DNA from: Marinitoga piezophila KA3
GTDB lineage: Bacteria; Thermotogota; Thermotogae; Petrotogales; Petrotogaceae
Reading direction: 5' to 3'
Length of the DNA: 64,000 nucleotides
Assembly: GCF_000255135.1 (NCBI RefSeq)
Contig: NC_016751.1
Span: forward strand, 496,001 to 560,000
The first letter of the stretch is position 1. Each line of letters starts with the position of its first letter. Positions 1 to 64,000 of this stretch are shown here, piece by piece. A program made the position numbers and the translations under genes. The notes below the pieces were generated by a model. The model ran no database searches. It worked only from the letters and a program-made list of their open reading frames with translations, and had not been told where the DNA came from.

Positions 1-8
1 GGAAGATA

Positions 9-536
9 ATGTCAATTAGCACTGGCGGTGGAGATAAAGGTCAAACAAGTTTATGGTCTGGCGAAAGAGTAGACAAAGATGATGCCAGGGTTGAAGCATA
101 CGGAACTATTGATGAATTATCATCTTTTTTAGGAGAAGCAAAACATTATGTAAAATCCTATAAAGTAAAAGATATTATCCACAAAGTTCAAGATAACCTT
201 TTCAGGGTTGCAGGAGAACTTGCATCTGAAAGCAAACTTTTTGTTCAACCAATAACAAAAGAAGATGTAGATGAAATCACAAAACTTGTCCATTATTTTG
301 AAGATGCAGTGCAATTAAAAGGCTTTGTTATACCTGGAACAACTATACAATCAGCAAAACTTGACATTTGTAGAACTATAGCAAGGCGTGCAGAAAGAAG
401 AATAATAACTCTTTCTAAAAAAAATAAAGTAAATGAATACCTTATAAAATACGTAAATAGATTATCTGATCTTTTATTTATTATGGCAAGATTTGAAGAA
501 TACATCGAAGATAAAATCGAATATAAAAAGTGGTGA
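9..536 (+). CDS. ATP:cob(I)alamin adenosyltransferase, PduO type
   Basis: The 175-residue protein matches the PduO-type adenosyltransferase family in length and motifs. It has the glycine-rich N-terminal STGGGDKGQTSL segment (residues 4-15) that binds ATP, the VEAYGTIDELSSFLG helix (about 28-42), and the RTIARRAERR segment (about 122-131) typical of the active site. The family transfers the adenosyl group of ATP to cob(I)alamin, giving coenzyme B12 in the cytoplasm. The ATG at 9 follows a GGAAG ribosome-binding site at the very edge of the window. The stop overlaps the run-up to the next gene, so the two are probably cotranscribed. Whether further cobalamin genes lie upstream cannot be seen. 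Confidence 0.93.
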   Translation: MSISTGGGDKGQTSLWSGERVDKDDARVEAYGTIDELSSFLGEAKHYVKSYKVKDIIHKVQDNLFRVAGELASESKLFVQPITKEDVDEITKLVHYFEDAVQLKGFVIPGTTIQSAKLDICRTIARRAERRIITLSKKNKVNEYLIKYVNRLSDLLFIMARFEEYIEDKIEYKKW

Positions 537-538
537 AT

Positions 539-817
539 ATGAGAGTTTTATTGGCATATTATCAAATTAGATTATTTGATGTACATTCATTAAAAGAAAA
601 AAGAAGCATTGTAAAACGACTTATAAATAAACTGAGAAAAAAATTTAATCTTGCAATAACTGAAAGCGATTTCCATGACAATAAACAATTGCTTGAAATA
701 TCTATAGTTACGCTTTCCAAAGATAAAGATTTCCTTATATCCTTTTTTGAAACCATAGAAGAAGAAATAGAAACAGAAGGTTTTACACTTTATTCTTCAG
801 AATTTGAAATTTTATGA
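539..817 (+). CDS. DUF503 family small protein (YlxP-like)
   Basis: This small protein of about 92 residues begins MRVLLAYYQIRLFDVHSLKEKR, and the HSLKEKRSIVKRL segment is the hallmark of DUF503. Members are about 90-100 residues and are often found near ribosome-assembly genes; the biochemical role is unsettled. I chose the ATG at 539, preceded by GTGGTGA, rather than the in-frame GTG codons at 530 and 533 that lie inside the end of the adenosyltransferase gene. It is followed after 9 bases by the HD-domain gene, so it sits inside an operon. Confidence 0.8.
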   Translation: MRVLLAYYQIRLFDVHSLKEKRSIVKRLINKLRKKFNLAITESDFHDNKQLLEISIVTLSKDKDFLISFFETIEEEIETEGFTLYSSEFEIL

Positions 818-826
818 GGTGATATA

Positions 827-1402
827 TTGGAAACAATAAAAGAAGAAATAAAAGAACTATTAAATAAACTCGTAAGCCCTTATAGATTAAAACATATTAT
901 GGGTGTAGCATATATGTCAAAAATACTCGCAAATCTATATGGTGTATCTGAATTAAAAGCTGAAATAGCCGCCTTTGGGCATGACCTTTTTAGGGATGTG
1001 AAACCTTATCGTTTCTTAAATATGGCAAAAAGTTATGGATTGGAACTCTCCAAGGTAGAAGTCAAAAATCCAATATTATTGCATGGAAAAATAGCCGCTG
1101 AATTCTTGAAAAAAAAATATAATATTTGTAATGATATTTATGAGGCTATATATTTTCATACAAGTGGCTGTAAATGCTTTAATACAAATATAATTGGAAA
1201 GATATTATTTATTTCAGATTCAATTGAACCTACAAGGAATTATGAAAATGTTGAGTATTTGAGAGAATTAGCAAAAAGAGATATTGAAAAAGCTTATATA
1301 GAAATATTAAAAAATAAAATAATTTATGCTATTGAAAAAAAACATTTATTGCTGTATGAAACTGTTGAAGCATGGAATTATAATATTATGGAGGTGGAGT
1401 AA
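827..1402 (+). CDS. yqeK: HD-domain phosphohydrolase, YqeK-like
   Basis: The 191-residue protein has the HD-domain metal ligands of the YqeK family: His23 in the RLKHIMGVA helix, the FGHDLFRD motif at about residues 51-58, a second histidine in LLHGKIAA and a further one in YFHTSG. YqeK proteins are symmetrical diadenosine tetraphosphate hydrolases that remove the alarmone Ap4A. The gene starts with TTG at 827, after a GAGGTGATA ribosome-binding site. In many bacteria it follows nadD and precedes rsfS; here it is instead followed directly by a membrane protein and an LCP gene, with no nadD or rsfS in view. Confidence 0.82.
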   Translation: METIKEEIKELLNKLVSPYRLKHIMGVAYMSKILANLYGVSELKAEIAAFGHDLFRDVKPYRFLNMAKSYGLELSKVEVKNPILLHGKIAAEFLKKKYNICNDIYEAIYFHTSGCKCFNTNIIGKILFISDSIEPTRNYENVEYLRELAKRDIEKAYIEILKNKIIYAIEKKHLLLYETVEAWNYNIMEVE

Positions 1403-2128
1403 GTGGCAACAAGATTACAGGTTGGAAATACAAGAAGAGGTTCATCAGGAAGTCTTATATGGATAATTTTATTAATTATAATAATTGCAGGTATTGGTGG
1501 AGTATATTATTTTTACAATAATTTAAAAAACAGCACAGAATTAAAGGCCGACTCAATTAGTTATCTCATTTCATATGAAGATGGAAAGAATACGGAAATT
1601 TATTTTGTTAGAATAAAAAATAATTCAAGAAAAATATTTATTGTAAAGAGTCCTGATAATGTTTATTATTCAGAAAAAAACCTTTATATTGATTCCTTAA
1701 AACCGGAGGAAGCTCTAACAAATTTTGAAGAAATCTTTGAAATTAATCCATCAACAATAAAATATTACTTTTCAATAAAAAAAGATACAGTTCCTTCATT
1801 AGTTGCAAAGTTAAAGGGAAGTGGAACAACCATCGATAATTTCTTTGATACTTTAAAAACTCGAAAATCAGGACTCATGGATATGTTTACAATTAATAAG
1901 TTAATAGACATAATCAGAAAAGACGGTAGCACAAATATCTCTTATAATGGAATGTTTGCATTATTACAGGCTTTTTCAAAATATTCAATTACTGGTTATG
2001 ATAAATTGGAAATAAAAACACTTTTATCTCAGCCAATAGAGATTAACTTACCAGACTTAAAAAAAGATGTAAAAAGGAATTATATAGATAAAACTAATAT
2101 TGAATCATTGAAAACTATTATGGAGTGA
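1403..2128 (+). CDS. Unrecognised membrane-anchored protein next to LCP
   Basis: This 241-residue protein has a short basic N-terminus, one transmembrane helix at about residues 17-37, and a hydrophilic extracytoplasmic remainder with no motif I recognise. Its start is GTG at 1403, well placed after GGAGGTGGA and overlapping the end of the yqeK frame. It ends only 4 bases before an LCP-family protein. In other bacteria, poorly conserved single-pass proteins next to LCP genes often act with them in envelope polymer assembly. That link here is inference from position only. Confidence 0.72.
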   Translation: MATRLQVGNTRRGSSGSLIWIILLIIIIAGIGGVYYFYNNLKNSTELKADSISYLISYEDGKNTEIYFVRIKNNSRKIFIVKSPDNVYYSEKNLYIDSLKPEEALTNFEEIFEINPSTIKYYFSIKKDTVPSLVAKLKGSGTTIDNFFDTLKTRKSGLMDMFTINKLIDIIRKDGSTNISYNGMFALLQAFSKYSITGYDKLEIKTLLSQPIEINLPDLKKDVKRNYIDKTNIESLKTIME

Positions 2129-2132
2129 TTAA

Positions 2133-3317
2133 ATGAAATATTTCATGTATTTTCTGGGAATTATTTTCTCTATCATGGTTATTATTTCCATGATATATCC
2201 TTTTGTAAAAACATATGCCAATATAGAAAAACTTCCTGAAACATATTATTTTTTAGTTCTTGGAATGGATACAACAGATGTTAATGAAAAGGTTTCAAGA
2301 ACAGATTCTATATTGTTAGTTGGAGTAAATACAAAAAAAGAAAAAATACTGGTTTTACCTATTCCCAGAGATTTACTTGTTACTATAAATAACAACACTT
2401 TAAGAGTAAATGCAATATATGTAAAATACGGTGCTAAAGAATTAATAAATTTATTAGAAAATATGTTTAAGGTGAAAATATCTGATTATCTTGTTTTTGA
2501 CTATGGTCTATTTAAAGAAGTCGGAAATCTATTTGCACCTGTAAGAATATACGTTCCAAAAGATATGTATTATGAAGATTATCATCAAAATTTGCATATA
2601 GACTTTAAACAGGGATATAACTATTTAAATGGAGAAGAGCTTTTATATTACGCTCGTTTTAGACATGATGCAATGGGGGATTTAGGGAGAATTCAAAGAC
2701 AAAAGGACGTATTATTCGCCTTAATGAACGCAGCAAAAAGCTCAGGAATGTCAAAAATAATTAAATCCATTGATATAGTTTTAAAAAACACAGTAAATTC
2801 ATTTGATTTTAAAAAATTATTCTCTCTGTTTCTGGTTTCAAAAAATGCAGAAATTAATTTTTTGAATTTGCCTGTTGAAATCGTTAATGATTACGTAAAG
2901 CTTTCTTCCAAAAATGCAGAATATATGCATCAATACCTTGTAAAATTTGAAGAACCAAAAGAAAATAAGAAAATATGGGTAACATTAATAAACAACATGG
3001 AAAGTTTTGGTTTAAGTTTTTATACTGTAACCAGAAACAGATGGACAAATGCGCGTGGATATTTAATTGAAATAGTAGATATACTTCCAAATGTCGATGG
3101 AATAAAACATAATAAATCATACATATTTATAAAAACTCCGGAATACAAGGAAAAGATATTAGAAGAAATACGCAAAAGATATAAAAATGAAACCTTTGAA
3201 ATTGTTGATATAAAAGGAAATGAGATGGTGTATTTTTCTCTGATAAAATTTTTAAGCAATAATTACTATAACACTTTAAAATCAGATGCTATTATATTAG
3301 TGGGGAGTAATTTATGA
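2133..3317 (+). CDS. LytR-CpsA-Psr (LCP) family protein with LytR_C domain
   Basis: The 394-residue protein has an N-terminal transmembrane helix (about 4-25) and then an LCP catalytic domain (about 40-190). The motifs seen are TDSILLVGVN, the PIPRDLL segment and the later RFRHDAMGDLGRIQRQ segment, which supply the conserved arginines and aspartates that bind pyrophosphate-linked polyprenyl chains. A C-terminal domain of the LytR_C type (about 280-394, starting WVTLINN) follows. LCP enzymes attach polymers from lipid carriers to the cell wall or other acceptors on the outer face of the cytoplasmic membrane. The acceptor in a Thermotogota envelope is not known from this sequence. Confidence 0.88.
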   Translation: MKYFMYFLGIIFSIMVIISMIYPFVKTYANIEKLPETYYFLVLGMDTTDVNEKVSRTDSILLVGVNTKKEKILVLPIPRDLLVTINNNTLRVNAIYVKYGAKELINLLENMFKVKISDYLVFDYGLFKEVGNLFAPVRIYVPKDMYYEDYHQNLHIDFKQGYNYLNGEELLYYARFRHDAMGDLGRIQRQKDVLFALMNAAKSSGMSKIIKSIDIVLKNTVNSFDFKKLFSLFLVSKNAEINFLNLPVEIVNDYVKLSSKNAEYMHQYLVKFEEPKENKKIWVTLINNMESFGLSFYTVTRNRWTNARGYLIEIVDILPNVDGIKHNKSYIFIKTPEYKEKILEEIRKRYKNETFEIVDIKGNEMVYFSLIKFLSNNYYNTLKSDAIILVGSNL

Positions 3318-4387
3318 AAGAAATAGTTATACTTATTAAAGGATTTTTGAAAAAAAACAGGAAACATTTCTTGTTTCCTTTTTTATCCATTTTGATAGGT
3401 GTTTGGGGAATGATTGTTGTTATATCTGTAATAAAAGGTTTTGATGTTTTGTTAATAAGGTCTATTACCTCTTTTAATCCACACATCACCATTTTTCAAC
3501 AATATAACAAAAAAATTCCTGAAGAAATTTCAAGAATAAAATTTTCCACATATCAGGGTTTTTTTAATATTTACGGTAAAAAAATCGGCGCAAGTTTAAT
3601 GGAAGTAGATGATATAACAATATTTAAAAAGTTATTGGTAAAAGGTTCCTTTGAAAAAGCAGTAATAGGAAATGCTTTAGCTCAAAATTTAAATATAGAT
3701 ATTGGGGACAATTTAAATCTTATATATACAGATGACTCTGGAAATATTAAGATGAAAATACTAAAAGTTTCTGGAATATTCAAATCAGGAATATACATTG
3801 TAGATTCTGCTTTCATTTTACAAGAATCAACTAAAAAATCTTATAATTATATAGGTATCTACTTAAAAAATCCAGAAAAAGCTCAGGAAATTAAAAGTAA
3901 ATATTTAAATGGAATCTTATCTACAACCTGGGAAGAGCAAAATGAAAATTTTGCCAAAGCCGTTGAAATGGATTCATATTTTGCAATGTTAATTACCTTT
4001 TTTGTAGTTTTTATGAGCGGATTTAGCATTTCAAATTCTGTTATGTACTCTATTTTTGTTAGAAAAAGAGAAATTGGAATTTTAAAATCGCTTGGTATGG
4101 GAAAACAAAAAATAGCTATGGTTTTTATTGGAGAAAGTATGATAATTGCTCTTGTAGGATTTGTTTTTGGAAGCATCTTATCAATAATTACAGTAAAAAT
4201 ACTTGAAAATGTTAATATTCCTATACCACAAAATATCTTCTATATCGATAAAATCCCATTTTATTTATCCTCAACAGATATAATATTAGCCTTTATATTT
4301 ATCACATTATTATCTTTTACTTTTTCTTTTATTTCATCTCGAAAGCTTCTTTCTTTTGATATTGTAGAGGTGCTTCATGGTGAATAA
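3314..4387 (+). CDS. ABC exporter permease, FtsX/MacB/LolC type
   Basis: The 357-residue protein has the MacB/FtsX layout: one N-terminal membrane helix (about 20-42), a large extracytoplasmic segment, and three C-terminal helices with the characteristic FVRKREIGILKSLGM cytoplasmic coupling segment (about 250-264). It overlaps the LCP gene by 4 bases and overlaps the following ATPase gene by 11 bases, so the three are translationally coupled. Proteins of this class act as mechanotransducers or lipoprotein/antibiotic exporters rather than classic pumps. In a diderm Thermotogota, lipoprotein release (LolCDE-like) is a reasonable idea, but the sequence does not decide it. Confidence 0.85.
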   Translation: MKEIVILIKGFLKKNRKHFLFPFLSILIGVWGMIVVISVIKGFDVLLIRSITSFNPHITIFQQYNKKIPEEISRIKFSTYQGFFNIYGKKIGASLMEVDDITIFKKLLVKGSFEKAVIGNALAQNLNIDIGDNLNLIYTDDSGNIKMKILKVSGIFKSGIYIVDSAFILQESTKKSYNYIGIYLKNPEKAQEIKSKYLNGILSTTWEEQNENFAKAVEMDSYFAMLITFFVVFMSGFSISNSVMYSIFVRKREIGILKSLGMGKQKIAMVFIGESMIIALVGFVFGSILSIITVKILENVNIPIPQNIFYIDKIPFYLSSTDIILAFIFITLLSFTFSFISSRKLLSFDIVEVLHGE

Positions 4388-5012
4388 TATTATTGAGATA
4401 AAAAATATTTCATATTCATATGATGGAAATCATAATGTTTTAGAAAATATAAATTTTTCAATTCCGGAAAATTCATATTTCGGCATTTATGGTCATTCTG
4501 GAAGCGGGAAAAGCACTTTATTATTTTTAATTGGAAACTTATTAAAAATTCAAACTGGAACAATTGAATATAATTTTGAATTTCATAAGAAAAAAATTGG
4601 TTTTGTTTTTCAATTTTTCAATTTAATAAACGAGCTCACTATTTTTGAAAATGCCAGATTAGCTCAATTAATACGCGTAAAAAAAGAAAATAAAAATGAA
4701 ATTATGGATTATGCTAATTTATTAGGAATAGAATCAATTATAAATAAATATCCTCATGAAATATCTGGTGGTGAACAACAAAGAGCCAGTATTTTAAGAG
4801 CCATTGTTGGTGATACAAAAATAATTTTAGCAGATGAACCAACAGGAAGTTTAGACCTAAAAAACAAAGAAATTGTTTTTAACCTTTTTAAAGAGTTAAA
4901 AAATATCGGCAAAACAATTGTTGTTGTTTCTCACGAATCAAAACTTCTTCAATACTGTGATTATTCAATAAAATTAGAAAATGGTAAAATCAAGGAGACA
5001 GGGGGGATTTAA
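4377..5012 (+). CDS. ABC exporter ATP-binding protein, LolD/MacB type
   Basis: The 211-residue ATPase has Walker A GHSGSGKST (about 39-47), the signature ISGGEQQRASILRAI (about 126-140), Walker B IILADEPTGSLD, and the switch histidine in VVSHES. LolD/FtsE/MacB proteins share this compact form with the ADEPTGSLD string. It starts with the ATG at 4377 inside the end of the permease gene and is the evident partner of that permease, energising it from the cytoplasmic side. Ndk follows after only 2 bases. Confidence 0.9.
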   Translation: MVNNIIEIKNISYSYDGNHNVLENINFSIPENSYFGIYGHSGSGKSTLLFLIGNLLKIQTGTIEYNFEFHKKKIGFVFQFFNLINELTIFENARLAQLIRVKKENKNEIMDYANLLGIESIINKYPHEISGGEQQRASILRAIVGDTKIILADEPTGSLDLKNKEIVFNLFKELKNIGKTIVVVSHESKLLQYCDYSIKLENGKIKETGGI

Positions 5013-5014
5013 GT

Positions 5015-5461
5015 ATGGTAGAAAGAGAATTTATTTTTTTGAAACCCAACACTATAAGAAGAGGATTAACAGGAGAAGTTATCAGTAGATTGGAAAGAAG
5101 AGGAATAAAGATTATTGCCTTAAAAATGATACAGTTTACAAGAGAACAGGCTGAAAAACTATATGAAGAACACAAAGATAAACCTTTTTATAATGAGTTA
5201 ATTGATTTTGTATTATCTGGTCCTTCTGTTGTTATGGTAGTAGAAGGACCAAGAGTTATAGAAATGGTAAGACACATAATAGGTGCAACAGATCCATTAA
5301 AAGCTTCTCCAGGAAGTATAAGAGGAGAATTTGGAATGAGTGTTACAAAAAATATTGTTCATGCTTCAGACTCACCAGAAAAAGCAGAAAGAGAAATGAA
5401 AATCTTCTTCAGTGAAGAGGAAATTTTAAACTATAGATTGGATGTGCAGGGCGATTTATGA
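5015..5461 (+). CDS. ndk: Nucleoside diphosphate kinase
   Basis: The 148-residue protein is a full-length NDK. It begins EREFIFLKPN and carries the catalytic His116 in NIVHASDSPEKAERE, together with the GATDPLKASPGSIRGEFG nucleotide-binding loop. The enzyme passes the gamma phosphate between nucleoside tri- and diphosphates through a phosphohistidine. The ATG at 5015 follows a strong AGGGGGGAT ribosome-binding site. The stop overlaps the start of the methyltransferase gene by 4 bases. Confidence 0.96.
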   Translation: MVEREFIFLKPNTIRRGLTGEVISRLERRGIKIIALKMIQFTREQAEKLYEEHKDKPFYNELIDFVLSGPSVVMVVEGPRVIEMVRHIIGATDPLKASPGSIRGEFGMSVTKNIVHASDSPEKAEREMKIFFSEEEILNYRLDVQGDL

Positions 5462-6624
5462 TAGTAGTGACTTTAAAAAAAGGAAAAGAAAAAAAGATTA
5501 AAAATGGATATTTATGGATTTTTAAAGATGAAATTTCCGAAATCACCGGTGAAAAAAAAGACGGTGAATTGTGCAATGTTTTTTCAAAAGATTTTGAATA
5601 TATAGGAAAAGGATTTTTTTCAAATAGCTCAAATATTGCTGTAAAAATCTTAACCTTAAAAGATGAAAATATAGATAAAAATTTCTTCTTAAATAAATTC
5701 AAAACCGCATTATTAATAAGAAAAGGATATGGAGATTCATATCGTTTTTTCCATGCAGAAGCTGATGGAATTCCTGGAATAATAATAGATAAATATGAAA
5801 AATTTCTTGTAATTCAGTTTAGAAATAAAGGTGTAGAAAATTTCAAAAATGAAATTATAGATGCATTGATTGACTTATTTGGAAATGAAATTAAAGGAAT
5901 ATATGAAAGAAGTGATTTTGAAACATCTTCAAAAGAAAATCTTGAAAGAAATGTGGGTCTTTTATATGGAGAAAATCCACCAGATAGATTTACTATTGAA
6001 GAAGAAGGTATAAAATATATTGTCGATATAAAAAATGGCCAAAAAACTGGTTTTTTCTTCGATCAAAGAAAAAATAGAATATATATAAGACAATATTCAA
6101 AAGATGCTACAGGATTTGACGGATATTCATATACAGGTGGTTTTGCATTAAACATGGCTGTTTTTGGCGCAAAACGCGTTGTTGCTGTTGATAAAGATGA
6201 ATACGCTATTGAATTATTAAAGGAAAATGCAAAATTGAATGGTGTAGAAGATAAAATCGAAGCAATATATGGAGATGTAGAAAAATATCTTGAAAATACA
6301 GATTATAAATTTAATCTTATGATGTTAGACCCACCATCTTTAATAAAAAAGAAAACTGAAAGGCATAAAGGCGTTCAAATATTCAAACGAATATCTCGAT
6401 CCGGTATTCTAAAACTCGAAGATAATGGCATATTAAGCGTATGTAGCTGCGCCTATCAGGCAGATATAGATTTGTTGGTAGAATCTTTAAGAAGAAGTGT
6501 TGAATTTGAAGGAATTAGATTAAATGCAATAGATATCATTACTCAATCTAACGATCATCCATGGATACTTCAAATACCTGAAAGCTTATATTTGAAATGT
6601 ATGTGGATAAGAATTTTGAGGTGA
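5458..6624 (+). CDS. Class I SAM-dependent rRNA methyltransferase, RlmI-like
   Basis: The 388-residue protein has an N-terminal PUA-like domain (about 1-75), a central EEHD-like region with HAEADGIPGIIID (about 98-110), and a Rossmann methyltransferase domain (about 190-388). The latter shows NGQKTGFFFDQRKNR, GFDGYSYTGGFALNMA as the SAM-binding loop, the LDPPSL motif IV and CSCAYQ with the candidate catalytic cysteine. This order matches RlmI/YwbD-type 23S rRNA m5C methyltransferases. The exact target position is inferred from family membership. It overlaps ndk by 4 bases. Confidence 0.88.
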   Translation: MIVVTLKKGKEKKIKNGYLWIFKDEISEITGEKKDGELCNVFSKDFEYIGKGFFSNSSNIAVKILTLKDENIDKNFFLNKFKTALLIRKGYGDSYRFFHAEADGIPGIIIDKYEKFLVIQFRNKGVENFKNEIIDALIDLFGNEIKGIYERSDFETSSKENLERNVGLLYGENPPDRFTIEEEGIKYIVDIKNGQKTGFFFDQRKNRIYIRQYSKDATGFDGYSYTGGFALNMAVFGAKRVVAVDKDEYAIELLKENAKLNGVEDKIEAIYGDVEKYLENTDYKFNLMMLDPPSLIKKKTERHKGVQIFKRISRSGILKLEDNGILSVCSCAYQADIDLLVESLRRSVEFEGIRLNAIDIITQSNDHPWILQIPESLYLKCMWIRILR

Positions 6625-6628
6625 ATTT

Positions 6629-7276
6629 ATGCCAAGTATGCTTGCACATATTATATACGCAATGAAAAAACACAATAATTGGAACACGGAACTATACCTT
6701 GGAGCTCAAGGGCCAGATGTATTCTTTTACGCAAATGAAAAAAAATATAAAGAAATTGGAGATATATTGCATAAAATATCATCTAATGAATTTAAAGAAA
6801 TAATGAAAGGGTTCCCGAATGATTTTTATAAAGGTTTCATATTGCATATGGAACTTGATGAAAAATTACATGGTATCATTAATTCATATTATTCAGAACC
6901 AATTTCTCATACGCATTTTGAATATAATTTTGACGAATTATTATCTTTAAAAATATATGGAATGCATTTTATTGAACAAAAATGGTGGAAAATTCTACAG
7001 ATTGAAAATATAGAAATTATTGACAGAAAATTCAATGATGTATTAAAAAAAGAATTTGGAATAACAGGTATAAGTTATGGTTATGCGTACAAAAAAATGC
7101 TTAAAAATTTAAAATTATTATTTCAATATCCAATATTCAAAAAAAATCTTTTAATGCCTGTTATAAAATTAATTGGCCTGGATTATTCATATTTATATCC
7201 AGATATCAAAGACAAGGATATTGAAAAATTAAAACATCTTGAAAGGGAATTTTTCGACTTATTTGAGGGGGAATGA
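6629..7276 (+). CDS. Zinc-dependent phospholipase C-like protein
   Basis: The 215-residue protein starts MPSMLAHIIYA and contains YLGAQGPDVFFY (about 23-34), the N-terminal pattern of the zinc-dependent phospholipase C/S1-P1-like family (PF00882). A later GFILHMELDEKLHG supplies histidine and aspartate ligands, and SHTHFEYNFD further metal ligands. Members often lack a signal peptide, as here, and their substrates are mostly untested. It lies between the rRNA methyltransferase and glgD with very short gaps, so it belongs to the same transcript. Catalytic activity on phospholipids is inference. Confidence 0.7.
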   Translation: MPSMLAHIIYAMKKHNNWNTELYLGAQGPDVFFYANEKKYKEIGDILHKISSNEFKEIMKGFPNDFYKGFILHMELDEKLHGIINSYYSEPISHTHFEYNFDELLSLKIYGMHFIEQKWWKILQIENIEIIDRKFNDVLKKEFGITGISYGYAYKKMLKNLKLLFQYPIFKKNLLMPVIKLIGLDYSYLYPDIKDKDIEKLKHLEREFFDLFEGE

Positions 7277-7280
7277 TAGA

Positions 7281-8393
7281 ATGAAAGTTCTCGGTTTAAT
7301 TCTGGCAGGTTCATCAAAAAGCGGTATTGAACAATTAACAATGAAAAGAGCCAGTGCAGCAGTTCCGGTATTTGGAAAGTATAGAGCTATAGATTTTACA
7401 ATTAGTAATTTTGTAAATTCAAAAATTAAAAAAGTTGGTGTGCTGACACAATATTATCCACGAAGTTTAATGGATCATCTCGGAAGCGGTAAAGAATGGG
7501 ATCTCGACAGAAAAACAGGCGGTTTATTTATTTTACAACCTTTTTTTAGAAAAAAAGACGAAATCCCTGTTTATAAAGGTACTGCTGATGCCATATTTCA
7601 GAATATGACGTTATTAAGGCGTGGTGACGAAGATTTCGTTTTAATTGGTTCTGGTGATCATATATATAATTTTGACTTTTCAGAATTATATAGATTTCAT
7701 CTTTCAAATGCTGCTGATATATCCATATTAACAAAAGAAATTGATAATGAAAAGGAATTGTCTCAATATGGCCAGGTAATTACAGAAAATGATGGAAGAA
7801 TTACAGAATTCTACGAAAAACCTGAAGAAATAAAATCAAAAAGAATTTCACTTGGAGTTTATTTTATAAATAAAGCACTTTTAATAGAATTACTTTACAC
7901 CAGTATTCCTAATGGCGGTAAAGACCTTGTAAAAGATATTATAATTCCGAATCTAAAAAAATTAAGAGTATATGCCTATGATTTCAAAGGATACTGGTCA
8001 AATATAAAAAAATCCATAGAAACTTATTATAATACAAATATGGATATATTGAAAAAGGAAATACGACAGGAATTATTCTATCAAAATAAAATATATACCA
8101 AATTAAAAGATTATGCGCCACCTAAAATTAACATTAATGCCAGCGTTAAAAATTCATTTATTGCCGATGGAACAATAATAAATGGAATGGTTAAAAATTC
8201 CATTATTTCACGAGGTGTTCGAATAAAAGCAGGTGCGGTAGTGGAAAATTCCATTATATTACAGGACACAATAATTTCTGAAGGAAGCGTTATAAGAAAT
8301 GCCATTATTGATAAAGACTGTGAAATACGTGAAGGCAGGAAAATTATTGGTGAAAATGGCATTAAAGTAATTGAGAAAGGTACTATTATATAG
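7281..8393 (+). CDS. glgD: Glucose-1-phosphate adenylyltransferase-like subunit GlgD
   Basis: The protein of about 370 residues is a nucleotidyltransferase with a C-terminal hexapeptide left-handed beta-helix. The N-terminal loop reads [19 protein letters not shown] instead of the usual GGxGxRL, which marks the GlgD branch. In Firmicutes, GlgD is a mostly non-catalytic partner that tunes GlgC in a heterotetramer making ADP-glucose for glycogen. The [11 protein letters not shown] segment and the FYEKPEE loop are kept. I start it at ATG 7281 after GAGGGGGAATG; an upstream in-frame start at 7239 would run into the previous gene. GlgC follows after 16 bases. Confidence 0.88.
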
Positions 8394-8409
8394 TATTGGG
8401 GGGAGAAAG

Positions 8410-9654
8410 ATGAATGTTGTTGCTTTAATACTTGCTGGTGGTCAGGGGACAAGACTTGGCGCTATTACCGAATACCTTGCAAAGCCAGCAGTTCCATATG
8501 GAGGAAAATATAGAATTATAGATTTTGCTTTAAGTAATTGTGTAAATTCTGGAATACATAATGTAGGAGTTTTAACTCAATATAGACCCCATATTTTAAA
8601 TAAACACCTTGGAATAGGTCGTCCATGGGATCTTGATATAAAAACCGGAGGATTAACTATACTTCCACCTTACGTAAGCAATACCGATCAATCGTGGTAT
8701 CGAGGAACAGCAGATGCCATATACCAGAATATAGAATATATTGATAGCCATAACCCTGATTTTGTAGTAATTCTTTCAGGTGATCACATATATAAAATGG
8801 ATTACAATGAAATGATTGATTACCACATTGAAAAAGGTGCTGATATAACAATTGCCTGTATGGAAGTACCTATTTCAGAAGCACATAGATTTGGGATAAT
8901 GGTTACAAATTCTTTTGGAAAAATTGTTGAATTTCAGGAAAAACCAGCAGAACCTAAAGGAAACCTTGCTTCTCTAGGAATATACGTATTTTCGTGGGAA
9001 ATTTTAAGAAAATTATTAATAGAAGATGCTGAAGACGTAAATTCAGATCATGATTTTGGTAAAAATATAATACCAAAAATGCTTGAAAACAAAAATGAAT
9101 TATATGCTTTTAATTATGAAGGCTATTGGAGAGATGTTGGAACTCTTCAATCATACTGGGAATCTAATCTTGAATTATTAGGACCTATGCCATTATTAAA
9201 TCTACATGAAATTAACTGGAAAATATATACACAATCTGAAGAATTACCCCCAGCATATATTTCAGAAAAAGCCCATTTAATTGGTTCACTTGTAAGTGAA
9301 GGAAGTGAAGTGTATGGCTCTGTTGAAAATTCTGTAATTTTCCAGGGTGTAATAATCGAAGAGGGTGCTGTGGTAAAAGATTCTGTTATAATGAACAGCT
9401 GTGTAATAAAAAAAGGTGCTTATATTGAAAAAGCTATAATATGTGAAAGAGCTGAAATAGGTGAAAATTCTAAAATAGGTATAGGTGAATATGCAGAAAA
9501 CTCTTATAATTCAAAAGTTTATAATTCTGAAATAACTTTAATAGGGTTCGATGTAAAAATCCCTTCAGGAATTGAAATTGGGAAAAATGTTTTAATTGGA
9601 AATGGTGTGAAGGAAATTGAAAACAATATTCCTTCAGGAGGGTATATTCTTTAG
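8410..9654 (+). CDS. glgC: Glucose-1-phosphate adenylyltransferase GlgC
   Basis: This 414-residue catalytic subunit has the intact [15 protein letters not shown] pyrophosphorylase loop (residues 6-20), the [19 protein letters not shown] segment, the [10 protein letters not shown] metal site, the FQEKP sugar-phosphate loop and a C-terminal beta-helix with hexapeptide-like repeats. It makes ADP-glucose from ATP and glucose 1-phosphate, the committed step of bacterial glycogen synthesis. The ATG at 8410 follows GGGGGGAGAAAG. No glycogen synthase or branching enzyme gene is in this window. Confidence 0.95.
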
Positions 9655-9665
9655 GAGGGGAAATT

Positions 9666-10694
9666 ATGGATTTTTATGCAGTTAAGTTCTTTGCAACATC
9701 ATCGTTAACAGCCGAAGTAATAGTTGGGTATATGTTTGGTAAACAAAAGGGTGCCCCTGAATATAAAATGTTATCAATACCAAAATCCAAACTTCCGAAG
9801 TTTGAAATACCGGATATTAATCTCTCATATATTGAGTATAAATCTAAAATTGAAGAACTTTATTACAATGCTATCAAGGATTCAACAGTTCTTGACTTAA
9901 ATAAGCAATTTTTAGCTTTTGTTCAATCAACAATAAAAAAATATGGTCCTGAAATTATCAATGCTAAAATGTTTTTAGGAGTGCGAGATTCAGACATTAT
10001 TATTGTAAAAGCTATACTTTCTGAAATCCTGGAAGAATGGGAAGGAGAAGTAAACATAAAAGTTGTTGCTGAAAAACTTACATATCAGGATTTAGTATGG
10101 TTAATGACACAAAATAGAAGTTTTACTGATAAAGAAAAATCATATTTAAATAGAATTGATGTTCAAAACTCACCTGAAGTTTTACCTTTATCTGATCCAT
10201 TAACCGGATTAACCATTAACAATCTCGATGTTGGAGACCCTATTTATTCATTGGTTATTGATCCAATAGATCCTGCAAATGTAAACAAATTAAAGGAACT
10301 TTATCCAGATAAATTTGATGATAGCGGAAAAAATATAATGCCTATTGAATCTCAGCTTGTAGCTAAAGAATTGATTCCTGAAACAGACTATTTCTTCATT
10401 AAGGTCGATCTGGGAAGTGGGCTTATTGGAAAAGCTGTAATATCAAAAAATCTAAAAATGATGGTCGATGCAAAAAAAATTGAAGAAATGCATAAAAAAA
10501 GAGAAGAATATTTTAATCCACCAGAAGATAAAATAATAGGCGATGTTATAAAAGATTCAATTGCAGGTTTAAAAAAAGAAGCAAATTTACCAGAAAATAA
10601 GGTTAGAACATCTGATATTCTTATAATATTAGGACTTTCATTAGGATTAATTGTAGGAGCGTTGCTCCTTGGAATCTGGATGGGGGTCTTTTAG
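9666..10694 (+). CDS. Unrecognised C-terminally anchored protein
   Basis: The 342-residue protein is mostly soluble and ends in a single transmembrane helix (about 318-340, rich in Leu, Ile and Gly) with almost no residues beyond it, so it looks tail-anchored with its bulk in the cytoplasm. There is no signal peptide. I recognise no domain. It follows glgC by 11 bases after a strong AGGAGGGGA site and overlaps the next small gene at the stop/GTG junction, so it is probably cotranscribed with the glycogen genes and the genes downstream. Confidence 0.7.
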   Translation: MDFYAVKFFATSSLTAEVIVGYMFGKQKGAPEYKMLSIPKSKLPKFEIPDINLSYIEYKSKIEELYYNAIKDSTVLDLNKQFLAFVQSTIKKYGPEIINAKMFLGVRDSDIIIVKAILSEILEEWEGEVNIKVVAEKLTYQDLVWLMTQNRSFTDKEKSYLNRIDVQNSPEVLPLSDPLTGLTINNLDVGDPIYSLVIDPIDPANVNKLKELYPDKFDDSGKNIMPIESQLVAKELIPETDYFFIKVDLGSGLIGKAVISKNLKMMVDAKKIEEMHKKREEYFNPPEDKIIGDVIKDSIAGLKKEANLPENKVRTSDILIILGLSLGLIVGALLLGIWMGVF

Positions 10695-10957
10695 TGAAAA
10701 TTTACTCTTTATTCTTAATAATTTCTTTAATAATTATAGGTATTGTATTTAATTTATATATGGTAAATTATATATATAGAAATGCTGTATATAGGAATAA
10801 AGAATTTGAAAATGGATTAAAAAAAATAAATGAAACAGAAAAAATGTTTTCAAATGGCGATTATAAAACACTTATAATATATTCTTCAAAAGAGGCTACA
10901 TTAATAAAATTAATTTTCGACAATGGGGTGGAGGGGATAAAAATTCAGGAGGAATAA
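10694..10957 (+). CDS. Unrecognised small membrane-anchored protein
   Basis: This 87-residue protein starts with GTG at 10694, overlapping the TAG of the previous gene. It has one N-terminal transmembrane helix (about 5-26) followed by a short charged domain. No motif is recognisable. Its overlap with the tail-anchored protein upstream suggests that the two are made together and may interact, but this is inference from position. Confidence 0.62.
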   Translation: MKIYSLFLIISLIIIGIVFNLYMVNYIYRNAVYRNKEFENGLKKINETEKMFSNGDYKTLIIYSSKEATLIKLIFDNGVEGIKIQEE

Positions 10958-10958
10958 A

Positions 10959-11846
10959 ATGAAAATAAAATTATCCTATGCAACAGCTGCAATTTTGGGA
11001 TTAAAAAAAGGAAAAATCAACTTTGAAATGCCTACTGCATATTTAATGCTTGGTGAAAAATGTCAATATAATTGTAGTTTTTGTGCTCAGGCAAAAGATG
11101 CAAAATCAGATGTTGATTATTTATCAAGAATAAAATGGCCAGAATATGATGTTGAAATATTTTTAAACAAATTAGAAGAACTTAATCCATTTAAAAGATT
11201 ATGTATTCAAGTAGTAAATTCTATTGGATATTTTGAAGAATTAAAAAGTTTTTTGGAGAAAATTAAAGATTTTAATGTATTAAAAGCAGTTTCATTAAGG
11301 CCAAAAGATTTTCACGAAATAGATGAAATATTTTCATATGGAATAGATAATCTGGGTATTTCCATTGATGTTGCTAATAAAGATTTGTATTCTGAAATTA
11401 GAGGAGGAAGTTTTGACTTCCTCTTTGGTATGTTGACAGATGCATCAAAAAAATATCCTAATAAGATTACAACACATATAATTGTTGGTCTTGGTGAAAG
11501 TGATAAAGATTTAGTTGAACTAATGCTAGAAATGAAAAAAATAAATGTACTGGTTTCTTTATTTTCATTCACTCCAATAAAAGGCACTAAATTGGAAAAT
11601 CTTGAGCCTCCTTCTATTGAAAGATATAGAATTATACAATATGCTCGTGAAATAATAGAAAAAAACGATGTTTCAATAGAAGATTTTGTATTTGATGAAA
11701 ATCAAAAATTAGTAAGATTACCTCACATAGATTTTGATGTAGAAGAAGCAATAAAAACCAGTGGATGTAGTTATTGTACACGACCATATTATAACGAAAA
11801 GCCAAATAAGGTATTATATAATATTCCAGAAAGTAGGAAGTTCTGA
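10959..11846 (+). CDS. Radical SAM protein, BioB/HydE-like fold, function unknown
   Basis: The 295-residue protein carries the radical SAM CxxxCxxC motif in LGEKCQYNCSFCAQAKD (cysteines at about 33, 37 and 40). Like biotin synthase it has CAQ after the cluster, but it is shorter than biotin synthase and lacks its other conserved stretches. A second cysteine pair in SGCSYCTRPYYN near residues 269-275 may bind an auxiliary cluster. No biotin genes are nearby. Possible relatives include the LipS1/LipS2 lipoyl synthases and other BioB-like enzymes, but the sequence alone does not decide. It ends 13 bases before rnfC and is probably cotranscribed with the Rnf operon. Confidence 0.75.
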   Translation: MKIKLSYATAAILGLKKGKINFEMPTAYLMLGEKCQYNCSFCAQAKDAKSDVDYLSRIKWPEYDVEIFLNKLEELNPFKRLCIQVVNSIGYFEELKSFLEKIKDFNVLKAVSLRPKDFHEIDEIFSYGIDNLGISIDVANKDLYSEIRGGSFDFLFGMLTDASKKYPNKITTHIIVGLGESDKDLVELMLEMKKINVLVSLFSFTPIKGTKLENLEPPSIERYRIIQYAREIIEKNDVSIEDFVFDENQKLVRLPHIDFDVEEAIKTSGCSYCTRPYYNEKPNKVLYNIPESRKF

Positions 11847-11859
11847 AAGGAGGCTGGCG

Positions 11860-13188
11860 ATGGGATTTTTAACCTTTAAAGGTGGGGTTCATCCACCAGA
11901 AAAAAAAGAATTAGCAGAACATGTTCCAATTAAGGTATTACCTTTACCAGAAAAGGTATATGTTTATACTACAAATCATATTGGAGCACCTGCTAAGATT
12001 ATTGTTGAGGTTGGTCAGAAGGTTAAAACAGGTCAGAAGATTGGTGAAGCTAACGGATTTATTTCAGCAAACATTCATTCTCCTGTTACCGGTGAAGTAG
12101 TGGAAATTACAAAAATGACAAACGCTGCTACTGGTACAAAGAATGACGTTATCGTTATTCAAAGAACTGGAGAAGATGAATGGGAATTAATTCCAAACCA
12201 CGGTGATTACACAAAGAAATCACCTCAGGAAATTGTTGAGATTGTAAAAGAAGCTGGTATTGTTGGGCTTGGTGGAGCTATGTTCCCTTCACATGTAAAA
12301 ATGTCAATTCCAGAAGGGAAAAAAGCAGAGTTTTTAATTATCAACGCTGCAGAGTGTGAGCCATATATAACAATAGACCACAGAATGATGCTCGAAAGAT
12401 CAAAAGACATCATCAAAGGTATAAAAATTATTATGAAAGCTATTGGCGTTGATAAAGCATATGTTGGAATTGAAAGCAACAAACCTGATGCGATTGAAGA
12501 AATGAAAAAAGCTGCTTCAGGTGAACCTATTGAGATTAAAGTTCTTCAAACCAAATATCCACAGGGTGCTGAAAAACAATTAATTTATGCAATAACCAAT
12601 AGAGAAGTTCCTTCAGGGGGATTACCTCTTGATGTTGGAGCTGTCGTTTTTAACGTTTCAACAGCATATGCTATTTACGAAGCTGTTGAAAAAGGAAAAC
12701 CGCTTGTTGAAAGAGGAATTACATTAACAGGAGAAGGCGTTAAAAAACCAGGTAATTTCATATATAGAATAGGTACATTAGCAAAAGACTTATTGGATCA
12801 TGTAGGTCTTGTTGAAGAAGATAAAATCGATAGAATATTATATGGTGGTCCAATGATGGGAATCCCACTTCCTAACATTGAATTACCAACATTTAAAGGA
12901 AACAATGCATTAACTGTAATGACCAAAGATGTAGTTCCAAATAGAGAAACATATCCATGTATAAGATGTTCAAAGTGTGTTCAGGCATGTCCAATTAATC
13001 TCTTACCTTATTTGCTTAAAATGCAAATTGATAAGAGAGAATATGATAAAGCTATGGAATATGGTCTTATGGATTGTATAGAATGTGGTTCTTGTTCATA
13101 TGGATGTCCTGCAAATATTGATCTTGTAAAAACATTTAAAACAGGTAAAAAAGTTGCAAGAGCTTTAAAAGGGAGGGCCAAAAAATGA
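11860..13188 (+). CDS. rnfC: Rnf complex subunit RnfC
   Basis: The 442-residue protein is a complete RnfC. It has the N-terminal biotinyl-lipoyl-like domain, a Rossmann-like region around GLGGAMFPSHVKMSIP that binds FMN and NADH, a SLBB domain, and two C-terminal 4Fe-4S motifs, CIRCSKCVQACP and CIECGSCSYGCP. RnfC is the peripheral NADH-side subunit of the ion-pumping ferredoxin:NAD+ oxidoreductase. I start it at ATG 11860 after the GAAAGGAGG site; longer upstream frames overlap the radical SAM gene and are not needed. Confidence 0.96.
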   Translation: MGFLTFKGGVHPPEKKELAEHVPIKVLPLPEKVYVYTTNHIGAPAKIIVEVGQKVKTGQKIGEANGFISANIHSPVTGEVVEITKMTNAATGTKNDVIVIQRTGEDEWELIPNHGDYTKKSPQEIVEIVKEAGIVGLGGAMFPSHVKMSIPEGKKAEFLIINAAECEPYITIDHRMMLERSKDIIKGIKIIMKAIGVDKAYVGIESNKPDAIEEMKKAASGEPIEIKVLQTKYPQGAEKQLIYAITNREVPSGGLPLDVGAVVFNVSTAYAIYEAVEKGKPLVERGITLTGEGVKKPGNFIYRIGTLAKDLLDHVGLVEEDKIDRILYGGPMMGIPLPNIELPTFKGNNALTVMTKDVVPNRETYPCIRCSKCVQACPINLLPYLLKMQIDKREYDKAMEYGLMDCIECGSCSYGCPANIDLVKTFKTGKKVARALKGRAKK

Positions 13189-14168
13189 AGTTAAATATGG
13201 CAGCTGGTCCACATCTAAGGACAGATGATAGTGTAAGAAAGGTAATGGTTGATGTATTAATAGCCCTCATCCCATCATTCCTCGTATCAGCTTGGGTATT
13301 TGGATTCAGGGCTGTATGGATTATGTTATTCTCAATGGTTGCAGCAGAAGCTCTTGAATTTTATATAATGAGAGTTTTAAGAAAGAAAAAAGACTTTAAA
13401 CCTGATTTTAGTGCATCAGTCACAGGTTTATTATTGGCAATGAATTTAAGTTTAGCAGTAACCTGGTGGCAAATATTAATAGGTGTATTTGTTTCTATTG
13501 TTTTAGGAAAACATGTATATGGAGGTCTTGGAAGAAATATCTTTAACCCTGCATTAGTTGGAAGGGTGTTTATGCTTATTTCTTTCCCTGTTGCAATGAC
13601 CACATGGTATAGACCATTTTATTACAAATATGACACTATTACAACAGCAACACCACTTGCTATATTAAAAGAAAAAGGTTTAGACTCATTAAACAACTGG
13701 GCAGACTATACAATAAATTTAAAAACATTATTTATTGGTACAATTCCTGGTTCAATTGGTGAAGTTAGTGCAGCAGCATTATTATTAGGATTTGCATATC
13801 TTGTATATAAAAAGAGAATAAAGATTTTGATTCCTGTTTCATATATAACAACTGTATTCGTAATTTCTGGTATATTCTATTTAATTGATCCAACAAAATA
13901 CGCAAGTCCATTATTCCACATTTTAAGTGGAGGTATAATGTTAGGTGCATTATTTATGGCTACAGATATGGTAACAAGTCCTATGACACCAAAAGGACAT
14001 ATTATATTTGGTATAGGTTTAGGTATTATTACAATGGTTATTAGACTTTTTGGAGCTTATCCAGAAGGAGTTTCATTCTCAATATTAATCATGAATGCTC
14101 TAGTTCCTCTTATTGATATATATGCTAAGCCACGCATTTTCGGCACAACAAGAGGTGGTAAAAAATGA
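13185..14168 (+). CDS. rnfD: Rnf complex subunit RnfD
   Basis: The 327-residue integral membrane protein has many predicted helices and the motif MATDMVTSPMTPKG near residues 262-275, whose threonine is the covalent FMN site in RnfD/NqrB proteins. It starts with GPHLRTDDSV, as is usual for RnfD. It overlaps rnfC by 4 bases and rnfG by 4 bases, so it is translated as part of the Rnf operon. Within the complex it carries electrons across the membrane and helps couple them to Na+ or H+ movement. Confidence 0.95.
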   Translation: MKLNMAAGPHLRTDDSVRKVMVDVLIALIPSFLVSAWVFGFRAVWIMLFSMVAAEALEFYIMRVLRKKKDFKPDFSASVTGLLLAMNLSLAVTWWQILIGVFVSIVLGKHVYGGLGRNIFNPALVGRVFMLISFPVAMTTWYRPFYYKYDTITTATPLAILKEKGLDSLNNWADYTINLKTLFIGTIPGSIGEVSAAALLLGFAYLVYKKRIKILIPVSYITTVFVISGIFYLIDPTKYASPLFHILSGGIMLGALFMATDMVTSPMTPKGHIIFGIGLGIITMVIRLFGAYPEGVSFSILIMNALVPLIDIYAKPRIFGTTRGGKK

Positions 14169-14872
14169 AGGAATACATGAAAACAGGTTTTATATTAATG
14201 TTATTTATAGTCATTTCTGGATTTATTGTTGCAACAGTTTATGTATCTACAAAACCAGCAATTGATAACGCAGAATTAAATGCAAAATTAAAAGCTATAA
14301 AAAAGGTTTTAATTGATTCAAGAAACGGTGGATTATTGCTTTCTGAAGATAAAATCCCAACTTCTTTACAACAATTACAAAGTGCTGAATGGGATTCATC
14401 AGATACAGGCATATTATACGAAGGAAAAAGTACAAAGGTTTATTCACCTGTATATAAATATACCAATAAAGATGGTAAAGATATATATGTATTAACAGTT
14501 TCAGGTATAGGATTCGGTGGTGAAGTTATCTCTGTAATTTCTTTTGTAAAAGATGGTAAAGAATTATATTTCAATAATCTTGAAGTAATTTCATACTCAC
14601 AGGAAACTCCTGGCTTAGGTGCCAATATAGCTTTAGATAAGGTAAAAAAGAGATTTTATCCTATAAGTTATGAAGGATTATTAAACGGTGTAAAGGTTAA
14701 TAAAGATGCTGGAGTAATTCTTTCTACACCAGAACAAATGAAAGAAGGAAAAGAAAAAGGTATTGTTCAAACAAGTGATATTATGACAGGTGCTACTATT
14801 ACACCAAGAGCAGTAGCAGATTCAATAAATGCTGGATTTGAGTACCTCAAATCTAAAGGGGTGATTCAATAA
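14165..14872 (+). CDS. rnfG: Rnf complex subunit RnfG
   Basis: The 235-residue protein has an N-terminal membrane helix (about 8-29) and an extracytoplasmic FMN-binding domain with the covalent flavinylation motif in SDIMTGATITPRAV, near residue 210. The segment ETPGLGANI is also typical of RnfG/NqrC. It overlaps rnfD by 4 bases and its stop overlaps the rnfE start. Covalent attachment needs an ApbE-type flavin transferase, which is not in this window. Confidence 0.95.
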   Translation: MKEYMKTGFILMLFIVISGFIVATVYVSTKPAIDNAELNAKLKAIKKVLIDSRNGGLLLSEDKIPTSLQQLQSAEWDSSDTGILYEGKSTKVYSPVYKYTNKDGKDIYVLTVSGIGFGGEVISVISFVKDGKELYFNNLEVISYSQETPGLGANIALDKVKKRFYPISYEGLLNGVKVNKDAGVILSTPEQMKEGKEKGIVQTSDIMTGATITPRAVADSINAGFEYLKSKGVIQ

Positions 14873-15489
14873 TGGCTGATATTAAAAATTTTAAAGCTGG
14901 TTTAGTACAGCAAAACCCTGTATTTGTTCAGGTTTTGGGCATGTGTCCAACACTTGCAACTACAACAAATGCAGAAAATGCTTTAGGTATGGGACTTGCT
15001 ACATTATCAGTTTTAACATTATCAAATATTGTTATTTCTATAATTAAAAAATGGGTACCTAAAAACATAAGAATTCCTATTTATATTGTAGTTATCGCAT
15101 CATTTGTTACTATGGTTGACTTATTAATGCATGGCTATACATATGATTTATGGAAAACTTTAGGTTTATTTATTCCTCTTATTGTTGTTAACTGTATAAT
15201 CCTCGGTAGAGCTGAATCATTTGCTTCAAAAAACTCTATTCTCGATTCTATATACGATGCTTTAGGTATGGGTTTAGGTTTTACAGGAGCGTTAGTATTA
15301 CTTGGTTCAGTAAGAGAATTACTCGGTAATGGAACTATTTTCGGTTTCCCAATTTGGGGAGATGCTATGAAGTTATATGTTATGATATTACCACCAGGAG
15401 CCTTCTTAGTTTTAGGTATGTTACTTGCAATGTTTAATGCTATTGCAATTAATAACAGAAAAAAGGCAAAGGCTGGTGATAAGAAATGA
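14872..15489 (+). CDS. rnfE: Rnf complex subunit RnfE
   Basis: The 205-residue membrane protein has about six helices and the conserved QNPVFVQVLGMCPTLATTT stretch near its N-terminus, with the cysteine that helps bind the intramembrane iron centre in the RnfA/RnfE pair. The GTIFG and LPPGAFL segments near the end are also typical. It lies between rnfG and rnfA with overlapping starts and stops. Confidence 0.95.
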   Translation: MADIKNFKAGLVQQNPVFVQVLGMCPTLATTTNAENALGMGLATLSVLTLSNIVISIIKKWVPKNIRIPIYIVVIASFVTMVDLLMHGYTYDLWKTLGLFIPLIVVNCIILGRAESFASKNSILDSIYDALGMGLGFTGALVLLGSVRELLGNGTIFGFPIWGDAMKLYVMILPPGAFLVLGMLLAMFNAIAINNRKKAKAGDKK

Positions 15490-16061
15490 AGCTTTTCTTT
15501 ATATTTTTATCAGCAATTTTAGTAAATAATTTTGTATTATCTAAATTCCTTGGTATATGTCCGTTCCTTGGAGTTTCTAAAAAAATTAGTTCAGCTTCAG
15601 GTATGTCAATGGCTGTTATTTTCGTTATGGTTGTTGCAAGTACTATAACATGGTTCTTGAATTTATTGCTTGTAAAACTTGGCCTTGAATTCTTAACAAC
15701 AATTGTATTTATACTTGTTATTGCCACATTAGTTCAATTTATAGAATTTTACATAAAAAAGGTATCTCCAAATCTCTATGAAGCATTGGGTATTTACCTT
15801 CCTTTGATTACAACAAACTGTGCTATCTTAGGTCTTGCATTAATTAATGTAATGAATGGATATACACTTGTTGAAACAATTATAAATGCTTTAGGTGCAG
15901 GATTTGGTTTTGGTATGGCATTAATAATTTTTGCTGCTATGAGAGAAAGATTGGATTATTATGATATTCCTGAACCATTTAAAGGAACAGCAATTGCATT
16001 AATTACAGCTGGATTGTTATCAATGGCATTTATGGGATTCTCCGGTCTCATAAAAATATAA
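15486..16061 (+). CDS. rnfA: Rnf complex subunit RnfA
   Basis: The 191-residue membrane protein shows the conserved NNFVLSKFLGICPFLGVSKK segment near residues 14-33 and TTNCAILG near 111-118. These two cysteine sites pair with those of RnfE around the intramembrane Fe-S centre. It overlaps rnfE by 4 bases and is followed after 13 bases by the short rnfB gene, which has its own strong GGGAGGAG site. Confidence 0.95.
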   Translation: MKLFFIFLSAILVNNFVLSKFLGICPFLGVSKKISSASGMSMAVIFVMVVASTITWFLNLLLVKLGLEFLTTIVFILVIATLVQFIEFYIKKVSPNLYEALGIYLPLITTNCAILGLALINVMNGYTLVETIINALGAGFGFGMALIIFAAMRERLDYYDIPEPFKGTAIALITAGLLSMAFMGFSGLIKI

Positions 16062-16074
16062 GGGAGGAGTTATA

Positions 16075-16422
16075 ATGTCTATAATCATAAATGCAGTAAT
16101 CTTGCTTGCTATATTGGGGTTTTTAGCAGGAACATTTCTTGCTTTTGCTGAAAAGAAATTTGAAGTTAAAGAAGATCTTAGAGTAATATTCGCAGAAAAT
16201 TTATTACCCGGTATTAACTGTGGTGCTTGTGGATATCCTGGATGTCCTGGTTTCGCAAAAGGATTTGTAAATGGCGATGTAAAAGCTGATGGATGTTTAC
16301 CTGGAAAAAGACAGGGAGTGCCTGAAAAACTTCAAAAACTTGCAAAAATGTCTGATGAAGAATTAGAAAAAATCTGGGAAGAAATTGGTGAAGATCCAGA
16401 TAAAATAAAAGAAAAATTTTAA
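16075..16422 (+). CDS. rnfB: Short Rnf subunit RnfB lacking ferredoxin domains
   Basis: The 115-residue protein has an N-terminal membrane helix (about 3-23) and the four-cysteine Fe-S domain (PF04060 type) with NCGACGYPGCPGFAKG near residues 48-63 and a further cysteine in ADGCLPGK. It then ends in a charged helical tail. RnfB proteins of acetogens, methanogens and proteobacteria run to about 180-330 residues and carry two or more extra ferredoxin-type clusters after this domain; none are present here. The stop is clean, with a terminator right behind it, so this is a real gene end and not a frameshift that I can see. Confidence 0.9.
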   Translation: MSIIINAVILLAILGFLAGTFLAFAEKKFEVKEDLRVIFAENLLPGINCGACGYPGCPGFAKGFVNGDVKADGCLPGKRQGVPEKLQKLAKMSDEELEKIWEEIGEDPDKIKEKF

Positions 16423-16426
16423 TGTT

Positions 16427-16467
16427 AAAAGAGGCTTGAATCGATGATTCAAGCCTCTTTTATTTTT
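16427..16467. terminator. Bidirectional terminator after the Rnf operon
   Basis: A 16-bp perfect stem (16427-16442 with 16446-16461) with a 3-base loop is followed by TATTTTTT on the plus strand and by an A-rich 5' arm that gives a U tract on the minus strand. It ends the long plus-strand run and the convergent histidine kinase-like gene. Confidence 0.88.
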
Positions 16468-18197
16468 TAAGAAAGTTTTTCTAATAATATTTTTTTAAAA
16501 AATAAAACATCTTTATCTTCTGGATTTTGTTCTATATAATTCAACCAATTGTACAATTCAGTAAATTCATAATTATTTAGATAATCTTTTAATCTCCCTA
16601 CTTCTTTTGAATTATTAATATTCGTTTCTTTTAATATTTCTATGTATAATTCCAATATTTCATTTATTAATTCTTCAGCCTGCAAAACTGTGTATTTCTT
16701 CTCAACAAGATATTCAATATACCTTGATTTTAAATTTTCAAAATCAAATTTATCAAAAAATTCTTTATAATTAATCGGTATCCTAAATAATATAGATGTA
16801 TTTTCAGAAGTTTGATTTATATAATATGTAGCTCGCAATATTTTTAAATATTCCTTTATTATCAATACTCCATAAACTTCGAAATTTATTATCTTAGTTA
16901 TATTTTTATTATTAAACAGCAACAAGAAATCATTTAATAATGTATCTGTTGTAGTTATTTTTATCTCTAAATTATTTTTTAGCATTATATATTCAATAGT
17001 AATATCACAATTATCTGAATTTTGAAGTAACATCGAAAGCAATTCATACATTATTCTAAAAATTGCATTTTTATTTGAAAAAACATATTCCTTTTCAGTT
17101 TTTATTTCTGAAATAATTTTTATGTTTTTATTATTTAAAATTGGCGATATTGAATATATTAGTTCATTATGCAATCCATTTAATTTAAAAAAGATAAATA
17201 ATGTATTATCGTTCTCAAGATATACAAATTTTGAAATATCCTGAAATTTTCGAACAATATTTCTAATTTCTATAATGTTATTGTTAATTATTTTTATACT
17301 TTTTTCATCACCGCCATTTAAAAATATATAATCTAAAATATTCTGGAGTGGATTATTAATCATATGGGAAAAATCATTAATAAAACTTTTGTATGATACA
17401 TATAATGTCTCCATTTGTTCTCTTAACTCTTCTATTCCTTCCAAACTATTTTTCAATTCAGTTTGAGTTTTTATTATTTTATTTTTTAATTTTAATGCTT
17501 CATCTAATTTTGGTTCTACTTCCTCTAATTTATCAAAGTTTTCATTTAAAAATTTTAAATCAATAGTAGTATATTCTTTTGTATATTTAATAAGAAAATA
17601 TAGCATTAATAACTCAAAGAAAAGCAACAGCACATAAATCAATATTATATGTGGTTCAAATATATCAAGAAATTGCACTTTTTTTAGAAAATAGAAATCA
17701 ATATTATTAAAGGTTAAGATTTTTATTAAATCATTGTCAAAAAAGATCTCATTAATTTCACCACTTTTATTTATATATATTCCTTTTTTAACTGCTATTA
17801 TTGGAAGAGGTGTAAATGCATTTAAAAAATCTATTAAATCTGAAACTCTATATGCATAAAAATACTTTTTATTTTTAATAATAAGAGATTTTATTATAAA
17901 AAGTTTTTTATTGATTTCATTTATAGAGTTTATATAAAAATCATTATACACAATATGTTTATTTTCATCCCAGATAATAATATCAAGAATTTTAAATGTA
18001 AAATTCTTATTTTTTAAATAAGAAGATATTCCACTTTCTATTTTATTGTTAAGCTTTAAAAATTCATTTTTTATCGCTGTTTGATGTTGATCTGCTACAA
18101 AAATATTCAACTCATTTTTTATATATATAGAAAATGAAAATAACGTAATGACAATTAATAAAAAAATTGAATAAAAAAATATTTTGAAATTTTTCAT
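16467..18197 (-). CDS. Divergent sensor histidine kinase-like protein
   Basis: The protein of about 576 residues has an N-terminal membrane helix, an extracytoplasmic segment of about 160 residues, a second helix near residue 190, a coiled coil, and then a dimerisation-like helix with SHMINNPLQNIL that resembles an H-box with its phospho-acceptor histidine. The following region has a MYELLSMLLQNS segment in the position of the N-box, but the later G-boxes are not recognisable. It may bind ATP poorly or act without phosphorylation. No response regulator gene is adjacent. I start it at ATG 18197 after TTTGGAGGAAA, not at the ATG 30 bases upstream. Confidence 0.62.
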   Translation of the reverse strand: MKNFKIFFYSIFLLIVITLFSFSIYIKNELNIFVADQHQTAIKNEFLKLNNKIESGISSYLKNKNFTFKILDIIIWDENKHIVYNDFYINSINEINKKLFIIKSLIIKNKKYFYAYRVSDLIDFLNAFTPLPIIAVKKGIYINKSGEINEIFFDNDLIKILTFNNIDFYFLKKVQFLDIFEPHIILIYVLLLFFELLMLYFLIKYTKEYTTIDLKFLNENFDKLEEVEPKLDEALKLKNKIIKTQTELKNSLEGIEELREQMETLYVSYKSFINDFSHMINNPLQNILDYIFLNGGDEKSIKIINNNIIEIRNIVRKFQDISKFVYLENDNTLFIFFKLNGLHNELIYSISPILNNKNIKIISEIKTEKEYVFSNKNAIFRIMYELLSMLLQNSDNCDITIEYIMLKNNLEIKITTTDTLLNDFLLLFNNKNITKIINFEVYGVLIIKEYLKILRATYYINQTSENTSILFRIPINYKEFFDKFDFENLKSRYIEYLVEKKYTVLQAEELINEILELYIEILKETNINNSKEVGRLKDYLNNYEFTELYNWLNYIEQNPEDKDVLFFKKILLEKLS

Positions 18198-18226
18198 ATT
18201 TTTTCCTCCAAAAAATATAATACACA

Positions 18227-18238
18227 TTTATTATATCA
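18227..18238 (-). promoter_or_regulatory. Extended -10 promoter for the histidine kinase-like gene
   Basis: The minus strand reads TGATATAAT ending near 18230, an extended -10 element (TGnTATAAT), about 33 bases upstream of the start codon at 18197. A convincing -35 is not seen, which is common with extended -10 promoters. Confidence 0.45.
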
Positions 18239-18243
18239 CAAAT

Positions 18244-18268
18244 AAAAAAAACGGATCCAACGGATCCG
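18244..18268 (-). terminator. Rho-independent terminator (minus strand)
   Basis: A 7-bp perfect stem (CGGATCC at 18252-18258 and GGATCCG at 18262-18268) with a 3-base loop is followed on the minus strand by a run of seven or eight T. It can end the RND operon transcript and also the short candidate RNA that starts near 18320. Confidence 0.8.
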
Positions 18269-18320
18269 CTAAATGTCTATCCATCTATTTCAGGGGGGGA
18301 TAGGGGGATTTTCTTTTTAC
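18244..18320 (-). ncRNA. Candidate C-rich small RNA of about 77 nt
   Basis: A good promoter (18327-18355, minus strand) points at the terminator at 18244-18268 with no open reading frame of note between them. The transcript would be about 77 nt and hold TCCCCCTATCCCCCCCTG, two C-runs of five and seven, in an otherwise unstructured 5' part. Single-stranded C-rich loops in bacterial small RNAs often pair with G-rich ribosome-binding sites, and many genes in this window have AGGGGG-type sites. Alternatively it is an attenuated leader of the histidine kinase-like gene downstream. Confidence 0.4.
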
Positions 18321-18326
18321 ATCTAT

Positions 18327-18355
18327 AGTATACAAAATCAAATGTTACTTTTCAA
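18327..18355 (-). promoter_or_regulatory. Sigma-A type promoter in the 18.3 kb gap
   Basis: The minus strand has TTGAAA (18355-18350), a 17-base spacer, and TATACT (18332-18327). The spacing is ideal. Transcription would start near 18320 and run into the terminator at 18268-18244. Confidence 0.6.
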
Positions 18356-18415
18356 TACCTTTATATTAATTGTGAATTTTCTAAGTAACAAAAAAATCAG
18401 TAATGTAAATTAAAA

Positions 18416-20779
18416 TTATCTCTTTATTTTTAAAGCTGGAATATAAATAACTGTCATAAGCCACACAATAAAAACGCCTAAAACCATAGTTAAACTAAAC
18501 TGTTTTAGCAGTTCACCACGAGATAATTGAAATGTTATAAATGAAGACATGGTTGTTAAGAACGAAAGAGTTGTAGCTTTTAAAGTGTGCCAATAATGCA
18601 CTTTGTCTTCATCTATTGCATGGAAAAGATGTATGTAACCATCTACACCTATACCAAATATTAATGGAAATGAAATTACTGTTAAGAAGGTTGCCTTAAT
18701 ATTATAAAAGTAAATAATACCAAATGTAGCTAAAATCGAGAATAACAATCCAAATATTGCAATAAAGGTTTCATTAAGTGATTTTCTGGACATATATGTC
18801 AATATTCCTATTAAAATAATTGATACAACTATAACATACGGGAACTTTTTTTCTATTAATTTCATTATATAATATAAAGCTTTTCTTTCTCCTAAAAACC
18901 TCTCTCGATACTTTCCAACTGAATCAAAAAAATATTTTAATCCGTTATCTCTTGCAAGGGAAATTTTAGGTGTAACATAGATAATAAAATATTCCTGATT
19001 ATTTTTTGTTATCATAATACTTCGCTTTAACTCTTCTGGTATAAGTGATGTAATTCCAAGAATAAAATCCTTTTGATTTTTTGATTTTGATGCAAGATCT
19101 ATAATTTTAAGGGTATCAGAATATATATTGTATTTTTTCAATACAGAAACAGAAAATGGATCATTTACCAATTTTGAAATTTCCTGTGTCTTTAATTTTA
19201 ATTTGTTAAAATCTCCAATTTGCTTTTTTAAAACATCAAGATAACTTTCCACTTTCTCAATATAAGGCGATTTTTTTAACTCCTTAATAATTTTGTCAGA
19301 ATCTTCATCTATTTTAACAATAAACTTTAAATCATTAAACAATGATGCACCAAAATGTTCTGCAAGTTCATTGAAAACCCTTATACTTTCTGAATTAGTC
19401 GGAGCCAATCCTGGTGGTGTATATGAAAAATTTGAGAAATTAATTATTCCAAATATTGAAAAGAAAATTATTACTGATGGCAAAAGCGTAAGAATAAACC
19501 TTCTTTTTTTAGGTATATAAACTCCAAGTTTCTGAAACCATAAATTTATTTTATTTTCCTTATATGATTTTAAAATCATATTTCTAAATGGATAAAATAA
19601 AACAGGTACAATAAAAATCATATTTATAAAAAACACAATAAGTCCTATGCTACTTATGATCGCCATCTGGGTAAATCCCGGCAAATTCATTAAAATTAAA
19701 GAAAGAAAAACAAGAATTGTAGTTGCCACGCCATAAAACAAAGGAATTAATACAGTTTCATAAGTTATAGACAATGCTTCAATATAATTTTTTCTCTCTT
19801 TATATTCAGAAATAAGACGGCTTGTAATGTGGATTCCATAATCAATACCCAGACCTAATGTAATAGCCGCAACAAATGATGTAATAATATTTAATTCTTT
19901 AAATATTAATGTAGAAATACCTAAAGAAATTCCTGTCGATAAAATTAAAGAAATAAAAACAATTATTGTAGAAGGTAAATTGGCAAAAGTAATATAAAAA
20001 ATTAAAATTATCAAAAACATTGAAAGATATGTTGTAATTGAAAAATCAAAATTTACAGTTTCGTTCGCTTCATAATCATATATATAAGAACCTGTTAAAC
20101 CAGATCTTATATTATATTTTTGAGAAATATTCTGAGATATCTTTTTTACCCTGGGAATTATCGATTTAACAAAGTTAAGATCTGAAGTTGGTTTTAAAAA
20201 GGTTAATCCCATAACCATAACCTTTTTATCAGGAGACAAAGTATAATAACCTAATAAAGGATCATTCTCATTTGATGCTTTAAAATTTGTATCAACCTGA
20301 TTTAGAAGCGAAAGTGTAGTATTTATATATTCAAATGATTTAAAATCATATGGATTTAATTTCGAAAACGAATCAAACGTACTTTCAAGGTTTTTCACAA
20401 GATCATCTATTAATTTTGAATTTGAAACGTTTAAAAAACCATATGAAAGCAAAAGTGAAAGATCTGTCTTTGCCAACCCATTAAAATCCGGAAGTTCTTT
20501 CAAATTATTATAATAGTCCAACGCAACTTTTTTATAATCTGTATTTTCATCAATAAAAAATGCTGTTATCAATACTGAGGAATTGCTCTTGGTTTTCTCT
20601 TCCTCTTTTAAAGAAAGAACTATAGGATCATCTTCCGGAAGTATTGTCAATAAATCAGAATTTATTTTCAAATTCTTTAAATTTAAAATAGAAAGAACTG
20701 AAAATATTAAAAATAATAATAATATAATCTTGTAGTGATCTGTCAAAAATTTTGATAGTTTCAAATACTTTTTCTGCAT
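18416..20779 (-). CDS. RND superfamily exporter, MMPL type
   Basis: The protein of about 787 residues has the RND duplicated layout: a first membrane helix, a large extracytoplasmic loop, a block of five helices with the GLGIDYGIHITSR motif, then a repeat of the same with GIGVDGYIHLFHAID. The paired acidic residues in GxDYGIH and GVDGYIH are the expected proton relay sites. Such MMPL-type proteins move lipids, hopanoids or other hydrophobic cargo. I prefer ATG 20779 (GGAG nine bases upstream) to the TTG at 20788, which overlaps the previous stop. It is the last gene of a four-gene operon with a C-terminal processing protease. Confidence 0.85.
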   Translation of the reverse strand: MQKKYLKLSKFLTDHYKIILLLFLIFSVLSILNLKNLKINSDLLTILPEDDPIVLSLKEEEKTKSNSSVLITAFFIDENTDYKKVALDYYNNLKELPDFNGLAKTDLSLLLSYGFLNVSNSKLIDDLVKNLESTFDSFSKLNPYDFKSFEYINTTLSLLNQVDTNFKASNENDPLLGYYTLSPDKKVMVMGLTFLKPTSDLNFVKSIIPRVKKISQNISQKYNIRSGLTGSYIYDYEANETVNFDFSITTYLSMFLIILIFYITFANLPSTIIVFISLILSTGISLGISTLIFKELNIITSFVAAITLGLGIDYGIHITSRLISEYKERKNYIEALSITYETVLIPLFYGVATTILVFLSLILMNLPGFTQMAIISSIGLIVFFINMIFIVPVLFYPFRNMILKSYKENKINLWFQKLGVYIPKKRRFILTLLPSVIIFFSIFGIINFSNFSYTPPGLAPTNSESIRVFNELAEHFGASLFNDLKFIVKIDEDSDKIIKELKKSPYIEKVESYLDVLKKQIGDFNKLKLKTQEISKLVNDPFSVSVLKKYNIYSDTLKIIDLASKSKNQKDFILGITSLIPEELKRSIMITKNNQEYFIIYVTPKISLARDNGLKYFFDSVGKYRERFLGERKALYYIMKLIEKKFPYVIVVSIILIGILTYMSRKSLNETFIAIFGLLFSILATFGIIYFYNIKATFLTVISFPLIFGIGVDGYIHLFHAIDEDKVHYWHTLKATTLSFLTTMSSFITFQLSRGELLKQFSLTMVLGVFIVWLMTVIYIPALKIKR

Positions 20780-20784
20780 ACCTT

Positions 20785-21210
20785 TCAACTCCAGATTATA
20801 TAATATAGTAAAATATCAATCACAATTCCTACTATCAATGCATAAAATCGTTTTTCATTAATGTCCTTAACTCCTTTTAATATTTCATACCATATAAATG
20901 GATAATAATAAAAATTATTATAAAACGAAAAAAATCCCATCATTAAAAATACAGCAGAGGTTAATATATAATAAGGAAAAATTTTTCTAAATTCTTCAAT
21001 AGGATAAAGAAATGCTCTTATTGCATTATTTACAAATAAAAACAAAAACAGGAAAAAGATTTTTTTTAATGATATATAATATGAAAAATTACGTATTAAA
21101 AGAAAATACGATAAAAAAATAAATGTAATTATTCCCACAAATATATTTTCATATTTCACATTTTTTATTCTATGAGGAGTAAAAATAATTTTAAAAATAT
21201 TTTCAAGCAT
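20785..21210 (-). CDS. Unrecognised small integral membrane protein
   Basis: The 141-residue protein has about four hydrophobic helices and begins with a short amphipathic segment (MLENIFKIIFTPHRIKN), a start that recalls Yip1-domain proteins, though I see no firm match. Its ATG overlaps the stop of the gene before it (ATGA) and its stop lies just before the RND exporter start, so it is part of the same operon. Confidence 0.65.
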   Translation of the reverse strand: MLENIFKIIFTPHRIKNVKYENIFVGIITFIFLSYFLLIRNFSYYISLKKIFFLFLFLFVNNAIRAFLYPIEEFRKIFPYYILTSAVFLMMGFFSFYNNFYYYPFIWYEILKGVKDINEKRFYALIVGIVIDILLYYIIWS

Positions 21211-21905
21211 CAGTGTAAACCTCCGGTATAAACTTTCATATCATAGACCACAGAAAAACCCAGATTTTCAAAAACATCAAGTAATGGTTTAATTCCCGGA
21301 TAATCAAGTATTTCTTTATCTATAATAACCCCATTTTCATTCTTCAAAGCTTCAAGAACTTTGGTTTTGAATGAATAAGATTTATAACTTTTTTTATCCA
21401 TAACATAATATTTTAATTTTAAAAATGTCAATTCTTCATTTGTTAGATTATTTAAATCAATAATGGCTATTGTGGGATAATTTAATAAAGTAAAATTCTT
21501 TGAATAAACAATACTTTTTTTTAGTTTTAAGCCATAATAAAAAACATTTTTTTGAATTTCTTTTATGTTTGAATCAAAGGATTTTAAAGATGTCTTTAAT
21601 TCCTGAAACATTTCATCATTAATAACTGCTATAGTAATATGATTATTAAGATAATCTATTTTAATTTTCCCTATAAACACACCAAGATCCTCAATAATAA
21701 ATAACATAGTAGATAAATTTTTGGAATTAATAGTAATATTAACAAGGGAATCTTTTATTCCCTGATGAAAAGTATTTATTGTATATACTGGCATTGGTTC
21801 TCTAACAACATTTTCAACGTCAATATTTGCAAAAAGAAAATATACAATAGAGCTCAACAAAAGAATGGTAATAGAAAAAACTATTACCATTCCATATATT
21901 CTCAA
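21210..21905 (-). CDS. Unrecognised single-pass extracytoplasmic protein
   Basis: The 231-residue protein has one N-terminal helix (about 5-26) and an exported domain of about 200 residues with alternating beta and alpha predicted character. I recognise no family. It starts 2 bases from the stop of the ctp-type protease and overlaps the next gene, so it is likely made with the protease and the RND exporter and may be an envelope partner of either. Confidence 0.65.
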   Translation of the reverse strand: MRIYGMVIVFSITILLLSSIVYFLFANIDVENVVREPMPVYTINTFHQGIKDSLVNITINSKNLSTMLFIIEDLGVFIGKIKIDYLNNHITIAVINDEMFQELKTSLKSFDSNIKEIQKNVFYYGLKLKKSIVYSKNFTLLNYPTIAIIDLNNLTNEELTFLKLKYYVMDKKSYKSYSFKTKVLEALKNENGVIIDKEILDYPGIKPLLDVFENLGFSVVYDMKVYTGGLH

Positions 21906-21906
21906 T

Positions 21907-23157
21907 TTATTTTCCCCCCATTATTAAAACTTCTATGGCTTTTTTAAGTTGTACATCATTTTCTGGATCAATAACAGCTTCATATGTAGTTGTATTTTTA
22001 GCTTCTAATTTTTCAACATTCTTAAGTTCTTTTTTGGGATTTTCAATTTTAATGTCTGGCTCAATACCTTTTAAATGTATATCATTTCCATTTGGTGTGA
22101 AATAATGTCCTATTGGCAACCAAACTTCTCCACCATTTTCAAGAGGAATTGGTCTTTGAACAGCGGCTTTACCATATGTTGTGGTTCCAATTACTGTAGC
22201 AATTTTATTATCTTTCAAAGCACCTGTCATAATTTCAGAGGCTGATGCTGAGGATTTATTTACCAATAATACTATTGGTAATTTATCAAGAAAATCAAAA
22301 TGCTCAAATGTTTTTGGCTTAACCACTTCTTCAGAACCATCAAAATAACGCACTGTAACTATTGTTTTATCTTTAATAAACATACTTGCTATATCTATTG
22401 CAACATTTAAATATCCACCTGGATTATTTCTCAAATCAAAAATTATTCCATCTACATGCTCCCTTTCAATAGCCTTTAATGCCTTTCTCATTTCAGACGC
22501 ACTTTTTTCACCAAAATTGGTTAATTTTATATATCCTATCTTAAATCCATTATCTTCAAAAACTTTATATTTTGCTGTAATAGTTTCAATCTTTGCCCTA
22601 ACAAGCGTTATTTTTTTAGCTTCTTCCCAACCTTCTCTAAACACTTCTATTTCAACTGTTGTTCCTGGTGTTCCGCGCATCTTGTTAATTGCACCCATAT
22701 ATCCAATTTCAGAAACTGGTGATCCATCAACACTTATAATTAAATCATCAGCCTGTAATCCTGCTTCATATGCAGGTGTTCCAACCATTGGACTGACTAT
22801 TCTGATTGCCTCTAATTTTGAATCATAACTTACCAATATCCCAAGGCCGCCATATTCACCAGATTCTTCAATATCACTTTCTTTAACCTGCTGAGCATCA
22901 AGATACCATGCAAAAGGATCATTTAAACCATCAACTAACCCTTTTAATGTTGAATCTAAAACTTTATCATAATCAACTTTATCTCTTTCATAGTACATAT
23001 GTTCAATATAATATAAAAGACTATATATAGGATTCTGAAATTTTTCAAGATATATTTTTTCTATATCTCTTGTATCAGTTTTTGTGTTAGCTAATAACAA
23101 AACAAAAGAGGAAATAATTAGAACGACTGTGATAATACTTTTCATTTTTTTACTCAA
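21907..23157 (-). CDS. ctp: Carboxyl-terminal processing protease (S41)
   Basis: The 416-residue protein has an N-terminal signal or anchor helix (about 7-23), a PDZ domain (about 95-185, with YGGLGI and the PAYEAGLQADDLI ligand loop), and an S41 protease domain. The domain shows IIFDLRNNPGGYL, the catalytic serine in NKSSASASEI and the lysine in TTTYGKAAVQ. These enzymes cleave C-terminal tails of envelope proteins. The start is probably the TTG at 23157, ten bases after AAGGAGAG; the ATG four codons later would be too far from that site. It heads the operon that ends with the RND exporter. Confidence 0.93.
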   Translation of the reverse strand: MSKKMKSIITVVLIISSFVLLLANTKTDTRDIEKIYLEKFQNPIYSLLYYIEHMYYERDKVDYDKVLDSTLKGLVDGLNDPFAWYLDAQQVKESDIEESGEYGGLGILVSYDSKLEAIRIVSPMVGTPAYEAGLQADDLIISVDGSPVSEIGYMGAINKMRGTPGTTVEIEVFREGWEEAKKITLVRAKIETITAKYKVFEDNGFKIGYIKLTNFGEKSASEMRKALKAIEREHVDGIIFDLRNNPGGYLNVAIDIASMFIKDKTIVTVRYFDGSEEVVKPKTFEHFDFLDKLPIVLLVNKSSASASEIMTGALKDNKIATVIGTTTYGKAAVQRPIPLENGGEVWLPIGHYFTPNGNDIHLKGIEPDIKIENPKKELKNVEKLEAKNTTTYEAVIDPENDVQLKKAIEVLIMGGK

Positions 23158-23193
23158 AGAAAATCTCTCCTTTCAACCTCATAAATTAATTTA

Positions 23194-24849
23194 TTAATAT
23201 TTAAATGTACTTCTTCCAATAAATTCTCTTAAAATAGACTTTCTTGGTATTTCTTCCAATACAGTAATTGGCAAGAAATAATCAAGAAATTTTAATAATC
23301 TTTTTGCTTCTGAATATTCTGGATTTGAATTATCTACCATTAATAATAATGGTTCTGCAAATATCTTTAAAACAGATAATTCATAAATAAGATTTGAATT
23401 AAACATAATATCCGCTTCTTCCTGGAATGGGAAAATATTTCTATCTTCACCCCTTCTAACACTTGGCCACATTTTCAGTGTTGCTAAAGCGGAATGTCCT
23501 CTAAAATTAAAGTCTCTAACAATTCTTCGAATAAGCCTTGTATCAGTTGTGGTAATTCTATTCATTGAATCAAGATTCATTTGCGTTAACGCACTTACAT
23601 AAATTTTATATTTAAATTCTCTTGGAATACTTTCTGTTAATAGCTCATTTAACCCATGAATTCCTTCTATAATCAAAACCTGATCTTCTTCCATTTTAAT
23701 CTTATTTCCACTCCAAACTCTTTTTCCATGAACAAAATCAAACTTTGGCAATTCTATTTCTTCACCTTTTAATAATTTTGAAAGGTGAGTATTAAACAAA
23801 TCTAAATCAAGTGCATATATAGATTCGAAATCATAATTTCCATTTTCATCACGAGGTGTTTTTTCCCTATCAACAAAATAATCATCCAATGATATTGGAA
23901 TAGGTTTTAATCCATTTACTTTTAGTTGCAAAGCAAGTCTTTTAGCACTTGTTGTTTTACCTGATGAAGAAGGTCCTGCAATTAAAACAACCTTTATATT
24001 TTTTCTTTTAATAATTTCATCTGCAATTTGCGCATATTTCTTTTCATGCAAAGCTTCAGAAACCCTAATTAATTCAGTTGCCTCTTCTGGTCCCTTAGCA
24101 ATTAAACTGTTTAATTCGCCAACAGTACTTACTTCTAATATTTTCAACCATTCTTTATATTCGTTAAAGGTATAAGATAATTTTGGATAATGTTTATACT
24201 CAGGAACTTTATCAGGAGATTTTGGTGTTGGATGCAATACTACAAATCCATCATCTATAGATTTTAAATCAAATAAATCAACATATCCCGTAGATGGTGG
24301 CATATAACCATAGAAATAATTGAAATATTTATCGCATATATAAATATTAACCTTATCTTTCTTTCTATATTTAAATAATTTAGATTTATCTACTAAATCA
24401 ACATTTTCAAACATCTTTATAGCTCTAAATTTAGAAATTGTTTTCTTTTCAAAAGGGAGATCTTCCTTTACATATTCTAACATTTTTTCTTTTAACATTT
24501 CAAGTTTTTTCTGTGAAGGTTTTCCACTTCTTAATTCACAGTATAAGCCGCTTCCTATACTATGATGAACATATAATTTATCTTCTGGATAAAGATCCTT
24601 TAATGCCATATACAATAAAAATAATACACCTCTTTGGTAAATTCTAAATCCATCAAGCGTAGAAGTATCCAAAAGTACTATTTCTCCAGAATCCTCTATT
24701 TCTTTAAGCAACTCTTTTATATTATTATTATGTTTTACTGCAAGAATTTTAAAAGGATGTTCCTTTTGAATCTTTCTAATAATTTCTATATACTTTGTTC
24801 CTTTCTCTGCATATAAAATTTTATCTTTTATCTTCAATTCGTATCTCAT
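23194..24849 (-). CDS. Uridine kinase-like protein with TGS and ThrRS-like N-terminal domains
   Basis: The 551-residue protein joins a TGS-like domain (about 1-60), a ThrRS second-domain-like region with VHHSIGSGLYCEL (about 94-106), and a C-terminal phosphoribulokinase/uridine kinase domain. The last has Walker A AGPSSSGKTTSAKR (about 293-306), ISLDDYFVDRE and LIIEGIHGLN. This long architecture is found across Thermotogota and Clostridia and is annotated as a nucleoside kinase; the role of the front half is unknown. It stands alone, with a short gap to the ctp-type operon downstream. Confidence 0.88.
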   Translation of the reverse strand: MRYELKIKDKILYAEKGTKYIEIIRKIQKEHPFKILAVKHNNNIKELLKEIEDSGEIVLLDTSTLDGFRIYQRGVLFLLYMALKDLYPEDKLYVHHSIGSGLYCELRSGKPSQKKLEMLKEKMLEYVKEDLPFEKKTISKFRAIKMFENVDLVDKSKLFKYRKKDKVNIYICDKYFNYFYGYMPPSTGYVDLFDLKSIDDGFVVLHPTPKSPDKVPEYKHYPKLSYTFNEYKEWLKILEVSTVGELNSLIAKGPEEATELIRVSEALHEKKYAQIADEIIKRKNIKVVLIAGPSSSGKTTSAKRLALQLKVNGLKPIPISLDDYFVDREKTPRDENGNYDFESIYALDLDLFNTHLSKLLKGEEIELPKFDFVHGKRVWSGNKIKMEEDQVLIIEGIHGLNELLTESIPREFKYKIYVSALTQMNLDSMNRITTTDTRLIRRIVRDFNFRGHSALATLKMWPSVRRGEDRNIFPFQEEADIMFNSNLIYELSVLKIFAEPLLLMVDNSNPEYSEAKRLLKFLDYFLPITVLEEIPRKSILREFIGRSTFKY

Positions 24850-24915
24850 AAAAATACCTCCTCCATTTTTTATTTTTTCGTAATAATCTTATTTAAATCC
24901 AGAAACATATTGGTG

Positions 24916-24943
24916 TTGACAAAATCAAAAATTATGATATAAT
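24916..24943 (+). promoter_or_regulatory. Promoter of tRNA-Gln
   Basis: A consensus TTGACA (24916-24921), 16-base spacer and TATAAT (24938-24943) stand directly before the tRNA, placing the start of transcription a few bases upstream of its 5' end. Confidence 0.9.
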
Positions 24944-24955
24944 AAGTATTGTGAT

Positions 24956-25030
24956 TGGGGCGTGGCCAAGCGGTAAGGCGGCGGATTTTGGCTCCGTTAT
25001 TCGGTGGTTCGAATCCATCCGCCCCAGCCA
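24956..25030 (+). tRNA. tRNA-Gln (anticodon UUG)
   Basis: The 75-nt sequence folds as a tRNA. The 7-bp acceptor stem pairs TGGGGCG (24956-24962) with CGCCCCA (25020-25026), the anticodon loop TTTTGGC carries TTG, the T arm has GGTTCGAATCC, and the discriminator G is followed by an encoded CCA (25028-25030). The UUG anticodon reads CAA and, by wobble, CAG. It is a single-gene transcript with its own promoter and terminator. Confidence 0.96.
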
Positions 25031-25031
25031 G

Positions 25032-25055
25032 AGCCGGCGAAAGCCGGCTTTTTTT
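25032..25055 (+). terminator. Terminator of tRNA-Gln
   Basis: A 7-bp GC-rich stem (AGCCGGC/GCCGGCT) closed by a GAAA tetraloop is followed by seven T. Confidence 0.93.
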
Positions 25056-25129
25056 ATATCTAAACTCCAAAATTTGACGATATTAATTATATCATAAATT
25101 TTAAAAATTTGATAATTGGAGATGAGGAA

Positions 25130-26005
25130 ATGGACCTCTTACAATTAAAATATTTCAGGGAATTGGCATACTCCCAGCACATGACTGAATTATCAGAAAA
25201 ACTACATATCTCTCAGCCATCTTTAAGTATTACTATTTCAAAACTCGAAGAAGAATTGGGAGTAAAATTATTTGATAGAATTGGTAGAAGAATTGTTTTA
25301 AATGAATATGGGAAAATTTTTTTAAAACACGTTGATACTATATTTAATGAACTGGAATATGCCAGAGAAGAAATTAAAGAAGCAAAAAAAGCCTGTCATA
25401 AAAAGGTAATTTTAGCAACCACCGGAACCATATTTTTATCAAATTTCATTATTGAGTTTTTAGAAAAAAATAAGGATATTAACTTAAAACAATTTATTTC
25501 AAATAATGAAGAGGCTATTGAGCTGTTAGAAAAAGGGGAAATAGATTTTGCAATTACTTATCCTCCACTGAAATCCGAAAACATAGAAACTGTTATATTA
25601 TTTGAAGATGAAATAATGCTTGTAATTCCAGAAAATCATCGTTTTTCTAAAAATAGGGAAATAAGTCTATATGAATTAAAAGATGAAAAATTTATAAATC
25701 TTGTAGATCATTATGACTTTAGAAAAGTAACCGATGAAATTTATAAAAAAGCAGGTTTTACACCTAATATCGTTTTTGAGGGTGAATTATCTTTATTAGA
25801 AAAATTAATGAAATCAGGTGTTGGAGTTGCCCTTGTTCCAAAATCCATAGTTGAATTATATTCAGACTTCCCTGCAAAAACATTAAAACTCAAAGAACCA
25901 AAATTTAAATGGACAATAGGATTTTCATGGTTAAAAAATAAATATATGGTTGATACATTGAAAATATTTAAAGATTGTGTATTTAAATATTATAATATAA
26001 AATAA
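25130..26005 (+). CDS. LysR family transcriptional regulator
   Basis: The 291-residue protein has an N-terminal winged helix-turn-helix (about 1-62), with MTELSEKLHISQPSLSITISKLEEELGVKLFDR spread over the recognition region, followed by a linker helix and a two-lobe effector-binding domain (about 85-285). The start is taken as ATG 25130 (MDLLQLKYF) after GATGAGGAA; upstream in-frame codons add residues not found in the family. LysR regulators often control a divergent neighbour, but here the upstream neighbour is a tRNA and the downstream gene is convergent, so the target is unknown. Confidence 0.93.
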   Translation: MDLLQLKYFRELAYSQHMTELSEKLHISQPSLSITISKLEEELGVKLFDRIGRRIVLNEYGKIFLKHVDTIFNELEYAREEIKEAKKACHKKVILATTGTIFLSNFIIEFLEKNKDINLKQFISNNEEAIELLEKGEIDFAITYPPLKSENIETVILFEDEIMLVIPENHRFSKNREISLYELKDEKFINLVDHYDFRKVTDEIYKKAGFTPNIVFEGELSLLEKLMKSGVGVALVPKSIVELYSDFPAKTLKLKEPKFKWTIGFSWLKNKYMVDTLKIFKDCVFKYYNIK

Positions 26006-26031
26006 GGCTGTCCCATACGGACAGCCTTATT
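26001..26031. terminator. Bidirectional terminator between lysR-type gene and HBD
   Basis: A 13-bp stem (26001-26013 with 26019-26031), with A-rich and T-rich ends, serves both convergent genes and overlaps both stop codons. Confidence 0.88.
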
Positions 26032-26923
26032 TTAAAAACTCTGGATCTAAATATTCTGGATTTGGATATTTATAGAACCCTTCGCCTGTACTTACTCCTA
26101 ATTTATTCTTATCAATAAACATTTCCTTTATTTTTTCTGCACGTTTTAAAATTTTTTCATCCTGTAATTTTTCACCACGCATTTTTATTATATTATAAAG
26201 TGTGTTCATTCCTATTAAATCAATAATTCCAAATGGTCCAAACTTAGAGCCGGTACTTATCATCCAGGTTTTATCTATACTTTTATAATCCGCTACTCCA
26301 TCAAAATACAATGTTTCAGCTGCATGTAATAAAGGTACAAGAAGCGAATTTAAAACATATCCACTTTGTTCTTTTTTCAATGGAATTGGGACCATTCCAA
26401 TGGCTTTAGCAAATTCAACTACCGTATCAAAAACTTCTTTTGATGTTTTTTCATGACCCATAACCTCTCCAATATTTGCTTCCCAAACCGGATTGGCAAA
26501 ATGTAAAGCAAGAAATTTTTCTGGCCTTCCTGTAAAGTTCACTAATTGTGAAGGCAACATAGTTGAAGAGTTGGTTGTAAAAATAGTCTTTTCTGGTGCA
26601 ACAGCAGCAAGTTTTTGATAAATATCCTTTTTTATTTCATATACTTCTGGAACAGATTCACTAATAAGATCAGCTTCTTTTACTGCTTCATTAAGATCTG
26701 TAGTATATTTTAACCTTGAAAAAGTTGCTTCAATTTCTTCTGAAGTTGCCCCTTTATTTTTTAGAAAATATTGTGCATATCCTTTATGAAAATTTTTTGA
26801 TTTCTCTAAAGCATCTTCATTAATATCATAAACAATTACATCAAATCCCTTATATGCTACCTGCCAAGCTATTTGGGAACCTAAAACACCTCCACCAATA
26901 ATAGTTACATTTTTTATATCCAT
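26027..26923 (-). CDS. 3-hydroxyacyl-CoA dehydrogenase family protein
   Basis: The 298-residue protein has the N-terminal NAD-binding fingerprint TIIGGGVLGSQIAWQVA (about 8-24), the NTSSTMLPSQL segment and the LHFANPVWEANIGEVM segment with the catalytic histidine (about 141). The C-terminal half includes SGYVLNSLLVPLLHAA and GPFGIIDLIGM. It resembles stand-alone 3-hydroxybutyryl-CoA dehydrogenases. In place of the usual HFxNPxxxMxLVE the motif reads HFANPVWEANIGEV, so substrate assignment is uncertain; no thiolase, crotonase or acyl-CoA dehydrogenase genes are nearby. It is monocistronic, with a GGGGGAAG site before the ATG. Confidence 0.85.
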   Translation of the reverse strand: MDIKNVTIIGGGVLGSQIAWQVAYKGFDVIVYDINEDALEKSKNFHKGYAQYFLKNKGATSEEIEATFSRLKYTTDLNEAVKEADLISESVPEVYEIKKDIYQKLAAVAPEKTIFTTNSSTMLPSQLVNFTGRPEKFLALHFANPVWEANIGEVMGHEKTSKEVFDTVVEFAKAIGMVPIPLKKEQSGYVLNSLLVPLLHAAETLYFDGVADYKSIDKTWMISTGSKFGPFGIIDLIGMNTLYNIIKMRGEKLQDEKILKRAEKIKEMFIDKNKLGVSTGEGFYKYPNPEYLDPEFLK

Positions 26924-27126
26924 AATTATCTTCCCCCTTACTTTAGAATTTTAAATATTTCTAATATTCTCATATTCTTAATTATATTACACAAATGCAA
27001 AGAAATCTAATACAAAAATATATATATGTATATAAATATTAATTTATATATTCAAAATTCATCACATAAAATTTTGTTACATTTTTAATACAATTTTGTG
27101 GATATTTTGATGATTTTTTTATTTAA

Positions 27127-27157
27127 TATAATAGTAGAATGTTATTTCATATTCTAC
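27127..27157 (+). promoter_or_regulatory. -10 element and candidate operator of the first Fbp-type cassette
   Basis: TATAAT at 27127-27132 is followed directly by an inverted repeat, GTAGAAT (27134-27140), 10 bases, ATTCTAC (27151-27157). The repeat would cover the start of transcription, where a bound repressor would block initiation. No good -35 is seen at the standard distance. Confidence 0.45.
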
Positions 27158-27174
27158 ATAAGGGGGTATTACTG

Positions 27175-28158
27175 ATGAAAAGATTGATGTTAGTATTATT
27201 TTTGATTTTCGCTTTAACTGTTTCATTTGCTGAACTGATTATTTATAGTAGTGTTGATGAGGCAAATGCAAGAAAAATCTTAAACGCATTTTCCAGAGAA
27301 ACAGGCATTACAGTAAAATATATATTCCTTTCTTCTGGACCTGCATTAGCAAGACTTGAAGCAGAAAAAAAGAATCCACAGGCAGACGTATGGTTTGGAG
27401 CTCCAATGCCAAATCATATTATTGCAAAAGAAAGAGGGCTTACAGAAGCTTATAAAACAACCAGCATTTATGGAATAGCTCCAAATTTCTATGATATCGA
27501 AGGTTATTATCACGCATTCTATATGAATCCTCTTGGTATTGGAATTAATTTAAAGGTTTTGGAACAGATAAAGGCAGATATGCCAAAAAGCTGGCAGGAT
27601 TTATTAAAGCCAGAATATAGAAATATGATTCAATATCCAAGTCCTCAGACTTCAGGTACTGCATATGCATTTATCACAGGACTTATTGAAATTTATGGAG
27701 AAGATGGCATGATTGATTATTTAAAGAAATTAGCAAAGAACGTTCAGTCATATACACAAAGTGGAACAGGTCCTTCAAAATCAGTAGGTGTAGGTCAGGC
27801 AGGATTGGGAATTCAATTTACACCTGCATTCTTCCAGTTTAAAGAACAGGGCTATCCTATAGAAGTTGTATTCCCTGTTGAAGGCGTTCCATATGAGGCA
27901 GCATGTGTATCAATTGTAAAAGGTGCAAAACACAAATATGAAGCAAAAGTACTTGTTGACTGGTTACTTTCAAAAAAAGGTCAGCAAACAATTGTTGATA
28001 CAAAAACTTTCTTCTATCCTGTAAGACCAGACGTTGATTTTGGAACATTACAACCATTATCAACTATAAAATTAATCAGTGTTGATGAAAACTGGGCTGC
28101 ACAGAATAAAAAGAGAATTGTAGATAGATGGATAAAAGAGGTATTACCTGTAAAGTAA
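27175..28158 (+). CDS. ABC transporter substrate-binding protein, Fbp type (cassette 1)
   Basis: The protein of about 327 residues has a signal peptide (about 1-18, ending SFAE) and the class II binding-protein fold of the ferric-iron/thiamine/spermidine group. It begins LIIYSSVDEANARKILNAF and has ARLEAEKKNPQADVWFG and the SGTAYAFITGL hinge segment. The ligand is not fixed by sequence; Fe(III) or a small oxyanion or organophosphonate are options within this family. The ATG at 27175 follows AAGGGGGTATTACTG. It is the first gene of cassette 1 and is followed by a terminator-like hairpin that would keep it expressed above the permease. Confidence 0.85.
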   Translation: MKRLMLVLFLIFALTVSFAELIIYSSVDEANARKILNAFSRETGITVKYIFLSSGPALARLEAEKKNPQADVWFGAPMPNHIIAKERGLTEAYKTTSIYGIAPNFYDIEGYYHAFYMNPLGIGINLKVLEQIKADMPKSWQDLLKPEYRNMIQYPSPQTSGTAYAFITGLIEIYGEDGMIDYLKKLAKNVQSYTQSGTGPSKSVGVGQAGLGIQFTPAFFQFKEQGYPIEVVFPVEGVPYEAACVSIVKGAKHKYEAKVLVDWLLSKKGQQTIVDTKTFFYPVRPDVDFGTLQPLSTIKLISVDENWAAQNKKRIVDRWIKEVLPVK

Positions 28159-28164
28159 TTTAAT

Positions 28165-28192
28165 AAAAAGGGGGAAATCTCCCCCTTTTTTT
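28165..28192 (+). terminator. Attenuator-type terminator after the cassette 1 binding protein
   Basis: A stem GGGGGA/TCCCCC (28170-28175 and 28180-28185) with flanking A and T runs ends in seven T. It lies only 7 bases after the binding-protein stop and before the permease ribosome-binding site. Partial read-through is needed for the rest of the operon. Confidence 0.75.
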
Positions 28193-28204
28193 GGAGGGAT
28201 TTTA

Positions 28205-29896
28205 ATGAATATCGCTAATCAAGAGTTTTCAAATAAATTCAAAAATATGCTGAAGAACCCTTCATTAATTATATTGCTTATTCTAATATTTATATCGCTA
28301 TTTATATTTATAATTTTTCCATTATTGAAGGTCTTTATAATAAGCTTTACAGATAATGAAAACAATTTTTCATTGCAGACATATAAGGATATGTTATCCA
28401 ATGATTATATGAAACAGGGATTTAGAAACAGTATTCTTGTAGCCTCTTTAACAGCTATTTTAGGAACATTAATAGGATATTTATATGCATATACAATAAA
28501 CAGGGCAGATATACCTTTTAAACGGTTTTTCAGAACAATTGCAGTAATTCCAATGGTTTTCCCACCATTTATAGGGGCATTGTCAATAATAATGCTTTTT
28601 GGTTTTAATGGTTTAATTACTGCAAAAATCTTTGGTATAAGAACCTTCCCTGTTTATGGATTATGGGGATTATTAATAGCACAAATAATTACTTTTTTCC
28701 CTGTAGCCTTTATAACCTTAGATGGTGTAATCTCAACAATCTCACCAACACTGGAAGATGCTGCTTTTAATTTAAAAGCAACAAGATTACAGGTATTCCT
28801 TAAGGTTGTTCTTCCATTATCTATTCCGGGAATAGCCAGTACAATGCTTGTATTATTTATAGAATCGCTTGCAGACTTTGGTAATCCTTTAATATTAGCT
28901 GGTTCAAGATTTCCTATTCTTTCTGTTCAGGCATATCTTCAAATAACCGGCATGTTCGATTTGAGAAGCGGTGCAGCTCTTGCTGTATGGTTATTATTAC
29001 CTTCTTTAATAGCCTTTATCATACAAAAATACTGGATAGGAAAGAAAAAATATATTACTGTTACCGGAAAACCAAATACATCTCAATTAAAAAGCGTTAG
29101 CAAAGGTGCAAAATGGGTATTATTTTCCCTGTGCATGATAGTCTCATTATTCATATTATTAATCTATGTAACCATTTTCTGGGGTGCATTTACAAAAATA
29201 TGGGGTATGAATAATGAATTTACATTGGAGAACTTTAAATATGTATTTGACGTTGGAAGAGAAGCTATTAAAGATACGCTTACAATTGCTTTAACTTCCA
29301 CTCCTATTTCTGCATTACTTGGAATGATTATTGCATTCTTAATTGTACGAAAAACATTTCCCGGTAAAAGAACCTTGGAGTTTGTCTCGTTATTAAACTT
29401 TGCAGTTCCGGGAACTGTAGTTGGTATTGGATATATATTAGCATTTAATTCAAAGCCATTGTTATTAACAGGGACTTTTGCGATACTTGTATTGAATTTT
29501 ATATTTAGATATGTGCCAGTAGGTATTCAATCTGGAATTTCACTTTTAAATCAGGTAGATCCGGCAATAGAAGAGGCTGCATATACACTTGGAGCTAATG
29601 ATAGACAGGTATTTTCAAAGATTACTTTACCTCTCATTGTTCCTGCATTTTTTTCAGCTCTTGTATATTCATTTGTGAGGGCAATGACGGCAATTAGTGC
29701 TGCTATATTCCTTGTTTCTGCGGATTGGAATTTAATGACTGTTCAAATATTAAGCCAAACGGATTCAGGAAGATTATCAGAAGCATGTGCATTTTCTGTA
29801 ATTTTAATAATGATAATTATAATATTTATTTCCCTATTAAAGGTATTCTTAAAAAATAAAGTTTCTCTGATGAATGAAAATTTTGCTTCAGAATAG
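28205..29896 (+). CDS. ABC transporter permease, fused double FbpB type (cassette 1)
   Basis: The 563-residue protein has about twelve membrane helices in two homologous halves. Each half carries an EAA loop with the conserved glycine: EDAAFNLKATRLQVFLKVVLPLSIPG in the first and EEAAYTLGANDRQVFSKITLPLIVP in the second. This fused layout is typical of FbpB-type permeases, in which one chain forms the whole channel. It begins after TTGGAGGGATTTTA. The ATPase gene follows within 16 bases. Confidence 0.9.
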   Translation: MNIANQEFSNKFKNMLKNPSLIILLILIFISLFIFIIFPLLKVFIISFTDNENNFSLQTYKDMLSNDYMKQGFRNSILVASLTAILGTLIGYLYAYTINRADIPFKRFFRTIAVIPMVFPPFIGALSIIMLFGFNGLITAKIFGIRTFPVYGLWGLLIAQIITFFPVAFITLDGVISTISPTLEDAAFNLKATRLQVFLKVVLPLSIPGIASTMLVLFIESLADFGNPLILAGSRFPILSVQAYLQITGMFDLRSGAALAVWLLLPSLIAFIIQKYWIGKKKYITVTGKPNTSQLKSVSKGAKWVLFSLCMIVSLFILLIYVTIFWGAFTKIWGMNNEFTLENFKYVFDVGREAIKDTLTIALTSTPISALLGMIIAFLIVRKTFPGKRTLEFVSLLNFAVPGTVVGIGYILAFNSKPLLLTGTFAILVLNFIFRYVPVGIQSGISLLNQVDPAIEEAAYTLGANDRQVFSKITLPLIVPAFFSALVYSFVRAMTAISAAIFLVSADWNLMTVQILSQTDSGRLSEACAFSVILIMIIIIFISLLKVFLKNKVSLMNENFASE

Positions 29897-29911
29897 GCAG
29901 GTGTATAACCC

Positions 29912-30988
29912 ATGAGTTTAGAATTAAAGAATATTTATAAAATATTTAAAAGCGAAGGGACAGAAACAGTTGCTGTAAATGATTTTAATCTAAAAGTAGA
30001 AGAAGGGCAATTGGTAACCTTTTTAGGGCCTTCAGGTTGTGGAAAAACCACTACATTAAGGATGATTGCAGGATTTGAAATTCCTACCAATGGAAGGATA
30101 TTTCTCAATGGAGAGGATATTACCAATATGCCACCAAACAAGAGAGATATCTCTATGATGTTTCAAAGCTATGCGTTATTTCCTCATATGACTATAAAAG
30201 AAAATATAGAATTTGGTTTAAAATTAAAAAAATTATCAAGAAATGAAATAACTGAAAAAGTGAAAAGAATAATAGAATTAACCAATCTTGAAGGCATGGA
30301 AAACAGAAGACCTGACCAAATTTCCGGTGGTCAACAACAGCGTGTTGCACTTGCAAGAAGTCTTGTTATGGAACCAAAGGTATTGTTATTTGATGAACCA
30401 CTTTCAAATCTTGATGCCAAACTTCGTGAAAGTATGCGTTCTGAAATTAGAAGAATACAAAAGGAACTCAATATTACCAGTATATACGTAACTCATGATC
30501 AAATAGAAGCAATGAGCATTTCAGATGTTATTGTTGTAATGAATCAGGGAAAAATTATGCAGGTTGGGAATCCTCTTGAAATATATTCAAAACCCAAAAA
30601 CAAATTTGTTGCAGATTTTATTGGAAAGGTTAATTTCATAGAAGGCAAGGTTATAGAAAAAAAAGATGATGAATATGTCATATTCAATGAATCGCTTAAT
30701 CAAAGTTTTACAGGAATTGGTGGTGAAGAATTCAGTATAAATGATTCCGTATTAATTGCCTTACGACCTGAAGCTATAAATACAGAGCCTAAGGAAAACA
30801 ATATAACCGGAATTATAAAAAAGTTGGTATTTCTTGGTGCGCATGTAGAGTATCAAGTGGAATTAAAAGATGGTCAAACAATAGATATAGTACTCTTTAA
30901 TCCTATTGAAAATGAAATCCCACCAATTGGCAAAGAAATAAAATTATATTTCAGCAAAAAAGCTGCATGGATAATAAAGAATAATTAA
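29912..30988 (+). CDS. ABC transporter ATP-binding protein, FbpC/PotA type (cassette 1)
   Basis: The 358-residue protein has Walker A GPSGCGKTT (about 39-47), Q-loop MMFQSYALFPHM, signature ISGGQQQRVALARSL, Walker B LLFDEPLSNLDAKLRE and the switch histidine in YVTHDQIEAMS. A C-terminal TOBE-like regulatory domain (about 245-358) follows. It is the cytoplasmic motor of cassette 1. Compared with the second cassette, the two ATPases are clearly paralogous but not near-identical, so the duplication is old. Confidence 0.93.
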   Translation: MSLELKNIYKIFKSEGTETVAVNDFNLKVEEGQLVTFLGPSGCGKTTTLRMIAGFEIPTNGRIFLNGEDITNMPPNKRDISMMFQSYALFPHMTIKENIEFGLKLKKLSRNEITEKVKRIIELTNLEGMENRRPDQISGGQQQRVALARSLVMEPKVLLFDEPLSNLDAKLRESMRSEIRRIQKELNITSIYVTHDQIEAMSISDVIVVMNQGKIMQVGNPLEIYSKPKNKFVADFIGKVNFIEGKVIEKKDDEYVIFNESLNQSFTGIGGEEFSINDSVLIALRPEAINTEPKENNITGIIKKLVFLGAHVEYQVELKDGQTIDIVLFNPIENEIPPIGKEIKLYFSKKAAWIIKNN

Positions 30989-31014
30989 ACCATCACATCA
31001 CAGGGGGTGTTCTT

Positions 31015-32004
31015 ATGAAAAAGAGTATTTTTTTGGTAGTTTTGTTAATCGTTGGCATTATGGTATTTTCAGCAAATGTGGTAAAGGCTTATACAACGCT
31101 TGAAGAACCGCTTGCCAAGGAATTATTTGACAGATTTGAAGAAGAAACAGGGATAAAAGTAGAATGGGTAAGATTATCCACAGGTGAAACAGTAGCAAGA
31201 CTTGAAGCTGAGAGAGAAAATCCACAAGCATCAATTTGGGTAGGAGGAGTAGGTCTTGGACACGTTGAAGCAAAACAAAAGGGTTTAACCACACCTTACA
31301 AATCACCTCTTGCACAATATACACCTGCACAGTTTAGAGATCCAGAAAATTATTGGATTGGTTTATATATAGGTGTACTTGCATTTGCTACAAATGAAGA
31401 AAGAGCAAAGGAATTAGGTTTAGAAGCACCAAAAGGATGGTTTGATATTATTGATTCAAAGTACAAAGGACTTGTAAGGGTTGCAAATCCTAATACTTCA
31501 GGAACAGCATATAATGTTATTACAACAATTTATCATTTATTCCATGAAGACGAAGAATTAACATTTATGTTCTTACATCATCTTGATAGAAGTATAGACC
31601 AATATACAAAATCAGGTTCAGCTGGTGGAAAACAGGCTGCTATAGGTGAAATTCCATTTGCAATAGGTTATGCACATGATTTATTTAAATTAATCGCAAA
31701 CGGTGCTCCATTAAAGGTTACAGTACCAGAAGAAGGAACAGGTTTTGAACTTGCTTCAATGTCATTAATTAAAAACGGACCAAATCCAGTAAATGCAAAG
31801 AAATTATATAACTGGATGCTTCAAAAAGAAGCACAGGCTATGATAGCAAAATGGTTTGTAATTCCTGTATCAAAACTTGCTCCAAAGGATAAGGCTCCTT
31901 TAAACATTGACGATTTAAGAATTGTAAATCAGAATTTTGTATGGGATGCTGCAAACAGAGAAAGATTAGTAGAAAGATGGAATAAAGAAATTGGTGCAAA
32001 GTAA
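31015..32004 (+). CDS. ABC transporter substrate-binding protein, Fbp type (cassette 2)
   Basis: The 329-residue protein has a signal peptide (about 1-21) and the same family fold as the first binding protein. It shows VVKAYTTLEEPLAKELFDRF, TVARLEAERENPQASIWVGG and a SGTAYNVITTIYH hinge. The ligand-pocket residues differ between the two (for example the WVGG versus WFGA turn), so the ligands may differ. It begins after CACAGGGGGTGTTCTT and is only 26 bases from the first ATPase, so the cassettes may be read as one transcript. A hairpin follows the stop. Confidence 0.85.
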   Translation: MKKSIFLVVLLIVGIMVFSANVVKAYTTLEEPLAKELFDRFEEETGIKVEWVRLSTGETVARLEAERENPQASIWVGGVGLGHVEAKQKGLTTPYKSPLAQYTPAQFRDPENYWIGLYIGVLAFATNEERAKELGLEAPKGWFDIIDSKYKGLVRVANPNTSGTAYNVITTIYHLFHEDEELTFMFLHHLDRSIDQYTKSGSAGGKQAAIGEIPFAIGYAHDLFKLIANGAPLKVTVPEEGTGFELASMSLIKNGPNPVNAKKLYNWMLQKEAQAMIAKWFVIPVSKLAPKDKAPLNIDDLRIVNQNFVWDAANRERLVERWNKEIGAK

Positions 32005-32015
32005 AAATTAAACCT

Positions 32016-32040
32016 ACCAGACGGCATATAGCCGTCTGGT
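32016..32040 (+). promoter_or_regulatory. Strong stem-loop after the cassette 2 binding protein
   Basis: A perfect 10-bp stem ACCAGACGGC/GCCGTCTGGT with a 5-base loop lies 12 bases after the stop. The tail TAAAATAAT is poor in T, so it more likely protects the upstream mRNA end, or terminates weakly, than acts as a full stop. It mirrors the hairpin in cassette 1 in position. Confidence 0.7.
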
Positions 32041-32066
32041 TAAAATAATATTCAGGAGTTGAAAAT

Positions 32067-34271
32067 ATGTTCACAAAAAAGAAGATAATATACTTTCTAT
32101 TATTTTTACTTATTGTTGCTTCTGCAGATATATGGATATTCTCCAGCATAAAGGATTCATATACAAAAATAATAAATGATAATATTCTTGAAACTGGAAA
32201 GATAATATTTTCTTCTGTTTCTGATAAAACAGAGGATATTGATTCATGGATTTCTAACGTCGAAAATAATTATGAAAATATAAGAATTATATATATAAAA
32301 GGTCTTCCTCAATTTGAGGAAACTACAGAGTTTTATAAAGATAAAGAATTTTATGAATTTTATAAATCTAAACTTTCCGATCCTATTTTTGAAAAAGGAT
32401 TAGAAAGTGCTGTATATAGCGAATACTTTTTAACGGATAATATGTATTCGTTAGATAATTCGCAGTATAAGATAGTTTTTGCCCCAATATTAACTTCTGA
32501 GTATGATATAGTAGGAATAGGAATAATGTTTTTTAATATGGAAGGATATTTAAAATTCTATAGACTATTAAATATTTTTGCTGTTTCAATAATTATGGCA
32601 TTTGTTTTAGTATATGGGATTATTCTCTTTTCAAGAGATCCTGTAATGAATTTTATTATATTAGGATTATTTGTTATTGTAGGTATATTCACTGCATATC
32701 CTCTTTTCGAAGCAGTAAGGCTTACATTTATAAAAAACGGTGAGTTTTCCATGGAAATATGGAAAAAAATACTCACCACTGATCAATATTTAAAGGCTTT
32801 CTGGGGAAGTATTAAACTTGGTATTTCAACTGCCACACTTTCAACATTAATAGGCTTTCTATTTGCATTTACCTTAACAAGAACATCTATAAAAGGAAAG
32901 AAATTTTTCAGCACAATGGCTACATTACCTGTTATTTCTCCACCATTTTCTTTAACATTATCCATATTATTGCTATTTGGAAACAATGGACTTATCACAA
33001 AAAAAATATTGCATTTGCAAAATTTTAGTATATACGGTTTAACGGGATTAACCCTTGTTCAAACAATGGGAATGTTCCCAATAGCCTATTTAACAATGGC
33101 AGGAATACTTCATGCAATAGATTCAACATTGGAAGATGCTGCACTTGATTTAAACGCATCAAAATTAAAAACATTCTTAACGGTTACATTACCGTTGTCA
33201 GTACCAGGAATATTAAGCGCCTGGCTTCTTGTATTTACCAATTCACTTGCTGATTTTGCAAATCCATTGATATTATCTGGAAATTATAGAGTACTTTCTG
33301 TTGAGGCTTATCTTGAAGTTACTGGTATGAATAGATTGGGAAATGGTGCAGCATTATCATTGTTGTTATTAATGCCAACCATTACTGCTTTTCTTGTTCA
33401 GAGATTCTGGGTATCAAAAAAATCATTTGTTACCGTAACAGGAAAACCTTCACCACGTATTACTGAATTGGTATCAAAAACTGTTAAAGTAACTTTGGTA
33501 ACCTTAATGGTATTAATAGTGGTATTTTTGATTTCATTATACGGTACAATTGTAGCTGGATGTTTCGTGAGAAATTGGGGTATTGATTATACATTTACAC
33601 TCGAAAACATCAAAGAGGCTCTTCAAAGAGGTAAAGATGCAATTACAGACACTGTAACGCTTGCAACAATTGCAACACCTCTTGCTGGAATTCTTGCAAT
33701 GCTCACAGCATTAATTCTTGTTAGAAAAAACTTTAAAGGAAAGAGAATATTTGAAATACTTATAATGGCTCCATTTGCTATTCCTGGAACATTAATAGGT
33801 ATCAGTTATATTCTTGCATTTAATAAACCACCATTAATATTAGTAGGAACAGGAGCTATTATAGTTATAAATTATATTATCAGGGAATTGCCTGTTGGCG
33901 TTGAAGGCGGAGTTGCAGCATTAAGACAAATAGATCCATCAATAGAAGAGGCTGCTCAAGATCTTGGTGCCGATGTACCAACGGTATTTAAAACTATAGT
34001 ATTGCCATTATTAAGGCCTGCATTTATTTCAAGTTTATCCTACACATTTGTCAGGTCAATGACAGCTGTTAGTGCTGTAATATTCTTAATATCAGCAAAA
34101 TGGTATCACATTACTGTTTTGATATATAATTTCTCAGAAAATCTGAGATTTGGTTTAGCCAGTGTTCTTGCAACAACATTAATCATTATAGTGCTTATAG
34201 CCTTCGGATTAATGCGATTAATAGTAAGACAAAGTGAAACACTTGAAAAAACCGTTTCCGGTGAGAGGTGA
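32067..34271 (+). CDS. ABC permease with extra N-terminal extracytoplasmic domain (cassette 2)
   Basis: The 734-residue protein has a first helix (about 6-26), an extracytoplasmic domain of about 135 residues, and a helix near 168-188. After that comes a full double FbpB-type permease with two EAA loops (EDAALDLNASKLKTFLTVTLPLSVPG and EEAAQDLGADVPTVFKTIVLPLLRP). It is about 170 residues longer than the cassette 1 permease, and the extra part is all at the front. The domain lies between two helices, like the sensory domain of a chemoreceptor or kinase, and has no motif I recognise. The start is ATG 32067 after CAGGAGTTGAAAAT. Confidence 0.87.
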   Translation: MFTKKKIIYFLLFLLIVASADIWIFSSIKDSYTKIINDNILETGKIIFSSVSDKTEDIDSWISNVENNYENIRIIYIKGLPQFEETTEFYKDKEFYEFYKSKLSDPIFEKGLESAVYSEYFLTDNMYSLDNSQYKIVFAPILTSEYDIVGIGIMFFNMEGYLKFYRLLNIFAVSIIMAFVLVYGIILFSRDPVMNFIILGLFVIVGIFTAYPLFEAVRLTFIKNGEFSMEIWKKILTTDQYLKAFWGSIKLGISTATLSTLIGFLFAFTLTRTSIKGKKFFSTMATLPVISPPFSLTLSILLLFGNNGLITKKILHLQNFSIYGLTGLTLVQTMGMFPIAYLTMAGILHAIDSTLEDAALDLNASKLKTFLTVTLPLSVPGILSAWLLVFTNSLADFANPLILSGNYRVLSVEAYLEVTGMNRLGNGAALSLLLLMPTITAFLVQRFWVSKKSFVTVTGKPSPRITELVSKTVKVTLVTLMVLIVVFLISLYGTIVAGCFVRNWGIDYTFTLENIKEALQRGKDAITDTVTLATIATPLAGILAMLTALILVRKNFKGKRIFEILIMAPFAIPGTLIGISYILAFNKPPLILVGTGAIIVINYIIRELPVGVEGGVAALRQIDPSIEEAAQDLGADVPTVFKTIVLPLLRPAFISSLSYTFVRSMTAVSAVIFLISAKWYHITVLIYNFSENLRFGLASVLATTLIIIVLIAFGLMRLIVRQSETLEKTVSGER

Positions 34272-34276
34272 AAATT

Positions 34277-35368
34277 ATGAAGAAAAAACAGGTATCCTTA
34301 AGATTGGAAAATGTAACTAAAATATTCAAGGACAGGAAAAATAATACAGAGGTAATAGCAGTAAACAATTCTACCTTTGAAATAAAACCAGGAGAACTCA
34401 TTACATTGCTTGGACCTTCTGGTTGCGGAAAAACTACTACATTGCGTATGGTTGCCGGATTTGAATTACCAACGAAAGGAAAAATATATATAGGAAATGA
34501 AGACGTAACTTTCCTACCTCCTAATAAAAGAGATACTGCAACTGTTTTCCAGAGTTATGGATTGTTTCCACATATGACAGTATTTGACAATGTAGCATAT
34601 GGTTTGAAATTAAGAAAATTATCCAGGGAAGAAATAGAAAAGCGTGTTTTTGAAGCGCTTGAAATGGTTGGATTAAAGGATTTAGCATCAAGGGCACCAT
34701 CAAGACTATCAGGAGGACAACAACAAAGGGTTGCGCTGGCACGTTCAATTATAGTAGAACCGGCTATATTGCTCCTTGATGAACCACTCTCCAATTTAGA
34801 TGCTTTACTCAGGGAACAAATGAGAATTGAAATTAAAAAAATACAGAGAAAATTAGGAATTACAGCTATATATGTTACGCATGATCGTGTTGAAGCAATG
34901 AGTTTGTCTGACAGAATAATAGTAATGAAAGATGGAAAAATTATGCAAATTGGAACACCTGTTGAAATATATGAAGATCCAATCTCTAAATTTGTAGCCG
35001 GATTTATAGGGAAGGTTGCCTTTTTTACAGTTGATGTAATAGGAAAAGAAAATGACAATATAGTAATTGATTTTAAAGGAAGAAAATTAATTATGAAAAA
35101 GTATGATAAAGAGTTAAATAGCGGAGATAAAGGTGTTTTAATGGCAAGACCAGAGTCTCTAATTTTAAAAGAAGAAAAAGAAGGGTTAATAGAAGGAAGG
35201 ATAAAAATAAATGTATATCTCGGAAATACTGTAGAATCATTTATTGATACAGAATACGGTGAAATAATGGTTCAAATTGATAATCCTGGACAAAAAAAGA
35301 TTTTCCCGGAAGGTGCTGCAGTTTCTATAGACATTGTCCCTGAATTGTGTAAGGTATTTAAGGAATAA
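34277..35368 (+). CDS. ABC transporter ATP-binding protein, FbpC/PotA type (cassette 2)
   Basis: The protein of about 363 residues has Walker A GPSGCGKTT, Q-loop TVFQSYGLFPHM, signature LSGGQQQRVALARSI, Walker B LLLDEPLSNLDALLRE and the switch histidine in YVTHDRVEAMS, plus a C-terminal TOBE-like domain. I start it at ATG 34277 after GAGAGGTG, nine bases downstream of an in-frame GTG. It ends cassette 2, and a clear terminator follows. Confidence 0.93.
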   Translation: MKKKQVSLRLENVTKIFKDRKNNTEVIAVNNSTFEIKPGELITLLGPSGCGKTTTLRMVAGFELPTKGKIYIGNEDVTFLPPNKRDTATVFQSYGLFPHMTVFDNVAYGLKLRKLSREEIEKRVFEALEMVGLKDLASRAPSRLSGGQQQRVALARSIIVEPAILLLDEPLSNLDALLREQMRIEIKKIQRKLGITAIYVTHDRVEAMSLSDRIIVMKDGKIMQIGTPVEIYEDPISKFVAGFIGKVAFFTVDVIGKENDNIVIDFKGRKLIMKKYDKELNSGDKGVLMARPESLILKEEKEGLIEGRIKINVYLGNTVESFIDTEYGEIMVQIDNPGQKKIFPEGAAVSIDIVPELCKVFKE

Positions 35369-35380
35369 TAAAATTATTGC

Positions 35381-35412
35381 AAATGAGGCTTTGAATAAAA
35401 AGCCTCATTTCA
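35381..35412 (+). terminator. Terminator after cassette 2
   Basis: An 11-bp stem (AAATGAGGCTT at 35381-35391 with AAGCCTCATTT at 35400-35410) with an 8-base loop, followed by CATTTT. Confidence 0.8.
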
Positions 35413-35450
35413 TTTTAAGCACGGTATGATATAATTTAATAAAAGGCTTA

Positions 35451-36209
35451 TTGAAAAATCTTGAATTTTATAGAAAGGGTGATGGAAAAATTAGATTGGA
35501 TATATTTTTAGTTAATAATAAATACGTTGATTCACGTGAAAAAGCACAAAGGCTTATAAAAGAAGGAAAGGTTTATGTAAATAATCAAAAAATTACAAAA
35601 CCATCTAAAAAAGTAGATGAAAATGCTACAATAAAAATTACAGAAACAGAAAAATACGTAAGCAGAGCTGCATATAAATTATTAAAGGCTATTAAAGAAT
35701 TTCAACCTAAAATAAATAACAAAATATGTGTAGACATTGGTTCCTCTACAGGAGGATTTACTCAGGTATTACTGGAAAATGGTGCAAAAAAAGTTTACTG
35801 TATAGATTCAGGAACAAATCAGCTTCATGAAAGCTTAAGAAATAACGAAAAAATAGTTTTAATGGAAAACACAAATGCTCGATACCTTAGAAAAGAAGAT
35901 TTTGAATCTGTAGAATTTTTTACCAGTGATGTTTCTTTTATTTCAATTACAAAAATTATTCCATCAATAAAAGAAATTACTGCTAATAATGCAGAGGGAA
36001 TAATACTCATAAAACCTCAATTTGAATTGGAACCATCAAAATTATCAAAAGGTATAGTTAAAAAGGAAGAATATAGAGAAGAAGCTATAAAAAAGGTTTT
36101 TAATTCATTAATTGAAAATGGATTTGAAATAAAAGGAATGGTAGAATCGCCAATTAGAGGTAAAGACGGTAATATTGAATATCTGGTCTATATAAAGAAA
36201 ATCAATTAA
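35451..36209 (+). CDS. tlyA: TlyA family rRNA 2'-O-methyltransferase
   Basis: The protein of up to 252 residues has an N-terminal S4 RNA-binding domain (about 15-75, RLDIFLVNNKYVDSREKAQRLIKEG) and an FtsJ-like methyltransferase domain (about 80-250) with CVDIGSSTGGFTQVLLENGA as the SAM-binding motif. TlyA proteins methylate ribose 2'-OH groups in 16S and/or 23S rRNA. The start is uncertain: TTG 35451 has only an AAAGG site, while a non-ATG start near 35490 would match the usual family start better. An extended -10 (TGATATAAT) lies about 20 bases upstream of 35451. A weak possibility is a haemolysin-like name carried over from older annotation. Confidence 0.85.
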   Translation: MKNLEFYRKGDGKIRLDIFLVNNKYVDSREKAQRLIKEGKVYVNNQKITKPSKKVDENATIKITETEKYVSRAAYKLLKAIKEFQPKINNKICVDIGSSTGGFTQVLLENGAKKVYCIDSGTNQLHESLRNNEKIVLMENTNARYLRKEDFESVEFFTSDVSFISITKIIPSIKEITANNAEGIILIKPQFELEPSKLSKGIVKKEEYREEAIKKVFNSLIENGFEIKGMVESPIRGKDGNIEYLVYIKKIN

Positions 36210-36290
36210 CAGAGTATTAATTATAAAGCAAAAAAAATAACGTTTTTATCTGTTAAAATACAGAAAAAATTAAATATTCTGGAATTTTTC

Positions 36291-36365
36291 TTTTCCTATA
36301 TAATTCCGGTAATATGGTCCGGAAGTCTCTACCAGATGGCCGTAAACCATCTGACTATAGGAAAA
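36291..36365 (+). promoter_or_regulatory. Purine riboswitch aptamer, guanine type
   Basis: All parts of the purine aptamer are present. P1 pairs 36291-36300 with 36356-36365 over 10 bp. P2 has TCCGG/CCGGA around a TAATATGGT loop. P3 pairs CAGATGG (36333-36339) with CCATCTG (36347-36353) around CCGTAAA. The junction strands are TATAAT, GTCTCTAC and ACTATAG. The base corresponding to position 74 is the C at 36355, which forms a Watson-Crick pair with guanine; an adenine switch would have U. It sits upstream of guaA and guaB, as expected for guanine feedback on GMP synthesis. Confidence 0.95.
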
Positions 36366-36392
36366 GGGGAGCTTAATATATATAATAATATA

Positions 36393-36428
36393 TAATGCAC
36401 CTCTTTTCCTGAGAGGTGCATTATTTTT
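36393..36428 (+). terminator. Riboswitch-controlled terminator before guaA
   Basis: A 12-bp stem (36393-36404 with 36412-36423) is followed by TTTTTAT. The 3' strand of P1 (AGGAAAAG, 36359-36366) is complementary to CTTTTCCT (36403-36410) across the stem base and loop, so breaking P1 in the absence of guanine would allow an antiterminator. Guanine therefore should turn guaAB off. Confidence 0.88.
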
Positions 36429-36441
36429 ATAGGAGGTGCCT

Positions 36442-37956
36442 ATGAAAAAAGTATTGATTATTGATTATGGTTCGCAATATACACAACTATTAGCAAGACG
36501 TATTAGAGAAATGGAAATCTACTCTGAAGTTGCTCCACATGACGCTGAAATCACCAATTTAGAAGATATAACAGCTATTATACTATCTGGAGGTCCAAAA
36601 AGCGTTAACGATAAGGATGCGTTAGAAATTCCTGATTGGATATTCAAGTTAGATGTTCCAATATTGGGAATCTGTTATGGAATGCAGGCATTGGCAAAAA
36701 AACTTGGGGGCAAAGTTGAGAAAACAGAAGTTTCTGAATATGGAAAAACAATAATAAAAGTAAGCAATAACGTATTATTCTCAGAAATACCGGAAAAGAT
36801 TATAACCTGGATGAGCCATGGCGATTCTGTTGTTGCACTTCCAGAAGGAAGCGAAATTATTGCTACTACTTATAATGGTATAAATGCTGCTGTAAAGTTT
36901 TCTGAAAAAATTTACGGGATTCAATTTCATCCAGAAGTAAAACACACAGAATTTGGATTTGAAATACTTGAAAATTTCCTCATTAAAATTGCAAAACTGG
37001 AAAAAAACTGGTCTCTTGAAAATCTCATCGAAAATAAAATAAAAGAAATAAAAGAAACAGTTGGTAATTCAAAAGCCATCATTGCACTTTCTGGCGGAGT
37101 AGATTCTTCTGTTGCTGCAGTATTGGTACACAAAGCCATAGGGGAACAATTGAAAGCAGTGTTCGTAAACCACGGATTAATGAGATTAAATGAAGAAATT
37201 GAAGTAAAAAAGATATTCAATGAATTATTAGGTATAAATCTTACAGTTGTAGATGCACAAAAAAGATTTTTATCTAAATTAAGCGGTGTTACTGATCCTG
37301 AAAAAAAAAGAAAAATAATAGGAGAAGAGTTTATACGCGTATTTGAAAACGAAGCAACTAATGAATATGAATTTCTCGTTCAGGGAACTATATATTCTGA
37401 CGTAATTGAAAGTGCCGCATCAGGAAAAAATACGGCAAAAATAAAGAGCCACCACAATGTAGGCGGATTGCCGGAAGATATGAAATTTAAAATAATAGAA
37501 CCTTTAAGGAATCTTTTCAAAGATGAAGTAAGAGAAGTTGGAAAATTATTGGGAATACCTGAACATATATTATACAGACATCCATTTCCTGGTCCAGGAT
37601 TGGCAATACGTATAATTGGAGAAATCACAGAAGAAAAGCTAAATATATTAAAAAAAGCGGACCATATATTTATAGAAACATTAAAAGAGTTTAACTGGTA
37701 TAACAAAGTATGGCAGGCTTTTACTGTTTTAACACCAATAAAGAGCGTTGGCGTTGTTGGCGATGAAAGAAGTTATGATTATGTGCTTGCAATACGCTCT
37801 GTAGATAGCGTAGAAGGAATGACTGCTGATTGGTCAAAAATCCCTTTTGAAATACTTGAAAAAGCCTCAAGTCGTATTGTAAATGAAGTAAATGGTGTTG
37901 GAAGAGTTGTATATGACATAACCTCAAAACCCCCGGCAACAATTGAATGGGAATAG
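36442..37956 (+). CDS. guaA: GMP synthase (glutamine-hydrolysing)
   Basis: The protein of about 504 residues has a class I glutamine amidotransferase domain (about 1-190), with the nucleophile cysteine in GICYGMQALA and the His-Glu pair in GIQFHPEVKHTE. A PP-loop ATP pyrophosphatase domain follows, with LSGGVDSSVAAVL (about 218-230), and then the C-terminal dimerisation domain ending KPPATIEWE. It converts XMP, glutamine and ATP to GMP. I start it at ATG 36442 after AGGAGGTGCCT; an in-frame GTG lies within that site. guaB follows after 14 bases. Confidence 0.97.
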   Translation: MKKVLIIDYGSQYTQLLARRIREMEIYSEVAPHDAEITNLEDITAIILSGGPKSVNDKDALEIPDWIFKLDVPILGICYGMQALAKKLGGKVEKTEVSEYGKTIIKVSNNVLFSEIPEKIITWMSHGDSVVALPEGSEIIATTYNGINAAVKFSEKIYGIQFHPEVKHTEFGFEILENFLIKIAKLEKNWSLENLIENKIKEIKETVGNSKAIIALSGGVDSSVAAVLVHKAIGEQLKAVFVNHGLMRLNEEIEVKKIFNELLGINLTVVDAQKRFLSKLSGVTDPEKKRKIIGEEFIRVFENEATNEYEFLVQGTIYSDVIESAASGKNTAKIKSHHNVGGLPEDMKFKIIEPLRNLFKDEVREVGKLLGIPEHILYRHPFPGPGLAIRIIGEITEEKLNILKKADHIFIETLKEFNWYNKVWQAFTVLTPIKSVGVVGDERSYDYVLAIRSVDSVEGMTADWSKIPFEILEKASSRIVNEVNGVGRVVYDITSKPPATIEWE

Positions 37957-37970
37957 AAAGGAGCGATAAA

Positions 37971-39425
37971 ATGTTTAGAGAAGGATTGACATTTGATGAT
38001 GTATTATTATTACCAAAATACAGTGAAGTAATTCCTTCGGAAATTGAAACAAAATCCATACTTGTTAAAGATATATATTTAAACACACCTTTTCTTTCAG
38101 CAGCAATGGATACAGTAACTGAAGGCTTAATGGCAAAAGCAATAGCCCATGAAGGCGGTATTGGTATAATTCATAAAAATCTAACTATAGAAGAACAGGC
38201 TCATGAAATAGAAAAGGTAAAAAAAGCGGAAAATGGCATAATATACGATCCAATAACAATAACTCCAGACACAACAATATACGAAGCGGAAAAATTAATG
38301 GCTGAATACAAAATAGGGGGATTACCTGTTGTAGATGAAAATAATAAATTATTGGGAATATTGACAAATAGAGATATGCGTTTTGAAAAAAACACATCAA
38401 AAAAGGCAAAAGAATTAATGACACCTTTTAAAGACCTTGTTGTCGCAGGGCCACACATTACAGTAGTTGAGGCAAAAGAAATACTTCATCAAAATAAAAT
38501 AGAAAAATTACCTATTATAAATGAAAATAATGAATTAATTGGTTTAATAACAATAAAAGATATAATATCCGTAGTTGAACATCCAAATGCTTCAAGAGAT
38601 AAAAAGGGAAGATTATTAGTTGGTGGAGCAATTGGGGTTTCTGATGGGTTAGAACGTGCAAAAGCTCTTATAAAAGCAGGTGTTGATGTATTGGTACTCG
38701 ATTCAGCACATGGTCATTCAAAAAATATACTGGAGACATTGAAAAAAATAAAAAGCAAATATCCTGAAGTACCTATTATTGCTGGAAACATTGCAACAGC
38801 AGAAGCAGCAAAAGACTTAATAAAAGCCGGTGCAGATGCTGTAAAAGTAGGAATTGGTCCCGGTTCTATTTGTACAACAAGAATAGTTGCTGGCATAGGT
38901 GTTCCGCAATTAACAGCAATAATGGATGTAGTTAGCGTTGCAAAAAAACATAATATACCTGTAATAGCCGATGGGGGAATACGATATTCAGGAGATATAG
39001 TAAAAGCATTGGCTGCTGGTGCCAATACCGTAATGCTTGGAAGTTTATTTGCAGGAACAGAAGAAGCTCCCGGTGAAACTATACTTTATCAGGGAAGGAA
39101 ATACAAAACATATAGAGGAATGGGTTCAATTGGAGCAATGAAAAGAGGCAGTAAAGATAGATATTTCCAGAGCAATGTAGAAGAAACAGAAAAGCTGGTA
39201 CCAGAAGGTGTAGAAGGAATGGTGCCTTATAAAGGAAAAGCAAAAGAAGTAATTTATCAATTGCTTGGCGGATTAAAGGCTGGAATGGGATATATAGGCG
39301 CAAAAAATATTGCAGAATTGCATGAAAAAGCAGAATTTATAAAAATCACAGCTGCAAGTATGAAAGAAAGTCATCCTCATGATATATCCATCACCAAAGA
39401 ATCGCCAAATTATTCAATAAAGTAA
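37971..39425 (+). CDS. guaB: IMP dehydrogenase
   Basis: The protein of about 484 residues has the (beta/alpha)8 catalytic domain split by two CBS domains (about 95-205). The catalytic loop [15 protein letters not shown] carries the cysteine nucleophile, and [13 protein letters not shown] and [10 protein letters not shown] mark the IMP site. It oxidises IMP to XMP, the step before GuaA. The order guaA-guaB is the reverse of the enterobacterial order. The start is ATG 37971 after AAAGGAGCG. Confidence 0.97.
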
Positions 39426-39436
39426 TACTATTTATG

Positions 39437-39460
39437 ATGCGGCTACATTTGTAGCCGCAT
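39437..39460 (+). terminator. Hairpin after guaB
   Basis: A 10-bp stem (ATGCGGCTAC/GTAGCCGCAT) with an ATTT loop is followed by an alternating TATATA tail rather than pure T, so it is a weaker terminator than others in the window. Confidence 0.7.
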
Positions 39461-39478
39461 TATATATATAATAAATTA

Positions 39479-39508
39479 TTGGACAATTTTTAATTTTTGT
39501 GGTATAAT
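39479..39508 (+). promoter_or_regulatory. Promoter of the MFS transporter gene
   Basis: TTGGAC (39479-39484), an 18-base spacer and TATAAT (39503-39508) lie about 30 bases before the GTG start. Confidence 0.65.
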
Positions 39509-39540
39509 TTTGTTCGTAAAACTAACAAAGGGGTGATACA

Positions 39541-40659
39541 GTGACTTTCGCCATTTCAATTGCTCATTTTTTAGCCGACTTTTTAAACTCTTTCTTTAAA
39601 CCGTTAGGTCCATACTTCATTGAAAGATATAATATTGACAGTAGAACATTTACAAGCTTACTTTCTTTAATAGGTGCATTGTCATCGATTTTGCAAATAT
39701 TTTTTGGATTATATTTTGATAGGAGAAAACGCGATGGTGTATATATTATTTCTATATTGATAATGGAAATAATATTGATTTCTATCTTAGGATTTGTAAA
39801 CAGTTTCTGGATTTCACTGATAGTAATATTTTTTACAAGATTGTTTAATTCTGCTTTTCATCCTATTGGTGCCAGTTTTGCAGGAAGAGAGAACAAAGGA
39901 CATCATATTGCCTGGTTCTCAGTATTTGGAACATTTGGAGCTGCAATGGGACCAATATTTATTACAATGTATCTCAGCATAGTTGGATTTGAAAAAATCT
40001 ATTACGTTGGGCTTATAGCATTATTATTTATTCCTTATTTATATAAAAAATTATGGAAATATGAAAAACAACAAATAGCAGAAAAAAGATTCCCTCAACT
40101 TTCTGAAGCACTTACATTAATTCCTATTTTTTTAATGGTAACCCTAAGAGGTTTTGTAATGGATATATTCCATACATTTGTACCTATATACGTTAATTTG
40201 CACGGTGCCAGTCTTGTTGTAGGTGGTGCTACTTTAAGTATTGGTATGATTATCGGAATGTTTACCAATTTCTATGGAACAAAATTAATGGAAAAAATAG
40301 GTATTAGGTTTATAAATTTAATTGGTTTCCTTGGAATGGGTATTGCCGGTATATTATTATTAATGGTTGATACATCATTTTTAAGAATAATAGCCTTTGC
40401 ATTATTTGATGCCTTTGGATTTTTAACAATGTCAGCAAATATTGTTGAGGCACAGAGTCTAATGCCTAAAAATAAAAGTTTTGCTTCATCGGTATCAATG
40501 GGATTTGCCTGGGCTATAGGAAATTTCATATCCAGTGGATATGCTGCAATTTTTGGAAATAACGTCTCTTTTGTTTTATATAGCGTTAGCATATTTTCCA
40601 TATTTCTTGGTATAATATATCCTATATACTATAAAAATAAAAAAAGATTTAATAATTAA
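39541..40659 (+). CDS. MFS transporter
   Basis: The 372-residue protein has about eleven or twelve hydrophobic helices and the cytoplasmic loop motif FGLYFDRRKRDG (about 60-71), a version of the MFS loop 2-3 signature. It begins with GTG 39541 after AAAGGGGTGATACA. The N-terminal helix contains IAHFLADFLNSF, a pattern of the fosmidomycin-resistance-like MFS subgroup (HxxxDxxxxxF). The substrate cannot be told. It is cotranscribed with the oligopeptidase gene 18 bases downstream. Confidence 0.82.
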   Translation: MTFAISIAHFLADFLNSFFKPLGPYFIERYNIDSRTFTSLLSLIGALSSILQIFFGLYFDRRKRDGVYIISILIMEIILISILGFVNSFWISLIVIFFTRLFNSAFHPIGASFAGRENKGHHIAWFSVFGTFGAAMGPIFITMYLSIVGFEKIYYVGLIALLFIPYLYKKLWKYEKQQIAEKRFPQLSEALTLIPIFLMVTLRGFVMDIFHTFVPIYVNLHGASLVVGGATLSIGMIIGMFTNFYGTKLMEKIGIRFINLIGFLGMGIAGILLLMVDTSFLRIIAFALFDAFGFLTMSANIVEAQSLMPKNKSFASSVSMGFAWAIGNFISSGYAAIFGNNVSFVLYSVSIFSIFLGIIYPIYYKNKKRFNN

Positions 40660-40677
40660 ATTTCAGGAGGTGTGAAA

Positions 40678-42426
40678 ATGAAGTGGGATTTAACTTTTTT
40701 CTATGATTCACCAGAAAATGAACAAATTAAAAAGGATTTTGAAAATGCGCTTGAAGGAGCAAAAAAGTTAAAAGAAAAATATTATCCTATACTTTCTTCA
40801 AAAGAATTATCAGCTAAAGAGGTTAAAAATTTTCTTGAAGAATTGGAAAAACTTATTGAAAAACCATATTTTGCAATGCAATATGCAAGTTTATTATACT
40901 CTGCAAATACTCAGGATAAAACAGCTCAAAAATTAGTTGCTATGGGACAGGATTACCTTACAAAAGGAGAAATGGAACTTTCATTCTGGAAACCTGTATT
41001 ATTAAGCCATTCACTTGAAAAGCTTGAAGAATTAAAAAATTCACCTGAATTAGAAAAGTATAAACATGTACTTGAAGTATTAATTGAAGAAAAACCTCAT
41101 GTTTTAAGTGAAGACGCTGAAAAAGCTTTATCTGCTTTAGAACCTGCTGGAAGAAGAGCATTTAGCAAGTTATATGAAAAATTAGTTTCCTCATATACAT
41201 TTGAAATTGAAATTGACGGTGAATTAAAAACAATGACAGGTGCTGAAATTCGTTCATTAAGACAACATCCTGACAAAGATTTAAGACAAAAAGCAATGAA
41301 AATGTTCTTTGAAAGATATGAAAAGGATAAAATCATATTAGAAAGCACATTTAATTCAGTTGCAAAATATTACGATACAGAAAGCAAATTAAGAAACTAT
41401 CCAGAACCAATTTCCATGAGAAATATGGCAAATGAGGTTAAAGATGAAATTGTAAAAATGGTAATAGATGTAACCACAGAGCAAACACCTATTGTTCATA
41501 AATACTATAAATGGAAAAGAGATTTCCTTGGATACGATATAACCCTTGCTGACATCTATGCACCATTAAAACCGGTAAAAAAGGAAATATCCTTTGAAGA
41601 TGCAAAAAAATTGGTACTTGATGCCTACTATGAATTTGACAAAGAGATTGGGGATATTGTAAAATCATTCTTTGATGAAAACAGAATTGATTCTGAAATT
41701 CAACCTGGAAAACGTGGTGGAGCATTCTGTTCATATAATATTCCTAACTACAAACCATTTATATTACTCAACTATACAGGAAACATGAGAGATGTAATGA
41801 CATTAGCACATGAACTAGGACATGGTGTGCATGGGACATTATCTTCAAAACAGTCATTATTAAATTATCATACACCATTAACAATGGCAGAAGTAGCTTC
41901 TGTATTTGGCGAAATGCTCGTAATGGACAAATTACTAAAGGAATTAGAAGGCGAAGAAAAACAGATGTTTATAGCTTCAAAAATAGAGGATATGTTCGCA
42001 ACAATGTTCAGGCAAAACATGTTTGCTAGATTCGAAATACAGTCACACAAAATGATTGATGAAAATGGAATGGCTTCATGGGAAGAATTGTCAGAATTAT
42101 ATGAAAAAGAATTAAAAATAATGTTTGGTGATTCTGTAAAAATCCCTGAAGAATACAAATACGAATGGAGCACAATACCTCATATGCTTGCAGTACCATT
42201 CTATGTATATGCATATAACTTTGCAAATCTTCTTGTAATTGCATTATATGAAAAATATCTTGAAGAAGGAAAAGCATTTATCCCGAAATATAAAGAATTA
42301 TTATCCAGCGGTGGAAATGCAGCTCCAGAAAAATTACTTGAAAAACTGGATATTGATATTACTAAAAAAGAATTCTGGGAAAAAGGCTTTAAATATATAG
42401 AAAGAGAACTAATTAATAAGTTATAA
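40678..42426 (+). CDS. pepF: Oligoendopeptidase F (M3 family)
   Basis: The protein of about 582 residues is a full-length M3B peptidase. The zinc motif is LAHELGHGVHG (about 380-390), with the third ligand in MAEVASVFGEML. Conserved segments KRGGAFCSYN and PFYVYAYNFANLL are also present. It has no signal peptide, so it acts on short peptides in the cytoplasm. I start it at ATG 40678 after CAGGAGGTG. Confidence 0.95.
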   Translation: MKWDLTFFYDSPENEQIKKDFENALEGAKKLKEKYYPILSSKELSAKEVKNFLEELEKLIEKPYFAMQYASLLYSANTQDKTAQKLVAMGQDYLTKGEMELSFWKPVLLSHSLEKLEELKNSPELEKYKHVLEVLIEEKPHVLSEDAEKALSALEPAGRRAFSKLYEKLVSSYTFEIEIDGELKTMTGAEIRSLRQHPDKDLRQKAMKMFFERYEKDKIILESTFNSVAKYYDTESKLRNYPEPISMRNMANEVKDEIVKMVIDVTTEQTPIVHKYYKWKRDFLGYDITLADIYAPLKPVKKEISFEDAKKLVLDAYYEFDKEIGDIVKSFFDENRIDSEIQPGKRGGAFCSYNIPNYKPFILLNYTGNMRDVMTLAHELGHGVHGTLSSKQSLLNYHTPLTMAEVASVFGEMLVMDKLLKELEGEEKQMFIASKIEDMFATMFRQNMFARFEIQSHKMIDENGMASWEELSELYEKELKIMFGDSVKIPEEYKYEWSTIPHMLAVPFYVYAYNFANLLVIALYEKYLEEGKAFIPKYKELLSSGGNAAPEKLLEKLDIDITKKEFWEKGFKYIERELINKL

Positions 42427-42465
42427 AAAGAAAACAGCCATATATTATGTGTCTGATAGACTGAA

Positions 42466-42510
42466 AACAAACCTCTTTGCTAAATCAAGCAAAGAGGTTT
42501 GTTGTTCTAA
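42466..42510 (+). terminator. Terminator after oligoendopeptidase F
   Basis: A 15-bp perfect stem (42466-42480 with 42489-42503) with an 8-base loop is followed by GTTCT. It isolates the bacteriocin region from the upstream genes. Confidence 0.82.
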
Positions 42511-42567
42511 ATATGCGACAAAAAAAGAAAAATTAATTATAATTTTACTCGGATTTCACATTATATA

Positions 42568-42596
42568 TTGATATCTTTTTTTCTTTTTGATATAAT
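42568..42596 (+). promoter_or_regulatory. Strong promoter upstream of the bacteriocin cluster
   Basis: TTGATA (42568-42573), a 17-base spacer and TATAAT (42591-42596). Transcription from here would give a leader of about 380 nt before the bacteriocin start codon. Confidence 0.65.
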
Positions 42597-42805
42597 GATT
42601 GTGAAATAAATAATTAAAAACTAATATCTTTTGATTATAGTGTAACAAATATTAAAAATATATATTTGTTAGGTTTTATTATGAATTATTAGTTATAAAT
42701 TTCACAATATTATCAATGATATTATTATAATAGCTGGTATAAATGGATATAGTTACAGAAAAAAATCTTTAAAAACCGTTATTCAAATCAATATTATAAG
42801 TAAGA

Positions 42806-42854
42806 GGTCAATTTTTTACCCCAGGGGGTCAAAAGTTATTAGTTGACATTTGCA
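42806..42854. mobile_element. Possible remnant end of an IS21-family element
   Basis: The segment holds GGTCAATTTTTT, then CCAGGGGGTCAAAAG, then TTGACATTTGCA. Repeated GGGTCAA-type motifs leading to a TTGACA-type tip resemble the multiple terminal repeats of IS21 elements. There is no istA or istB gene nearby, so if real it is a solo remnant. The match is from memory of the family, not from alignment. Confidence 0.3.
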
Positions 42855-42953
42855 TTCAGTCGGCTGAGTTCTTCTGGTACCAGATGAAATATACGATAGA
42901 ACTTTCTTAATTATATTATAAAAACTCTTTGAAAACATTTTCTCAAACTTTAA

Positions 42954-42976
42954 TATAATACTTAATCAAAGGAGGA
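42954..42976 (+). promoter_or_regulatory. Proximal -10 element of the bacteriocin gene
   Basis: TATAAT at 42954-42959 has TTGAAA 19 bases upstream (42929-42934), a longer spacer than usual. It is followed by AAAGGAGGAGG, a very strong ribosome-binding site, before the ATG at 42985. Confidence 0.45.
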
Positions 42977-42984
42977 GGAGTCTT

Positions 42985-43263
42985 ATGAAGAATAAAAATA
43001 TATTTTTTATAGAAATTTTTATAACCCTTAGTCTTTTTAGTGTCTTTTTTACTTTTTCAAGTATTAATTTAGCATCTATGCTTGGAATCTCAAAACATGC
43101 AGCTGAAAAGGTTATAGATATCATTGATACATTTTCAACGGTAACAACAATTATTTCAATTATTACAGCAGTTATTGGAGCAGGAGCAATTACAGCAGGA
43201 CTTGTTGCTGTTGCAAAAAAAATGATAAAAAAATATGGCAAAAGATATGCAACTATGTGGTAA
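42985..43263 (+). CDS. Circular bacteriocin precursor, AS-48/uberolysin-like
   Basis: The 92-residue precursor has a hydrophobic leader of about 28 residues and a core of about 64 residues (Leu29-Trp92). The core is rich in Ala, Ile, Val and Lys, has a net charge near +5 (eight Lys/Arg against three acids), and ends in Trp. It lines up with enterocin AS-48: LASMLGISKHAAEKVI matches MAKEFGIPAAVAGTVL, STVTTIISIITAVIGAGA matches the VTTIVSILTAVGSGG helix, and IKKYGKRYATMW matches KKKGKRAVIAW. Circular bacteriocins are ribosomally made, lose the leader, and are closed head to tail into a bundle of four or five helices that permeabilises membranes. The junction would be Trp92-Leu29. The following four genes fit maturation, export and immunity. 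Confidence 0.9.
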   Translation: MKNKNIFFIEIFITLSLFSVFFTFSSINLASMLGISKHAAEKVIDIIDTFSTVTTIISIITAVIGAGAITAGLVAVAKKMIKKYGKRYATMW

Positions 43264-43276
43264 TCTTTTTTAATTA

Positions 43277-43311
43277 AAAAGGGAAGAATGATTTAATCAT
43301 TCTTCCCTTTT
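43277..43311 (+). promoter_or_regulatory. Long stem-loop between the bacteriocin gene and its maturation genes
   Basis: A perfect 16-bp stem (43277-43292 with 43296-43311) with a 3-base loop lies 13 bases after the stop. The 3' arm ends in TTTT but no further T run follows. It would partly terminate or shield the mRNA, keeping the peptide in excess over the membrane proteins behind it, as commonly seen in bacteriocin operons. The next ribosome-binding site begins directly at its end. Confidence 0.8.
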
Positions 43312-43327
43312 CAAGGAGGAGATAAAT

Positions 43328-44593
43328 ATCAAATTACTCATAAAATATTGGATAAATAATTTTAAAATAGTTGAAGATACATTTATAAACTCCTTTATTT
43401 TTTTGTTCATATATATTTTCATGATCTTAAGTTCTTTTTTTCTATATATTTTTCTTCTAGATAAAAATAATTTTTTAATAATTTATTTTTTTTCATTTCT
43501 ATTATTTGACTATAATTTTCCTAATATTATTTCACTATTAAAACAGTATAGAAATGTACATTATTTAGTATCCAGGGAAGTTACTGCTAAATATGTTATA
43601 TTTACTTTTTTAAGATTGAATCTTTTTAGCAGTATATTTATTATTTCAAATATATTGTTATTTTTATTATATTACAATGATTATAAAAAACTATTATTTT
43701 TGTTAATTAATTTTTTACTTCAAATTACCTTATTTTTTGTGAAAATATATACAAAGAAGGAAAAGTATATACTTATAGTTTTTGTTTTTCTTTATTTATT
43801 GTATATTTTAAAAATAAACATATTATTTTTTATTCCTGTTATTATTATTAATGTTATATTTTTATATCGCACATGGTTTTCACAATTAAAAAATATAATT
43901 ATTAATGATAAAAAGTTTTCAGAATACCTTTTTTATTCAGAAAAAATTACTTCATGTCACTCTTTAATACTTTTTTTTAAGAGATTACCATTAAAAGAGT
44001 ATGCTGAATTCATATTCGTTTGTTTTGGAGCAATTATTACCTATCATTTTTTTGGATTATATTCAGCAGAATATTTTTTAATAATTTTGTTACTAGCAGA
44101 ATTAGAGATAGTTTTTGAAAAAAATTTTTTGAATTTTGACAGAGAATATAGTAAATATATATTTTTTAAAACCACAATACGTCCATATAAAAATTGGTTT
44201 CTTAATTCATATGAATTGAAAATAGGAATTATTTTTACCGTTATTATATTTTTATTTTTGTTTTTTATAGTATTTTCTGAAGGATTAAATTTTTATATTT
44301 TATTATTTTTTATAAATCTTCTTTTACTAATGGTGTACATAGTAAAATCTTATATTTTCGTTTATTACAAATCTCTTGAAAATAAAAGAAAAATAAATCA
44401 TTATTTTTTGTTTGCATTTATAATATTTGTAGCAATAATTTTTCAAGTTCCTGATATGTATAGTAAAATCTTTTTTAAAATCCAAGGGTATCGCAAAATA
44501 TATGGAGAATTCTTTAAAATTACCTTTTTGATGATTTTAAATATATTTAATATCCATAAACTGATATCTGATTATATTTTTAAAAAAAGGTGA
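43328..44593 (+). CDS. Large membrane protein of the bacteriocin cluster, apparent ATC start
   Basis: The protein of about 421 residues has roughly ten hydrophobic helices and is extremely rich in Ile, Phe, Leu and Lys. I recognise no named domain, but its place directly behind the structural gene and its size fit the large multi-spanning B-type protein that circular bacteriocin clusters need for maturation or export. The frame is open upstream of the first standard start (TTG 43403, with no ribosome-binding site) as far as the ATC at 43328, which lies 7 bases after a perfect AAGGAGGA. There is no ATG, GTG or TTG in frame between. I therefore take ATC as the start, with TTG 43403 as the fallback. 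Confidence 0.75.
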   Translation: MKLLIKYWINNFKIVEDTFINSFIFLFIYIFMILSSFFLYIFLLDKNNFLIIYFFSFLLFDYNFPNIISLLKQYRNVHYLVSREVTAKYVIFTFLRLNLFSSIFIISNILLFLLYYNDYKKLLFLLINFLLQITLFFVKIYTKKEKYILIVFVFLYLLYILKINILFFIPVIIINVIFLYRTWFSQLKNIIINDKKFSEYLFYSEKITSCHSLILFFKRLPLKEYAEFIFVCFGAIITYHFFGLYSAEYFLIILLLAELEIVFEKNFLNFDREYSKYIFFKTTIRPYKNWFLNSYELKIGIIFTVIIFLFLFFIVFSEGLNFYILLFFINLLLLMVYIVKSYIFVYYKSLENKRKINHYFLFAFIIFVAIIFQVPDMYSKIFFKIQGYRKIYGEFFKITFLMILNIFNIHKLISDYIFKKR

Positions 44594-44597
44594 ATGT

Positions 44598-45083
44598 ATG
44601 CCAAGAAAAAGACATATTTCTATTTATCTAATATTGTACCTATTTTTATGTTTTGAATTAATATATTTTTATGATAAGATATTTTGTTTATCCGGGGAAA
44701 TATATGCAATACCACAAAAACATAGCTTTAAATTAGCTATTGATATTATATTAAATAATTTAAAAAATTTTATATCTTATATATTTTTATTTCCTTTAAT
44801 GCCAGTATTCTGGATAATTGATCTATTTTCAACAACCTGGAGTATTTATATTGGTATAAAATCAGTAGGTTTATATAATACTTTTGATAAACTTTTTCCA
44901 CATATTGTTATAGAATTTCCAAATTATATTATCTATTCTTATATATCCTATTGCCTTATGCTTAATTTTTATAGATTTAAATACAATGTGATTTTAAAAA
45001 TATTTTCTGAATATAAGAGCATTTTATTAATAAATATTTTTTCTATTATAATAAGTGGGTTTGTAGAAGGTTTAATATCCTAA
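44598..45083 (+). CDS. SpoIIM/DUF95-type membrane protein of the bacteriocin cluster
   Basis: The 161-residue protein has about four helices. Its middle, with LFPLMPVFWIID followed by PHIVIEFPNYII (about 108-119), resembles the SpoIIM/DUF95 family, where a conserved HxxxExP segment sits at the start of a helix. DUF95 proteins are a near-constant part of circular bacteriocin clusters (for example the C proteins of the AS-48, circularin A and carnocyclin A clusters) and are needed for maturation, secretion and immunity. It follows the large membrane protein by 4 bases. It is shorter than standalone DUF95 proteins but similar to bacteriocin ones. Confidence 0.75.
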   Translation: MPRKRHISIYLILYLFLCFELIYFYDKIFCLSGEIYAIPQKHSFKLAIDIILNNLKNFISYIFLFPLMPVFWIIDLFSTTWSIYIGIKSVGLYNTFDKLFPHIVIEFPNYIIYSYISYCLMLNFYRFKYNVILKIFSEYKSILLINIFSIIISGFVEGLIS

Positions 45084-45107
45084 TAAATAATAGGAGGAAA
45101 ATTCTAA

Positions 45108-45701
45108 ATGCTTGAACTTAAAAACTGCTCTAAGAAATATGGAAATAAAGTTATTTTTGAAAATGTATCCTATACTTTTTATAATAATATATATTGGTTA
45201 AAAGGAGAAAACGGAATAGGAAAAAGTGTATTTCTTAGATGCCTTTCAAATATAGAAGAATTTAGTGAAGGAATATATAAAAATAATTTTAAAAAAATTT
45301 TGTATATTCCAGAATTTTCACTTAATGAAGACTGGCTAACATTAGAAGAAAATATAAGATTATTTATGTATTATCATAATATAAAAATTACAGAAAATAC
45401 CTTTAAAGAGATTTTAAAAAAATTAAATATAAATGATTTTTCCATATTTCCTTATAAAGCGTCTATGGGGACAAATTTAAAAACAATTTTTTCATTAATT
45501 TTTATACCAAAAGTGTGGAGTTTAATTGTAATTGATGAAACTCTTTCTCATATTGATATAAAAACACAAAATATTATATTTAATGAGTTAAAAAAAAGAG
45601 TATCTGAAGGAACAATAATAATATTTACTTATCACGGAATTTTAAATAGTCATAAATTTATAGAATTAACCTTAAAAAAGGAAGGGATATTTTGTGATTA
45701 A
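45108..45701 (+). CDS. Small ABC ATPase of the bacteriocin cluster
   Basis: The 197-residue ATPase has Walker A KGENGIGKSVFLR (about 32-44), a Walker B LIVIDETLSHID (about 143-154) and a switch histidine in FTYHG. The signature motif is altered: the expected LSGGQ region reads KASMGTNLKTIFSL. Small ATPases of this sort pair with the DUF95 protein in circular bacteriocin export and self-protection. It starts at ATG 45108 after AGGAGGAAAATTCTA and overlaps the next gene by 8 bases. Confidence 0.88.
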   Translation: MLELKNCSKKYGNKVIFENVSYTFYNNIYWLKGENGIGKSVFLRCLSNIEEFSEGIYKNNFKKILYIPEFSLNEDWLTLEENIRLFMYYHNIKITENTFKEILKKLNINDFSIFPYKASMGTNLKTIFSLIFIPKVWSLIVIDETLSHIDIKTQNIIFNELKKRVSEGTIIIFTYHGILNSHKFIELTLKKEGIFCD

Positions 45702-46191
45702 AAAAGAACACATTATTTTTCTTTTAACTTATATTGGTGCATTATATATATTTATTTCTTTTATTTTTGAATATTTTCAAAATAATCCTGAAATGAAAAA
45801 AAATATTGTTGATTTAGCTCAAAATATAGATATAAATATTTTATATTTAGATAAAATAATTATAGTTATTTCTTTTATTATTTTTTTCTTTTCATTTGTA
45901 ATAGAGATATGGTTAAATAAATTATTTTTTGATTTTTTCTATTTGAAAATTAAAGAATTAAAGTTAGCAATAGGTATTTTAATAAGTAACATCTTCTCTA
46001 TATTGATAGGTATCTTCCTTTTAAAAATAAAAATAAAATTTTATATATTACTTGTATTTACAAATTTTATTGGAATACTGATAATGATTATTTTATTTTC
46101 TGACGAATTAAAAAATAAAAAATTGTATTATGGTATATTTTTTGGCATAGTATATAGTATAAATTTTGTTATCCATTATTTTGGTAAATAA
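45694..46191 (+). CDS. Four-helix membrane protein, last gene of the bacteriocin cluster
   Basis: The 165-residue protein has about four or five hydrophobic helices and no recognised domain. It starts with GTG 45694 inside the end of the ATPase gene, after AAGGAAGGGATATTT. It could be the membrane partner of the ATPase, or the immunity protein. Immunity proteins of known circular bacteriocins are small (about 50-90 residues), basic and membrane-bound; no such smaller gene is present in the cluster, so immunity may rest here or on the ABC system. Confidence 0.7.
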   Translation: MIKKEHIIFLLTYIGALYIFISFIFEYFQNNPEMKKNIVDLAQNIDINILYLDKIIIVISFIIFFFSFVIEIWLNKLFFDFFYLKIKELKLAIGILISNIFSILIGIFLLKIKIKFYILLVFTNFIGILIMIILFSDELKNKKLYYGIFFGIVYSINFVIHYFGK

Positions 46192-46203
46192 ACCTTATTT
46201 TTT

Positions 46204-46245
46204 AAAATTAATATGGTCACCTTTTTGGTGACCATATTAATTTTA
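46204..46245. terminator. Bidirectional terminator between bacteriocin cluster and amylase
   Basis: An 18-bp perfect stem (46204-46221 with 46227-46244) with a five-T loop and T/A-rich ends serves both convergent transcripts. Confidence 0.9.
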
Positions 46246-48081
46246 TTCTTCTACCCAAACAGAGACAGAACCTCCATTAACTTTAAATTCTGCCCATCCA
46301 TAATCATTTGTCCAAATTTCCTCTTTTATATTCCCCAGCAAATCTATAAACTTTGTTTTTTTCTTTCCAACATACATCCATTTGCTTCCACCAGGACCAT
46401 CCGAAAGTATTACTGCCATGCTTTTTGGGTGTTCTTCGTCTCCCAATCTTGTCCAACCAATTATGTCTTGGTGATCTAAATAATCATATTGCTTTCCATA
46501 TGAATATAACTTTCTTGCTTCAATAAGTTTTTTAATTGTCCCATATTGTTCTTTTATTCCAGGAGCACCATACATATCCCCATAAAAAACACATGGATAA
46601 CCATCTTTTCGCAATAGAATCATTGCATAAGCTAAAGGTTTAAACCAATCCTGTACAGGAGAAGATAAAGACTGACCAGGCTGTGTGTCATGATTTTCAA
46701 CAAAAGTAACAGCTTTTATAGGATTTTTCTGAACAAGTGTTCCATTAAAAATATTTCTCATGTCATAATAGCCCCCAGAATTCGATGCCTCGTAAAAATG
46801 TTGATGCAATGGAACATCAAAGAGAGACATTCTACCTTCTGTTTTTGATATATAATTTTCTAGTTTATTAATATCTGTACTCCAATATTCTCCAACTGTA
46901 AATAATTCTTTTCCTAATACATTTCTCATATAATCCAGCCAATCATTAAAAAAACTAAATTTTATGTGTTTTACAGCATCTAATCTAAATCCATCAATTT
47001 TTGTAAAATTAACATACCATTTACCCCATTTTTTAAGTTCTTGTACAACTTCAGGATGATCCATATCAAGATCTGCACCCATTAAATAATCATAATTAAA
47101 ATTTTCATCATCCACTTCCCAATCCCATGCCTTTCCAATTCCATTAAACCTGAATATAGCTTTTTCACCAGTGTTTTGATCCCAATCTACACCATCAAAA
47201 TGATACCATCTCCATTTAAAATCTGAATATTTATTATTTCGTCCTGGAAAATTAAAAAGTGTCCATGCTTTTATTGTTTTATTTTCAATTTCAATATTCC
47301 TATTATTCCATGAAACTTTTGTTGCATTAACCCATTCTGTATTATCTGCTCCCATTTTATGATTAAATACAATATCGCCATAAACCTGTATATTATATAA
47401 ATGGGCATTTTCAATTAATTTTAAATATTGTTCTTTCGTTCCGTATTTTGTTGAAATAGTACCTTTTTGATTGAATTCTCCAAGATCATACAAATCATAG
47501 ACTCCATACCCCACATCACTTTTTCCTGCCTGCCCTTTATATGCTGGTGGAAGCCATAATGCCGTTATCCCCATTAAGGCTAAATCTGGAATTTTTTTTG
47601 ATAACTCTACCCATAATCCGCTTTTGGTTTTCTCATTATATTCTGGCAAATACCATTGAAAGGCCTGTAGCATTACACCATTTACAGCTTTTATATATTT
47701 TTCAACTTTTATATAATGAGTATCATCATAAAAAGTTATTTTATAAGTGGTGTAAGGTTCAACTTCATAATCATTAGCGGGATAACTTTCTTTCCAATCA
47801 CCAAAATGATCTATCTTAAATCTTGGTTTTCCATAACCATCTCCATTATTAAATTTAATTATAATTTGCCATGTATGAGGACCTATTTTAGACATATGAG
47901 TAATTCCCCAATTGTTTGGTGTGCCTCTAAAATATGCATTCCCCCATTCACTTTTAACTTCTTTTAAAATTTGTTTCTTTTCATGATATGATGTTTTCAG
48001 AGTTTGGTTAACACATCCATTTAAAATGAAAAAAAAAGATAAAAAAAACATAAAAACAAAAGTTACCACTAACTTTTTCAT
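46243..48081 (-). CDS. Lipoprotein alpha-amylase, GH13 (subfamily 5-like)
   Basis: The 612-residue protein has a lipoprotein signal with lipobox LNGC (Cys23), a starch-binding-like beta domain (about 40-128) and a GH13 barrel. The nucleophile is Asp368 in DGFRLDAVKH, the acid/base Glu398 in VGEYW, and the third acid Asp465 in VENHDTQPGQ. MLQAFQWYLPEY and the DIVFNHKMGAD region point to the GH13_5 liquefying amylases. It would be anchored in the envelope and cut starch or glycogen outside the cell, for later uptake. It is monocistronic, after GAAAGGAGAGG. Confidence 0.92.
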   Translation of the reverse strand: MKKLVVTFVFMFFLSFFFILNGCVNQTLKTSYHEKKQILKEVKSEWGNAYFRGTPNNWGITHMSKIGPHTWQIIIKFNNGDGYGKPRFKIDHFGDWKESYPANDYEVEPYTTYKITFYDDTHYIKVEKYIKAVNGVMLQAFQWYLPEYNEKTKSGLWVELSKKIPDLALMGITALWLPPAYKGQAGKSDVGYGVYDLYDLGEFNQKGTISTKYGTKEQYLKLIENAHLYNIQVYGDIVFNHKMGADNTEWVNATKVSWNNRNIEIENKTIKAWTLFNFPGRNNKYSDFKWRWYHFDGVDWDQNTGEKAIFRFNGIGKAWDWEVDDENFNYDYLMGADLDMDHPEVVQELKKWGKWYVNFTKIDGFRLDAVKHIKFSFFNDWLDYMRNVLGKELFTVGEYWSTDINKLENYISKTEGRMSLFDVPLHQHFYEASNSGGYYDMRNIFNGTLVQKNPIKAVTFVENHDTQPGQSLSSPVQDWFKPLAYAMILLRKDGYPCVFYGDMYGAPGIKEQYGTIKKLIEARKLYSYGKQYDYLDHQDIIGWTRLGDEEHPKSMAVILSDGPGGSKWMYVGKKKTKFIDLLGNIKEEIWTNDYGWAEFKVNGGSVSVWVEE

Positions 48082-48247
48082 TTTTCCTCTCCTTTCATAA
48101 AAGATGTTATTTTTTTTTAAGTATAGAAATTATATAATTCTTAGTTTAATTTTAAAAAGATAGAAAATAAAAGTTAATATACAAAAATTAAAAATATCAC
48201 CTTATAATCAATAATAAAAACAAATAATACATCATAATAATAAAAAA

Positions 48248-48289
48248 CTCTAATGCAGGTATTAAATATAATAAATACCCACATTAGAG
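48248..48289 (-). terminator. Terminator after the M1 peptidase operon
   Basis: An outer 8-bp stem (CTCTAATG/CATTAGAG) and inner 6-bp stem (GGTATT/AATACC) with two mismatches between them are followed on the minus strand by TTTTTT. Confidence 0.8.
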
Positions 48290-48306
48290 AAAAGTAATTA
48301 AATTTA

Positions 48307-50967
48307 TTACTGTATTAAATTTCTTATAGCTACATTCAATGTTGTTGTTAATGATAAGGTTAAATTATATTTATTTAATTCTGGAGAATAGAATCCTGCA
48401 AATTCAAAATTTAAAGGAATCATTGAATCGGTTAAGAAATAAAGTTTTGGCGATAATACAATTGATGTCCCTAATAAATTCTTTTCATCGGTATATTTAT
48501 ATAAAGCATTCAATGATATATTTACATTACCTAAAGAAAATAGATTATATACATTTAAACGATTTTCAGCATAAAAAGTCTGATGAAACAATTCAACATC
48601 CAATCCATAATAATATTTAACCTTGCTAAATTCAAAAGTAAATGTATTTGGAAATTCTTCATCAAATATTACTTCCCTGCCATTAAGCGCATTAAACATC
48701 TCAGCATTTGAATATGCAGCTTCTATACTGAAAGAATTAAAAAACTTTGAATAATTATCAAAGAAATATGCTGCATTTCCAATAATTCCATAATTATATT
48801 CATTATCTTCATTCATAAAATAATAACTACCATTTGTATATAATCCTGAATTAAATAATTCAGAAACTTCAAATCCAGTATATACATAATAATTTTCTAA
48901 ATCAAAAAGTTTTAAACCACCATAAAAAGCTTTATTCCCTGTTAATATTTTTGAAGGTAATCCTATATCAAGTTTTTGAGATAATGCAAATAATAAATCA
49001 ACATTAAATTCCTGAAATTTATTAATATAATCAAATGAAAAGTCCGATGAAAGTGAAAGCCATGGTGACGGATTGTATTTACCAATAAAATAAATACCTT
49101 CATATATTAGTTTTTTATCAAACCATGAATAGAAATCTTTTGGTTTTTTCATTAATGAAAAATATCCTACACCTAAAGAATAATATGGATATGCTTCAAA
49201 TGCTAAATAAGCCGTACTTTTTGATTCTAAAATATTTATTGGTTCATAATCTGTTTCAAAATTTATAGAATACGAATCATAATCTGAATAATTTGAATTT
49301 TCAGGAATTAAATTTGATTTTATTATTACAGGATAATGATTGTTTCTTCTATTCACATCAAATGTATGCATATCAGGATCAATATCTATTCTTTTTATAT
49401 TGGAAATATCGTATTTTAATACGGTACTATCTGTTGTTACAAAATCTATTGTAGCCTCTTTAGTTATAACCTGAACTCTAACTGGAACATGCTTATTATC
49501 TAAATCTATAACGAAATGATTATCCTGATATTTTATTGATGGATCGAAATTCTCTTTACTTTCAAATAAATCATATACAATTTCTTTTTTAACTCCATTC
49601 TTTATAAGAAATTCATAAAATTCTTCCTCTGAAGGATCTTTCTCATTATATTGTTTATAATACTTCGCAAGTAGTTCTGTGAATTTCTTTCTGGTTAATA
49701 GTTCTTCTAAAGAAAATAATGCTCTTTTTCCTTTTATATAATAAATTGAGGAAGCAAAGTTATATGGAATTTCATCAATGTTATCAGAAACTGCATTTTC
49801 TATATCAAAATACTCTAAATAAAATATACTTTTTTGATCCATTTCTGAAAATGTTTTGGGCATATTTTTAACAAGAGATTCTGTTAAAAAATCTGGCAAA
49901 TAAAAGTTCATTAATGGATCATTATCATACTTTTCAAACATGGAAATATGCGCAGAATAATCTGCAAAAGCCTCACTCATGAAATTATTGTCAAAAAAAT
50001 CAACGCCAACACCTATTCCAAACCAGAGATGTGCCAATTCATGTGATACTACATAAAATGTAAGTGGCTCAGTCAATCCCGGCAATAATAAATCTGCTGT
50101 GGTAAAAAATCCATCCCCAAGCAAAAACATTCCATCTGCTGCCATTCCATACATTCCCGGATATGGATCCTGAACTACATTTATATGAGAATACTTTAAT
50201 TTCCCATAATTTTCTGTATGTATTTCAAGCGCTTTTATTACATGCGTTGCCATTACAGCAGCTCTTTGTTCCTGGCCTTTTTTATACCAGATAGAAATTT
50301 CATAATCTCTGGCTTTAAGCTTTAATTCATTATAAACGTTTTTTTTCACAAACACTATTGGAAAAGAACGAAATTTTCCTTCTGAAACATAATAACCATC
50401 TATATATTTGCCAGAAAATACAGGAATATAATCTTTATTATTAATAGAATTAAACCTAACTTTTATATTATGCGCTTTTAATACATATCCGCCATTCTCT
50501 GGAAGTATCATTGGATACCATCCAAAACGCCATATAAATATGTCCTGATATGCAACATTATCAGCACCGTTCATTTTTACAAAATATGTTTTAAACTTGA
50601 TATGTATCTTCCTTTTATCTGTTTTTACAAGTAACACGCTATTTTTCAATTGATATTTTCTCAAATATTTAGAGTTATAATCTCCAATTGTATAATCCAG
50701 AGGTTCATTTTTCTCATCAGTAACCGTTAAAATCTCCATTTTTGTTTTACTATTAGATTCAAATAATGCATTTAGATATGGATTGTCTTTGCTATCCAAA
50801 TTTGGATATAATATAAATTGAGGTTTTTCGCCATTTTCCAATTCAACAGTCATATTTCCCCAAACAGCTGCTTCATCAGGAAGAAAGGTTAAATCAATTG
50901 TATATTTTGCTGAAAATACTATCACAAAAGATAATATAACCATAATAATCAGTAATACCTTTTTCAT
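48307..50967 (-). CDS. M1-type metallopeptidase fused to a putative outer-membrane beta-barrel
   Basis: The 886-residue protein has a signal peptide (about 1-20), an N-terminal beta domain, and a gluzincin domain with SHELAHLWFG (His309, Glu310, His313) and the third zinc ligand Glu332 in MSEAFADY, as in M1 aminopeptidases. The usual GxMEN exopeptidase motif is not obvious; GMYGMAADGM occupies its place. From about residue 590 to 886 the sequence is a series of amphipathic, aromatic-rich beta strands with turns, without helices or cysteines, like an outer-membrane barrel. It is preceded by a DUF4097 gene that it overlaps by 4 bases. Surface display of a peptidase is the simplest reading. Confidence 0.8.
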   Translation of the reverse strand: MKKVLLIIMVILSFVIVFSAKYTIDLTFLPDEAAVWGNMTVELENGEKPQFILYPNLDSKDNPYLNALFESNSKTKMEILTVTDEKNEPLDYTIGDYNSKYLRKYQLKNSVLLVKTDKRKIHIKFKTYFVKMNGADNVAYQDIFIWRFGWYPMILPENGGYVLKAHNIKVRFNSINNKDYIPVFSGKYIDGYYVSEGKFRSFPIVFVKKNVYNELKLKARDYEISIWYKKGQEQRAAVMATHVIKALEIHTENYGKLKYSHINVVQDPYPGMYGMAADGMFLLGDGFFTTADLLLPGLTEPLTFYVVSHELAHLWFGIGVGVDFFDNNFMSEAFADYSAHISMFEKYDNDPLMNFYLPDFLTESLVKNMPKTFSEMDQKSIFYLEYFDIENAVSDNIDEIPYNFASSIYYIKGKRALFSLEELLTRKKFTELLAKYYKQYNEKDPSEEEFYEFLIKNGVKKEIVYDLFESKENFDPSIKYQDNHFVIDLDNKHVPVRVQVITKEATIDFVTTDSTVLKYDISNIKRIDIDPDMHTFDVNRRNNHYPVIIKSNLIPENSNYSDYDSYSINFETDYEPINILESKSTAYLAFEAYPYYSLGVGYFSLMKKPKDFYSWFDKKLIYEGIYFIGKYNPSPWLSLSSDFSFDYINKFQEFNVDLLFALSQKLDIGLPSKILTGNKAFYGGLKLFDLENYYVYTGFEVSELFNSGLYTNGSYYFMNEDNEYNYGIIGNAAYFFDNYSKFFNSFSIEAAYSNAEMFNALNGREVIFDEEFPNTFTFEFSKVKYYYGLDVELFHQTFYAENRLNVYNLFSLGNVNISLNALYKYTDEKNLLGTSIVLSPKLYFLTDSMIPLNFEFAGFYSPELNKYNLTLSLTTTLNVAIRNLIQ

Positions 50968-51899
50968 TTATTTCCCCCTCCAAGCATTTCATCAAGGAAT
51001 TTAACAGCATTTTCTTCTGTATAACCTATACTTTCAAGAAGTTCTATGGCAAAAGAACGTGTTATTTTTTCAGTAAGCAATAACTCTAAAATCTTCTTTT
51101 CTTCAATTGTTAATACCATATTTTCCTCCTTTAAATTAGAAGAGTCTTTTAAATTTTCATTAACTTTATTATTCTCCTTGTTTATTTTTTCAACATTTTC
51201 AATTCTTTTTAATTCAATATTTAAATCACCAGAAACACTTATAAAATCAATTATTCTATTTTCTCTTTTTTGATTAAATTCCACATCTATACCTTTTAAA
51301 TATATATCTCCACTTGCTGTTTTTTTATTTACATAAACCTTTTCATTTCCAGCAATAACTAAATCACAATCACCAGAAACATTCTTTACATAAACCTTTT
51401 CAAAGTCTTCGATTAAATAATCCACACTTAAATCACCAGAAACATTCTTAAAGTCTATAACCTTACATGGAGTTTTTGAAATATCAAGATCACCACTGGT
51501 ACTTGAAAAATTGATTACATCAATGGAAGAGTTATTTATGTCAGTATCTCCAGAAACAGTTTTTATATCAAATTTTTTTAAAGTTATGCCGTTACAGTCA
51601 CAATCACCGGTAACACTATTAATTGAAAGTTCTTCAATATCTTTAGAAATTTTTAATGTTGCATCACCATATACTCCACCTGAAAATCCAAAAAATTTCT
51701 TTAAAAAGGAATTTTCTTCTTTTTTTACCTCGATAATCCATGTATCTCCTTTTACGTTTTCAACAATTTCACAATCCGATGGAAGATCATCATACTCAAA
51801 AATATTTGTTTCATTTTTTGATGAAACAACATCAAGATCAATACCTACTGCTTTAATAACAATCTTCTTCACTCCATCCCGCGTTAAGATTCCATTCAT
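50964..51899 (-). CDS. DUF4097-type beta-repeat protein
   Basis: The 311-residue protein has no signal peptide. From about residue 70 to 220 it carries repeats of about 20 residues built on VSGD or TSGD (for example NSVTGDCDC, KTVSGDTDI, SSTSGDLDI, KNVSGDLSV, KNVSGDCDL and TASGDIYL), which is the DUF4097 right-handed beta-helix pattern. A charged linker leads to a small C-terminal helical domain (about 255-305, EEKKILELLLTEKITRSFAIELLESIG). This combination is common next to DUF2089 regulators. Its function is unknown; the lack of export signal suggests a cytoplasmic partner of the regulator. Confidence 0.82.
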   Translation of the reverse strand: MNGILTRDGVKKIVIKAVGIDLDVVSSKNETNIFEYDDLPSDCEIVENVKGDTWIIEVKKEENSFLKKFFGFSGGVYGDATLKISKDIEELSINSVTGDCDCNGITLKKFDIKTVSGDTDINNSSIDVINFSSTSGDLDISKTPCKVIDFKNVSGDLSVDYLIEDFEKVYVKNVSGDCDLVIAGNEKVYVNKKTASGDIYLKGIDVEFNQKRENRIIDFISVSGDLNIELKRIENVEKINKENNKVNENLKDSSNLKEENMVLTIEEKKILELLLTEKITRSFAIELLESIGYTEENAVKFLDEMLGGGNK

Positions 51900-52270
51900 T
51901 CTTTATTCCCCTTTCCTTTTAAGATTTCTTTGGCTTCTTCAGGAGTAAGTTCTCCTTTTTCTATTTTTTCAAGGATTTTCAAGGTATCAACTGTATTCTT
52001 TTTCTCATCAAATCCCATAGCCCTTACAACACCTTCAAGCCTTGCTTTTGCTGTTGGATATGATATGCCTATTTCTTTTTGAACATCAGAAAGATTTCCT
52101 CTGTTTTTAATAAATATCTTTAAAAAATATAATTGTTCATCTGAAAGTTTTGCAAAATCATCAAGGTGGAAACTACCTTTTATTGTAATATCACATGTTG
52201 GACATCTAAATTCAGAAATAACAAGATCACCACCACATACAGGACATCTGGTTAAACGTTTTTTCTTCAT
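51896..52270 (-). CDS. DUF2089 family putative transcriptional regulator
   Basis: The protein of about 124 residues begins with a zinc-ribbon (CPVCGGDL and CPTCD, about 8-29), then a helix-turn-helix-like section with LSDVQKEIGISYPTAKARLEGVV (about 60-82), and ends in a short acidic helix (LEKIEKGELTPEEAKEILKG). This is the DUF2089 layout. ISYPTAKARL is the likely recognition helix. It overlaps the DUF4097 gene by 4 bases and is the first gene of the operon, with a promoter set inside an inverted repeat, which fits autoregulation. The start at ATG 52270 follows CTGGAGGTGACATG. Confidence 0.85.
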   Translation of the reverse strand: MKKKRLTRCPVCGGDLVISEFRCPTCDITIKGSFHLDDFAKLSDEQLYFLKIFIKNRGNLSDVQKEIGISYPTAKARLEGVVRAMGFDEKKNTVDTLKILEKIEKGELTPEEAKEILKGKGNKE

Positions 52271-52312
52271 CATGTCACCTCCAGGAATTTAAAAATTTTT
52301 ATTTACATAATA

Positions 52313-52353
52313 AATAATACCACTTAACTTTAAAAAAGTCAAGTGGTATTATT
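52313..52353 (-). promoter_or_regulatory. Promoter within a 13-bp inverted repeat (DUF2089 operon)
   Basis: On the minus strand TTGACT (52342-52337), a 17-base spacer and TATTAT (52319-52314) form a good promoter. The same bases lie in an inverted repeat with 13-bp perfect arms, AATAATACCACTT (52313-52325) and AAGTGGTATTATT (52341-52353). Each arm covers one promoter element, as expected of an operator for a dimeric repressor. The stem could also act as a terminator for the nicotinamidase gene upstream. Confidence 0.6.
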
Positions 52354-52401
52354 AAAAAAATAAAAATCCATATTCAAATAATTTTATTATATGATTTTAA
52401 T

Positions 52402-52989
52402 TTAAATAATTTCAATATTAACCTTTAATTTTTCTAAGTCCAAAATTTCTTTCATACTTTTTCCATTTACACTTTTTATGAAATCTTCAATTACAGCAAC
52501 ATCATATCCTTTTTTAATTGCAGTTTTAATTGTTGCAAGGACACATACATCACCAGCAAGTCCAAAAATAATAAGTTTTTTAAAGTTATTTTCTCTAAGA
52601 AATTTATCCAGTTCTGTTTCATTTTTTGTTTCCATATCCTCGTAAAATGCTGAATAACTATCTGTATTTTCTGTTGTTCCTTTTTTTACGAGGAAATCAT
52701 AATGTTTTATAAATAATTCATTTCCATATGTTCCTTTTATACAATGAGGTGGCCATTCATTAAATGATTTGTGATTTTCAGGATGATCATCTTTACTTGC
52801 AATAATGGTATAACCAATATCTTTTGCTTCCGCTATAAATTCATTAACCTTTTCTATCCATTTTTCATCCGTACCTTCTACAGGCAATTCTTCTGGACAT
52901 CTAAGAGTAAAACCATTTTGGCAATCAACACATAAAATTGCAGTATCTTTAATATCATAGTTTAAATCTTTCATTTTTTCAACATACAT
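52402..52989 (-). CDS. pncA: Nicotinamidase (isochorismatase-like hydrolase)
   Basis: The 195-residue protein has the catalytic triad of nicotinamidases: the aspartate in CVDCQNGF (Asp22), the lysine in KKGTTENTDSYSAF, and the cysteine in GLAGDVCVLAT (about 149). The metal site is in SKDDHPENHKSF, and WPPHCIKGTYG also matches. It deamidates nicotinamide to nicotinate for NAD salvage in the cytoplasm. The ATG at 52989 has AAGGAGG eight bases upstream. Confidence 0.93.
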   Translation of the reverse strand: MYVEKMKDLNYDIKDTAILCVDCQNGFTLRCPEELPVEGTDEKWIEKVNEFIAEAKDIGYTIIASKDDHPENHKSFNEWPPHCIKGTYGNELFIKHYDFLVKKGTTENTDSYSAFYEDMETKNETELDKFLRENNFKKLIIFGLAGDVCVLATIKTAIKKGYDVAVIEDFIKSVNGKSMKEILDLEKLKVNIEII

Positions 52990-53022
52990 ATAAAAAACCT
53001 CCTTTTTGTTAATTCATCTTTA

Positions 53023-53050
53023 ATTATACTAAAAAATAGGAAAAATGCAA
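53023..53050 (-). promoter_or_regulatory. Promoter of the nicotinamidase gene
   Basis: The minus strand reads TTGCAT (53050-53045), a 16-base spacer and TATAAT (53028-53023), about 33 bases upstream of the start codon. Confidence 0.65.
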
Positions 53051-53187
53051 AAAAGACAAATATAATGAAAAATTTTTCATTATTTGATAAATTTCGAGAA
53101 TAACCGTTGCTTTGTAAAGTTTTTGAGGTAAAATAAGTATGGTATAATAAGATGGAAAATTACAATCCAATAAGGAGGGATATAAAA

Positions 53188-54336
53188 ATGGCAAAGATGA
53201 TAAGAAAAAATTATTTGTTGGCACCAGGTCCAACACCAGTTCCAATTGATTTATTATTAGAAGGTGCAAAGGATACAATTCACCACAGAACACCTCAGTA
53301 TTTAGAAATTCAAAAGGTTGCTTTAGATGGTGCTAAATATATTTTCAGAACTGAAAATCCTGTATTTATTTTATCCTCTTCAGGTACAGGAGCTATGGAA
53401 ACAGCTGTTGCAAATACCTTAAATCCAGGAGATAAAGCAATAGTTGTTGTAGCAGGTAAATTCGGAGAAAGATGGATGGAAATTGCAAAAGCTTATGGAA
53501 TAGATCCAATAGTAGTTGACCTTGAATGGGGAGATTATGTAAAACCAGAAACAATAAAAGAATTATTAGAAAAAAATCCTGATGTAAAAGCTGTATTTAC
53601 AACATTAAGTGAAACATCAACAGGTACAGTTCATCCAATAAAAGAAATTGCTGAAATAGTTAAAGATACAAATGCAATAATGGTTGTAGATGCTATTAGT
53701 GGTATGTTAGCTCAACCATTAGAAATGGATGCATGGAATCTTGATATTGTAGTAACAGGTGTTCAAAAAGGATTTATGATGCCTCCAGGTATCGCTTTAA
53801 TATCAGTTAGCGATAAAGCATGGAAAGTAATCGACGAAAATAAAAATTATCATTATTACTTTGATTTAAAAGCATACAAAAAGAAATATCCAGATTCACC
53901 ATACACACCACCAGTTAACCTAGTATATCAATTAGCAAAATCAGTTCAAATGATTGAAGAAGAAGGTATTGAAAATGTATGGGAAAGACACAGAATTATG
54001 GCTGATGCCACAAGAGCTGCAGTTCAAGCAATGGGATTAGAATTATTTGCTAAAAATCCTGGAAATGTTTTAACTTCAGTAAAAGTTCCTGAAGGTGTTG
54101 ATGGAGGTAAAATATTAAAATATTTAAGAGATGAAGAAGGAGTAACATTTGCTGGTGGTCAAAATCACTTAAAAGGTAAAATAATAAGAATTGCACATCT
54201 TGGTTATATGTCAAAATACGATGTAATTGTTGGAATAAGTGCTCTTGAAATGGCATTAAAGAAATTCGGATTTGATGTTGAATTAGGTGTAGGCGTTAAA
54301 GCTGCACAGGAAGTATTCATGAAAGAAGGTGTTTAA
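53188..54336 (+). CDS. Class V aminotransferase, probable phosphoserine aminotransferase
   Basis: The protein of about 382 residues is a fold-type I PLP enzyme of the alanine:glyoxylate/serine:pyruvate group. It shows [10 protein letters not shown] near the start, [29 protein letters not shown] with the PLP-binding aspartate, and the Schiff-base lysine in [12 protein letters not shown] (about 202). It is followed by serA with almost no gap, so its natural role is likely the serC step, converting 3-phosphohydroxypyruvate to phosphoserine with glutamate, although it is not of the classic SerC family. The start is ATG 53188 after AAGGAGGGATAT. Confidence 0.88.
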
Positions 54337-54337
54337 T

Positions 54338-55267
54338 ATGTGGATTCATATAAATGACCCTCTTGATAGTGAAGCAACAGAAAAACTTAAGGCCGCTTTA
54401 CCTGAAGCAAAAATAACAATAGAACATTTTGAAAAAGATGAATTAATTGAAAAGGTTAAAGATTTTGATGTTTTGGTTGTAAGAAGTGCAACTAAAGCAA
54501 CAAAGGAAGTTATCGAAAATGGAACTAATTTAAAATTAATTGCAAGGGCAGGTATGGGGTTAGATAATGTAGACCTTGAAGCAGCAAAAGAAAAAGGAAT
54601 AAAGGTTATAAATACACCAGGTGCAAATTCATTATCAGTTGCTGAATTAGTTGTTGGATACATGCTTTCAGTATACAGACATTTAGTAACAGGAACAGTT
54701 ACATTAAGAGAAGGAAAATGGGAAAAGAAAAAATTAAAGGGTTTTGAATTAACAGGAAAAACCCTTGGTATAGTAGGATTTGGAAATATTGGAAAATTAG
54801 TAAGAAAATTAGTAACAGGTTTTGATATGGAAGTGCTTGTTTTTGATGTTTTCGAAATTCCAGAAGAAGTTCAAAAAGAATATAATGTAAAACAGGTATC
54901 CTTAGAAGAATTAATTAAAAACTCTGATATAATTACATTACATGTACCTTTAACAGAAAAAACAAGACATCTCATTTCAGAAAAAGAATTTGAAATGATG
55001 AAGGATAATGTTGTAATTATCAACGCAGCAAGAGGTGGAGTTGTCGATGAAGAAGCATTATTAAAATACCTCGAAAACGGAAAGGTTCTTGGTGCTGGAT
55101 TGGATGTGTTTGAAACTGAACCTCCAACATCAGAAATACAAATGAAATTATTAAATCACCCAATGGTTGTTGCAACCCCTCATATTGGCGCAACAACAAA
55201 AGAAGCGCAAAAAAGAGTAGGGCTTGAATTGGTAGATAAAATTGTTGATATAGTAAAAAATATGTAA
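54338..55267 (+). CDS. serA: D-3-phosphoglycerate dehydrogenase
   Basis: The protein of about 309 residues is a D-2-hydroxyacid dehydrogenase with the NAD fingerprint GIVGFGNIGKLVRKL (about 142-156), the catalytic arginine in NAARGGVVDE, the glutamate in DVFETEPP and the histidine in TPHIGATTKEA. It is the short type without an ACT regulatory domain. Paired with the aminotransferase before it, it starts serine synthesis from 3-phosphoglycerate. The start is ATG 54338, right behind the previous stop, with AAGAAGGTG as its site. Confidence 0.92.
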   Translation: MWIHINDPLDSEATEKLKAALPEAKITIEHFEKDELIEKVKDFDVLVVRSATKATKEVIENGTNLKLIARAGMGLDNVDLEAAKEKGIKVINTPGANSLSVAELVVGYMLSVYRHLVTGTVTLREGKWEKKKLKGFELTGKTLGIVGFGNIGKLVRKLVTGFDMEVLVFDVFEIPEEVQKEYNVKQVSLEELIKNSDIITLHVPLTEKTRHLISEKEFEMMKDNVVIINAARGGVVDEEALLKYLENGKVLGAGLDVFETEPPTSEIQMKLLNHPMVVATPHIGATTKEAQKRVGLELVDKIVDIVKNM

Positions 55268-55330
55268 TTTGTTAAATTATTTTAATAATTTTTGCTATAT
55301 TTTGAGTTATAATATACTTGTAAAATTTAA

Positions 55331-55531
<201 letters not shown>

Positions 55532-55542
55532 TATCCTCTTAC

Positions 55543-55573
55543 AGACCAACCTTGGAAAAGGTTGGTCTTTTTT
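55543..55573 (+). terminator. Terminator after ferredoxin
   Basis: An 11-bp stem (55543-55553 with 55558-55568) with a GGAA loop is followed by TTTTT. Confidence 0.93.
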
Positions 55574-55636
55574 ATTCAATTTTATATAAAATTTATTCAA
55601 TAAATTGCAAAATGCATGTTTTGCGAATTATAGATT

Positions 55637-55664
55637 TTGATATTTTGAAAAAATGTTGTATAAT
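55637..55664 (+). promoter_or_regulatory. Promoter of minDE
   Basis: TTGATA (55637-55642), a 16-base spacer and TATAAT (55659-55664) lie about 42 bases before the minD start. Confidence 0.65.
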
Positions 55665-55706
55665 AAGAATTGAAATTTTGTTAATTACAATCTGGAGGGG
55701 GCTAAT

Positions 55707-56531
55707 ATGAAAAAAAGCAAAGTAATTGTTGTTACATCTGGAAAAGGAGGAGTAGGAAAAACCACCATATCCGCTAACATAGGCACTTCTCTTGCTTTAT
55801 TGGGATATGATGTATGTTTAATAGATGCGGATATTGGATTAAAAAATCTTGATCTTGTATTGGGATTGGAAAATAGAATAGTTTACACTATCCTTGATGT
55901 TGTAAAAGGCGGAAAATCTCCTCTTGAAGCTGTTGTAAAACACAAACAATTAAAAAAGCTTAACTTACTTGCATCTTCGCAAATAGCTAATAAAGATATG
56001 ATTTCTCCAGAAGATATGAAAATGATAATAAATGAACTTTCAAAACATTTTGATTATATAATTGTTGACTCACCTGCTGGAATTGAGAGAGGATTTAAAA
56101 ATGCTGTTGTTGCTGCACAACACGCAATTGTTGTAACAACTCCTGAATTAACAGCTATTAGTGATGCTGATAGAGTAATTGGGTTATTGGAAAATGAAAA
56201 ATATGATGAAGATAGTATATCATTAATTGTAAACAGAGTAAAACTTCACATGGTAAATAGAAATGAAATGCTATCTCCTGAAGATATAAGGTCTGGACTT
56301 GCTGTTGAATTATTAGGTATTGTTCCGGATAGCGAAGAAATAATTATTGCAACGAATAAAGGAATCCCTGTTACAATGGAAGATGAATCAAAGATTTCAA
56401 AAATCTTTATGAATATAGCAAAAAGAATCTCAGGTGAAGAGAATCCTATTGAAAACGACCTTGCTTTATTAAAAGAATCCTCAAAAACCGGATTCAAAGG
56501 ATTCCTGCAAAAGATATTTGGTGGCAGGTGA
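55707..56531 (+). CDS. minD: Septum site-determining ATPase MinD
   Basis: The 274-residue protein has the deviant Walker A VTSGKGGVGKTT (about 9-20), DADIGLKNLDLVLGLENR, VDSPAGIERGF and a C-terminal amphipathic helix (SKTGFKGFLQKIFGG) that targets the membrane. MinD places the division site by oscillating or polar gradients with MinE and MinC. It begins with ATG 55707 after TGGAGGGGGC and is followed by minE after 5 bases. minC is not adjacent. Confidence 0.96.
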   Translation: MKKSKVIVVTSGKGGVGKTTISANIGTSLALLGYDVCLIDADIGLKNLDLVLGLENRIVYTILDVVKGGKSPLEAVVKHKQLKKLNLLASSQIANKDMISPEDMKMIINELSKHFDYIIVDSPAGIERGFKNAVVAAQHAIVVTTPELTAISDADRVIGLLENEKYDEDSISLIVNRVKLHMVNRNEMLSPEDIRSGLAVELLGIVPDSEEIIIATNKGIPVTMEDESKISKIFMNIAKRISGEENPIENDLALLKESSKTGFKGFLQKIFGGR

Positions 56532-56536
56532 TATGA

Positions 56537-56830
56537 ATGGGCTGGTTTAATTTCGGAAAGAAAAAAGCAAGTAGAGATATTGCTTTAAAAAGAATGCAAA
56601 ATCTCGTTGGAAATAGGAGAGAAAAGGTAACAAGGGTTGTCTCAAGTGAAAGCAGAGGCAATGTTGCTGTTATGGAAAGAACAAATGTAAATATTAATGT
56701 AAATGAAATGTCAAAAATGATAAGGGATTATGTTTATAAAAAAGCTAAAATTGATAAGAAAAATGTCAAAATTCATATTAGTAAAGATGAAAATGGTTAT
56801 ACAATAGTAACAAATATCTTTTTCAAGTAA
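56537..56830 (+). CDS. minE: Cell division topological factor MinE
   Basis: The 97-residue protein begins with an amphipathic, basic segment (MGWFNFGKKKAS) and a helix IALKRMQNLVGNRRE that corresponds to the MinD-binding part of MinE. A C-terminal domain with YVYKKAKIDKKNVKIHIS can form the dimer strand and helix. MinE stimulates the ATPase of MinD to release it from the membrane. The identity rests on position as well as sequence, because the match is moderate. Confidence 0.8.
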   Translation: MGWFNFGKKKASRDIALKRMQNLVGNRREKVTRVVSSESRGNVAVMERTNVNINVNEMSKMIRDYVYKKAKIDKKNVKIHISKDENGYTIVTNIFFK

Positions 56831-56844
56831 AAGAGGTGATTTAG

Positions 56845-57243
56845 ATGCTTAAAGAATTTCATATTAGAACTTCTACAAGAAATGAATTTATAGATATTAC
56901 CTCTCAAGTTGAAAGTTATATTTCTGAATCCAATGTTAAAGAAGGTATTGCAATTATTCATGTTCCACATACTACTGCTGGAATAACAATAAACGAAAAT
57001 GCAGATCCTTCTGTAAGATATGATATGACATCATTTTTAAGCAAGCTTATTCCTAATTTAAAGGAATTTACACATATGGAAGGAAATTCTGATTCTCATA
57101 TAAAATCCTCACTAATAGGTCCGTCTTTAACTGTTATAATAGAAAATGGCAGATTGCTTTTAGGAACATGGCAGGGAATATATTTTTGCGAATTTGACGG
57201 TCCAAGAATGCGAAAATTTTATGTAAAAATAATCGAAGGATAA
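56845..57243 (+). CDS. yjbQ: YjbQ family protein (UPF0047)
   Basis: The 132-residue protein has the family signature HVPHTTAGITINENADPSV (about 40-58), with histidines likely binding a metal, and the later EGNSDSHIKSSLIGPS and GTWQGIYFCEFDGPR segments. Members are annotated as secondary thiamine phosphate synthase on the basis of rescue of thiE mutants; the true role is unknown. It follows minE by 14 bases and ends in a terminator. Confidence 0.92.
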   Translation: MLKEFHIRTSTRNEFIDITSQVESYISESNVKEGIAIIHVPHTTAGITINENADPSVRYDMTSFLSKLIPNLKEFTHMEGNSDSHIKSSLIGPSLTVIIENGRLLLGTWQGIYFCEFDGPRMRKFYVKIIEG

Positions 57244-57278
57244 TAAAAAAGGGACGTTTAAAACGTCCCTTTTTTATT
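57242..57278. terminator. Bidirectional terminator after yjbQ
   Basis: A long stem built on AAAAAAGGGACGTTT and AAACGTCCCTTTTTT gives a T tract on both strands, and so serves yjbQ and the convergent chemoreceptor gene. Confidence 0.92.
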
Positions 57279-57280
57279 AT

Positions 57281-59470
57281 TTAAATTTTAAATCTTTTTA
57301 TTAAATCTTCAAGTTTTTTAACTGAGTCTTCCAATGTTTGAGAAGTTTTCAAAAGTTCTTCACTACTCCTCTCTATATGAATAAATTCTTCTTTTGACTC
57401 TCTTACATATTCATTTACGTTTAATACATTTTTCGATGCCTGATCCATAGCAGCTGCCATTTCTTCAGATGATGCACTCTGTTCTTCGGAGCTTGAAGCA
57501 AGACTTTCGACCATACTTACTATATTTACAACAGCATCTTTTATCGCTGTAAATTCATTTGAAACCTCTGAACTTTTTGAAGAAACCCTTTCTATTATTT
57601 CAGAAACATTTATTGATTTCTTACTTACCATATCAGCTTCATCTTTTATTCCTTTTAAAAGATCTGATATGTTTTCTGTAGCCTTTCGTGTTTCTTCTGC
57701 AAGCTTTCTTATTTCATCTGCAACAACAGCAAATCCTTTACCAGCTTCTCCAGCTCTTGCAGCCTCAATTGCAGCATTTAATGCTAAAAGATTTGTTTGT
57801 TCTGCAATGCTGATAATTGTATCAACAATTTCACCAATATTTGCTGATTTTTCCTGTAAGCTCTTTACACTCTTTGTATTTTCTATCGCTGCATTTTTAG
57901 CCTCTAATGCTATTTCTAAAATTTCATTTATACTTTTTTCCCCAATTTTAACTGATTCTTCTACATCTGTACTTTTCTGACTTAAATTCTGTGCGGCCGA
58001 GCTTACCATCTGAGCTGCTGATGCAACCTCTTCAATTCCTGATGTTGTTTCTTCAATGGAAGATGCTGCATTATCTGATTCTGTTAATGCAATGTCTAAT
58101 GTTTGTTCAACCTTTTGAGTTACTTCTCTCAATTTATTAGATGCGTTTAACACATTGTTTTTCTCTATACTTAATTCATTATTACCGGCTATAATTGACT
58201 CTATAAGATTTTTAAGAGATACTCTCATATTTTCAAGAGATTGTTCCAGATGTCCTATTTCTGATTTTGATGTAATCTTGATTTCTTCATTTAATATTCC
58301 CTGTTCAATTTTTTTAATATTTAATACCAGCATATTTATTGACTTTGTAATTAATATCTTCATTATATAAAAAATAACAAAAACCAAAATAACCAGTATA
58401 GCAACTAAAATAACTGCATTTTGCATGGTTGAATCATATAAAGGTTTATATATTTCATCCTCATATGCTGCTAAAACAACATATAAATCCCCACTCATCC
58501 TTTTTACATAAGCTATCTTTTTATACAATTTATCAGAATCTTTTGACTTTGGATAATAATATTCATAAAAACCTTCACCTTTTTCTATAGCCAGATCAAC
58601 TATTTTTTTACCTGTTTTTGGATCAACAGACGTTGCTGGCTTTCCTATTTTAGATTTATCTTTATATATAAAATACCTACCATCTCTGGTATATACTATA
58701 GGATATGTATTATCTCCTACATATGAAGCAGTATACAAATCATTATACAAATTATTTAAAAATTCTTTTTTTCTTTCAGCTAACTTTTTATCAATATCAT
58801 CTATATATACTCCCGTTCCAACCAACCATTTAAATTCAGGAATCCAGAATATTACACTTATTTTTGGAAACTTTTTATCTTCAGGTTCTCCAGGTTTTCC
58901 CCATTCATATTGAAGAGTTGCTGTATTATCCCCTTTTTCATATGCTTTTTTAGATAACTCTATCATTTCTTTTACTATATATTTTCCATCTTTAGATTGT
59001 AAAGAAGACAGATTTTTTCCTTCAAGAGATGGTGAAGCCGCATGCATTATCGTTTTTCCAGTTTCATCAAAAATAAAATAATATCCTGTTCCATTATCAT
59101 ATCTTAAAATCCTTATCTGTTCCTTTATAATATTCTTTGCTTCTTCGCTTGAAATCTCTCCTTTTTTCATTTTTTCAATATATACATTCACTATATCTTT
59201 AGCTATATCATTTAATGTTTCCAGTCTATCAATAGCTGCTTTCATCATTTCATTTTGTAATTCCTGTGTCCCAACTCTGTATGTTTCCATTGTTGTTGCT
59301 ATACTCTCAACACTCTGTTTTAAAATTCCATTTTTTACATATCTGTCTGTTAGATTTTTAATATTTCTATGTGTTGAAAATCCATTTATTAAAAATCCAA
59401 GAACTATAACCACTGTTACATAGAAAATTACTTTAAAACCTAACGTTTGATGAAATTTAAGTTTTTTCAT
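57281..59470 (-). CDS. Methyl-accepting chemotaxis protein with Cache-type sensor
   Basis: The 729-residue receptor has a first helix (about 11-30), a large periplasmic sensor (about 31-355), a second helix (about 358-378), a HAMP domain and a cytoplasmic signalling hairpin. The sensor contains two Cache-like parts, with [23 protein letters not shown] and [12 protein letters not shown] segments. The hairpin tip reads [21 protein letters not shown] with [18 protein letters not shown] on the return arm. It would report small organic ligands to CheA/CheW. It has no CheR-binding pentapeptide at the C-terminus. It is a single gene. Confidence 0.93.
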
Positions 59471-59589
59471 ACTTTCACTCCCTTTTTCATATATACAAAA
59501 ATTATATATATAATTTCTTATTAATATTATATCACATTTTTTATAAAAATTAATATATCATTGATATATTAATTTTATGAAACAACAAA

Positions 59590-59629
59590 AATACCAGGTT
59601 TTAATGCAAAACCATTAAAACCTGGTATT
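59590..59629 (-). terminator. Terminator after the diguanylate cyclase gene
   Basis: A 17-bp perfect stem (59590-59606 with 59613-59629) with a 6-base loop is followed on the minus strand by TTTGTTGTTT. Confidence 0.82.
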
Positions 59630-59642
59630 AATCATTGTTATA

Positions 59643-61463
59643 TTAACTTTTATCTTTTAATTTCTTTTTCATATTTTTTAAACTATACATATTCTGATCC
59701 GCTTTTAATAAAATCTCATCAATATCACTATTTGGAATATATCTTGCAAATCCAAGACTTATACTATAATGAATATAACTATATTTATTTAAATGCTCCA
59801 GTTTTTTATTTATTGTATCTCTAATTCTTTCTGCATCTTCAATAGTACAATTATATAACCCCATAAAGAATTCATCGCCACCATATCTCGCAACAACATC
59901 TGAATGTCTAACAGAAGATTTTAATATATTTGCTATATTTTTTATAGCTTCATCACCTTTAGAATGGCCATATACATCATTTATTGTTTTTAAATTGTCA
60001 ACATCCACAAAACCTATTACAAGAGGCTTGTTTTCTCGTTTTGACAATAATGCCAGTTCTTTTAAAATTTCCATGCCAGCTCTTCTATTATATAACCCTG
60101 TTAACGAATCATAATGAGCAAGTTTTTCAAGTAAAATCTCATTTTCCTTTAACTTTGTAATATCTCTGCTAATTAAAGCAACACCATATTTTTCTCCACC
60201 TTTATATATTGGATAATAGCTATTACTTACCCAATATATACTGCCATCTCTTCTTTTTATAGGTTTTTCTATAACGAAACTTCTTTCTTCATTATATGCT
60301 TTTTCCAATTCTAATAAAAATAACAATTCTCCTTCAAAAATTTTTCTTAAATTAGAACCTTTTGTGATATTTTTATGAAAATCCGTTCTTGTCCTCTCTT
60401 TAAAAACATTATTAACAAGTATAACATCAAAATTCTTATTTACAAATAATATTCCATCTATACTATGTTCTATAAATGATTCCAGAAGTGCCTGAGATTC
60501 TTCGAGTTTCCCCTTGGTATTTTGAAGCTCTTCCATATTATGTTTTAAAGTGTTATATAATTTTTCAACTTTCTTTTTATTTTTCTCCAGCTCTTTATTT
60601 CTTTCTAACAATTCTTTTGTCTTTTTTTCTATATTTCTTCTCATTAGATAAATAAAAATAATTAATATAAAGGTTATTATGCCTATAAGCAAAAGTACCG
60701 GTAAAATCCAGGTTGGAATTTGCTTTTTATATAAATATTTATTGATAATTTTATAATAATAAGATTCATCATTTCTCTTTAATTCTTTAAGTCTTAAATC
60801 AAGTCTATCTATAATTGGTTTTAATGATTTATTACTATATATCATATATATATCAACTGTATTCAATATCAATTGTGTTTCTTTTATATCATACTTTTTT
60901 CTGGTATTTAGACCAAAAATCCTGCTGGCAAGAGCATAATCAACTTCACCATCTTCCAAACTCTTAAAAACTTCTTCATATGAATTATATTCTTTAAATT
61001 TTATATTTAAATTCAAATCACTATCTATCTTTTTTAACCCCTGTGGTCCTTCATAATATACATCTTTTTTCAATACAGCAACACTTTTATTTTTCAAATC
61101 CATAAAACCATGAAGTGTAACATTTTCTCTGGAAAATATCTGTCCCCAATCAAATAGCAAAGGTTCTCTGCTATATTCAAAATATTTTGCTCTCTCTTTT
61201 GTATATGCCACACCAAACATAATATCGGCAAGATCATTTTTTAAATATTCAAGACCATCTGCAAAATTTAAATAAATATATTTATAATCTATTCCTTCTT
61301 TTTTAGCTATATAATCAAATATTTCCGGAAATATACCTTTTACCTTCCCATTATCAATATACATAACCGGTGGTGCACTATATATAACCACCGTCAATGG
61401 TCTTGCTATCGTAATCGTTACCATTATTATTATAATAAAAAAAAGAAACATTTCTTTTTTCAT
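59643..61463 (-). CDS. Diguanylate cyclase with binding-protein and PAS domains
   Basis: The 606-residue protein has a signal/anchor helix (about 5-20), a periplasmic SBP_bac_3-like domain (about 22-245), a membrane helix (about 252-274), a coiled coil (about 277-325), a PAS domain (about 325-438) and a GGDEF domain (about 445-600). The active-site motif GGDEF is intact at 528-532, and an I-site RxxD (Arg519-Asp522) stands five residues before it, so product inhibition by c-di-GMP is expected. It would make c-di-GMP in response to a small ligand. It overlaps the preceding binding-protein gene by 4 bases. Confidence 0.93.
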   Translation of the reverse strand: MKKEMFLFFIIIIMVTITIARPLTVVIYSAPPVMYIDNGKVKGIFPEIFDYIAKKEGIDYKYIYLNFADGLEYLKNDLADIMFGVAYTKERAKYFEYSREPLLFDWGQIFSRENVTLHGFMDLKNKSVAVLKKDVYYEGPQGLKKIDSDLNLNIKFKEYNSYEEVFKSLEDGEVDYALASRIFGLNTRKKYDIKETQLILNTVDIYMIYSNKSLKPIIDRLDLRLKELKRNDESYYYKIINKYLYKKQIPTWILPVLLLIGIITFILIIFIYLMRRNIEKKTKELLERNKELEKNKKKVEKLYNTLKHNMEELQNTKGKLEESQALLESFIEHSIDGILFVNKNFDVILVNNVFKERTRTDFHKNITKGSNLRKIFEGELLFLLELEKAYNEERSFVIEKPIKRRDGSIYWVSNSYYPIYKGGEKYGVALISRDITKLKENEILLEKLAHYDSLTGLYNRRAGMEILKELALLSKRENKPLVIGFVDVDNLKTINDVYGHSKGDEAIKNIANILKSSVRHSDVVARYGGDEFFMGLYNCTIEDAERIRDTINKKLEHLNKYSYIHYSISLGFARYIPNSDIDEILLKADQNMYSLKNMKKKLKDKS

Positions 61464-62506
61464 TCCAACACCCCTAATTGAATTGTATGGTTAGATTCAC
61501 CATATTCATCAAAGGATAATTCACCAAATGTTGTTTTAAACCTATATTTAAAAAATGAATCTCTTATCGCATTAACTTCTCTACCTTTATTTTTTATAAT
61601 TTTAGATATTACTTCAAGAGCCTCGTAGGTACCACATGCATATATTGTTGGTTCTCTTTGATATAGTTCTTTATATTTTACAAAAAATTCTACATCTTCT
61701 CGAGGTTTATATCTTAAATAATATGAATATATAACATTCTTTTTTACATTTAATAAATCAGAGAGTTGATTTTTATCAATCCATGGCGTTATCACTATAT
61801 ATACATCTTTATTAATTGATTTAAGATAATTAGCTATCATTGCTGTATTGGTTACAGAATTAATTAATAAATACACAAAGTTCTGTCCTTCGTATATATT
61901 TTTAACCTGTTCCAATATTGAAATATCAGAATTTTTTAATACACCATAATATATTTTTCCGTTATAATATTTTTTAAAATTAACGAAAGAATTATTTATA
62001 TAAAGCGGATTTTCAAAATCTTTTATCACAAGTAATTCATCTGTTGTTTTATTTAAATATTTAGCAATTGCTTTTTGTTCATTTTCATTTGATATATTTA
62101 ACCTAAAAAAATTATCGTTTTTGTTTTTAAATTTATCTGCAGTAATTGAAATGCCAATACCTATAATCTTTTCATCCTTTAATTTTCTATATATAGGTTC
62201 AAATAATGTGGACGATGAATCAAATAATATTACCCTTACACCTTTTCTTTTTAATTTTTCAAAAGCTTTTTGCGCATCTTTGATATTTCCCCCATCATCT
62301 TCTATAATAATTTCAAGTTTTTTAGAATCAGGATTTAATTTTTTAAACAATTCTATACCATTTATTGTATCAGAAACCATAAACGCTTCATTGCCATTTA
62401 GACTGGCTATAACCCCAACCTTAAATGGCATCATAATTGAATATATGACATAAATTATAAGTATGGCTCCTAAAGTAATAGATAGTATTTTAATATTTTT
62501 TTTCAT
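61460..62506 (-). CDS. Anchored type I periplasmic binding protein-like protein
   Basis: The 348-residue protein has an N-terminal membrane helix (about 7-26) and a type I binding-protein fold of the Leu/Ile/Val group, with FKVGVIASLNGNEAFMVSDTINGIELF and IIEDDGGNIKDAQKAFEKLKRKGVRVILFDSSS. No permease or ATPase genes are near, so it is not a normal transporter part. It is translationally coupled to the diguanylate cyclase (4-base overlap) and may deliver a ligand to it or act as a second sensor. Confidence 0.82.
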   Translation of the reverse strand: MKKNIKILSITLGAILIIYVIYSIMMPFKVGVIASLNGNEAFMVSDTINGIELFKKLNPDSKKLEIIIEDDGGNIKDAQKAFEKLKRKGVRVILFDSSSTLFEPIYRKLKDEKIIGIGISITADKFKNKNDNFFRLNISNENEQKAIAKYLNKTTDELLVIKDFENPLYINNSFVNFKKYYNGKIYYGVLKNSDISILEQVKNIYEGQNFVYLLINSVTNTAMIANYLKSINKDVYIVITPWIDKNQLSDLLNVKKNVIYSYYLRYKPREDVEFFVKYKELYQREPTIYACGTYEALEVISKIIKNKGREVNAIRDSFFKYRFKTTFGELSFDEYGESNHTIQLGVLE

Positions 62507-62594
62507 TGAAATCCCTCACAAAAAAAGTTTTTCATTTAGATTATATACAAAAAAATAAAATTTGTAAACATTTCAGTTATAACATTCGATATTC

Positions 62595-63500
62595 TTAATA
62601 TTTTTGTAAGCTTTTTTCAATTTTTTCAAGAATTTCTTCTTTAAATTTATTATTAAAAACTATAAAAAGGTATTCATCATTTTTTTCACGAGCTCTATAT
62701 GTAAGATTATAACTTCCAATTAATACCCCTTTTTCATTAATTAATATTTTTAAATGCATATTTTTTTTATTATCCTTTATAAATTTTACTTCAACACCTT
62801 TTAAGTATCTTAGAATATTTATATTTTCCAGATTCCAATCATCTGCATATATTTTTATTTTTATATTTTTTCTTGTTGAAAGTTTCTCTATTAAATACGC
62901 AATTCTTGAATCAGTAAAAGAAAAGGTATATATGTTTAGAAACTCATTTGTATTCGTAATAAAATCTTTTACCGTATTATATATGTTTTCAGAAGGACCG
63001 GTAACTATTTTTATTTTTCCAAATTCTTTTGTAAAAATTTCTTCATTTATTATTTCTTTTTTCTTACCAAATTTTCCTGATGCAAAATTTTTAAATTCTT
63101 TTAAAAATAAATTTACAATTTTTATATCTTCAGAATATATAAAAAGATTTATGTCTTCAAAAATACTTCCTGACGTAAAATTTCCAGTTCCAAATAACAC
63201 GCTTTTATTGTTAAAAATTATAAACTTTTCGTGTAAATAACCTTCATAGTTTCTATCAGGCAATATATAATTTAAATTGCCCTTTAAATCATTTTCTATA
63301 AATCCTTCTGTCTTTCTGGAATCGAGTATATCTATAAATGGTTGTGAAATACTTAAAGAAACGAATTTTATATTTTCAGATAAAAAAGATTTCTCTTTTA
63401 TAAAATAAAAGAGTTCCTGTGAAGGAGTTATGAAAATTTTATACGGAAATGTCATAGAAGAAAAAATTATTATTATATTTAAAATAATCTTTCTTCTCAT
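62595..63500 (-). CDS. Secreted phospholipase D-like protein with altered HKD motifs
   Basis: The 301-residue protein has a signal or anchor helix (about 3-19) and two PLD repeats. The first has LHEKFIIFNNKSVLFGTGNFT (positions about 88-108) with His and Lys of HxKx4D but Asn at the Asp place. The second has HLKILINEKGVLIGSYNLT with Glu at the Asp place. His, Lys and the GTGN/GSYN segments are kept, so phosphodiesterase activity is still likely. The domain resembles Nuc-type nucleases and PLD-like transferases more than cardiolipin synthases. It is followed closely by the hemolysin III gene upstream on the same strand. Confidence 0.82.
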   Translation of the reverse strand: MRRKIILNIIIIFSSMTFPYKIFITPSQELFYFIKEKSFLSENIKFVSLSISQPFIDILDSRKTEGFIENDLKGNLNYILPDRNYEGYLHEKFIIFNNKSVLFGTGNFTSGSIFEDINLFIYSEDIKIVNLFLKEFKNFASGKFGKKKEIINEEIFTKEFGKIKIVTGPSENIYNTVKDFITNTNEFLNIYTFSFTDSRIAYLIEKLSTRKNIKIKIYADDWNLENINILRYLKGVEVKFIKDNKKNMHLKILINEKGVLIGSYNLTYRAREKNDEYLFIVFNNKFKEEILEKIEKSLQKY

Positions 63501-63509
63501 ATTAAAACT

Positions 63510-64000
63510 TTATTCCGGTAAAACGTAGAAAAATACAGCAATAAAATGTGCAACACTACCAGCAAGAACAAATAAGTGCCATATCATATGTCCATATGGC
63601 AATTTTTTCCATATATAAAATACAGCACCTATTGTATATGCAAGTCCTCCTATTACAAGCCACATTAATCCACCATATGGTAAATTTGCAACCAATGGTT
63701 TTATAGCTACGACTACTAACCATCCCATCATCAGATAAAAAATCGTTGAAAGGATTCTGAATTTCTTTACAAAAAATATCTTTAAAATAATACCGACTAT
63801 TGCCAGACTCCAAATGGTAATAAATAACGTCCATCCAATTTTTCCATTTAGTGTAACAAGAGTAAATGGTGTATATGTTCCTGCTATAAGCAAATAAATT
63901 GACGAGTGGTCAATTATTTTTAAAAATTTTTTTATTCGTGGTTTTTGAATGCTATGATAAACTGTAGATGCAGTATACAAAAGAAGTAAAGTTGAACCAT
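63510..64000 (-). CDS. Hemolysin III/TrhA family membrane protein (partial)
   Basis: At least 163 residues lie in view, with the N-terminus beyond the window edge. The frame is open to the last base, reading GSTLLLLYTASTVYHS, the usual first-helix motif of the family. IDHSSIYLLIAGTYTPFTL and MIWHLFVLAGSVAHF carry the conserved metal-type histidines and aspartate of the PAQR/hemolysin III superfamily. Its role in bacteria is unclear, and the name hemolysin is historical. It is read just ahead of the PLD-like gene (9 bases), so they are cotranscribed. Confidence 0.9.
   Translation of the reverse strand, partial: GSTLLLLYTASTVYHSIQKPRIKKFLKIIDHSSIYLLIAGTYTPFTLVTLNGKIGWTLFITIWSLAIVGIILKIFFVKKFRILSTIFYLMMGWLVVVAIKPLVANLPYGGLMWLVIGGLAYTIGAVFYIWKKLPYGHMIWHLFVLAGSVAHFIAVFFYVLPE

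Follow-up and report, generated by a model that had tools for sequence, protein, structure and literature searches.

The window analyzed here is a 64,000-nucleotide stretch of the Marinitoga piezophila KA3 genome (2.24 Mb, hereafter G000). On its forward strand lies a bacteriocin operon of five genes. Gene A (42985 to 43263) encodes the 92-amino-acid precursor of a circular bacteriocin and has the Shine–Dalgarno (SD) sequence AAGGAGGA at 42969 to 42976, within AAAGGAGGAGGAG. Gene B (43328 to 44593) encodes the cluster's membrane protein of 421 amino acids, which matches gene B of a Clostridium cluster. Gene C (44598 to 45083) encodes a SpoIIM/DUF95-like membrane protein, gene D (45108 to 45701) the ATPase of an ABC transporter, and gene E (45694 to 46191) a small membrane protein that starts at GTG and overlaps gene D. 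Beyond the operon, at 46203 to 46245, is a long terminator-like hairpin of 19 pairs, followed by a convergent gene that we call alpha-amylase-like from a reading of its sequence. A promoter scan did no better than shuffled sequence (43 against 41.5).

The bacteriocin precursor matches PF09221 (4.2e-26, 91.4 bits against a cut-off of 23.6) and TIGR03651 (67.0 bits, cut-off 30.7). The leader is probably about 31 amino acids long; we place the cut site there because NLAS followed by M/TLGIS is conserved in an alignment of three species. Gene D passes the cut-off for PF00005 (28.1 bits against 25), and gene C falls below that for PF01944 (18.3 bits against 26.9). No Pfam or NCBIfam family matched gene B or gene E, a plasmid search with gene B returned no match, and an AlphaFold2 model of gene B built from two sequences reached a pLDDT of 41.4. 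Judged by its position, gene E probably serves immunity or export. A bacteriocin followed by a large membrane protein, a DUF95-like protein, an ATPase and a small membrane protein is also the arrangement of the circularin A/uberolysin and AS-48 clusters, a layout known under the names cirABCDE. As far as sequence can tell, gene B is the second gene of an operon of the circularin/uberolysin type.

It is the start of gene B that drew our attention. Its SD sequence, AAGGAGGAG, spans 43313 to 43321 on the forward strand, the first eight positions being AAGGAGGA once more. Eight bases separate the GGAGG from an ATC codon at 43328 to 43330. From this ATC, a frame free of stops runs for 25 codons to TTG 43403, with no ATG, GTG or TTG in frame between them. 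A mechanical list of open reading frames starts the gene at that TTG and gives a protein of 396 amino acids; the first in-frame ATG is further on still, at 43421 (codon 32). The preliminary description had proposed the ATC on these grounds, and its coordinates and reading of the frame proved exact. It had also held that the TTG has no ribosome-binding site. We found no SD sequence before TTG 43403 or ATG 43421: the duplex formed at the ATC has an energy of −11.6 kcal/mol, and no ATG, GTG or TTG among the open frame's first 45 codons does better than +1.0 kcal/mol. Among the 56 long open frames of the window, gene B is the sole one in which the best start is AUA, AUU or AUC (together, AUH) and the SD sequence matches over 7 bases or more. 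The motif by itself is not rare, with four matches to AAGGAGGA against 1.87 expected, and the evidence for the start is its place, spacing and conservation. A nearer candidate, ATA 43322, is in frame but was rejected for lying only 2 bases from the GGAGG, which is too close.

The genus supplies the comparison that the preliminary description had asked for. Gene B is present in three of the seven genus genomes searched (G000 and two of six other species, G005 and G006), and the same three are the only ones to have it among 103 genomes of the phylum. All three junctions share AAGGAGGAGATAAAT, followed by ATC in G000, ATT in G006 and ATC in G005. Over the SD sequence and start region, 26 of 28 bases are identical across the three species, and one of the two that differ is the third base of the start codon itself (C/T/C). 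The congeners thus keep the SD sequence and its spacing and begin with AUU and AUC, which bears out the choice of ATC in G000. Codons 2 to 25 change far more slowly as protein than at silent sites (pN 0.07, 0.10 and 0.15 against pS 0.24, 0.50 and 0.25 for the three species pairs) and, by this measure, are under purifying selection. Codon 5 of the G005 gene is an in-frame ATG, and G006 has one upstream, within gene A; neither is conserved. The G005 cluster (L006:4341-7152) appears to be decaying, since its gene B is frameshifted and no gene C is seen between B and D.

More distant relatives came from a scan of genome contigs with an alignment of the bacteriocin. It returned two loci, L214 in a Ruminococcus metagenome-assembled genome and L215 in Clostridium sp. 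DSM 8431. Both carry the A-B-C-D-E array in the same order as the window, and with bacteriocin peptides 61 to 70% identical in these clusters, it is probable that the cluster has moved between phyla. The Clostridium gene B is 27% identical to ours (E 4e-12), the BLASTP alignment pairing query residue 1 with subject residue 2, so that its ATG lies one codon upstream of the position of our ATC. In the Ruminococcus gene (best segment E 5e-8), query residue 2 pairs with subject residue 4, and the ATG is two codons upstream. Near-cognate in the window, canonical in these two Bacillota relatives: the start codons differ, but with both relatives beginning within one or two codons of the ATC, nothing points to a start at the TTG. 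Their SD sequences are weaker than ours (AGGAG at long spacing in one, AGGA in the other). In both loci an intergenic inverted repeat can be made out by eye in the unfolded sequence.

Two more conventional accounts of the ATC have to be weighed against this. One has gene B translated from TTG 43403 (codon 26) or ATG 43421 (codon 32), the upstream frame being leader RNA. Mechanical calling does choose the TTG, and the ATG at codon 32 is common to all three species. Neither codon has an SD sequence, however, the TTG is missing from both congeners (at codon 26, G006 has TTT and G005 has TGT), and codons 2 to 25 are not only conserved as protein but line up with the N termini of the B proteins from Bacillota. 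We consider this account very improbable. The other holds that an ATG was misread as ATC in sequencing or assembly. We found nothing in its favor. Three separate genomes read ATC, ATT and ATC between the same flanks, so that one mistake would have had to arise three times, and these genomes have further conserved AUH starts; we give error next to no credence. The congener junctions and the constraint on codons 2 to 25 led us to reject both. We hold it very likely that gene B is initiated at AUC 43328, where a perfect SD sequence would set the fMet-tRNA, and the position of the start is well supported. The protein then extends 25 residues beyond the N terminus assigned by ORF calling, a difference of some consequence to anyone expressing or modeling the bacteriocin cluster.

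How would such a start work? Initiator fMet-tRNA would begin gene B at the AUC. AUC would lower initiation relative to AUG and expose it to proofreading by initiation factor IF3, and because IF3 discriminates against AUC the yield of gene B should lie below that from an AUG. The strong SD sequence may compensate in part. Work on Staphylococcus aureus puts AUU and AUA sites at about 10% of AUG, and up to 30% for one of them in rich medium (PMC13009471); IF3 represses noncanonical starts, the GTC of sigR included (PMC5472188).

The junction between genes A and B adds a layer of RNA structure. Between them, at 43277 to 43311 on the forward strand, is a predicted hairpin of 16 pairs (−21.1 kcal/mol, z −6.9), which may separate the bacteriocin message from gene B. 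A similar hairpin folds strongly in G005 (z −7.3); in G006, the junction has no such hairpin and folds no better than shuffled sequence (z 0.25). An RNAalifold consensus of the three sequences pairs the end of gene A, stop codon included (43254 to 43264, forward strand), with codons 2 to 5 of gene B (43333 to 43342) in all three species. The helix has one change on both sides and, from three sequences, a covariation term of −0.05, so that the pairing is a weak suggestion from a folding model. If the end of gene A does pair in this way, ribosomes finishing gene A may open the start region of gene B. Gene C is probably coupled to gene B in turn, its SD sequence (AGGTGA) overlapping the gene B stop codon. 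PMC7132975 describes translational coupling in circular bacteriocin clusters, 109 of 119 in number; the words "start codon", "Thermotog" and "Marinitoga" are absent from that paper.

Gene B belongs to a known kind of gene, those with AUH or similar starts behind strong SD sequences. A close parallel is infC, the gene for IF3, which also has an AUH codon behind a strong SD sequence, and whose initiation region in G000 itself is nearly identical to that of gene B. The infC start is AUU, AUC or AUA and is under autocontrol by IF3, which represses such starts (PMC5472188). Gene B would have no autocontrol loop because, unlike infC, it does not encode a translation factor. In S. aureus, cvfC1 (AUU) and ccpN (AUA) combine, like gene B, a conserved near-cognate start with an extended SD sequence; they were measured by ribosome profiling and reporters (PMC13009471), whereas gene B is read from comparative sequence in another phylum. 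Streptomyces sigR resembles gene B in its noncanonical start, strong conserved SD sequence and free third base (GTC/GTT), but its codon is GTC rather than AUH, and IF3 repression has been demonstrated for sigR (PMC5472188). Among the open-licence papers searched, no title or abstract reports a near-cognate start for Thermotogota, nor for a circular bacteriocin cluster. A multi-omic paper on Thermotoga maritima revises many start sites; AUH starts are absent from the passages concerned. A further gene of this kind is pcnB.

Is gene B alone in its lineage? Our positive control was infC. It starts with ATT in all seven genus genomes, in the context GGAGGGATAAGT ATT AAA/AAG, from which we take it that the lineage does use AUH after such a context. 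In eight further family genomes, the corresponding codon is ATA; G052 is ambiguous, and the comparison covers the family less five genomes that the script could not read. Here the start was judged by the known AUH starts of infC elsewhere (PMC5472188). The phoH gene begins with ATT (five) or ATA (two) in all seven genus genomes. Of the 14 family genomes outside the genus, 11 gave a reading, and 10 of them have ATT or ATA immediately ahead of CTG, TTG or (in G051) ACG. A gene for an NYN-domain protein has ATC or ATT in seven of seven genus genomes; outside, it has ATG in G044 and TTG in G045, with G052 ambiguous and two genomes unread. In a sister genus, g6, glmU starts with ATA in five genomes and ATT in the sixth, and the same codon in 14 others read (one was unread) is ATG in nine, TTG in three and GTG in two. 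The ATP synthase epsilon gene of G048 has an AUH start as well. The phoH gene of G000 is at L034:8488-9471, with orthologues at L154 to L173, and glmU of G048 at L107:6597-7949, with orthologues at L133 to L152.

Protein family models offer a separate view of where these frames begin. The first residue matched by an NCBIfam or Pfam model is 2 in GlmU, the ATP synthase epsilon subunit and CobB, 3 or 4 in the CheB-like protein, 4 in the NYN protein, 5 in FolK, 7 in RsmH and 11 in thiamine diphosphokinase. The PhoH models are uninformative about the start because their alignments begin at 108 to 112. The CheB-like gene has AUH at the best-spaced codon in all six genus genomes with a long match, but we count it as supporting only, since an in-frame ATG overlaps the SD sequence in two of them (G003 and G005). 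A second candidate AUH start in the window, at 35490 in a TlyA-like rRNA methyltransferase frame (35430 to 36209), was rejected. The first in-frame ATG there is far inside, and the congeners open with ATG GAA, in a frame from which G000 departs through an indel within a stretch of A close to the start; the window's frame is a frameshift, a slippage site or an assembly error.

A broader count called for a census. Counting codons at a set spacing had given little signal, and an energy-based census with decoy codons took its place. Five family genomes, sampled at 380 to 464 kb each (2.04 Mb in all, 1787 long frames), yielded 94 frames with an SD sequence of −9 kcal/mol or better and no canonical start at the right distance. 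In 51 of the 94, the codon facing the strong SD sequence is AUH, against 22.1 expected from codon use, and at −10.5 kcal/mol the count is 38 of 53 against 11.2. Over three threshold settings, the excess comes to 1.4 to 1.6 AUH starts per 100 frames, a rate estimated on about one fifth of each genome, in which cases seen in a single genome may include frameshifts of the TlyA sort. Neither control has an excess: in G025, of the same order but another family and the only outgroup genome, AUH was found in 5 of 23 frames against 4.4 expected, and in the plasmid pMP118, in none of seven against 1.7. Family and controls differ with p 3e-4 (1e-5 at the strict setting), values to be read knowing that frames common to several genomes are not fully independent. 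Over six genomes, decoy codon groups ranged from 0.37- to 1.63-fold, AUH stood at 2.1-fold and CTG at 3.8-fold (7 against 1.8).

AUH starts thus appear, from sequence comparison, to be used routinely in the family. The preliminary description had called near-cognate starts rare; for the family of G000 this fails, in view of infC, phoH, the NYN gene, glmU and the census. Gene B would be one of a recurring set. We lean toward a stronger statement, that AUA, AUU and AUC (and some CUG) are ordinary starts here for about 1.5 genes in 100, perhaps 30 per genome and far above the handful elsewhere, and that they are missed by gene callers and make up an IF3-sensitive set including cell-wall, ATP synthase, stress and bacteriocin functions. 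If that is true, the working rule that confines AUH to a few genes is broken, automatic annotation has the wrong N terminus for dozens of genes per genome, and nature has provided a set of IF3-sensitive genes for study.

Why such codons persist is a separate matter, and here our opinions are more tentative. The preliminary description had suggested that a near-cognate start would suit a low-copy membrane protein behind an abundant peptide; a fuller form of the idea would make the AUC a deliberate low-dose device specific to this operon, through which selection holds B at low levels beside the bacteriocin. The codon is AUY in all three genomes, and the hairpin between A and B occurs in two of three species. 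There is also a precedent for separating A from BC post-transcriptionally in as-48ABC, whose transcript is cut into two fragments, TA and TBC, with different half-lives (PMC3942455). The rationale is weakened because housekeeping genes (glmU and the G048 ATP synthase epsilon gene), as well as phoH, also use AUH, and because the weaker SD sequences of the ATG-start relatives mean that the net rate of initiation may be similar or equal. We regard the low-dose device as possible but doubtful. For the family as a whole, mostly neutral drift might suffice: a strong SD sequence would let AUG lose its third base, and the codon would then turn over freely. The glmU start, AUA or AUU in one genus and ATG, GTG or TTG at that codon elsewhere, fits this, as do the many census cases seen in a single genome. 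Free turnover sits less easily with infC, phoH and the NYN gene, which keep AUH in seven of seven genus genomes, the latter two shifting among ATT, ATC and ATA without ever becoming ATG in the genus. Drift has, to our minds, a little under an even chance of being the main cause.

Two smaller observations belong here. IF3 of G000 aligns well to solved IF3 chains, and on that account we see no altered IF3 behind these starts. G052 carries a more distant circular-bacteriocin-like gene at L010:1486-1710 and, about 9 kb from it, a second copy with an internal deletion (L012:1438-1599).

Follow-up and report, generated by a model that had tools for sequence, protein, structure and literature searches.

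On the minus strand of the window, the 64,000-nucleotide stretch of DNA analysed here from Marinitoga piezophila, a deep-sea thermophile, lies a gene whose 886-residue product is an M1 enzyme without the exopeptidase signature of its family, carried on a probable outer-membrane beta-barrel (Table 1). Tentatively, the protein may be an outer-membrane M1 endopeptidase that acts as effector of a Marinitoga stress module (DUF2089 regulator, cytoplasmic toastrack and palindromic promoter), the response to envelope stress then including proteolysis in the toga. Fusions of M1 enzymes to barrels may also be a class of outer-membrane proteases overlooked across Thermotogota and Bacteroidota, at least. 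Such fusions would so far have gone unannotated: the libraries searched recognise PF01433 alone.

How Thermotogota police or remodel the toga, their loose outer membrane, is poorly understood, and a toga-embedded zinc peptidase, wired to a stress module in one genus, would offer a concrete handle on this. The M1 scaffold has long been equated with aminopeptidases; here it would occur as a membrane-anchored enzyme without the motif that grips the end of the chain.

Table 1. Features of the peptidase gene and its operon (window coordinates)
Feature	Position	Strand	Basis or remark
M1-type peptidase and probable outer-membrane beta-barrel fusion, 886 aa	48307..50967	(-)	ORF call, PF01433, family
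Sec-type signal peptide, residues 1-20, no lipobox Cys	50908..50967	(-)	by eye from translation
M1 domain I (beta N-domain), residues 21-210	50338..50907	(-)	AlphaFold2 model aligned to tricorn factor F3
M1 domain II, catalytic, residues 211-465	49573..50337	(-)	PF01433 and fold
GMAADG, residues 274-279, in place of canonical AMENxG (Glu to Ala276)	50131..50148	(-)	profile alignments
HELAH, residues 309-313, zinc ligands and general base	50029..50043	(-)	HExxH invariant in family
Glu332, third zinc ligand (HExxH-x18-E)	49972..49974	(-)	invariant in family
Tyr410-x-Lys-Gly, M1 catalytic-tyrosine motif	49729..49740	(-)	aligned with canonical Y-x-K-G
M1 domain III (beta-sandwich), residues 466-545, ending in conserved DPD...DxxRxNNHYP	49333..49572	(-)	alignments and fold
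Probable transmembrane beta-barrel, residues 560-886, roughly 14-16 strands	48310..49290	(-)	alternation and composition
Toastrack (DUF4097) protein, SHOCT-like C-terminal end	50964..51899	(-)	stop overlaps peptidase start (ATGA)
DUF2089 regulator (zinc ribbon, HTH, SHOCT-like)	51896..52273	(-)	stop overlaps toastrack start
Palindromic promoter/operator upstream of operon	52313..52353	(-)	one place per genome in 7/7 Marinitoga

The enzyme part and its active site

An earlier note on this DNA had read a signal peptide and an HELAH-x18-E zinc site of M1 type from the open reading frame, with no strand given; the coding strand is the minus strand, and both features are present in its translation. 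The N-terminal sequence, MKKVLLIIMVILSFVIVFSA, looks by eye like a Sec-type signal in which the lipobox cysteine is absent, and the N-termini of the full-length relatives are hydrophobic too. Peptidase_M1 (PF01433) is the sole Pfam domain in the whole protein and covers residues 273-458, scoring 54.3 bits where the curated cut-off is 27.7 (E 1.8e-14); NCBIfam gave only a weak PepN match, far under its cut-off. About 225 bases downstream on the same strand (window 46243-48081) lies the next gene, which encodes an exported alpha-amylase with a lipobox-like cysteine (LNGC).

An AlphaFold2 model of the protein was fairly confident over most of residues 20-530, and the top Foldseek match for it was tricorn-interacting factor F3 (E 3.6e-19). 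When residues 17-594 of the model were aligned by VIA-align with residues 1-550 of F3 (1z1w), 449 residues could be superposed with a Z score of 32.0 and an rmsd of 3.4. The first three domains of the M1 fold, I-III, are thus all present. In canonical M1 profiles nothing corresponds to the C-terminus (hhalign probability 0.03%), and the helical domain IV of F3, PepN and ERAP1 is for this reason judged to be absent, a predicted strand-rich domain standing there instead.

The zinc ligands His309, His313 and Glu332, the base Glu310 and the Tyr410-x-Lys412-Gly413 motif are all kept, and His309, Glu310, His313, Glu332, Tyr410 and Lys412 are invariant across the family alignments made. The GxMEN motif of M1 exopeptidases had been reported as not evident, and profile alignment confirms that it is missing: G274-M-A-A-D-G279 aligns onto the canonical A-M-E-N-x-G with Ala276 at the position of the glutamate, a placement given alike by the alignments with Bacteroidota relatives and with profiles of canonical M1 proteins. 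Every Thermotogota member that covers the site reads G-[MIL]-[AT]-[AT]-x-G, so position 276 is Ala or Thr only and the asparagine of GxMEN has likewise given way to Ala or Thr.

A survey of the M1 family reports mutagenesis that ties the Glu and Asn of GxMEN to transition-state stabilisation, and the two residues perhaps also touch the N-terminus of the substrate (PMC2241622). The loss of the motif argues, though not conclusively, against ordinary aminopeptidase action. The suggestion of the earlier note that the enzyme may cut differently from normal M1 aminopeptidases gains support from the consistent loss of the Glu, with the caveat that aminopeptidase O (Ap-O), which retains just the Met of GxMEN, is nevertheless called an aminopeptidase (PMC2241622). 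It is possible, though rather doubtful, that the Marinitoga protein is an aminopeptidase still and holds the N-terminus in another way, as may hold for Ap-O. The three-domain M1 fold, the tyrosine and the zinc site are all intact, which together with the Ap-O precedent (PMC2241622) would suit such an enzyme, but it would have to dispense with domain IV and, in all covered members, with both the Glu and the Asn, and Bacteroidota relatives of like layout retain the Glu.

Operon, orientation and proposed action

The gene order is DUF2089, toastrack, peptidase, with an ATGA overlap at both junctions. All three genes are found in this order in five of seven Marinitoga genomes; in G042 the DUF2089 gene immediately precedes the peptidase gene, and in G040 the peptidase is on a different contig from the DUF2089-toastrack pair. 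Judged from these arrangements, the peptidase is translationally coupled to the DUF2089-toastrack module in most Marinitoga. In Marinitoga lauensis (L026:7100-10609) the toastrack and peptidase genes are both split by frameshifts or stops; as the assembly is only 87% complete, sequencing error is possible.

Before the DUF2089 gene there is a near-perfect palindrome, TACCACTTGACTTTTTTAAAGTTAAGTGGTATTATT, with -35/-10-like boxes within it. It is nearly unchanged between Marinitoga species while the flanking spacer has diverged, and it is probably a dedicated operator of the DUF2089-toastrack-peptidase operon. DUF2089-toastrack contexts are likely Lia-like membrane-stress modules in which the toastrack is cytoplasmic, according to a survey of phage-shock-protein partners (PMC11237479). 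Outside Marinitoga the neighbours of the peptidase gene differ and the stress operon is limited to Marinitoga; the link to stress is therefore a genus-level one. In two Marinitoga genomes (L106:10294-15821 and L107:2226-7818) the peptidase gene adjoins, by eye, a UDP-GlcNAc 2-epimerase-like gene, with two exported, strand-rich-looking proteins of 440-460 residues encoded nearby, and an epimerase-like gene also lies downstream of the peptidase gene in G019 (L108).

The chances are about even that the protein is an M1 endopeptidase which is anchored in the outer membrane, faces the periplasm and serves in quality control of the envelope; we infer its periplasmic orientation, its endopeptidase activity and its quality-control role. 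The protein would be exported by Sec, and BAM would put the C-terminal beta-barrel into the outer membrane, i.e. the toga. An even number of strands would leave both ends of the barrel in the periplasm, and a short linker would keep the three folded M1 domains close to the membrane on that side. The catalytic-type tyrosine and the zinc site are retained. The glutamate that in other M1 enzymes holds a free N-terminus is lost and so, by sequence, is helical domain IV, which closes off the chamber of canonical M1 enzymes. With both of these gone, the opened site should admit internal segments of chains that are large or unfolded, and the enzyme would be an endopeptidase or at least independent of the N-terminus. 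Misfolded outer-membrane and periplasmic proteins would be removed or processed in a manner resembling that of the M48 peptidase BepA of E. coli, and in Marinitoga expression would be tied to the Lia-like envelope-stress module of DUF2089 and toastrack.

The fusion had been thought to display or tether the peptidase at the toga. A tether facing the periplasm is the likelier of the two, and surface display is ranked below it as less likely, since an even-stranded barrel would leave both its ends in the periplasm and the linker is only some 15-20 residues long. Surface display would require the barrel to export the M1 domain, in the manner of an autotransporter or type V-like system, and the enzyme would then digest peptides of the medium for fermentation. 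Thermotogota do ferment peptides, and an N-terminal passenger followed by a barrel is the classic autotransporter order, in which the M28 aminopeptidase AaaA of Pseudomonas is tethered to the cell surface (PMC3426542). The proposal seems unlikely nonetheless: no Pfam autotransporter domain is matched at E up to 5, the linker is short, an inflexible metalloenzyme of three domains and about 520 residues would be an improbable passenger, and the operon link to a stress module points elsewhere. Furthermore PlpD, the best-studied enzyme-barrel fusion and long held to be such a case, has its N-terminal enzyme in the periplasm (PMC11116518).

The C-terminal domain and its distribution

Amphipathic strands resembling an outer-membrane barrel had been described over about 300 residues at the C-terminus. 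The domain comprises 327 residues and its amphipathicity is beyond chance: averaged over the family, the hydrophobic alternation of residues 540-886 was above that of all 500 shuffles (z 4.1). The corresponding z values were 4.7 for the Omp85 barrels of the phylum, 0.6 for M1 domain I and -1.3 for the catalytic domain. The beta-sandwich of M1 domain III alternates as well (z 2.5), so alternation alone is unspecific. In composition, the C-terminus has 16.4% charged, 30.7% Gly/Ser/Asn/Thr and 17.3% aromatic residues, compared with 19.1% charged, 31.1% small polar and 15.5% aromatic in the Omp85 barrels and 23-30%, 22-24% and 9-16%, respectively, in the soluble domains. This trend is present in each of 20 members. 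Greedy picking gave 17 alternating ten-residue segments, the first of them in the linker, and the outward face of most of the predicted strands is nearly free of charge.

For residues 560-886 no significant match was obtained in Pfam, NCBIfam or the PDB, whether singly or with 14 members aligned. Up to E 5, Pfam gave nothing for the C-terminus of the 14 members, PF01103 and the autotransporter family included; over the three libraries the only matches were at chance level (7tgh, 0.056; NF047328 OMP_TP0733, 0.028, for one member). There was no detectable homology to the Omp85 barrel of the phylum (hhalign 1.7%), nor did profile comparison connect the domain with another known barrel family, and Pfam, which gave PF01433 only, revealed no POTRA domain in the 886-residue protein. 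The C-terminal residue is other than Phe or Trp, unlike that of many outer-membrane proteins.

Structure prediction of residues 560-886, the check that the earlier note had named, relied on few sequences and showed neither a barrel nor a beta-sandwich: residues 535-886 of the full-length AlphaFold2 model (11-row alignment) had a pLDDT of about 30, and the C-terminus of a relative (L027, three-row alignment) one of 31. The low-confidence C-terminal model consists mostly of antiparallel-looking strands with no closed barrel.

The host phylum is diderm, Omp85 having been detected in 36 of 41 Thermotogota genomes. None of the three Marinitoga genomes searched (G000, G043 and G040) gave a PF01103 Omp85 match; the BamA of Marinitoga may be too diverged for this profile.

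Bacteroidota M1 proteins of about 970-1060 residues are collinear with the family as far as residue 575 of the Marinitoga protein (profile position 593; 99.9%, E 2.3e-33). For the C-terminus of these proteins, alignment to the Omp85 barrels of Thermotogota has a probability of 91.5% (E 8.7e-7). In these proteins (loci L149, L155-L159, L162-L164 and L166) Pfam annotates the M1 domain alone. The C-terminus of the Thermotogota fusion has no detectable homology to the Bacteroidota one. A literature search found no paper on an M1-barrel fusion, the Bacteroidota proteins included.

The amphipathicity, the composition, the conserved fusion and the existence of Bacteroidota M1-Omp85 relatives all support the proposed joining of an M1 peptidase to an outer-membrane barrel, and residues 560-886 are very probably a transmembrane one. 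That they form instead a soluble beta-rich domain (a sandwich array or propeller-like) of a secreted or peptidoglycan-associated protein would agree with the absence of any recognised barrel family, with the lack of a closed barrel in the AlphaFold2 model and with the alternation of domain III, but is improbable given a composition that fits the Omp85 barrels of the phylum (16/31/17% against 19/31/16%) and not the soluble domains, the almost uncharged outward faces of most predicted strands, and the Omp85-like C-terminus borne in the same place by the Bacteroidota relatives.

The protein was matched in 22 of 103 Thermotogota genomes, and its layout is common to all 20 readable members of the family, which thus spans part of the phylum. 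In 21 of those 22 genomes the C-terminal profile matched as part of the fusion; among the 103 genomes it matched at full length nowhere else, and its one other match was a 173-residue open frame in a different genome, G100. PF01433 was above its cut-off in 21 Thermotogota genomes, always in the fusion except for an extra 401-residue protein in G019 (L154:1208-2410). This second M1-like protein has an HEISH motif, no GxMEN and no evident signal peptide.

In a protein tree the members cluster by host family, except for the single f9 member, which stands weakly (82/87) beside f2. Largely vertical descent, accompanied by numerous losses, would explain this most simply. Marinitoga lauensis and a Thermotogaceae MAG were the named relatives among the matches listed from a scan of 84,980 species genomes. 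There was no match in a single-protein scan of genome contigs or in the viral contigs searched for the family. No member of the family was found in 140 genomes of the phylum of G109, in a search run without a positive control, and in the phylum of G103 only the catalytic domain was matched, in 2 of 47 genomes.

Comparison with known systems

The three- and four-domain M1 peptidases (F3, 1z1w; E. coli PepN; ERAP1/2) share with the Thermotogota fusion domains I-III in the same order, the HExxH-x18-E zinc site and the Tyr-x-Lys-Gly motif. The fusion differs from them in that the Glu and Asn of GxMEN are lost, domain IV is replaced by a probable barrel and the protein carries a predicted export signal.

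Metalloenzymes attached to outer-membrane barrels also occur in the 'Metallo' Omp85 subfamily, whose PF00149 domain we take to be a calcineurin-like phosphoesterase fold, other than M1. Heinz and Lithgow (2014) proposed periplasmic quality control or surface delivery for this subfamily, which resembles the fusion in joining a metalloenzyme to an outer-membrane barrel (PMC4104836). PlpD (patatin-POTRA-Omp85 barrel) likewise combines an N-terminal enzyme with a C-terminal outer-membrane barrel (PMC11116518), but its enzyme is a lipase domain, and it has a POTRA domain and a 16-strand Omp85 barrel.

BepA resembles the proposed enzyme in being a zinc peptidase of the periplasm that takes part in the quality control of outer-membrane proteins, where it degrades LptD that has stalled (PMC8423444), but it belongs to another peptidase family (M48) and lacks a barrel anchor. 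In AaaA a zinc exopeptidase is held on a barrel tether (PMC3426542); here the enzyme is of the M28 family, the barrel is that of an autotransporter and the passenger is outside. Ap-O has the M1 zinc site and has lost GxMEN except for the Met (PMC2241622), but is a vertebrate protein with no barrel.

From the sequence comparisons, the nearest architectural relatives of the fusion are the Bacteroidota M1 proteins with an Omp85-like C-terminus. They have in common with it an export signal, collinear domains I-III, a DP..DR.NN-like linker and a barrel-like C-terminus, and differ in that their barrel can be aligned to Omp85 and that most of them keep GMEYP/GGGMEYP intact.
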